This document shows positions 1 through 27,996 of a stretch of DNA of 27,996 bases, piece after piece. Source of the stretch: a virus; IMG/VR virus record IMGVR_UViG_3300042892_002183, positions 1-27,996 of that record; one strand, 5' to 3'. The position numbers and the translations under genes are program-made. The notes beneath the pieces are model-generated. The model did not search any database. It saw only the letters and a program-made list of their open reading frames with translations, and was not told where the DNA came from. Position 1 is the first letter of the stretch. Each line of letters begins with the position of its first letter.

Positions 1-33
1 ATAGCAAGAGAAGAAGGCGAACGAATAGATTAA
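1..33 (+). CDS. C-terminal tail of an upstream gene (partial)
   Basis: Frame 1 is open from the first base and ends with TAA at 31-33, giving a ten-residue tail (IAREEGERID). The charged tail and tight spacing to the next gene are compatible with a real gene running in from the left. Ten codons cannot identify it, and a chance open stretch is possible. Confidence 0.35.
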   Translation: MAREEGERID

Positions 34-132
34 AGAACACCTACCTTAGGCCCATACTCGTTATGGTGTTTGGTGTGGCCGGCTGCTGGCCTGGAGGGAT
101 GCCAAAAGTGAGCAAGAATACGTGGAACAACA
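34..132. other. Short non-coding leader with a GC-rich patch
   Basis: This 99-base gap contains a patch noticeably richer in G+C than its surroundings. It includes GGCCGGCTGCTGGCC at about 78-92, whose ends can pair (GGCC with GGCC) in a weak hairpin. GGAGGG follows at 93-98, but the ATG beside it opens only an 18-codon frame. I see no tRNA cloverleaf and no good sigma70 promoter. Confidence 0.3.
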
Positions 133-711
133 ATGAGAGCTATAGAACTATTTGAGAATTCCCCAGATACTCCACAGGGCAGTCGCACTGAAGATCTCAA
201 CCTCGGTAAGCTATGGCTACTAACTACACTTAATCGTTTAGACCTGACAGAGTTTGATAATGTTTACGTATTGGGCTCGTGGTATGGCAGTATGGGTCCA
301 TATCTGTTATATAAAAAAATTAAGTTTGATCTAGCTTACCTAATAGATATAGATTCTAAGAACACAGAATGGACTCAGAGATTAAATCGTCAATTAGGCA
401 TTGAAGATAGTATTATATCAGTAACACAGGATTGTTGTCAAACACAATTTCGTGGTGATCATATCTTGGTCGTCAACACCAGCACCAACGATATACCCAG
501 TACCGAGTGGTTAGCCAACGTACCCCCGGGCAGTGTTGTGGCCATACAAGGCCGTGATAGCCAACCTGATAATCTTGATAATCTCGCACAAGATATTCGT
601 ACATTTGATCAACGCTATCCTTTAGCAAACACACTAGTCTTAGATACTATTGAACTCGTAGGGGTAGACAACAACTCTTACAATCGTTTTATGAAAATTG
701 GAATACGATAA
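133..711 (+). CDS. SAM-dependent methyltransferase-like protein
   Basis: A 192-residue protein with a Rossmann-type pattern. A beta strand and glycine turn (VYVLGSWYGSMGPYLL, about residues 44-59) are followed by a second strand ending in acidic residues (LAYLIDIDS, about 68-76). A later strand, DHILVVNTSTNDIP, matches the motif IV region of class I methyltransferases. Target and activity are unknown. Small proteins of this kind are common in T4-like marine phages. The N-terminus (MRAIELFENS) resembles the leaders of the following genes, with LFE|N as a possible gp21-type cleavage site. The fold assignment comes from reading motifs by eye. Confidence 0.5.
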   Translation: MRAIELFENSPDTPQGSRTEDLNLGKLWLLTTLNRLDLTEFDNVYVLGSWYGSMGPYLLYKKIKFDLAYLIDIDSKNTEWTQRLNRQLGIEDSIISVTQDCCQTQFRGDHILVVNTSTNDIPSTEWLANVPPGSVVAIQGRDSQPDNLDNLAQDIRTFDQRYPLANTLVLDTIELVGVDNNSYNRFMKIGIR

Positions 712-714
712 ATA
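707..714 (+). promoter_or_regulatory. Candidate T4-type late promoter
   Basis: GATAAATA matches the T4 late promoter octamer TATAAATA in seven of eight positions. It lies 28 bases before the ATG at 742, just over the stop of the preceding gene. That position suits a late or head gene block. Eight-base AT-rich matches are easy to find by chance, so confidence is moderate. Confidence 0.4.
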
Positions 715-741
715 CTTAATAGAAAAACGGCACGGTAGATA

Positions 742-3700
742 ATGCGTTATAGTCAAATAAAAAAAGCCCTAAAAGAAGCAGAGATCATTGATGAAGTATC
801 GATGAGTCCAAGCAGCCTAGAAGCGTTCGCTAACAGTCCAGAAGCTGATGGTATGCTTATGGGTATTGAATTTGAAATGTGCGTACCTAATGCTAGCACA
901 GGTGACCATGAGCCTGAGTGGGAATACGATTACGAATACAACGAAAGCGCACGCGACATCGACGAAATTCTTAACTTCTTCCGCAACGGTGATTTCAGTA
1001 ACATGAGTCGTAGTGATTCTGAGCGTTATCGTAGTGAACTGTATGACGAATACCTAGACTGGACCAATGAAGCGGCCAATCGCTACATAGACGACAACAC
1101 TGATGAATTAGATAGCCTTATCCGAGATCGACTAGAAGGTGAAATTGATCGCGATGATGTCGAAGATGCGGCACGCACTCGCTGGATAGAAGCAAACCCC
1201 AACGAAGATCCCGACAGTGACGATGCTGATGCAGATATTCGTGTCATAACATTAGAAATGATCGAAGATCGAGTAGATGAATTAATGGCAGATACCAGCA
1301 GTAGAGAGTATCAATATGCCTACGATGAAGCACGTCAAGAGATGGAAGATGACTTCCGTAACGGTGGTGATGGTGACGAAGCTGCTTGGTTAGATGATAT
1401 TGGCATTGGCGATATGCAGGACGCCGAACGTCGTTGGGGCTTTGATTGGCCTCACATGTATGACGCTAACGAAGGCAATGATGGCGATGCAGATGTAGAT
1501 CAAGTAGCAGATGACTTTTATGGTGCTACTGGATACGAAGCACGTGGGTTTGGTAACTATCACAGTGGCAGCCGTAGTCAACAACAAGAAGAAGGTTACT
1601 TTATTATCGAACCCGATGCGTCAATTGATGCCGATCAGGGTGATGCAGGCTTAGAGTTTATCAGTCCAGCAATGCCGCTTAAAGATGGCTTGACTATGTT
1701 GAAAAAAGTTAAACAATGGGCTAAGTTGGCAGGTTGTTATACTAACAAATCAACGGGCCTACACATGAACATCTCAGTGCCTAACATGACTACTGATAAT
1801 CTAGACTATGTTAAACTAGCATTGTTCCTAGGTGACGAATACGTACTTCAAGAGTTTGGTCGCCAGTACAACAGCTACGCTAAAAGTGCCATGAAGATTG
1901 TTAAAGAAAAGATTCAGGCTAATCCAGAAAACGCCACAGAATTGTTGGCTAAGATGAAAGAACACCTAGGTGCGGCTGCTAGTAAATTAGTACATAGTGG
2001 TATCACACAAAAGTATACAAGTATTAACACCAAAGGTAACTACGTAGAGTTCCGTGGTCCAGGCGGCGATTATCTAAACGAAGACTTACCTAAACTTGTT
2101 AATACTGCCTTACGTCTAGCACAAAGCCTGCGCATTGCCACAGACGAGTCAGCATACAAACAAGAATACGCTAAGAAATTATACAAACTAATTAGCCCAG
2201 AAGGGGAATGGACTGATCCCAATAACTCAGTAGCATTGTTCAGTCGCTATGCTCTAGGACAGATTAACAAAACAGAATTAGTCAGCAACGTTCGCCAAGC
2301 ACAGGTAGCACGCAAAGAGAAGAAAGGTGAAGAAGTACAGTACTGGGTTATGAACAAAGACGGTAGTGGTGGTAAACAAATGGTGTTTGCTACCAGTAGT
2401 ACAGAAGCCATTATTAAAGGTGGCAAACAGATGGGCATGAGTCGTGAAGATAGTATTAGTCGACTCAAAGCTGAACCGTTCGTAGACACGACCAAAGACA
2501 ACACAGCACCAGCTTCAGTACCACTTAGTTGGATTGATTGGATAGCAGATACATTACCTACGGTTACTGTAGATACCATAAATTCAGTTAGACAACGAAT
2601 AATAAATGGCGGTGATAATTTAGATGCAGATGCTAGTGGTTGGATAGTTAAACAGATTGACAACGAACTACGTGCGAGACAAGATCAAGGTGTAGTTGAT
2701 GGTAATGAAACACGTTGGAAGGTTTACTTTGCTCGTGGTAGACATGTAGATCAAGACCCAGTATTTGTCGATGCTGATAGTCCACGTCAGGCTAAACTTA
2801 AAGCCGCAGATATATTCATGCGAGAGCAACGGATATCAGTGGGCCTACACGATTTAGAAGCCATTGCTACTACACAAGATGCTGGCCGTCCAGAAGTAAC
2901 TTGGAATATTATAAACGGGCTAGGTGAACCTGCTGGTACTGTAAACGCAAGAACCAGTGACGAAGCACTACATGTATACGGTAGTGTTAATAATGTCGAT
3001 ACTAGATACTATAGAGCAACACCAGCTGATGCTGCTAATACCACTAGCAGAGAAGTGTTTGACAGTTTAGCTAATAACTGGCAAGAATGGCTTCAAGGTG
3101 TTAGTAGACATACCGACGGTAATCTACAGCGTATACTTGATAACATGTCCCAGGGTGTTAATGCTCACTATACTAACTTAACTCTTGACCAAAAAAACTT
3201 TATTGTCAACACAGTTAACCAAGAAATACGCCGCCGCAGTGGTAATAACGAATTAGCTGCCAACGCAGGCGGTGCGGAAAATGCAGTGCGTGATAGTTTA
3301 CCTCAAGCACATCGCGAATGGTTGGATAATGTAGCCGATAAGAGTGACATGGATCTAATTAACGTATTCCGTAATGTCAGCACAACCGCAGTGTTAAATG
3401 ATCAACAGACCGCTTACTTTAGAGTTATTATTAAACGTGAACTACGTCGTCGTGGTATCAGCGACAGTGAGCGTGATGCTAGCGAACACGGCGCAACTCC
3501 AGTACCTAATTATGAGATATATGCGCCAGACAGCGGAGTAGTAGTACACCAATTCCACGCCGACAACGAAACAGACGCAAATAGAAAGTTCAGTGAATTT
3601 GAACAGAATTACGAATCAGATTACGATTTCCATCACGAGTATCGCAGAATTGGCCCTGCACAACAGGAATTACCATTGGAACCCGCAGTGCCACAGACTA

Positions 3701-3900
3701 CTGCTACAGATTTTGAAGTTGTAAGAGATGATGGCTCAATAGTATCAAGAATTCAAGGTGCCGATATGGTTTATGCCCATCGTAAAGCACGTGAGTTAGA
3801 ACAAGACCTAGGCTTAGAAAGTGGTGCGCTAACTGTTAGAGCACTGCCAACAACAAACGAATCTATAAATACTATACGTCGACTAGCTGGATTGAAATAA
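742..3900 (+). CDS. Large amidoligase-like protein with C-terminal repeats
   Basis: The N-terminal ~450 residues carry the motif series of the amidoligase (COOH-NH2 ligase, ATP-grasp-like) family. These are GIEFEM at 41-46, GLEFISP at 303-309, TGLHMNIS at 338-345 and YVEFRGPGG at 434-442. Family members join an amine to a carboxylate using ATP; the substrate here is unknown. The remaining ~600 residues are repetitive. A beta-alpha module (for example YWVMNKDGSGG, WKVYFARGRHV, YEIYAPDSGVV, DFEVVRDDGSI) recurs about five times. A helical module ending in patterns like I..ELRRR recurs about three times. The extreme C-terminus (NESINTIRRLAGLK) is compact and basic. Residues 9-13 (ALKEA) fit a gp21-type LxE|A site, suggesting head packaging. 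The stop overlaps the next ATG (TAATG). Amidoligase assignment is fairly secure; role is not known. Confidence 0.7.
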   Translation: MRYSQIKKALKEAEIIDEVSMSPSSLEAFANSPEADGMLMGIEFEMCVPNASTGDHEPEWEYDYEYNESARDIDEILNFFRNGDFSNMSRSDSERYRSELYDEYLDWTNEAANRYIDDNTDELDSLIRDRLEGEIDRDDVEDAARTRWIEANPNEDPDSDDADADIRVITLEMIEDRVDELMADTSSREYQYAYDEARQEMEDDFRNGGDGDEAAWLDDIGIGDMQDAERRWGFDWPHMYDANEGNDGDADVDQVADDFYGATGYEARGFGNYHSGSRSQQQEEGYFIIEPDASIDADQGDAGLEFISPAMPLKDGLTMLKKVKQWAKLAGCYTNKSTGLHMNISVPNMTTDNLDYVKLALFLGDEYVLQEFGRQYNSYAKSAMKIVKEKIQANPENATELLAKMKEHLGAAASKLVHSGITQKYTSINTKGNYVEFRGPGGDYLNEDLPKLVNTALRLAQSLRIATDESAYKQEYAKKLYKLISPEGEWTDPNNSVALFSRYALGQINKTELVSNVRQAQVARKEKKGEEVQYWVMNKDGSGGKQMVFATSSTEAIIKGGKQMGMSREDSISRLKAEPFVDTTKDNTAPASVPLSWIDWIADTLPTVTVDTINSVRQRIINGGDNLDADASGWIVKQIDNELRARQDQGVVDGNETRWKVYFARGRHVDQDPVFVDADSPRQAKLKAADIFMREQRISVGLHDLEAIATTQDAGRPEVTWNIINGLGEPAGTVNARTSDEALHVYGSVNNVDTRYYRATPADAANTTSREVFDSLANNWQEWLQGVSRHTDGNLQRILDNMSQGVNAHYTNLTLDQKNFIVNTVNQEIRRRSGNNELAANAGGAENAVRDSLPQAHREWLDNVADKSDMDLINVFRNVSTTAVLNDQQTAYFRVIIKRELRRRGISDSERDASEHGATPVPNYEIYAPDSGVVVHQFHADNETDANRKFSEFEQNYESDYDFHHEYRRIGPAQQELPLEPAVPQTTATDFEVVRDDGSIVSRIQGADMVYAHRKARELEQDLGLESGALTVRALPTTNESINTIRRLAGLK

Positions 3901-4730
3901 TGAATTTATATGAAATGTTTGACCCTAACGGTCCTAATAAACCATCGCTAATTGATGCCTTGCGTGACTTCTTGCCATTGGCAATCAAATATTTAAAATT
4001 AAATCACATTCCTAAAATTAAATTAGTTAAAGCGATTAACGGCGGTGATCAACCAGCGTTCGGTCGCTACTCTGTTGACGATCGAGCTATCGAAGTAGTA
4101 GTAAACAATCGCAATCCAATAGATATCTTACGCACCTTAGCACACGAAATGGTACACTATACACAAGGGCAACGTGATGAATTAGATGCAACTAGTGGTC
4201 GTACAGGTAGTCCTATTGAAGATGAAGCCAACGCCAAAGCTGGCGTTATTATGCGAGTATTTGCTAAAAAATATCCTAGTTATCTATCATTACCAGCTAT
4301 TGAAGTTCCTAGTCAGATCGACGAAAAGCGTAAACGTAAAAAGAAAAAGAAAAGTAAACCTATGGGGGTTGGCGGTTATTACGGATACTATTGGGGCGAT
4401 AACGATAGTAACAGCGGTGGAGATGGTGGCGGCGGCGAAAGTATTACTCGCGAGTCTGACGTTGCTGAAGAGTGGAGCAACAAATACAAAAAGAGTATCA
4501 ACTGTAGTAACCCGAAAGGGTTTAGTCAAAAGGCTCATTGTGCTGGTCGTAAGAAAGCCAATGAAAACTTTGCTGATGGTAAGGGTCCAGGTCGCCCAGG
4601 TGATAGTCAACGTCATGGTATTCCAAAAGGTGCTACTATGGCAGAGTTAGAACAGGCCGCTAAGAGTAAAGGCCGAAAAGGACAGCTAGCGCGGTGGCAG
4701 ATAAATATGCGTAGAGGAAAGAAAAAATGA
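3900..4730 (+). CDS. HExxH metallopeptidase-like protein with basic C-terminal modules
   Basis: A 276-residue protein with a zincin motif HEMVH (H82, E83, H86) inside LRTLAHEMVHYTQG. An acidic helix with E107 and E109 may supply the third metal ligand. A Lys-rich linker (about 141-153) and a Gly-rich stretch follow. The C-terminus has a basic Cys module (NCSNPKGFSQKAHCAGRKK, about 201-220) and a Gly/Arg/Lys tail (GKGPGRPGDSQRHG onward). The protease half resembles SprT-like or related phage peptidases. The tail resembles basic modules found in T4-like marine phage proteins and may bind DNA (inference). It overlaps both neighbours by a few bases, so the three genes are probably co-translated. 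Confidence 0.6.
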   Translation: MNLYEMFDPNGPNKPSLIDALRDFLPLAIKYLKLNHIPKIKLVKAINGGDQPAFGRYSVDDRAIEVVVNNRNPIDILRTLAHEMVHYTQGQRDELDATSGRTGSPIEDEANAKAGVIMRVFAKKYPSYLSLPAIEVPSQIDEKRKRKKKKKSKPMGVGGYYGYYWGDNDSNSGGDGGGGESITRESDVAEEWSNKYKKSINCSNPKGFSQKAHCAGRKKANENFADGKGPGRPGDSQRHGIPKGATMAELEQAAKSKGRKGQLARWQINMRRGKKK

Positions 4731-5485
4731 AATCAAATGAATTTTTAAAAGAAACTGAAAAGCAAAAAGGTGTTGACGGTAAAGCCTGCTGGGATGGTTA
4801 TAAGCGCATGGGCACCAAGAAGAAAGGTGGCAAGACTGTTGACAACTGTGTTAAGATGGAAGAATCCAATGATGAGTACGATGACGAAGCCGGCATGGTT
4901 GATAGTAATTTAGAAACAATTAAACGTGCCGCTGAAGAATTAGATCAAGTGTTAGGCCAAGATGATAACATGGCTGAATGGGCACAGGAAAAACTAGCAG
5001 TGGTTAAGAGCATGTTAGTTGCTGTTAAAGACTATGTAGTTAGTCAAAAATCCACAGGTATAGACCCACAAGTAGACGAAGAGTTTAACATGATTGAATC
5101 TGTTATTGAATCGCTAGCAGTGCGTAACCAAGTTGATGCTGAAGTTATTTGGGAAGATTTAGAATCACTTACAGAAGACGAACTATACGTGTTTGCTGTT
5201 ACGCAAGAGCCAGTAAATGAAGATTGGCAAAAAGTTAATAAGAAAGACAAAACAGACGGCATGAGTAAGAAAGCAGTAGCATCTTATCGTCGCGAAAATC
5301 CAGGTAGCAAACTAAAAACAGCAGTGACTACTAAACCTAGCAAACTAAAGCGAGGTAGCAAAGCCAGCAAACGTCGTAAGAGCTATTGTTCACGTAGTAA
5401 AGGACAAATGAATATGCACAACATCAGCTGTGCTAAAACACCAGACAAGGCAATTTGTAAGGCACGACGCCGCTGGAACTGCTAA
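4727..5485 (+). CDS. Basic phage protein with two Cys-containing modules
   Basis: A 252-residue protein of unknown function. The N-terminus starts MKSNEFLKET, a possible capsid-targeting leader (LKE|T), and then has a short module KACWDGYKRMGTKKKGG ending in NCVK. The middle (about 45-165) is acidic and helical. The C-terminal ~85 residues are strongly basic and end in a second module with SYCSRSKGQM, ISCAKTP, ICKARRRWNC. This RRWNC ending is familiar from uncharacterised viral proteins. The acidic core with basic Cys ends would suit a nucleic-acid-binding or structural protein. No catalytic motif is visible. Confidence 0.5.
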   Translation: MKSNEFLKETEKQKGVDGKACWDGYKRMGTKKKGGKTVDNCVKMEESNDEYDDEAGMVDSNLETIKRAAEELDQVLGQDDNMAEWAQEKLAVVKSMLVAVKDYVVSQKSTGIDPQVDEEFNMIESVIESLAVRNQVDAEVIWEDLESLTEDELYVFAVTQEPVNEDWQKVNKKDKTDGMSKKAVASYRRENPGSKLKTAVTTKPSKLKRGSKASKRRKSYCSRSKGQMNMHNISCAKTPDKAICKARRRWNC

Positions 5486-5914
5486 GTGCGAGAACTAATC
5501 ACTCTAATAGAAGCAGTAAGTCGTGGTTGCCCTGTGGCAACTGCGGACATCCATGTCAATTTAAAAAATAGACAACACGCTATTGATGAGTATCATTATG
5601 GTCCTGCCAATCCTAACAAGCCAGAAAACTATTGGAAAGAAGCTGCTAAGGTATTCAACGTTAAAGAAGCCACTGCTAAGACTATGTTATGTGGTAACTG
5701 TGCGGCTTTTGATGTTAGTGACAGTATGCGCGATTGTATTGCCAAAGGTATACAAGGCGACGAAAAACACATAGATGCCAATGCCACTATTAATCTAAGT
5801 GACCTAGGCTACTGCAACTTCCTGCACTTTAAATGTGCTGGAGAACGTAGTTGTTCAGCTTGGGTAACTGGCGGTCCTATTACAGAAAAAGACAAGGACA
5901 AGAAGGCAAACTAA
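5486..5914 (+). CDS. Cys-rich phage protein, possibly metal-binding
   Basis: A 142-residue protein starting with GTG directly after the preceding TAA. The N-terminus MRELITLIEAVSRG fits the leader pattern of neighbouring genes (LIE|A). The C-terminal half has regularly spaced cysteines: CGNC at about 68-71, a further Cys in MRDCIAKG, GYCNFLHFKC, and SCSAWVTGGP. This suggests a zinc site or an iron-sulfur cluster, but I cannot choose between them. It sits directly before superoxide dismutase, so a shared redox setting is possible but unproven. Confidence 0.5.
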   Translation: MRELITLIEAVSRGCPVATADIHVNLKNRQHAIDEYHYGPANPNKPENYWKEAAKVFNVKEATAKTMLCGNCAAFDVSDSMRDCIAKGIQGDEKHIDANATINLSDLGYCNFLHFKCAGERSCSAWVTGGPITEKDKDKKAN

Positions 5915-5915
5915 T

Positions 5916-6449
5916 ATGAGAGCTACTGAATTTCTTACAGAGAGTAAAGAAAAGTTAGAACTAGCTAAGTTACCTTACGCTAGAACAGCTCTAGCACCTG
6001 TATTAAGCAAATCAAACATTGACAATCATTATGGTAAACTGGCCAAGGGCTACGTTGATCGTTACAACAAAGGCGAAGGTGATAAGTCATTTAATGCCGC
6101 TGGAGCTTTCCTGCACAATTTATTCTTTCCACAACTACGTGCACCACGTTCAAGTAACCAACCTGTTGGTGCAGTAAAAAGTTTAATAGAACGTAAATTT
6201 AAATCATACGATAAGTTCAAAGAAGAAGTTACCGAAAAGGCTATGAAGTTACAAGGTAGTCATTGGATTTATCTCAGCAAGAATGGTACTATCAAAACAA
6301 TACCAAATCACCAAAAGCGCACAGACATCGCCTTACTAATCGACTGGTGGGAACATGCATGGACTATAGACTACGGTGCAGACAAATCTAAATACTTAAA
6401 AAATATTTGGCGTATTATCAACTGGGACGTTGTTAATCACCGACTATGA
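5916..6449 (+). CDS. sodB-like: Fe/Mn superoxide dismutase
   Basis: A 177-residue member of the Fe/Mn superoxide dismutase family, which converts superoxide to oxygen and hydrogen peroxide. All four metal ligands are identifiable by comparison with the E. coli enzymes: H38 (DNHYGK), H67 (AFLHNLFF), D143 and H147 (IDWWEHAW). The region between the first two ligands is about 18 residues shorter than in E. coli FeSOD, so the N-terminal helical hairpin is trimmed. The second-sphere position that is Gln in MnSOD appears to be H132 (PNHQ), as in some actinobacterial and archaeal enzymes. Metal preference therefore cannot be read off. The protein starts MRATEFLTES, a possible head-packaging leader with cleavage after E9. 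The ATG follows the previous stop by one base. Confidence 0.88.
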   Translation: MRATEFLTESKEKLELAKLPYARTALAPVLSKSNIDNHYGKLAKGYVDRYNKGEGDKSFNAAGAFLHNLFFPQLRAPRSSNQPVGAVKSLIERKFKSYDKFKEEVTEKAMKLQGSHWIYLSKNGTIKTIPNHQKRTDIALLIDWWEHAWTIDYGADKSKYLKNIWRIINWDVVNHRL

Positions 6450-6865
6450 GTAATTGGGAAGTCTACGTCAAAGAATCCTATGAGCTCATTAAGCGAGCCG
6501 AAAATCAACTTACTGTCAATTTACCACACGAAATAGAAGCATATCTAGTACATTTATTTGCCTACTATATGGACAAACCACAGGTCAACACTGTGCCTGT
6601 GGGAATTAGATTACTTAGTGCTACCTCTATGCCAGTAACTACCCGTAAAGAAATGTTTAAAAGTGTAGGTGACGAATGCCTACTGATCAACAGCATGGGC
6701 TGGGGCAGCCATAAATGGCCTAGTAAAAGCTATTACGCTGATATGGGGCAAATGGCCTATATGAATCGTGCTTATGCAGAACGCCCACCAGAGGGGCTAT
6801 TTGACGATCTAGCCTACGAATTTACCACTGCTACCCGTGTACTAAGTTGCTGTAAAATAAATTAA
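6446..6865 (+). CDS. Hypothetical phage protein
   Basis: A 139-residue protein overlapping the SOD stop by four bases (ATGA), so likely translationally coupled. It has an N-terminal helical part, a central beta-rich segment (VPVGIRLLSATSMP) and a conserved-looking motif GWGSHKWPSKSYYADMGQMA. No signal peptide, membrane span or catalytic signature is evident, and I do not recognise the family. Dense coding overlap and normal codon use support it as a real gene. Confidence 0.5.
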   Translation: MSNWEVYVKESYELIKRAENQLTVNLPHEIEAYLVHLFAYYMDKPQVNTVPVGIRLLSATSMPVTTRKEMFKSVGDECLLINSMGWGSHKWPSKSYYADMGQMAYMNRAYAERPPEGLFDDLAYEFTTATRVLSCCKIN

Positions 6866-6874
6866 CCAATCTAA

Positions 6875-6903
6875 TTGACTTAGATAATTATTACGTATAT
6901 ACT
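6875..6903 (+). promoter_or_regulatory. sigma70-type promoter before the dsbA-like gene
   Basis: TTGACT at 6875-6880, 17-base spacer, TATACT at 6898-6903. Transcription would start near 6910, just before an AAGGA ribosome-binding site at 6916-6920 and the ATG at 6928. It occupies the only real gap between the left-hand block and the replication genes. Confidence 0.75.
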
Positions 6904-6927
6904 ATATTTTTAACGAAGGAATGTTCA

Positions 6928-7188
6928 ATGTCATCACGTATGTTTTCAAGCGAGCAAAAAGCCAAACTAACACAAATAGTTACAGAAGGTATTCAAGTAC
7001 TGCAAGAAGTAGAAGATCTAAACGCAGGACTTAGCGATACTATCAAAGCAGTAGCAGAAGAATTAGAAATTAAACCAGCTATCCTTAAGAAAGCTATTAA
7101 GATTGCACAAAAAGCTAAATTTGGTGATACCAACGCTGACCATGAAGAACTTACAGACATCTTAGAAACTGTTGGCCGTACGCTTTAA
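6928..7188 (+). CDS. dsbA-like: DsbA-like double-stranded DNA-binding protein
   Basis: An 86-residue, mostly helical protein. Its pattern, a helical N-terminus, ILKKAIKIAQKAKFGD and an acidic C-terminal helix, resembles T4 DsbA, a small DNA-binding protein implicated at late promoters. Homologues are widely annotated in T4-like marine phages. It has its own sigma70 promoter and a good AAGGA site seven bases before the ATG. The match rests on length, composition and spacing of basic residues, not on a diagnostic motif. Another small DNA-binding protein is possible. Confidence 0.5.
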   Translation: MSSRMFSSEQKAKLTQIVTEGIQVLQEVEDLNAGLSDTIKAVAEELEIKPAILKKAIKIAQKAKFGDTNADHEELTDILETVGRTL

Positions 7189-7482
7189 TTGAAAGCTAAC
7201 TGGTACAAGACTGTTAAGTTTATACAAGCTGACTGGCATGCACATCCTGTAAGATTAACCTTAGAAACAATCAATTGGGTATTGAACGTGGTCATTGCTA
7301 CATCAGTTAGCCTAACCGTTCCATATACCAATTGGTTGTATGTGTATCCTGTTATTTTTGTAGCGTTAAGTATAAGTATCTTCTCAGCAATTAGTCGTGG
7401 CAGTTTTGGCTTATTAATGTCAAGTTTGACCCTATTTCTTATCGATTTGATAGGATTTTATAGGATTTTAGTGTTACAATAA
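7189..7482 (+). CDS. Small membrane protein
   Basis: A 97-residue protein starting with TTG immediately after the TAA of the preceding gene. A basic, aromatic N-terminus (about 1-25) is followed by three hydrophobic segments, about 27-47, 50-68 and 72-95, consistent with an inner-membrane protein. No known domain is evident. The last codons contain an imperfect direct repeat, GATAGGATTTTATAGGATTT. Confidence 0.5.
   Translation: MKANWYKTVKFIQADWHAHPVRLTLETINWVLNVVIATSVSLTVPYTNWLYVYPVIFVALSISIFSAISRGSFGLLMSSLTLFLIDLIGFYRILVLQ
7472..7480 (+). promoter_or_regulatory. Possible extended -10 promoter before gp43
   Basis: TGTTACAAT fits an extended -10 element (TGnTATAAT with one mismatch) and ends two bases before the end of the preceding gene. 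No convincing -35 box lies 17 bases upstream. It would give a leader of about 55 nt on the DNA polymerase mRNA. Confidence 0.3.
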
Positions 7483-7517
7483 AAGAGTCGTACACTTACG
7501 TACATGTAGAACAGTTA

Positions 7518-7540
7518 GCCAGCTATAAGTGGCAGGAGAG
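7518..7540 (+). promoter_or_regulatory. Hairpin abutting the gp43 ribosome-binding site; candidate translational operator
   Basis: GCCA at 7518-7521 can pair with TGGC at 7530-7533 around an eight-base loop (GCTATAAG). The Shine-Dalgarno sequence AGGAGAG follows directly at 7534-7540, with the gp43 ATG at 7543. T4 gp43 represses its own translation by binding a hairpin with an eight-base loop beside its ribosome-binding site. The stem here is only four base pairs and the loop sequence differs, so this is a positional and geometric analogy. Confidence 0.4.
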
Positions 7541-7542
7541 TT

Positions 7543-10197
7543 ATGAGTTATGTAGACGCACTATTCGACCGAACAAAAGATCGTATCTACGTTGTTGAAC
7601 GCAACAACGGCCAAAGAGAGTATAGAGAATATCCGGCAAATTATGTATTCTACTATGACGACCCTAAAGGTAAATTCCGTACAATTTACGACACACCAGT
7701 AAGTCGCTTTAGTACCAAAGTAGGCAAAGAATTCCATAAAGAAGTACGCATCAACGGTGGTAAGAAAATATGGGAAAGTGATATTAATCCTGTGTTTCGT
7801 TGCTTTGAAGAAAACTATCTAGGACAACCTGCTCCTAAATTACAAACAGCGTTCTTCGATATTGAGGTTAACTTTGACCCTGAGCGTGGGTATGCGCCCA
7901 CTAACGATCCATTTAATAGCATCACAGCCATTTCAGTATATCTAGATTGGTTAGACAAACTAGTTACACTTGTAGTGCCGCCAAAAACATACAGCTGGGA
8001 TACTGCACAAGAGATCTGTGATCAATACGAAAACTGTTTCATGTTTGATCGTGAACAAGATATGCTAGACACCTTCCTTAACCTAATTGATGATGCAGAC
8101 ATCTTAAGTGGTTGGAACAGTGAGGGCTATGATATTCCTTACACCATTGGGCGGATTGTACGTGTATTAAGCAAAGACGACACACGACGTATGTGCTTGT
8201 GGGGTCAATATCCTAAGCAACGTGACTTTGAACGCTTTGGTGCTACCAACATTACCTTTGACCTTATTGGTCGTGTGCATCTAGACTATATGCAATTATA
8301 TCGCAAGTACACATACGAAGAGCGTCATAGTTATAGCTTAGATGCCATCGGTGAATATGAACTAGACGAACGCAAAACACAGTATGAAGGCACATTAGAT
8401 CAACTGTACAACAAAGACTTTCCTAAGTTTATTGAGTATAACAGACAAGATACCATGTTGCTAGGTAAGTTAGATAAGAAATTACGTTTCCTAGACCTAG
8501 CCAATGAACTTGCGCATGATAACACAGTATTACTACAAACAACAATGGGTGCTGTAGCAGTTACAGAACAGGCTATTATTAACGAAGCACACCAACTTGG
8601 TATGGTTGTGCCAAATCGTAACCGTGATGAGCAGGAAAATACACAGGCCGCAGGTGCGTATGTAGCAACTCCCAAAGCAGGCATGCATGACTACATTGGC
8701 GCAGTTGATATTAACAGTCTGTATCCAAGTGCTATTCGCGCACTTAACATGGGTCCAGAGACTATTGTAGGACAACTGCGTCCTATTATGACCGACCATT
8801 ACATTAAAGAAAAAATAGAAAAAGGTTCCTCGTTTGCCGATGCATGGGAGGGTTTGTTTGGTAGTTTAGAGTACACAGCGGTCATGGATAGTAAAGCTGG
8901 TACAGAGATCACTATCGATTGGGTTAACGGTGGGCATGATGTCCTGAGTGCTGCAGATGTTTGGCGATTGATCTTCGACAGTGGCAAGAACTGGATCCTA
9001 AGTGCCAACGGTACTATCTTTAGTAACGATCGCAAGGGTGTTATTCCTGGATTACTAGAGCGTTGGTATGCTGAACGTAAGGAAATGCAAGCCAAGAAGA
9101 AGGAAGCCACAGGTGATGAAATTGCATTCTGGGACAAGCGACAATTAGTTAAAAAGATTAACCTTAACAGCTTATACGGTGCTATTCTTAACCCCGGTTG
9201 CCGCTTTTTTGATAAAAGGATTGGGCAGTCGACTACTCTTACAGGTCGTACAATCGCCAAACACATGGATGCATACATAAACGAATGTATCACTGGCGAG
9301 TATGATCACGTAGGCAAGGCAATTATCTATGGCGATACAGACTCCTGTTACTTTAGCATGTGGCCAGTGGTAAAAGATGATGTTGAAGCAGGTCGTATGG
9401 AATGGTCTAAAGACATTTGTGTACAATTATACGATGCTATTGCAGATCAAGTTAACGAGAGCTTTCCGGGCTTCTGTGAACGTGCGTTTCATACTCCACG
9501 ACGTCAAGGTGAGCTAATCAAAGGCGGGCGTGAACTTGTAGCACTCAAAGGCCTGTTCATTAAAAAGAAACGTTATGCGGTATTGATCTATGACATGGAA
9601 GGCAAACGCTTAGACACACATGATAAGCCTGGCAAAGTTAAAGCTATGGGTCTAGACTTAAAACGTAGTGATACTCCAGCATTCATGCAGAATTTCTTAA
9701 GTGAAATCTTAATGGATGTACTTACAGGCACCCAACGTGATGCTATTATCGAAAAGATACGTGACTTTAAACTTATATTCCAAGATCGTCCAGCTTGGGA
9801 AAAAGGTACGCCTAAACGTGTAAACAACCTAACCAAGTTCACAGCCGCAGAAGCACGTGAAGGCCGTGCCAACATGCCAGGGCATGTTAGAGCTGCTATG
9901 AACTGGAATAATCTGCGCCGTATGATGGGTGATAACTATTCAATGCAGATTGTTGATGGTATGAAAACAGTTGTATGTAAGCTACGTGACAACCCATTGG
10001 GCTATACCAGCGTTGGATACCCAACAGATGAAGCACATATACCTGCGTGGTTTAAAGAGTTGCCATTTGACGATGATGCCATGGAAACAGGCATTGTAGA
10101 TCAAAAGGTAGAAAACTTGTTGGGTGTATTGAATTGGAAGATTGCTGAAAATACACAGATTAAAACAACATTTGATGACTTGTTTAGTTTTGAATAA
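7543..10197 (+). CDS. 43: Family B DNA polymerase (gp43)
   Basis: An 884-residue replicative DNA polymerase, close to T4 gp43 in length. The 3'-5' proofreading exonuclease motifs are intact: Exo I D106/E108 (FFDIEVNF), Exo II D197 (SGWNSEGYDIP), Exo III Y299/D303 (YNRQD). The polymerase motifs are also intact: motif A D389 (DINSLYPS), motif B (KKINLNSLYGA, about 537-547), motif C (YGDTDS, D598 and D600). There is no intein or split, unlike some T4-like phages. The start is supported by AGGAGAG. The stop overlaps the next ATG. It copies the phage genome with the gp45 clamp encoded further on; clamp-loader genes are not in this window. Confidence 0.97.
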   Translation: MSYVDALFDRTKDRIYVVERNNGQREYREYPANYVFYYDDPKGKFRTIYDTPVSRFSTKVGKEFHKEVRINGGKKIWESDINPVFRCFEENYLGQPAPKLQTAFFDIEVNFDPERGYAPTNDPFNSITAISVYLDWLDKLVTLVVPPKTYSWDTAQEICDQYENCFMFDREQDMLDTFLNLIDDADILSGWNSEGYDIPYTIGRIVRVLSKDDTRRMCLWGQYPKQRDFERFGATNITFDLIGRVHLDYMQLYRKYTYEERHSYSLDAIGEYELDERKTQYEGTLDQLYNKDFPKFIEYNRQDTMLLGKLDKKLRFLDLANELAHDNTVLLQTTMGAVAVTEQAIINEAHQLGMVVPNRNRDEQENTQAAGAYVATPKAGMHDYIGAVDINSLYPSAIRALNMGPETIVGQLRPIMTDHYIKEKIEKGSSFADAWEGLFGSLEYTAVMDSKAGTEITIDWVNGGHDVLSAADVWRLIFDSGKNWILSANGTIFSNDRKGVIPGLLERWYAERKEMQAKKKEATGDEIAFWDKRQLVKKINLNSLYGAILNPGCRFFDKRIGQSTTLTGRTIAKHMDAYINECITGEYDHVGKAIIYGDTDSCYFSMWPVVKDDVEAGRMEWSKDICVQLYDAIADQVNESFPGFCERAFHTPRRQGELIKGGRELVALKGLFIKKKRYAVLIYDMEGKRLDTHDKPGKVKAMGLDLKRSDTPAFMQNFLSEILMDVLTGTQRDAIIEKIRDFKLIFQDRPAWEKGTPKRVNNLTKFTAAEAREGRANMPGHVRAAMNWNNLRRMMGDNYSMQIVDGMKTVVCKLRDNPLGYTSVGYPTDEAHIPAWFKELPFDDDAMETGIVDQKVENLLGVLNWKIAENTQIKTTFDDLFSFE

Positions 10198-11129
10198 TGC
10201 GTGTAAGTGATTTATTAAGATACCGCGATGACGTTAGATCTGCAGCAGATCGTATTGATCTAACCTCAGCTATTTCAGATGTCTGTCAACAACTACATCA
10301 ATTGACTATTACACATCCGTTTGGTATTGTCATTGAGACAGTAGCTGCAATCAAATCAGAATATGAAACTATATCTGTTAACTCTGACTCATTGAGAGGT
10401 CAATTGGCCGCACTGTTACCTAATATTGATATAGCTGTAGATGCGCTAGCCAAAGAGTTGCACACTCACAATGAGATAGATTTTTTTAACTTTTACCATA
10501 GAACGGAATTTCGAATCGACGAAAATATACTTGAGGTTGTCAAGGGCCATATCTATCAAAATGCACACCATCACTATACTGGCTTACAATTTGGTTGCAC
10601 TCCGCAGAGCAAAGTATTAACTGGTGAGTTAGTTGCAAACGATCCGCTATATCTATGCGATTTTAGTTCAGACAAAATAGAAGATATAGCCAGTCAGTTT
10701 AATGAAGTGTATTATGGTCGCCTAAGAAAATATACTATCATTGATCATAACTTAAGTGTATTACCACAAAATCAATTTGGATTTATATTCAGTTGGATGC
10801 TATTCAATTATGCTAATGCAACCTGCATACACGAATACTTAAAGAAGATGTTAGGACTATTACGCCCAGGCGGTAGATTTATATTCAGTTATAATAATTG
10901 TGATCTACTCGAAAGCTGCGTACTAGCAGAAGCGGGTGGTATGAGTTATGTTTCTAAACGACAATTACTTTCACTTTGCCAACAAGAAGGATTTGAAATA
11001 GTTTACGAATACGATCTACCCAACAACGACGATCATGTGAAATGGATTAGTTGGATTGAAATTAAGAAACCTGGAGAGTTATCCACAGTTAAACGTAGGC
11101 AAGTATTGGGAGAAATAAAACAGAAATAA
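10197..11129 (+). CDS. Methyltransferase-like protein
   Basis: A 310-residue protein overlapping the gp43 stop (TAATG). The N-terminal ~110 residues are helical. The C-terminal part looks like the second half of a class I SAM-dependent methyltransferase. The strand FGFIFSWMLFNY corresponds to motif IV, and the helix-strand unit MLGLLRPGGRFIFSYNN to the region after it. An EGFEIVYEYD strand follows. The classical glycine-rich motif I is not obvious, so the protein may be degenerate or divergent. The gene is more AT-rich, with more TCT/TCA serine codons, than gp43 or gp45 beside it, which suggests separate ancestry. Confidence 0.45.
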   Translation: MRVSDLLRYRDDVRSAADRIDLTSAISDVCQQLHQLTITHPFGIVIETVAAIKSEYETISVNSDSLRGQLAALLPNIDIAVDALAKELHTHNEIDFFNFYHRTEFRIDENILEVVKGHIYQNAHHHYTGLQFGCTPQSKVLTGELVANDPLYLCDFSSDKIEDIASQFNEVYYGRLRKYTIIDHNLSVLPQNQFGFIFSWMLFNYANATCIHEYLKKMLGLLRPGGRFIFSYNNCDLLESCVLAEAGGMSYVSKRQLLSLCQQEGFEIVYEYDLPNNDDHVKWISWIEIKKPGELSTVKRRQVLGEIKQK

Positions 11130-11143
11130 TTTTATCAAACCTA

Positions 11144-11172
11144 TTGCAAAACCTAAATACATCATATACAAT
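11144..11172 (+). promoter_or_regulatory. sigma70-type promoter before gp45, containing AAACCTAAATA
   Basis: TTGCAA at 11144-11149, 17-base spacer, TACAAT at 11167-11172. The start would be near 11179, a few bases before GAGGAGA at 11184-11190. Its spacer contains the CCTAAATA core of AAACCTAAATA (11149-11159), also found at the folE and queD promoters. Confidence 0.6.
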
Positions 11173-11195
11173 ATATTATCAATGAGGAGAAGTAA

Positions 11196-11927
11196 ATGAG
11201 AGACCATCTATTAGACATCGTTAAAAACACTTATGGCTTAGGCAATATCGACCTAGTTAAGGTTATAGGCACGGCACAAGAAACAGGCATCGAAGCCTTA
11301 GCTGAAGATCGTAGTGTTATTGTACAAGGTAAACTAAACGGGCCAGTAGCAGAATTTGTTGGCACATTTGGTATGCCTAACTTAGGTAAACTAAGTATTA
11401 TCTTAGGTATTCAAGAATACAAAGAAAACGCTAAGATCAGTTTAACAACACAAGATCGCAATGGCGAAACAGTTCCAGTAGGCCTACATTTTGAAAATGC
11501 CGCTGGCGACTTTAAAAACGATTATCGTTTTATGAGTCAAGAGATTGTGTCGGACAAACTTAAAACAGTTAAGATGCGTTCAGTAAACTGGAATGTAGAG
11601 TTTGACCCAACTGTAGCCAGTATCCAAAGACTGAAATTCATGGCCAGTGCTAACAGTGAAGAACTAAACTTTACTGCCAAAACAGAAGGCGGTGATTTAA
11701 AATTCTTCTTTGGTGATCACAGTAGCCACGCAGGCAACTTTGTATTCCAAGCAGGTATTACTGGTGCACTAACTAAATCATGGTCTTGGCCAGTAGCGGC
11801 AGTTATTAGTATCTTAAACCTAAGCGGTGATAAAACATTCCGTATCAGTGATGAAGGTGTTGCACAGATCACTGTAAACACAGGTATTGCAACTTACAAC
11901 TACTTATTACCAGCACAAAGTAAATAA
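11196..11927 (+). CDS. 45: DNA polymerase sliding clamp (gp45-like)
   Basis: A 243-residue protein with the size and alternating-strand character of T4 gp45 (228 residues), the trimeric ring that tethers gp43 to DNA. A segment around residues 53-68 (VGTFGMPNLGKLSIIL) fits the gp45 region in which a strand is followed by the early LxxxLSIIL helix. The C-terminus alternates polar and hydrophobic residues (ITVNTGIATYNYLL), as in the last clamp strand. It sits near gp43 with its own promoter and a strong GAGGAGA site. Clamps have no catalytic motif, so the call rests on pattern and context. Confidence 0.72.
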   Translation: MRDHLLDIVKNTYGLGNIDLVKVIGTAQETGIEALAEDRSVIVQGKLNGPVAEFVGTFGMPNLGKLSIILGIQEYKENAKISLTTQDRNGETVPVGLHFENAAGDFKNDYRFMSQEIVSDKLKTVKMRSVNWNVEFDPTVASIQRLKFMASANSEELNFTAKTEGGDLKFFFGDHSSHAGNFVFQAGITGALTKSWSWPVAAVISILNLSGDKTFRISDEGVAQITVNTGIATYNYLLPAQSK

Positions 11928-12514
11928 TGTCGTTAGGTCGTTGGGCTCATTTAGGACATAGATTGGGTGAATGTTGGGTTGATGAAACTCATCATCTCAC
12001 CTATGTCCACGTACCTAAGAACGCTAGTAGTTTTATCAAAGGTTGCCTAATAGGCTGTTACGGTATGTGGAAGCATAGCGAAACTCTAATGCCTGCTGAT
12101 CAATACTTAATTGTACTACGTGATCCAATTGAACGTTGGGTCAGTGGCATAGCAGAATATTGTCACAATTCGGGTAATATGATGACAGTCAAACAAGCAC
12201 TTACACAAATTACATTTGACGACCACACCGAACATCAAGTATACTTTATACAGGGTGTTGATTTAACCAAAGCAACTTTCTTACGTGTAGATGAAAATCT
12301 ACGTGCTAATCTAGAGCATTGGTTAAAACAATTTAACTATCGCACTAACATTCAAATTGCCTTAGAATACAACACCAGCGAAGGTAGTAAACGAGATTTT
12401 ATTAATCACTTCACTGAAGAAATTAACAGTAACTCTATCTATCGTGCAAAGTTAGAACAATATTTTGCCGATGACTATAAACTATACAACAGTGTAACCT
12501 TTTATGATCAATAA
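11927..12514 (+). CDS. Sulfotransferase-like protein
   Basis: A 195-residue protein with the two nucleotide-binding signatures of the sulfotransferase superfamily. The 5'-phosphosulfate loop is YVHVPKNASS (K31, S34-S35). The 3'-phosphate site is LRDPIERWVSG (R65, S73). Such enzymes move sulfate from PAPS to a hydroxyl on a sugar, lipid or other acceptor. It is shorter than most members (usually 230-300), so the C-terminal region is reduced. It follows gp45 with a TAATG overlap. A role in modifying a surface glycan or phage product is a guess; no PAPS-making gene is nearby. Confidence 0.6.
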   Translation: MSLGRWAHLGHRLGECWVDETHHLTYVHVPKNASSFIKGCLIGCYGMWKHSETLMPADQYLIVLRDPIERWVSGIAEYCHNSGNMMTVKQALTQITFDDHTEHQVYFIQGVDLTKATFLRVDENLRANLEHWLKQFNYRTNIQIALEYNTSEGSKRDFINHFTEEINSNSIYRAKLEQYFADDYKLYNSVTFYDQ

Positions 12515-12845
12515 TCTACACGTTACCAGTCCGTTCTTAACCACAAGCTCATACAGTATACCGCATATCGGTAACAATGGACAGAGTGCTGGTACTCTAC
12601 GCTGGAACACTTCGGGTCAACAAATGGAAGTGTTTGATGGTATCACATGGATTAGTATTAATCAAAATGTTACAATTGGTATGAGCTACGAAGCCGATGA
12701 AGTCTTGCGATGGGCAGGATTTAAGATGCGAGAAGAAGATGAGCTTAAGGCTAAGATGGAGAAATACCCAACACTTAAATCAGCTTACGAACAGTTTAAG
12801 ATGATTGAAATATTAGTACACGAGGAAGAACAAAGTGGCACATGA
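12504..12845 (+). CDS. Small virion-like protein with beta motif and helical tail
   Basis: A 113-residue protein overlapping both neighbours. The N-terminal half has the motif AGTLRWNTSGQQMEVFDG, then TWISI. This resembles short beta repeats found in phage tail-fibre and collar proteins. The C-terminal half (about 65-110) is a charged helix. Similar two-part small proteins occur in T4-like marine phages, but I know of no function. Confidence 0.5.
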   Translation: MINNLHVTSPFLTTSSYSIPHIGNNGQSAGTLRWNTSGQQMEVFDGITWISINQNVTIGMSYEADEVLRWAGFKMREEDELKAKMEKYPTLKSAYEQFKMIEILVHEEEQSGT

Positions 12846-14397
12846 AATAGACAATTTAACAAGTAAACAAAAAGACTATGCTGTCTTTTTACCTGCACTA
12901 TCGGGCTTTTATGCAACGTATGTAGGTAAACAACGCTTTCCGGATGCTAATGGTAATTTATATGTTGCCAGTACACGTATACCAGCAGACTTTGAAAATG
13001 GTATGGAAGGACTTAATTGGCTTAATCCAGATGCGGCATATTTTCCATATCATTGGAGCCTATATTCAGCTGGACACGCCGAACTAGATGTAAACAAGCA
13101 CAGTCCAAAAGAAGATATGGTACGTAACCGTGATCGTAGTCGCTCGTTTATCTTGGGTGACTCGGGTGGTTTCCAGATTGGTAAAGGTGTGTGGGAAGGC
13201 GATTGGAAGAATCCTAACTGTCCTAAAGCACAAAAGAAACGTGAGCTAGTATTAACTTGGATGGACGCATACATGGACTATGGTATGTGTTTGGATATCC
13301 CAGCGTGGGTAGCTCGTAGTCCTGCAGGTGCTAAAGCTACAGGTATTAGCACATACGACGAAGCAGTACTAGGCACTTACATTAATAATGATTGGTTTAT
13401 CAACAACCGTACAGGTGCTTGTAAATTCTTAAATGTACTGCAAGGTGAGAATCACGCAGATGCAGACGATTGGTATGATCGTATGAAGAAATATTGTGAC
13501 CCTCAACAATACCCAGGCAAGCATTTTAATGGATGGGCAATGGGTGGACAGAACATGTGTGACGTTCACTTAGTGCTTAAACGCCTAGTAGCTATGCGCT
13601 ATGATAATCTATTACAAGAAGGCATACATGATTGGATGCACTTCTTGGGTACAAGTAAACTAGAGTGGGCATGCTTATTAACTGACATTCAACGTGCTGT
13701 TCGTAAACACGTTAATCCTAACTTTACTATCAGCTTTGACTGTGCAAGTCCATTCTTAGCTAGTGCAAACGGTCAGATCTATATTCAAACAGAAACAGAG
13801 GATCGTGGTAAGTGGACTTATCGTATGGTACCTAGCGTTGACGATAAAAAGTATGCTAAAGATACACGTAAGTTCAGCGATGCTGTATTACAAGACGGTC
13901 GATTTGCTAACTTTACAGACAGCCCTATCAGTAATCGTATTCAAATCAATGATGTCTGCTACTATGCACCCGGTGATTTAAACAAGATTGGTAAAGAAGG
14001 TCGCACTAGCTGGGATAGCTTTAGTTACGCTATACAGATGGGCCATAATGTTTGGAGTCATATTAACAGCGTGCAAGAAGCCAATCGTCAATATGATCAA
14101 GGTATTACACCTAAGATGTTGGTACAAGAAACATTCGATCGTGTATACTTTAAAGACGTAGTAGATAGTATCTTTGCTGCGCCGGATCGTGCTAGTGCTG
14201 AAGAAATTATTGAAAATCATAGCAAGTTTTGGATGCAGATTATTGGCACACGTGGCGCGACAGGTAAGAAAACTGTCAATGCTAGTACTATGTTCAATGA
14301 CCTATTCGAAACAGAAGAAGTTGAAGAACATCATATCGACGATAGTGGATTTGATGAAGCAGTGTTAGATAACTTAGAAGAGGGATTGGGGGAGTAA
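12835..14397 (+). CDS. dpdA: DpdA-like DNA 7-deazaguanine transglycosylase (TGT family)
   Basis: A 520-residue member of the tRNA-guanine transglycosylase superfamily. The motif series follows TGT. LGDSGGFQ (D109) corresponds to the D102 SGGFQ motif of bacterial TGT. LDIPAWV (D154) and LNVLQGEN correspond to the base-binding Asp and Gln segments, and WAMGGQ to the IGGL segment. FDCASPF (D302) corresponds to the FDC nucleophilic aspartate. The bacterial TGT zinc motif (CxCxxC) is absent. Phage DpdA proteins exchange guanine in DNA for a 7-deazaguanine base, which protects against restriction. FolE, QueD and QueE in the same window favour DNA over tRNA. The GTG start has GAGGAAGA upstream and overlaps the preceding stop. 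Confidence 0.82.
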   Translation: MAHEIDNLTSKQKDYAVFLPALSGFYATYVGKQRFPDANGNLYVASTRIPADFENGMEGLNWLNPDAAYFPYHWSLYSAGHAELDVNKHSPKEDMVRNRDRSRSFILGDSGGFQIGKGVWEGDWKNPNCPKAQKKRELVLTWMDAYMDYGMCLDIPAWVARSPAGAKATGISTYDEAVLGTYINNDWFINNRTGACKFLNVLQGENHADADDWYDRMKKYCDPQQYPGKHFNGWAMGGQNMCDVHLVLKRLVAMRYDNLLQEGIHDWMHFLGTSKLEWACLLTDIQRAVRKHVNPNFTISFDCASPFLASANGQIYIQTETEDRGKWTYRMVPSVDDKKYAKDTRKFSDAVLQDGRFANFTDSPISNRIQINDVCYYAPGDLNKIGKEGRTSWDSFSYAIQMGHNVWSHINSVQEANRQYDQGITPKMLVQETFDRVYFKDVVDSIFAAPDRASAEEIIENHSKFWMQIIGTRGATGKKTVNASTMFNDLFETEEVEEHHIDDSGFDEAVLDNLEEGLGE

Positions 14398-14398
14398 T

Positions 14399-14581
14399 AT
14401 GGATCGCAACAGTTTAGAAGATGAATTAGCAGAATTAGAACAATGCCATCAAAGACTTGACGAAAATATTAAAAGAGGTTATACTAACTATATGGATGAT
14501 GCAAGTCTGGGTAAGATGAAACAAGAAAAATTACACGTTAAACGTTCAATTGAAAACATTAGAAAACAATTAGGTCTATGA
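14399..14581 (+). CDS. Short coiled-coil protein, DUF465/YdcH-like
   Basis: A 60-residue all-helical protein with two heptad-rich helices (about 4-25 and 37-58) joined by a short turn. The pattern of a Leu/Asp-rich first helix and a second with LGKMKQEKLHVKRSI resembles the DUF465 (YdcH) family of small bacterial proteins. It begins one base after the dpdA stop and overlaps the next gene by four bases. Function unknown. Confidence 0.5.
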   Translation: MDRNSLEDELAELEQCHQRLDENIKRGYTNYMDDASLGKMKQEKLHVKRSIENIRKQLGL

Positions 14582-15105
14582 AACGCGAATATACAGAAGG
14601 TACAAAAGAAGGAATAACATTCTTCACTGGTGTAGAGATCGAAAAGACTCCTGCATTTGGCATGCGTACACTATTTGTAGTAGGTGTGCATAACCCGCAT
14701 GATGTTATTGAGCTAGCACAATTTAACGATTGTACACACATCTACTTTGGTGCTAATCAAAGTTTTCCTACACTTGCCACAGACGATGCTGAACAATGGC
14801 GTCCTTGGGAACGTATGATTGATCAGTGTTTAGATTCTGAGTATTGGTGTACCCTAGACTTTGATGTTAGTGTAGTACAAGGTATACTAGAAATGCCGGT
14901 AATTGGGCATCGTAGATTCATTCCACAGGTAAGTGTTAAAATTCCATACTTGACACAGCTTGGATATAATGCTACAATTAAGTTAGATGATTTAGACTTT
15001 GAATATTCTAATCCAGGTGTATGGTGTCATAGCCTACAATCGTTAACCTCTAGAGAAACATTTACTGATTGGGATCAATACAGTAAAGACGAGATTATTA
15101 AATGA
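14578..15105 (+). CDS. Hypothetical protein downstream of dpdA
   Basis: A 175-residue mixed alpha/beta protein (ATGA overlap with the previous gene). Visible features are an N-terminal segment GITFFTGVEIEKTPAFGMRT followed by a strand (LFVVGVHNP), then HIYFGANQSFP. An aromatic, acidic centre (EQWRPWERM, YWCTLDFDV) and VSVKIPYL follow. I do not recognise a catalytic motif. Its tight coupling to dpdA, together with the next two genes, makes it a candidate accessory factor of the DNA modification pathway (context only). Confidence 0.5.
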   Translation: MKREYTEGTKEGITFFTGVEIEKTPAFGMRTLFVVGVHNPHDVIELAQFNDCTHIYFGANQSFPTLATDDAEQWRPWERMIDQCLDSEYWCTLDFDVSVVQGILEMPVIGHRRFIPQVSVKIPYLTQLGYNATIKLDDLDFEYSNPGVWCHSLQSLTSRETFTDWDQYSKDEIIK

Positions 15106-15545
15106 TACAAGCAGAACGTGAACAAATAGAACGTGTTAAATCACAGGCTCGACGTAAGATATGGGTTACTTTTACCAAAGAAGGTATCCATTGTTATCCC
15201 GATGCTGCCGTAAACCCATTACTTAAAACTGGAGATCAATATGATGTTTCGTTTCTTGCTAGTCCTCATCGTCACATTTTTCATTTCCGGGTGTCAATCG
15301 ACGTGTTCCATAATGACAGAGACATCGAGTTCATCCAGTTCAAACGATGGCTTGAAGCCCTGTATGTGGGCGGTACGTTAGAATTAAATTATAAATCGTG
15401 CGAAATGATTGCAGATGATCTGTACTTGCAGATCGCACAAAAGTATCCCAATCGTGATATTCACATTGAAGTAAGTGAAGATGGCGAAAACGGGTGTTAC
15501 ATTGAGTACAACTGTACTCGTTCCTACCAAACTGTCACTATTTAA
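15102..15545 (+). CDS. Possible PTPS-like T-fold protein
   Basis: A 147-residue protein that parallels the 6-pyruvoyltetrahydropterin synthase/QueD layout. An initial strand pair (KIWVTFTKEGIHCYP) is followed by a His-rich strand, SPHRHIFHFRVSIDVF (H56, H58, H61). DIEFIQFKRWLEAL follows, then a helix like the QueD LN-PTAEN segment (LNYKSCEMIADDLY). A final strand pair, IHIEVSEDGENGCYIEY, resembles the QueD V-x-V-x-E ending. The catalytic Cys and exact HGH are not conserved, so it is unlikely to be a second normal QueD. Fold assignment is tentative. ATGA overlap with the preceding gene. Confidence 0.4.
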   Translation: MIQAEREQIERVKSQARRKIWVTFTKEGIHCYPDAAVNPLLKTGDQYDVSFLASPHRHIFHFRVSIDVFHNDRDIEFIQFKRWLEALYVGGTLELNYKSCEMIADDLYLQIAQKYPNRDIHIEVSEDGENGCYIEYNCTRSYQTVTI

Positions 15546-15556
15546 GGAGATTTATT

Positions 15557-15790
15557 GTGGCATCACAACCTGTATGGCTTAAGAAGTATCTACGTATGAG
15601 CCCAGAAGTAACAAAAATTTACAACGACTTAGATGCGTGGATGAACTACTGTCGTTTCCGCATGATCAAGTTCGATGAAGCGGACTTGTATCGTAGTCCG
15701 GAGTATCGCGAGTGGCAAGAGCGTCGCAAGAAACGTCAGCAATGGCAACAACGCAACGGCCAACCTACGGGTTATCAAGGTCGTAGATAA
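15557..15790 (+). CDS. Small basic hypothetical protein
   Basis: A 77-residue protein starting with GTG, supported by AAGGAGA about seven bases upstream. The N-terminal half is helical and aromatic. The last 30 residues are Arg/Gln-rich (EWQERRKKRQQWQQRNG) and probably contact nucleic acid or a protein partner. It ends directly at the ATG of the next gene. No family recognised. Confidence 0.5.
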   Translation: MASQPVWLKKYLRMSPEVTKIYNDLDAWMNYCRFRMIKFDEADLYRSPEYREWQERRKKRQQWQQRNGQPTGYQGRR

Positions 15791-16869
15791 TGACTGTATT
15801 TCTAGTTGATCTAGAAGCAGTTGAAACAAGGTACACGGGCCAGTGGAAGGCTCATGTACCTAAACTCTTAGAGGAGCACGGACATGACGTATATGTTATC
15901 GCAGGACCACATGATATTCCTGCTGCTACTACCCCTGGCGCTTTTCTTAATTTTGGTGGCACTAACATCTATAAAGCCAATCAGGTCGAGCAGATGGGTA
16001 GATTATTTACGGAAGGAAGGGTTAGGGAGGGTGACCACTTCATTTTTACTGACGCTTGGCATCCTGGGATTATTAACCTTAAGTATATGTCAGAGTTGTT
16101 GGGAATACCCGTCACTATTCACGCCCTGTGGCACGCTGGCAGTTACGACCCACAAGACTTCTTAGGACGCTTAATTGGTGATAAGCCATGGGTTAGACAT
16201 GCTGAGAAAAGTTTCTTTGACGCTGTAGATCATAACTACTTTGCCACACAGTTTCACATTGACATGTTTGTTGAAAACTTGTTAAATGTACCAGCTGGCA
16301 AAATTACTAACGTAGCAGGTAGTTTAATGCGTGAAGGTAAAATTGTACGCAGTGGATGGCCTATGGAATATATGCCAGAAACTATTACACCTTATAAGAC
16401 TACAAAGCGTGACTTGATCTTATTTCCACATCGCATAGCACCAGAAAAGCAGGTTGAGATCTTTAAAGACCTAGCAGTAGCATTACCGCAGTATGAATGG
16501 ATTGTCTGCCAAGAGCAGAACTTAACCAAAGAAGCGTATCATACTTTATTAGGCGAAGCTAAGATGGTATTCAGTGCTAACCTACAAGAAACATTAGGTA
16601 TTAGCATGTATGAAGGTGCTCTAACTGATGCTATTCCTATGGTGCCAGATCGTTTAAGCTACAGTGAAATGTATGCTGAGATTTGGAAGTATCCTAGTGA
16701 ATGGACTAGCTCATACAGCAGTTTCTTACATCACAAGAAAGACTTATGTGATAAGATTGTAGAGTTTATGACTGACTATGATGAATATGCTAAGTTAGTT
16801 CCACAACAAGCACGTAGTCTACATCACGATTTCTTTTCAGCAACTAAACTATTAGCTAACATTAAATAA
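15790..16869 (+). CDS. GT-B glycosyltransferase
   Basis: A 359-residue protein with two Rossmann-like halves. The N-terminal part contains an early strand and GHDVYVIAGPHD. The C-terminal part has the GT4-like pattern: ILFPHRIAPEKQVEIFKDLA (donor-binding start), YEWIVCQEQN, then AKMVFSANLQETLGISMYEGA. In that last segment an E-x-L-G-I-S-x-Y-E pattern matches the nucleotide-sugar binding E-x7-E region. Acceptor unknown: glycans on DNA, virion or host envelope are all possible. In T4 glycosyltransferases modify hydroxymethylcytosine, but no HMC genes are seen here. Overlaps its neighbours at both ends. Confidence 0.7.
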   Translation: MTVFLVDLEAVETRYTGQWKAHVPKLLEEHGHDVYVIAGPHDIPAATTPGAFLNFGGTNIYKANQVEQMGRLFTEGRVREGDHFIFTDAWHPGIINLKYMSELLGIPVTIHALWHAGSYDPQDFLGRLIGDKPWVRHAEKSFFDAVDHNYFATQFHIDMFVENLLNVPAGKITNVAGSLMREGKIVRSGWPMEYMPETITPYKTTKRDLILFPHRIAPEKQVEIFKDLAVALPQYEWIVCQEQNLTKEAYHTLLGEAKMVFSANLQETLGISMYEGALTDAIPMVPDRLSYSEMYAEIWKYPSEWTSSYSSFLHHKKDLCDKIVEFMTDYDEYAKLVPQQARSLHHDFFSATKLLANIK

Positions 16870-17822
16870 TGTTTGTCGACAATCTACTCACAGACAATGT
16901 ACACTATATCTACAGTCCGTTATCTTTATTAAACAGTGACTGGAGATGGGATGATGCTAAATTTACGAACTTACCCAAAGATAAATTCATTTTAGTAAAT
17001 TGCTCTAGTGAGAATTGGGGCATGGGTTCATTTATCGAAGACTTATATAATAGATTATACCAATTAAATCTTAATTTTTTAATTTTATCACACTTGCCCA
17101 GCGATCACCTAAAAAAATCAAAGTTAATATACTATCCATACTGGTATCATTATTCTGTTGGATTTTTTAACAAAACTTATCAGACTAACATATCTTTGGA
17201 TTATAAAAAATATAAAATATCTTGTCTTAATCATATGCCTAGAGCACATAGAATTTATAATTATTTTCTATTAAAAGATAAGAATTATTTTAACGATTGT
17301 ATCACTTCTATGTATTCTGACAACGGGACTCTTGTCAAGAGAGATGATGATTGTTCGATGCCACAAGAAGTTTTAATTTGGTGGGATCAGTATAGTAGCA
17401 GTTTATTGTCTAGTTTAGATCATGGATTTGATAATAATCTAATACACGAAGCGTTCAGTGATTCATATATAAATTTCGTTACCGAAACTACTGTAAGTCA
17501 AAGACTGTTTATTACAGAAAAAACTTGGAAACCTATCGCTAGTGGACAATTATTTATAATACTCGGTGCTCCTAATATAATAGATCATCTTAGAGAGCAA
17601 GGAGTAGACACATTTGACGATATCATTGATCACAATTACTATGACCAAGAGCAACACTTTGAGACTAGGTTAACGAAAATACATAATTTATTAGATTCAT
17701 TGTCAATATTGGATCTACAAGCTATTAATGAAAAAACTAAGATGCGTCGATTGCTGAACGCTGAAAAATTTTTCGCAGGAAAATTTAATACAAAATATTT
17801 AAACTTAAATGAGTACCTTTAA
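16869..17822 (+). CDS. AT-rich gene, possible glycan-related transferase
   Basis: A 317-residue protein of uncertain family. Its best feature is a C-terminal block of NFVTETT, RLFITEKTWKPIASGQ, FIILGAP and GVDTFDDIIDHNYYD. This resembles the donor-binding half of GT10-like and other viral sugar transferases (ITEKxxxPxxxGxxP). The gene is clearly more AT-rich, with more AAT, TAT and TCT codons, than its neighbours. That points to recent separate acquisition. It starts inside the stop of the glycosyltransferase and overlaps the next gene by 14 bases, so the three probably act together. Assignment is weak. Confidence 0.4.
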   Translation: MFVDNLLTDNVHYIYSPLSLLNSDWRWDDAKFTNLPKDKFILVNCSSENWGMGSFIEDLYNRLYQLNLNFLILSHLPSDHLKKSKLIYYPYWYHYSVGFFNKTYQTNISLDYKKYKISCLNHMPRAHRIYNYFLLKDKNYFNDCITSMYSDNGTLVKRDDDCSMPQEVLIWWDQYSSSLLSSLDHGFDNNLIHEAFSDSYINFVTETTVSQRLFITEKTWKPIASGQLFIILGAPNIIDHLREQGVDTFDDIIDHNYYDQEQHFETRLTKIHNLLDSLSILDLQAINEKTKMRRLLNAEKFFAGKFNTKYLNLNEYL

Positions 17823-18390
17823 CAAGATAGCAGAATTTGAACAGGCATTGGGTGAGCTTACGGGCGCACCTTATGTGGTTATGACTGATTGCTGTACACA
17901 TGCCTTAGAGTTATGTTTACGTTACGACAAGCCCACTAACTGTTCGTTTACTGCATATACCTATCTAAGTGTACCGATGACTATGCGCAAGTTAGATATT
18001 GACTATAGATTAATTCCAGAAGACTGGACTGGTGAATATCAACTACACGGTACTCGTATTTGGGATAGCGCACGTAAGCTACAGTTAGGCATGTATCGAA
18101 AAGGTCAAATGCAATGTTTGAGCTTTGGGTATAGTAAACCTTTAGATATCGGTCGTGGTGGTGCCATCCTATTAGATGACAAACAAGCCTACAATACTTT
18201 AATTAGACAACGCAGTGATGGACGTGACTTATCGATTAGTCCGTGGGAGTCACAGAAGGTATTTGATGTTGGATATCACTATCGCCCAACTATAGAAGAA
18301 GCTGTACGTGCATTAGAACTACTACCTACAGTAGATCAAGAACCTAAGTACGTTAAATATCCAGACCTACGTGAAATTATTATCAAATAG
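17809..18390 (+). CDS. Short DegT/DnrJ/EryC1-like PLP protein
   Basis: A 193-residue protein related to sugar aminotransferases of the DegT/DnrJ/EryC1 family. It has the cofactor phosphate region (MTDCCTHALEL), the aspartate that contacts the PLP ring nitrogen (IWDSARKL, D86), and the Schiff-base lysine in LSFGYSKPLDIGRGGA (K110). Typical members have about 370 residues. The whole C-terminal domain is missing here, and the frame ends cleanly at TAG with no sign of a nearby continuation. It may act as a minimal enzyme, pair with another protein, or be non-catalytic. It follows two glycan-type genes, consistent with amino-sugar formation. Confidence 0.6.
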   Translation: MSTFNKIAEFEQALGELTGAPYVVMTDCCTHALELCLRYDKPTNCSFTAYTYLSVPMTMRKLDIDYRLIPEDWTGEYQLHGTRIWDSARKLQLGMYRKGQMQCLSFGYSKPLDIGRGGAILLDDKQAYNTLIRQRSDGRDLSISPWESQKVFDVGYHYRPTIEEAVRALELLPTVDQEPKYVKYPDLREIIIK

Positions 18391-18391
18391 T

Positions 18392-18421
18392 TTGACTAAA
18401 CCTAAATAAACATGTTATACT
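18392..18421 (+). promoter_or_regulatory. sigma70-type promoter before folE, containing AAACCTAAATA
   Basis: TTGACT at 18392-18397, 18-base spacer, TATACT at 18416-18421. AAACCTAAATA occupies 18398-18408 inside the spacer. Transcription would begin near 18428, leaving a leader of about 37 nt before folE. Confidence 0.7.
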
Positions 18422-18433
18422 AATTTATGAACT

Positions 18434-18447
18434 GCCAATCCACTGGC
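18434..18447 (+). promoter_or_regulatory. Short hairpin near the 5' end of the folE mRNA
   Basis: GCCA (18434-18437), six-base loop ATCCAC, TGGC (18444-18447). It would lie a few bases from the predicted transcript start and upstream of CGGAGA, the folE ribosome-binding site. The same GCCA/TGGC stem occurs at gp43. Four base pairs is weak, so this may be chance. Confidence 0.25.
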
Positions 18448-18464
18448 TTAACATCGGAGACTTT

Positions 18465-19160
18465 ATGTCAAAATACACAGTAAGCGAAGGTATTCGCAAC
18501 AACTTAAAAGCAAGCAACAAACGATTCTGGGCAGGCGACAACATCTCAGAATACATCACAGACGAAAACAAAGAACTATTAATTGATGAAGCGACTGAAG
18601 CATTCGAAACAGTCTTAGATACTTTGTTAATTGATCGTGAAAACGATCCTAACAGCCACGGCACAGCCAGACGACTAGCTAAGATGTACTTCAATGAGAT
18701 TATGGCAGGTCGTTATGAGCCTAATCCAGATGCTACAGCATTTCCAAATGACAGCGTAGATCGTTATGAAGGTATGTTGGTAGTACGTAGTGAACTACGC
18801 AGTATGTGTAGTCATCATCACCAACCAGTTAAAGGTGTAGCTTATATTGGTATTATTGCCGCTAGCAAACTTATTGGTTTATCTAAATACACACGTATTG
18901 CACAATGGTGTGCTACACGTGGTACCTTGCAAGAAGAGCTATGTAATGATATTACTCGTGAAATTATGAAGGCCACAGGAAGTGAGAACGTTGCTGTGTA
19001 TATTCAAGCAACGCATGGTTGCTGCGAAAATAGAGGCATTATGGCACATAGTAGCTTAACGCAAACAACTGTGCTCAAGGGTGCATTTAAAACAGATCCA
19101 GATACTAAGAAAGAGTTTTTTGATAATATTAAATTGCAACAAGAGTTTGCACCTAGATAA
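18465..19160 (+). CDS. folE: GTP cyclohydrolase I
   Basis: A 231-residue GTP cyclohydrolase I, close to the usual 190-230. It converts GTP to dihydroneopterin triphosphate, the first step to 7-deazaguanines and folate. Zinc ligands fit E. coli FolE: C115 and H118 in MCSHHHQP, and C186 in ATHGCC. The substrate-pocket segment YIGIIAASKLIGLSKYTRI is well conserved, as are the N-terminal helices. The promoter immediately upstream shares a motif with queD and gp45. With QueD and QueE it supplies the precursor for the DpdA reaction. Start supported by GGAGA eight to nine bases upstream. Confidence 0.93.
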   Translation: MSKYTVSEGIRNNLKASNKRFWAGDNISEYITDENKELLIDEATEAFETVLDTLLIDRENDPNSHGTARRLAKMYFNEIMAGRYEPNPDATAFPNDSVDRYEGMLVVRSELRSMCSHHHQPVKGVAYIGIIAASKLIGLSKYTRIAQWCATRGTLQEELCNDITREIMKATGSENVAVYIQATHGCCENRGIMAHSSLTQTTVLKGAFKTDPDTKKEFFDNIKLQQEFAPR

Positions 19161-19170
19161 GGAGAGTAAC

Positions 19171-19503
19171 ATGAATTTAAAAACTATTTGTAAGGAATAT
19201 TTCTTCGATTGGAGTGACAAGAAATTAGATAAAATTTCTGAGTTGTTTGCTGATGAAATTTTCCTGCGCGACTGGAATGGTGCAGCATTTACTAAAGAGC
19301 AAGCAGTGGCATTTAACAAAAATATCTTTGACAATGTCGATACCTGTGTAGCATTGCCGTTATATATGTATCAGGATGGTCTTACTGTGGCTTGTAGATT
19401 GAATGTTTACATTAATAAAGAAAATGCATTCGAAGTAATGGATCTTATTACATTCAACGAAGAAGGCAAAATAGTTGAGTTATTAGCGTTTAGAGGATTC
19501 TAA
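19171..19503 (+). CDS. NTF2/SnoaL-like protein
   Basis: A 110-residue protein starting at the ATG after GGAGAG (19161-19166). A longer in-frame start lies within folE and is not needed. The pattern resembles the NTF2/SnoaL cone fold: ICKEYFFDWSDKKLDKISELF helix pair, then LRDWNGAAF, then VACRLNVYINKENAFEVMDLITFNEEGKIVEL. The ending, a strand followed by GKIVEL, is typical. Such domains bind small molecules or isomerise them; here the ligand is unknown. It follows folE by ten bases. Confidence 0.6.
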   Translation: MNLKTICKEYFFDWSDKKLDKISELFADEIFLRDWNGAAFTKEQAVAFNKNIFDNVDTCVALPLYMYQDGLTVACRLNVYINKENAFEVMDLITFNEEGKIVELLAFRGF

Positions 19504-19504
19504 T

Positions 19505-19696
19505 ATGCAGGTAAGAGCAACAAATGGTAAGTTTGGGTCATGTGGGTGCGGCCGTAGTATTACAGGCGAATGTGACGGTAGTCATAGTTATACATCAGAA
19601 CAATGGGCTAAAATACAAGAAGCACGTGCGCAGGATCAATTCTTAAACGAAACAGCAGACGACAAGAATAGAGGTAGTGACAATGATTTGGTTTAA
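19505..19696 (+). CDS. CDGSH-like iron-sulfur protein
   Basis: A 63-residue protein with SCGCGRSITGECDGSHS. C13, C15, C23 and H27 match the 3Cys-1His ligand set of CDGSH [2Fe-2S] proteins. The interval between the second and third Cys is one residue shorter than in mitoNEET, and the usual Pro is absent, so the cluster loop is altered. Only one CDGSH unit is present; such proteins usually dimerise. Possible roles are electron transfer, for example to the nearby radical-SAM QueE, or regulation (inference). Confidence 0.6.
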   Translation: MQVRATNGKFGSCGCGRSITGECDGSHSYTSEQWAKIQEARAQDQFLNETADDKNRGSDNDLV

Positions 19697-20024
19697 TAAA
19701 CTAATTACAAAATGGGCAGAACGTATTCATCATCGTCAGCTGGATGACATGGTGGTGCCCGACGAGTTGCTATCAAAGCGTAGTCGTCGTAGCAATAAAC
19801 ATAGTATAGGTATTAATTCTACTCCACGCAGAGTAGAACATAACTATGATGATGAAAGTGTTATTAATTTCAAAGTCTACGGTGCTAACGGTGGCAAGAT
19901 TGTAGAAACATCACGTTATGATGATAAGAAAGACACAGAAAGCATCAGACGTTATGTAATTGACGAGAACGCCGATTTGGGCGAAAGCCTAAGCAAAATT
20001 GTCACTATGGAATACCTGCGTTGA
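19683..20024 (+). CDS. Hypothetical protein
   Basis: A 113-residue protein. I chose the ATG at 19683 because GAGGT (19671-19675) sits seven bases upstream; a GTG two codons earlier is also possible. It overlaps the CDGSH gene by 14 bases and its own stop overlaps the next frame. The N-terminus is amphipathic (IWFNKLITKWAERIHHRQLD), the middle very basic (KRSRRSNKHS), and the C-terminal half mixed alpha/beta. No family recognised. Confidence 0.45.
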   Translation: MIWFNKLITKWAERIHHRQLDDMVVPDELLSKRSRRSNKHSIGINSTPRRVEHNYDDESVINFKVYGANGGKIVETSRYDDKKDTESIRRYVIDENADLGESLSKIVTMEYLR

Positions 20025-20347
20025 TCCCATTGCCACCCAAAGTTACTATTAACTATGAAGTAACTATTATGGTTGATGAACTAAACGTCGATATACTTAA
20101 ATGGTATGTTGATCAAGGGCAAAATATATCCTGCAGAATATGGCATGATCATCGAGGACAGCCACATGAGGTTTCTGTAGTACAGTACGGGCAAGGTAGG
20201 CCGAGTCATAAAACTAACGATAGCAGTAATCAGCATCTACTTAGATTTCGCAAAGAAGATGCAGGTGCTGCATTAATGTTCTTAATGACGTTTAATAAAC
20301 ACGTAACGCAACACAATATGAGAGAGGTGGACAAGTATGTCTATTAG
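20021..20347 (+). CDS. Hypothetical protein
   Basis: A 108-residue frame starting with TTG over the previous stop. An ATG at 20069 would give a 92-residue protein, and neither start has a clear ribosome-binding site. It contains VDILKWYVDQGQNISCRIWHD and a His-containing segment QPHEVSVVQYG. It ends ten bases inside the phosphoribosyltransferase gene. No family recognised. Confidence 0.4.
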   Translation: MIPLPPKVTINYEVTIMVDELNVDILKWYVDQGQNISCRIWHDHRGQPHEVSVVQYGQGRPSHKTNDSSNQHLLRFRKEDAGAALMFLMTFNKHVTQHNMREVDKYVY

Positions 20348-20894
20348 GAAAGAGTATTACACCTATCAACAAATCACTGAAATGGTTAACGATATTTCAT
20401 TTCAAATGTACAAGGACAACTGGCGTCCAGATTACATTGTAGGATTAACCAGAGGTGGCTTGGTACCAGCTGTGATTATGAGCAATGCATTGGGTATTCC
20501 AATGGAAACACTTAAGGTCAGTCTGCGCGACAGCGATAGCGAGTCCGAAAGTAATCTATGGATGGCAGAAGATGCGTTTGGTTATGATTACCCAAATGAA
20601 ATAGTTGAAACCTACCCTACTTCAATATACGGCGAAGAAGGACAAGGTAAAAATATTCTTATTATCGACGATATTAACGATACTGGTGCTACATTAGATT
20701 GGATTAAACAAGATTGGCAAAGTAGTTGCATGCCCAACAGCTCAAAGTGGTTGCAAGTTTGGGGTAATAATGTTAGAATAGCTGTATTAATTGATAATTT
20801 ATCTAGTGACTTTAGTGGCAAGGTAGACTATTCAGCTAAAGAAATTAATAAAGCAGAAGACGATTCATGGATCGTGTTTCCTTGGGAAAGATAA
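20337..20894 (+). CDS. Phosphoribosyltransferase, type I
   Basis: A 185-residue type I phosphoribosyltransferase. It has the PRPP-binding motif ILIIDDINDTGATL (107-120, D111/D112) and the upstream loop IVGLTRGGLVPAVIM (about 34-48). A flexible hood region lies in between. The family moves phosphoribose between PRPP and a base, often hypoxanthine, guanine or xanthine. The base here cannot be deduced. Its place between folE and queE suggests purine or 7-deazapurine metabolism. GAGAGGTGG upstream supports the start. Confidence 0.75.
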   Translation: MSIRKEYYTYQQITEMVNDISFQMYKDNWRPDYIVGLTRGGLVPAVIMSNALGIPMETLKVSLRDSDSESESNLWMAEDAFGYDYPNEIVETYPTSIYGEEGQGKNILIIDDINDTGATLDWIKQDWQSSCMPNSSKWLQVWGNNVRIAVLIDNLSSDFSGKVDYSAKEINKAEDDSWIVFPWER

Positions 20895-20896
20895 TA

Positions 20897-21172
20897 ATGA
20901 TTGCCGATAAAACACAAGAAGCATTGATTATTCTACAAGAAGAATGTGCCGAAGTCATACAAGCAGTTAGCAAATGCCATCGTTTTGGTCTAGACAATGC
21001 ACATAAGTCCGGTGCCTCACAGCGAGCTAACTTAGAAATGGAAGTAGGTGACATGCTGGCATTAGTGGATATTTTAGTTGAGCAAGGTATTTTAGATCAA
21101 GACGGATTAGAACTTGCTATGGATAAAAAGAAAGAAAAATTAAAGATATGGTCAAAATTATATGAAACTTAA
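20897..21172 (+). CDS. MazG-like nucleotide pyrophosphohydrolase
   Basis: A 91-residue all-alpha protein with the metal-binding signature of the MazG/dUTPase-like superfamily: EExxE at E15-E16-E19 (LQEECAEVIQAVSK) and ExxD at E49-D52 (EMEVGDML). Such enzymes hydrolyse nucleoside triphosphates to monophosphates and pyrophosphate. I place the start at the ATG three bases after the preceding stop; an in-frame upstream start would lie inside the phosphoribosyltransferase. The C-terminus overlaps queE by 11 bases. The substrate could be a normal dNTP or a modified purine nucleotide. Confidence 0.75.
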   Translation: MIADKTQEALIILQEECAEVIQAVSKCHRFGLDNAHKSGASQRANLEMEVGDMLALVDILVEQGILDQDGLELAMDKKKEKLKIWSKLYET

Positions 21173-22028
21173 AGTCAGTGAAATATTTTATTCAGCACAA
21201 GGTGAAGGCCGTTTTGTAGGCGTACCTAGTGTATTCCTACGTACATTTGGCTGTAACTTTACCTGTAGCGGGTTTGGTATGACCAGAGGTACTGCTAGTC
21301 AAGAAGCAGACGAAGTTGCTAAAACTGTACAACTGTACAAAACATATGAAGAACTTCCGCTGGTCAATACAGGCTGTGATAGTTATGCATCATGGCATCC
21401 AAAGTTTAAAAGTTTAAGCCCAACCTACGAAACATCTGAAGTAATTAGTAAGATGCTGGCCCTAACACCTAACGGTCGTTGGGCACAAGACAATGGCAAT
21501 GATGTACACTTGGTAATTACAGGTGGCGAGCCGTTGCTAGGTTGGCAGAAAGTATATCCCGAGATGTTAGAAGCAATCGAGATGCGTGATCTTAAAAACA
21601 TCACGTTTGAAACTAACGGCACCCAGGAACTCAGCGAAGACTTTATAGCATATTTGAAAGAATGGGTAGGTATTCCGAGTATTACACAGCGTGAAATTAC
21701 ATTCAGTGTTAGTGCTAAACTAAGCCCGAGTGGTGAGAAGTGGGAGGATGCTATCAAGCCAGAGATTGTAACTAGCTATCAACAGGTAGGACGTACATAT
21801 CTTAAATTTGTAGTTGAGAATCCAGACGACTTTGAAGAAGTAGAAGAGGCAGTAGCAGAATATCGCCGTGAAGGATTTGAAGGTGTTGTATACATTATGC
21901 CTGTTGGTGGTGTTGTTAGCGTTTACAACGGCAACAAGTTTAATGTAGCAGACGAAGCTATGTTACGTGGTTATTATTACAGTCCAAGATTACATGTTGA
22001 TCTTTGGGGTAACTCATGGGGCAAATAA
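21162..22028 (+). CDS. queE: 7-carboxy-7-deazaguanine synthase, divergent cluster motif
   Basis: A 288-residue radical-SAM enzyme that turns 6-carboxytetrahydropterin into CDG. Family features are EIFYSAQGEGRFVGVP (7-22), FLRTFGCN (25-32), ITGGEPLLGW and FETNGT. The cluster motif is unusual. C31 and C35 give the normal CxxxC, but the expected third Cys two residues later is Phe (F38). The best third ligand is C72 in GCDSYASW, which matches the canonical CD(S/T)xYAW context. The spacing is therefore CX3CX36C with an insert of about 34 residues. Size is above the usual 210-240 residues because of this insert. MetK downstream would supply AdoMet. Confidence 0.83.
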   Translation: MKLKVSEIFYSAQGEGRFVGVPSVFLRTFGCNFTCSGFGMTRGTASQEADEVAKTVQLYKTYEELPLVNTGCDSYASWHPKFKSLSPTYETSEVISKMLALTPNGRWAQDNGNDVHLVITGGEPLLGWQKVYPEMLEAIEMRDLKNITFETNGTQELSEDFIAYLKEWVGIPSITQREITFSVSAKLSPSGEKWEDAIKPEIVTSYQQVGRTYLKFVVENPDDFEEVEEAVAEYRREGFEGVVYIMPVGGVVSVYNGNKFNVADEAMLRGYYYSPRLHVDLWGNSWGK

Positions 22029-22228
22029 TGGAAACACATAAGCGTACATTAGTGCGCATGATTAGTTATCGCATTACTGCGTGGGTGTTTACAATCTTCT
22101 GGACATACTTATACACTGGTGATCTGGCACACAGCACAGGGTTTGCTACCCTGTTACATATATTATTAAGTGTAGATTATTACATCCACGAGCGTATTTG
22201 GTTAAAAGTTAAATGGGGAATGAAATGA
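22028..22228 (+). CDS. DUF2061-like membrane protein
   Basis: A 66-residue membrane protein. I start it at the ATG overlapping the queE stop (TAATG); an in-frame ATG four codons earlier is possible. The pattern RMISYRITAWVFTIFWTYLYTGD, then a second hydrophobic segment and YYIHERIW, matches the DUF2061 family (two spans ending in YxxHERxW). Function unknown. Stop overlaps the next small frame as ATGA. Confidence 0.65.
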   Translation: METHKRTLVRMISYRITAWVFTIFWTYLYTGDLAHSTGFATLLHILLSVDYYIHERIWLKVKWGMK

Positions 22229-22353
22229 TTAAACGATTTATTAAATGGTTAAAAGAATGGCGAGATATTTTTAACGACCCTAGTGCTTGGGATGATAGTA
22301 ATGACCCATGTCCGTATAAATGTAATTGTAAAGATAAAAAGGAAAAAAATTGA
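22225..22353 (+). CDS. 42-residue small protein with Cys-rich tail
   Basis: An ATG overlapping the previous stop (ATGA) opens a 42-codon frame ending in TGA that overlaps the TTG start of metK. The product begins with an amphipathic basic helix (MIKRFIKWLKEWRDIF), then DPSAWDD, and ends with CPYKCNCK. Perfect overlap at both ends and the absence of any other use for these bases support translation. Confidence 0.5.
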   Translation: MIKRFIKWLKEWRDIFNDPSAWDDSNDPCPYKCNCKDKKEKN

Positions 22354-23444
22354 GTTATTTATTTACAAGTGAAAGTGTTAGTGAAGGTCATCCGGATAAA
22401 GTAGCAGACGCGATCAGTGATGCAATTTTAGATCTAGTTATGACCCACGAAGATGCAAGTATGCGTGTTGCCTGCGAAACTTTAGTTACCACTAACCGTG
22501 TTATTGTTGCAGGAGAATACAAGAATGTTGCTCTACATGAAGCACAAATCGACAGTGTCGTACGCAAAACGATTAAAAACATTGGTTACGAGCAAGCAGG
22601 GTTTGATTGGCGTACAGTTGAGATCACTAACCTACTACACGGGCAAAGCGCAGACATTGCACTAGGCACAGATACATTTGGTGCGGGTGACCAAGGTCTG
22701 ATGTTTGGTTATGCTACAAACAAGACACCTAACTACATGCCGGCAACTATTTACTACAGTCACAAAATTGTTGAAGCACTAACAAAGTTACGTAAAGAAG
22801 GCGCTACTTGGTTAGCCCCAGATGCTAAATCGCAGGTGACTTTGCAGTTTAATGACGATCATTCTATTAGTCATGCTACTAAAATTGTATGCTCAACCCA
22901 GCACAGCGAAGACACAGACATTGCTACAGTACGTGAAAATGTAGAGAACATTATTAGAACTATCTTGCCAGCGGAGTTGATTACTAGTGATACAGAGTTT
23001 TTAATTAATCCAACTGGTCGTTTTGTTATTGGTGGGCCAGATGGTGACACTGGACTTACAGGGCGTAAGATTATTGTCGATACCTACGGTGGTAGTTGCC
23101 CGCATGGTGGCGGTGCGTTCAGTGGTAAGGATCCTACTAAAGTAGATCGTTCAGCAGCTTATATGGCTAGGTACTTGGCTAAGAATATCGTGGCCAGCGG
23201 CAAGGCTACACATGCCACAGTACAGTTATCGTATGCCATTGGTGTAGAACAACCTATGAGTGTGTATGTTGATAGTGACGGAAATAATTATGAGTTAACA
23301 GCTTGGATAATTACCAATGTAGATCTAACTCCTAGGGGCATTATTAACAGATTTAAACTATTCCGCCCTATCTACAGTAGTACTACTAACTATGGACACT
23401 TTGGTAAGGATGGCTTACCTTGGGAAGAGTTGGATTTATTTTAA
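22350..23444 (+). CDS. metK: S-adenosylmethionine synthetase
   Basis: A 364-residue methionine adenosyltransferase making AdoMet from methionine and ATP, slightly shorter than E. coli MetK (384). Active-site motifs are present: GHPDK (H14, D16), GAGDQG (111-116), GGPDGDTGLTGRK, and the Gly-rich loop GGGAFSGKDPTKVDRSA (253-269). The start is TTG, supported by AAGGA (22339-22343) six bases upstream and by family alignment of the N-terminus. A phage copy would lift AdoMet supply for radical-SAM QueE and the two methyltransferase-like proteins. Confidence 0.95.
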   Translation: MSYLFTSESVSEGHPDKVADAISDAILDLVMTHEDASMRVACETLVTTNRVIVAGEYKNVALHEAQIDSVVRKTIKNIGYEQAGFDWRTVEITNLLHGQSADIALGTDTFGAGDQGLMFGYATNKTPNYMPATIYYSHKIVEALTKLRKEGATWLAPDAKSQVTLQFNDDHSISHATKIVCSTQHSEDTDIATVRENVENIIRTILPAELITSDTEFLINPTGRFVIGGPDGDTGLTGRKIIVDTYGGSCPHGGGAFSGKDPTKVDRSAAYMARYLAKNIVASGKATHATVQLSYAIGVEQPMSVYVDSDGNNYELTAWIITNVDLTPRGIINRFKLFRPIYSSTTNYGHFGKDGLPWEELDLF

Positions 23445-23453
23445 GGATTAAGT

Positions 23454-23861
23454 ATGATTGAAAAGAAACTTTGGGATAGTATTGATGGCAGTATTCTAAA
23501 AGGCCTGCCTAATGCGGCTAAGGGCTACGAGCAACGCATAAGTATTCCGGAATTTACATTTTTAGGTGGGGCTAATCAGCCCGACTTCGGCGACGTTACT
23601 ATTTGGTTTTACGGCGATAGTAAAACTATTGAATTGAAGAGCCTTAAACAGTATCTATTCCAATATCGCGATACTAGACTTAGTTATGAACGTGCATTAG
23701 ATGTAATGTATAAGCATCTTAAGGCTGTTTATGAGCCAGATCGCATACGCATAGAAATTGATTATCGCCCTCGCGGCGGTATAAGTAGTAAACTAACAGT
23801 TGATTCAGACTGGGGCCACTTAGGTGGAACTGATAATGTTTGGCAACACCACAAGGATTAA
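23454..23861 (+). CDS. QueF-like T-fold protein lacking the catalytic Cys
   Basis: A 135-residue protein matching unimodular QueF across most of its length. It has IPEFTFLGGANQPDFG (31-46), the QueF signature ELKSLKQYLFQYR (60-72), E79 at the position of Bacillus subtilis QueF E97, and PRGGIS near the end. QueF reduces preQ0 to preQ1 through a covalent thioimide on Cys55. Here that position is Gly (G38) and the loop is one residue shorter, while Asp44 (QPDF) is retained; the His before E79 is Tyr. A nitrile reductase is therefore unlikely. With no QueC in view, it may act on CDG, for example as a decarboxylase, or bind a 7-deazaguanine. Nine bases after metK. Confidence 0.75.
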   Translation: MIEKKLWDSIDGSILKGLPNAAKGYEQRISIPEFTFLGGANQPDFGDVTIWFYGDSKTIELKSLKQYLFQYRDTRLSYERALDVMYKHLKAVYEPDRIRIEIDYRPRGGISSKLTVDSDWGHLGGTDNVWQHHKD

Positions 23862-23865
23862 TAAT

Positions 23866-24324
23866 ATGGATTTTAAGAATCTATTTAAAACTAAAGCAAA
23901 AAAAGCAGCAGAAGCCCGTGAACTGGCAGAAGCGCAGGCAAAACTCGAAGCCGAAACTGCCCTAAAGAAAGCTGAAGCTAAAGCTAAGAAAGCTGAAGAA
24001 CTAGCTAAAAAGAGTGATCCAAAGGCTCTAGCAACTGCGGCTGGTGAGCCGTGGGTAAATGTATTAGGTATCGAAGTAGACCCAGAAAATCCAGGGGCGG
24101 GTGCATTTGAATTGGATTGGAACGATGTTTTTGTGGCACGTTTAATCAAAAGTGGCTATCAAGGTAAAACTGATGCTGATGTTGTTGATAACTGGTTCCA
24201 AGATGTTTGCCGACATGTAGTTATGGAAACATACCAACAAGAGCAAGCAGATCCAGATAAACGCAACAATGTACAACCAATCCAACGTAAAGATATTGGT
24301 GGTGGGAAAGCAGAATTTAGTTAA
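23866..24324 (+). CDS. Hypothetical phage protein with N-terminal coiled coil
   Basis: A 152-residue protein. I start at the ATG preceded by AAGGA (23853-23857); an upstream in-frame ATG lies inside the QueF-like gene. Residues 8-50 form a Lys/Ala/Glu-rich coiled coil. A compact acidic domain follows (GEPWVNVLGIEVDPENPGAG, ELDWNDVFVARL, VVDNWFQDVCRHVVMETY). It resembles a family seen in T4-like marine phages with no function known to me. Confidence 0.55.
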   Translation: MDFKNLFKTKAKKAAEARELAEAQAKLEAETALKKAEAKAKKAEELAKKSDPKALATAAGEPWVNVLGIEVDPENPGAGAFELDWNDVFVARLIKSGYQGKTDADVVDNWFQDVCRHVVMETYQQEQADPDKRNNVQPIQRKDIGGGKAEFS

Positions 24325-24336
24325 TATTGTAATCAC

Positions 24337-24345
24337 ATTAAATAC
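24337..24345 (+). promoter_or_regulatory. Possible late-type promoter before the cytochrome c gene
   Basis: ATTAAATAC resembles the late octamer TATAAATA (TAAATA core). It lies about 33 bases before the cytochrome ATG, in a 53-base gap. No paired sigma70 -35 and -10 boxes were found there. Weak evidence. Confidence 0.25.
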
Positions 24346-24377
24346 TATGCAAGTCCAAATTTTATAAAGGGTAGTGT

Positions 24378-24677
24378 ATGAAATTAATCTTAGCAGTATT
24401 ATTATTAGGTAGTTGTATCACAGCAAATGCTAATCAAGCATTGGCACAGAAAAGTGGTTGTCTAGCATGTCACGCAGTTGATCAAAAAATCTTAGGCCCA
24501 GCGTATAAAGACGTTGCTAAGAAATATAAAGGTCAAGCTGATGCAGAGGCTAAACTAATTGCCAAAGTTAAAAAAGGTGGTAGTGGAGTATGGGGTCCTA
24601 TTCCAATGCCGCCAATGAGTCCACAAATCAAAGACGAGGATATTAAAACCCTTGTTAAATGGGTGTTAACGCAGTAA
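24378..24677 (+). CDS. Small periplasmic cytochrome c (c551/c552 type)
   Basis: A 99-residue class I cytochrome c, an electron carrier between respiratory complexes. It has a cleavable signal sequence (about residues 1-18, ending ITANA|N), heme motif CLACH at 28-32, and KILGPAYKDVAKKY. The likely axial Met is M77 in GPIPMPP. The C-terminal helix ends IKTLVKWVL. All residues needed for heme attachment and ligation are present, so it is probably functional after host cytochrome-c maturation. LGSC at 10-13 is a marginal lipobox, so a lipoprotein form is possible. A strong terminator follows, making it a separately controlled unit. The sequence style recalls betaproteobacterial and related c551/c552 proteins, so it was probably taken from a host. 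Confidence 0.88.
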   Translation: MKLILAVLLLGSCITANANQALAQKSGCLACHAVDQKILGPAYKDVAKKYKGQADAEAKLIAKVKKGGSGVWGPIPMPPMSPQIKDEDIKTLVKWVLTQ

Positions 24678-24683
24678 TCTAAT

Positions 24684-24707
24684 AAAAGGCATAGAAATAT
24701 GCCTTTT
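24684..24707 (+). terminator. Intrinsic terminator after cytochrome c
   Basis: A perfect 10-bp stem, AAAAGGCATA (24684-24693) and TATGCCTTTT (24698-24707), closes a GAAA loop seven bases after the stop codon. The T-run forms part of the stem arm, as in many phage terminators. The next promoter begins four bases later. Confidence 0.85.
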
Positions 24708-24710
24708 CTC

Positions 24711-24739
24711 TTGACAAAACTACCAAATGAAAGTATAAT
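24711..24739 (+). promoter_or_regulatory. Perfect consensus sigma70 promoter before the 5' nuclease gene
   Basis: TTGACA at 24711-24716, 17-base spacer, TATAAT at 24734-24739: an exact consensus. The predicted transcription start, about seven bases past the -10 box, falls on or within a base or two of the ATG at 24746, so the message should be leaderless. Confidence 0.9.
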
Positions 24740-24745
24740 TACTAC

Positions 24746-25768
24746 ATGAGATACTTAATCGTAGATGCAGCAAATACATTTTTCCGTGCTAGACACAGCG
24801 CACATAGACAAAGCGATACTTGGGATAAGTTAGGCTTTGCTATACACGTTACTCTAGCATCAATTAACAAAGCATGGCGCGATCAAAAAGCAGACCACGT
24901 TATCGTGTGTCTAGAAGGTCGTAGCTGGCGTAAGGACTTTTATACTCCGTATAAAGCCAATCGCGCTGTGGCACGTGCTGCCAAGACTGAAGCAGAGCAA
25001 GAAGAAGAACAATTGTTCTGGGACGCCTTTGATGCACTCAAGGTATTCATCAATGAGCGTACTAACTGCACAGTACTACAACATGGTGAATTAGAAGCCG
25101 ATGATCTTATTGCAGGATTTATACAAGCACACCCACATGATCATCACACCATTATCAGCAGTGACACGGACTTTTATCAATTACTAGCAGAAAACGTTAA
25201 TCAATATAACGGCATTGCAGATGAACTACACACAATTGAAGGTATCTTTGACAAAAAAGGAAAACCTGTTCTCGATAAAAAGACTAAAGAGCCCAAGAAG
25301 ATTCCTAATCCTAAGTTTATCCTGTTTGAAAAGTGTATGCGCGGTGACCCTACAGATAACATCTTTAGTGCATACCCAGGTGTGCGTACTAAAGGCACTA
25401 AGAACAAAGTAGGTCTAGAAGAAGCGTTTGCTGACAAAGATCGACAGGGTTATGCTTGGAATAACCTCATGCTACAACGTTGGACTGATCATAATAGTGT
25501 TGAGCATCGTGTATTAGATGATTATCAGCGCAATGTGCAACTAGTAGACTTAACTGCACAACCTGCAGATATTAAAGACAAGATCTTTGATTGTATTAAA
25601 GAGAATGCACAGCTTAAAACACGCGGCAACGTTGGTGCATACTTCCTTAAATTCTGCGGCAAGTATGACCTAGTTAAACTTAGTGATAATGCACAGCATA
25701 TGAGTGAATGGATGAAGGCGCCGTATCCGGAACAAAATGTTACCATGTTCCACCTACAAAATAGTTGA
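24746..25768 (+). CDS. rnh-like: 5'-3' exonuclease of the FEN/T4 RNase H family
   Basis: A 340-residue flap/5' nuclease, similar in length to T4 RNase H (305), which removes RNA primers from lagging-strand fragments. Metal-binding motifs are VDAANTFFR (D7 at the start of the fold), LEADDLIAGF, ISSDTDFYQLL, and MRGDPTDNIFSAYPGVRTKG (helix-hairpin-helix region). The N-terminal motif lies only a few residues from M1, so this ATG must be the start. No Shine-Dalgarno sequence precedes it, and the -10 box ends six bases upstream. It works with gp43 and gp45 in replication. Confidence 0.9.
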   Translation: MRYLIVDAANTFFRARHSAHRQSDTWDKLGFAIHVTLASINKAWRDQKADHVIVCLEGRSWRKDFYTPYKANRAVARAAKTEAEQEEEQLFWDAFDALKVFINERTNCTVLQHGELEADDLIAGFIQAHPHDHHTIISSDTDFYQLLAENVNQYNGIADELHTIEGIFDKKGKPVLDKKTKEPKKIPNPKFILFEKCMRGDPTDNIFSAYPGVRTKGTKNKVGLEEAFADKDRQGYAWNNLMLQRWTDHNSVEHRVLDDYQRNVQLVDLTAQPADIKDKIFDCIKENAQLKTRGNVGAYFLKFCGKYDLVKLSDNAQHMSEWMKAPYPEQNVTMFHLQNS

Positions 25769-25793
25769 CATTTTGGTTAAATGACTGTATAAT
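25765..25793 (+). promoter_or_regulatory. Perfect consensus sigma70 promoter
   Basis: TTGACA at 25765-25770, 17-base spacer, TATAAT at 25788-25793, starting in the stop codon region of the 5' nuclease gene. Transcription would begin near 25800, 24 bases before the next ATG. Confidence 0.9.
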
Positions 25794-25823
25794 AGCATTT
25801 AACAATTAAGAAAGATAACTATT

Positions 25824-26174
25824 ATGATTTATCATTGTTTAAATTGTGGTGCTGATTTACCATCTGGGGATCGGATGCATATCTGCCCTGCGTGTCGACA
25901 AATTGCTGCTATAAACAAAGCTAGTGATACAGCAAGCTCGAGCAGAGGTGGTGGTGGCTATTCTTCATCAGGTAGTAGCAGTCGTAGCTATTCTTCTTCA
26001 GGTGATTTTAGCGATATGAGTGCTTGGTTTATCTTATCAGCATTTCTTATATTCGATGCGTATCATCATTTTGCTATTTTAAAGTTTGTCTGGTTTATGG
26101 CAAAAGTTAGTGTGTATTTGTTTTGTTTAGGTTTCTTTTGGGCATCACCTGCAAGTTTTGGCATTGGATCATAA
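25824..26174 (+). CDS. Zinc-ribbon membrane protein
   Basis: A 116-residue protein. A four-Cys zinc ribbon lies at C5, C8, C21 and C24 (CLNCGADLPSGDRMHICPAC). A Ser/Gly-rich linker follows (about 38-69), then two hydrophobic segments (about 70-86 and 88-113). The zinc ribbon would face the cytoplasm with the rest anchored in the inner membrane. Function unknown. It has its own consensus promoter, which suggests early and strong expression; host takeover is a possible role (inference). AAGAAAG is a weak ribosome-binding site. Confidence 0.6.
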   Translation: MIYHCLNCGADLPSGDRMHICPACRQIAAINKASDTASSSRGGGGYSSSGSSSRSYSSSGDFSDMSAWFILSAFLIFDAYHHFAILKFVWFMAKVSVYLFCLGFFWASPASFGIGS

Positions 26175-26759
26175 TTGATAGACAAAAATCAGAAGTACTT
26201 GGCATTAGATTTAGAGCTTAACCAACCGAGTGGTAAGATCATTCAGGTTGGCATTGCCATTGGTAAAGCAGATGACCGTTTTGAAAACTATTTTACTAAG
26301 AAATGGTATATAAATCCAAACGAACCAATTAGCCAATTTATTATTGACCTAACAGGTATTACAGATAGCGATATTAGTGCTAATTGTGTTAGTCACGAAA
26401 CCGTAGCTAGAGAGTTAGGCGCACTGATCAAAGAACATAACTGTTTTGTCAATCCTGTTACTTGGGGCGGCGGTGATAGCGTAGAACTCTTAGAAGAATT
26501 TAGTAAGCAGTGCGTTGACTTCCCCCACTTTGGTCGTCGTTGGATTGATACTAAAACGTTCTACACCTTATTGATGTTTGCTCGAGGCAAGAAGCCAAGT
26601 GGCGGACTAGCTAGTGCTATGGGCTACTTCAAACTGCACTTCAAAGGTGATGCGCATAGAGCGGACGTTGATGCGGCTAATACCTTAGCATTGTTTTTTA
26701 AGTTAATTGATCGTCAACGCAAACTAGAAAACCTAACCGAAGATGCAAAAAGTATTTAA
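26175..26759 (+). CDS. DEDDh 3'-5' exonuclease
   Basis: A 194-residue exonuclease of the DnaQ-like DEDDh family. Catalytic residues are visible: D12 and E14 (LALDLELNQ), D101 (TWGGGDSVELL) and the H161-x4-D166 pair (HRADVDAAN). It has no polymerase part, so it may trim DNA or RNA. Since gp43 carries its own proofreading, this is a separate activity. The TTG start directly follows the preceding stop. The C-terminus overlaps the next gene by 17 bases. Confidence 0.78.
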   Translation: MIDKNQKYLALDLELNQPSGKIIQVGIAIGKADDRFENYFTKKWYINPNEPISQFIIDLTGITDSDISANCVSHETVARELGALIKEHNCFVNPVTWGGGDSVELLEEFSKQCVDFPHFGRRWIDTKTFYTLLMFARGKKPSGGLASAMGYFKLHFKGDAHRADVDAANTLALFFKLIDRQRKLENLTEDAKSI

Positions 26760-27255
26760 AATTTTAGTTTTACTGCTAGCTATTAGTTTGATAGGGTGTG
26801 TCACACCAGAAATAACTAAGATTGGCGAGCAGGACTATAAAGTCGTGGGTAAACTTCATAAAGAAGAATACGATGAAATAATTACCATAGTTCGACAACA
26901 TCCCAACCAACCGTTAAATTTTTATGTTACATCAATTGGCGGTACCAGTGAAGATTTGTTAGATGCTATGGACACTGTACATCAACACGGTTTGGTCAAT
27001 TGGTATTCTGTAGATTACTGCGACAGTGCCTGTGCTATCATGGCCTTAGCTACACATCACGCCAATGGTGAGTTTAAACTACATTCGTTCTATTCTCATA
27101 GTCATCATCAGGTACTTGCGGCGCCAGAATATAATGAACGTATACTAAAAAAGTTAAACTCATATGGATATGACACTGATCGTATACATCATATGTTTGA
27201 CAGCGTAGAACATTTATGGCCAATAATTATTGAAGATGGCAAAATAATCAATTGA
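26743..27255 (+). CDS. ClpP/SppA-like lipoprotein
   Basis: A 170-residue envelope protein with a lipoprotein signal: hydrophobic segment 4-18 and lipobox LIGC with C19. The mature part looks like the ClpP/crotonase fold used by ClpP and SppA proteases. FYVTSIGGTSEDLLDAMDTV is the oxyanion-strand-like GG motif. VDYCDSACAIMAL gives a candidate nucleophile S95. KLHSFYSHSHH offers H114 or H119 as the base. Phage lipoproteins of this kind could act at the inner face of the outer membrane, perhaps in lysis or exclusion (inference). Overlaps the exonuclease gene. Confidence 0.6.
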   Translation: MQKVFKILVLLLAISLIGCVTPEITKIGEQDYKVVGKLHKEEYDEIITIVRQHPNQPLNFYVTSIGGTSEDLLDAMDTVHQHGLVNWYSVDYCDSACAIMALATHHANGEFKLHSFYSHSHHQVLAAPEYNERILKKLNSYGYDTDRIHHMFDSVEHLWPIIIEDGKIIN

Positions 27256-27280
27256 CTTTACAGAAAAACCTAAATATAAT
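27252..27280 (+). promoter_or_regulatory. sigma70-type promoter before queD, containing AAACCTAAATA
   Basis: TTGACT at 27252-27257, overlapping the previous stop, 17-base spacer, TATAAT at 27275-27280. AAACCTAAATA (27266-27276) runs from the spacer into the -10 box. Transcription would start near 27287, followed by AAGGAAAG and the queD ATG. Confidence 0.85.
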
Positions 27281-27303
27281 AGTAAAATAGACAAGGAAAG
27301 AAT

Positions 27304-27855
27304 ATGGCACACGTAATTGATAAAACATTTGAATTCTGTTATGGACACAGAGTACACACACAACGACTTAATGGCGAGTATGCAGCAGACTTAAAGTGTG
27401 CCTGTCGTCACCTACACGGACACGAAGGTAAGATGCAGGTGTTCTTAAAGAGCCCGACTGGCGTTTTAGATCCAACTGGTATGGTAACTGACTTTAGGCA
27501 CCTAGAGTGGTTAAAGAAGTGGATCAATGAATACATCGATCATCAGTTTATGCTTGACGTTAACGATCCGTTGTTTGGACAGTTAATTGGCTCACGTACA
27601 ATGATTCCAGTATACATTCCAGAAACAGACAAGTATGCAGGTAGTATACTTGATTTAAGTGACTTAGAACCAAACACACCAGAGTATGAATACTTCGAAG
27701 GTTTCTTTATTGTAGACTTTGTTCCTACTAGTGAAAACTTATCTAGTTGGATGGCAGAGTTAGTAGATGCTAAGATGAAGAAACTAAACGTAACAGTAGA
27801 TCGCATTGACTGGTGGGAAACTCCTAAGTCACGTAGTACGTTTATTAGAGGCTAA
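27304..27855 (+). CDS. queD: 6-carboxy-5,6,7,8-tetrahydropterin synthase
   Basis: A 183-residue QueD/PTPS-family T-fold enzyme, longer than E. coli QueD (121) because of loops in the middle. It converts dihydroneopterin triphosphate to 6-carboxytetrahydropterin. Metal-binding histidines are H15 (CYGHRV), H38 and H40 (CRHLHGHEG). The catalytic Cys is C34, preceding HLHGH at the normal spacing. The DHQFMLD segment corresponds to DHRxLN, and WWETPKS near the end supplies the conserved Glu. It lies 8 kb from folE but shares a promoter motif with it. AAGGAAAG supports the start. Confidence 0.92.
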   Translation: MAHVIDKTFEFCYGHRVHTQRLNGEYAADLKCACRHLHGHEGKMQVFLKSPTGVLDPTGMVTDFRHLEWLKKWINEYIDHQFMLDVNDPLFGQLIGSRTMIPVYIPETDKYAGSILDLSDLEPNTPEYEYFEGFFIVDFVPTSENLSSWMAELVDAKMKKLNVTVDRIDWWETPKSRSTFIRG

Positions 27856-27857
27856 TT

Positions 27858-27996
27858 ATGAATACCACTGTCTTTATCTTACTGGCATTATTTGGCATTA
27901 AACATTTTATTGCTGACTTCTTAATGCAGTATGACTATATGCTTAGAGAAAAAGGTATCTACGGTGCCACAGGTGGTGTTCATCATGGTCTAGTAC
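27858..27996 (+). CDS. DUF3307-like membrane protein (partial, runs off the window)
   Basis: An ATG two bases after the queD stop opens a frame that is open to the window end (46 residues). A hydrophobic start (TTVFILLALFGIKHF) is followed by IADFLMQYDYMLREKG and VHHGLV. This matches the beginning of DUF3307 proteins (HxxADFxxQ, then a His-containing second helix). Function unknown; the C-terminus is outside the window. Confidence 0.6.
   Translation, partial: MNTTVFILLALFGIKHFIADFLMQYDYMLREKGIYGATGGVHHGLV

Follow-up and report, generated by a model that had tools for sequence, protein, structure and literature searches.

A QueF-like protein without the catalytic cysteine in phages and bacteria, possibly a reductase of the one-carbon cycle

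The plus-strand gene at positions 23,454 to 23,861 of the 27,996-nt viral sequence analysed here (the window) encodes a 135-residue QueF-like protein without the catalytic cysteine, as identified from the Pfam QueF family (PF14489), an AlphaFold2 model and its residues. The label QFL is used for this protein and its cysteine-less relatives. Judging from their sequences, the QFLs are a clade of their own in phages and bacteria, distinct from cysteine-containing QueF. A role in the S-adenosylmethionine (SAM)/one-carbon cycle is favoured overall, and decarboxylation of CDG is no longer favoured. With a probability of roughly 40%, QFL is an NAD(P)H-dependent reductase of this cycle, possibly a flavin-free methylene-tetrahydrofolate reductase. 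This reading draws on the separate clade, its residue pattern, the SAHH and MetK neighbours, a bacterial MetK-QFL-MetH-SAHH gene order and complementarity with MetF; the substrate, cofactor use and mechanism are those that we infer. QFL may serve as a one-carbon enzyme that has gone unrecognised, and not in DNA modification.

QFL has the QueF fold

PF14489 was the only Pfam family matched by the QFL open reading frame (ORF) (E = 3e-17; 63 bits, cut-off 27.3). The closest solved relatives were the Bacillus subtilis QueF chains 4fgc, which is the structure of the C55A mutant, and 4f8b; both matched at E of approximately 1e-11. When an AlphaFold2 model built from 32 relatives (pLDDT 85.1, pTM 0.80) was searched with Foldseek, the best PDB match was QueF (4fgc; E = 6.6e-10, TM 0.74), and the lower-ranked matches, to FolE and archaeal QueF-Like, indicated a T-fold. 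The relationship to QueF proposed in the initial annotation was therefore confirmed by structure prediction and overlay. The window QFL is a single-domain QueF-fold protein, and a chance match is excluded.

The NCBIfam preQ1 synthase model TIGR03139 gave the window QFL 76.7 bits and two other sequences 77.4 and 84.5 bits, all below its cut-off of 86.9; the cysteine-containing QueF of phage phiSM scored 96.3 bits. Proteins of the QFL clade score as QueF with PF14489 and would be misread as queuosine or DNA-modification enzymes.

The catalytic cysteine is lost and the remaining pocket is conserved

QueF has been defined by Cys55, Asp62, Glu97 and the QueF motif, with sequences that lack any of these excluded; the motif binds NADPH and Glu97 anchors the substrate (PMC5372742). 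The window QFL retains Asp62 (as D44), Glu97 (as E79), the QueF motif (ELKSLKQY) and the QPDF sequence, together with Glu78, Lys80, Lys83 and Arg125. The loop that reads CPKTGQPDF in B. subtilis is GGANQPDF in the window, such that Gly38 takes the place of Cys55 and one residue is missing from the loop. The initial annotation had described both this loss and the retained ELKSLK, QPDF and Glu97 equivalent, and the alignment upheld it on each point. A second substitution, His96 to Tyr78, was absent from that description.

The pattern extends across the clade. In an alignment with 29 cysteine-containing comparators, all 23 QFLs had lost Cys55 and carried Tyr in place of His96, and all 23 retained Asp62, Glu78, Lys80, Lys83, Glu97 and Arg125; Cys55 was present in 29/29 canonical comparators. 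Gly and Tyr occupied the Cys55 and His96 positions at each of 86 phage QFL loci, and Cys55 was replaced or deleted in all 11 bacterial QFLs. A cysteine from elsewhere in the protein that took over the active site would have told against the initial reading; no Cys is conserved at any position of the QFL clade. The clade also has an extra conserved tail (DSDW..GG).

QueC is absent from QFL phages

No queC gene was detected in the window. A contig with 99.99% identity to it over 21,161 bases continues for a further 17 kb and contained none either, so that the absence of queC on which the initial annotation relied also held just outside the window. The phage QFL contigs likewise yielded no canonical QueC. 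By comparison, queC was nearby for all nine cysteine-containing phage QueFs examined with their neighbourhoods (Dp-1, phiSM, HCTV-5, HVTV-1, R26L, Pan1, Funsized, Mufasa8 and Knocker). In this comparison, which the initial annotation had asked for, loss of the cysteine tracks with missing QueC. The loss of the catalytic cysteine and the absence of queC support the earlier claim that preQ0 is not reduced in the known way, and the conclusion that QFL is not a nitrile reductase of a type already known is well supported.

In the G009 phage, which also encodes DpdA, FolE, QueD, QueE and QFL, ORF 206228-206848 (L097:6228-6845), beside an IscU-like gene, encodes a diverged PP-loop ATPase of the QueC family, whose C terminus carries a CxxCxxC motif. 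On its scores (27 bits with PF06508; 15.6 with TIGR00364 against a cut-off of 150) it is improbable as a QueC and was not accepted as one.

Genes near QFL in the window and in other phages

Immediately upstream of QFL, the window gene at 22,350 to 23,444 (plus strand) encodes the SAM synthetase MetK (PF02773, E = 2.6e-57; also PF02772 and PF00438). The gap between the two genes, read directly from the sequence, is 9 nt, and an AAGGA ribosome-binding-like sequence (23,443 to 23,447, plus strand) overlaps the metK stop codon and lies 6 nt 5' of the QFL start. This arrangement suggests that QFL is transcribed in an operon with metK.

Four further plus-strand genes belong to a deazaguanine pathway: FolE GTP cyclohydrolase I (18,465 to 19,160; PF01227, E = 1.5e-38), a QueE-like 7-carboxy-7-deazaguanine synthase (21,162 to 22,028; phrog_2076, E = 3.9e-55), a QueD-like 6-pyruvoyl/6-carboxy-tetrahydropterin synthase (27,304 to 27,855; PF01242, E = 8.8e-26) and a 520-residue DpdA-like DNA guanine transglycosylase (12,835 to 14,397). 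The last was not matched in Pfam, PHROG, NCBIfam or PADLOC; all 50 PDB matches listed for its AlphaFold2 model (pTM 0.81) were TGT structures (best E = 1.5e-6), which is the fold expected of DpdA.

Phage QFLs were grouped into 39 clusters at 95% identity. SAHH was adjacent to QFL in 20/39 clusters, and MetK was present in the fetched flanks of 12 and adjacent in six. QueE and QueD were each found in the flanks of 10 clusters, with QueD directly adjacent in six, FolE in seven and DpdA in three. SAHH and MetK are thus the genes that travel most with QFL; several QFL phages have neither nearby. The gene order in G009 is DpdA-FolE-QueD-QueE-MetK-QFL-SAHH. MetF was not found beside SAHH at any of 80 loci from phages without QFL.

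Four loci (L443, L458, L466 and L469) have QueE-MetK-SAHH blocks without QFL, so the link of MetK and SAHH to QueE does not depend on QFL. In the G012 and G013 phages an IscU-like gene is directly upstream of QFL (L045 9598-10008 in G013).

QFL and the CDG/DpdA pathway appear to occur independently

The initial annotation had argued that a reaction on CDG fits QFL better. QFL does occur with DpdA, FolE, QueD and QueE, and without canonical QueC, in the window and in G009, G022 and G034. However, QueD, QueE, FolE and three DpdA types were all undetected by HMM or phmmer searches, which for some covered the whole record, of QFL contigs of 338 (G030), 197 (G026), 148 (G029), 146 (G013), 142 (G025) and 111 kb, from genomes that are possibly incomplete; the association of QFL with QueD, QueE and DpdA without QueC fails in these five named genomes and in G031, their completeness not being given. 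An 88-kb contig (G004) was dropped as a further example of QFL without CDG genes when alignment to G009 revealed that the CDG-gene region is missing from G004.

The converse comparison was made from DpdA. As PF01702 is blind to phage DpdA, with no match even in phages annotated with a transglycosylase, HMMs of phage DpdAs and the structure model were used instead. The window DpdA belongs to a large family, found on more than 590 pattern-matched viral contigs. Among 80 loci of this type, taken with flanks of up to 10 kb, FolE was present at 39 and QueE at 27, and neither QueC nor QFL was found at any. The whole reference records of PA5oct and Phosso contained DpdA, QueD and QueE, with no QueC and no QueF-family match. 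From these two phages and the 80 loci, the QueC-less DpdA pathway does not require QFL. QFL appears to be independent of the CDG pathway, the two occurring together in the window. CDG is consequently no longer favoured as the substrate, in view of the large QFL contigs without CDG genes, the QueC-less DpdA pathways without QFL, the NADPH motif and the SAHH and MetK neighbours. The window-type DpdA itself represents a large, poorly annotated QueC-less lineage.

Bacterial QFLs and the absence of MetF

Bacterial QFLs escaped a single-sequence scan of genome contigs and were found by a profile scan. They are cysteine-less, have 49-57% identity to the query and occur in Myxococcota and other delta-type metagenome-assembled genomes (MAGs). 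In a phylogeny that included 29 canonical QueFs, some on long branches, the QFLs grouped together to one side of a branch with 96/93 support, and most of the bacterial QFLs, those of delta type, were a single clade. Phage-type QFLs were also observed in two Halieaceae MAGs (L262:8001-8402 and L263:1862-2263), where the neighbours were an HNH endonuclease, a shikimate-kinase-like gene and a sulfatase.

One bacterial locus (L277, labelled Methylococcaceae TMED69; genome G047) has the order MetK-QFL-MetH-SAHH, in which the MetH is a complete cobalamin methionine synthase, folate-binding domain included; other bacterial QFLs lack methyl-cycle neighbours. Since this operon holds all steps of the methyl cycle except MetF, it was asked whether QFL stands in for MetF. 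MetF (PF02219) was absent from all 11 Myxococcota and delta-type QFL genomes, and the hypothesis was fixed after this look and before the Myxococcota phylum was sampled.

In the sample of 284 Myxococcota genomes, PF02219 was present in 260 and QFL (E <1e-90) in eight; the sample is probably not random for QFL genomes, and the frequency of QFL is not readable from it. PF02219 was missing from all eight QFL-positive genomes, which were among the 24 MetF-less genomes, and was present in 260/276 QFL-negative genomes (missing in 16, approximately 6%). The association between QFL and MetF absence had a Fisher p of 8e-10, a value that assumes independent genomes when the QFLs are one clade. Of the 29 Myxococcota with Cys-type QueF matches, 28 were MetF-positive; 22 of those proteins were read and all had the Cys. 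Because the delta-type bacterial QFLs form one clade, the loss of MetF may have been one event, and this, with a background of approximately 6%, makes the complementarity weak evidence. In addition, G047, the genome with the methyl-cycle operon, has both QFL and MetF, and PF02219 does not detect Mfr-type reductases (PMC7857596).

Proposed function of QFL

If QFL is a methyl-cycle reductase, it would reduce 5,10-methylene-tetrahydrofolate to 5-methyl-tetrahydrofolate without a flavin. Glu79 would anchor the pterin ring, as preQ0 is anchored in QueF, and the retained QueF motif and Arg107 would hold NADPH. The hydride would pass directly to the 5-iminium carbon, and a thioimide-forming cysteine would then not be needed. 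In methylene-tetrahydropterin reductases the carrier is protonated to a 5-iminium ion before it takes the hydride, and mycobacterial Mfr transfers hydride directly from NAD(P)H to methylene-H4F without a flavin (PMC11094777). By analogy, the QFL pocket, with its ring-anchoring Glu, NADPH motif and no nucleophilic cysteine, is compatible with such chemistry. In phages, QFL would keep SAM supplied together with MetK and, in many relatives, SAHH. We tentatively suggest that a QueF-derived, flavin-free and NADPH-dependent T-fold enzyme replaced MetF in a bacterial lineage and that large phages carry it with MetK and SAHH to run the methyl cycle of the host.

The one-clade distribution of the QFLs, the background of MetF-less genomes, the presence of MetF in G047 and the blindness of PF02219 to Mfr, in genomes whose completeness is not given, all weigh against the methyl-cycle reductase. 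So do the bacterial QFLs located away from methyl-cycle genes, the phages without MetK or SAHH nearby, the QFL-free QueE-MetK-SAHH blocks, the adjacency of QueD in 6/39 clusters and the CDG pathway in the window itself.

The MetK, SAHH and MetH neighbourhood and the retained T-fold pocket and NADPH motif would also suit a protein that partners SAHH or MetK, or another NAD(P)H- or pterin-dependent reaction of the folate/methyl cycle, such as that of a dihydropterin reductase or dihydrofolate reductase. This explanation is rather unlikely; the complementarity is known for MetF, the only folate gene compared.

DpdL is reportedly a QueF-family phage protein of a QueC-less pathway and a proposed phage CDG decarboxylase. 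A DpdL-like QFL would convert CDG to 7-deazaguanine, which DpdA would then insert into phage DNA. The four phages that combine QFL with DpdA, FolE, QueD and QueE but no canonical QueC are consistent with this route, as are the QueD genes that adjoin QFL in six clusters, the QueE genes near 10 of the 39 and the retained Glu that binds a guanine-like ring. It is nonetheless unlikely, given the large QFL contigs without a detected CDG gene or DpdA and the QueC-less DpdA pathways without QFL; the conserved NADPH motif is also harder to account for in a decarboxylase, which would have no need of it, and points to a reductase. None of the papers searched linked DpdL to 7-deazaguanine, and nothing useful came up on QueF with SAHH. 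Two sets of candidate DpdL carriers were rejected: the QueF-containing mycobacteriophages and Mufasa8 retain the cysteine and have QueC, and in Bipper, a phage without QueC, the locus encodes no QueF-like protein, gp4 being unrelated.

The loss of both Cys55 and His96 would suit a QueF derivative that binds or regulates without catalysis, but this is improbable for a protein that is 91% identical between the window and L007, with invariant pocket and NADPH residues, and that is more conserved than its neighbours (in L011: QFL 91%, FolE 81%, QueE 70%, MetK 70%). A preQ0 reductase in which another residue replaces Cys55 would account for the QueF fold, Glu97, Asp62 and the NADPH motif, but is highly improbable given a clade with no conserved cysteine, phages with no QueC to make preQ0 and scores below the TIGR03139 cut-off.

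Comparison with known systems

QFL resembles unimodular QueF (B. subtilis; 4f8b, 4fgc) in its T-fold, 28% identity, E(S/L)K(S/A)hK motif, Asp62, Glu97 and Arg125, and differs from it in the missing Cys55, the shorter loop, the Tyr at His96, the additional tail and the sub-threshold TIGR03139 score. The QueF-Like archaeosine synthase (5jyx) has the same fold (target-normalised TM up to 0.84); according to the title of its entry it forms a Cys thioimide, and that cysteine is absent from QFL. DpdL reportedly shares with QFL the QueF family, phage carriage and a QueC-less pathway, but QFL occurs outside CDG pathways as well. MetF/MTHFR (PF02219) and mycobacterial Mfr catalyse the reaction proposed for QFL, and the QFL-positive Myxococcota lack PF02219. 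These enzymes are TIM barrels, whereas QFL has a T-fold, and there is no sequence or fold relation; neither a TIM barrel nor PF02219 was found in QFL, for which the model is a T-fold and PF14489 the sole Pfam family.

As a methyl-cycle reductase, QFL would fill a gap in MetF-less genomes, supply a central one-carbon step with an unrelated enzyme, and show that several SAM-cycle steps travel together in phages. Replacement of MetF would imply a new fold for methylene-tetrahydrofolate reduction, with no catalytic cysteine needed. As a CDG decarboxylase, QFL would provide a conserved, testable family for that step.

Other genes in the window

A phosphoribosyltransferase gene and a MazG-like pyrophosphohydrolase gene (20,337 to 20,894 and 20,867 to 21,172) are just upstream of QueE, and may provide a nucleotide-pool route for a deazaguanine base. 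The window also contains a cytochrome c-like ORF (24,378 to 24,677; PF00034, E = 6.8e-10), carried by the phage and conserved in its closest relatives.
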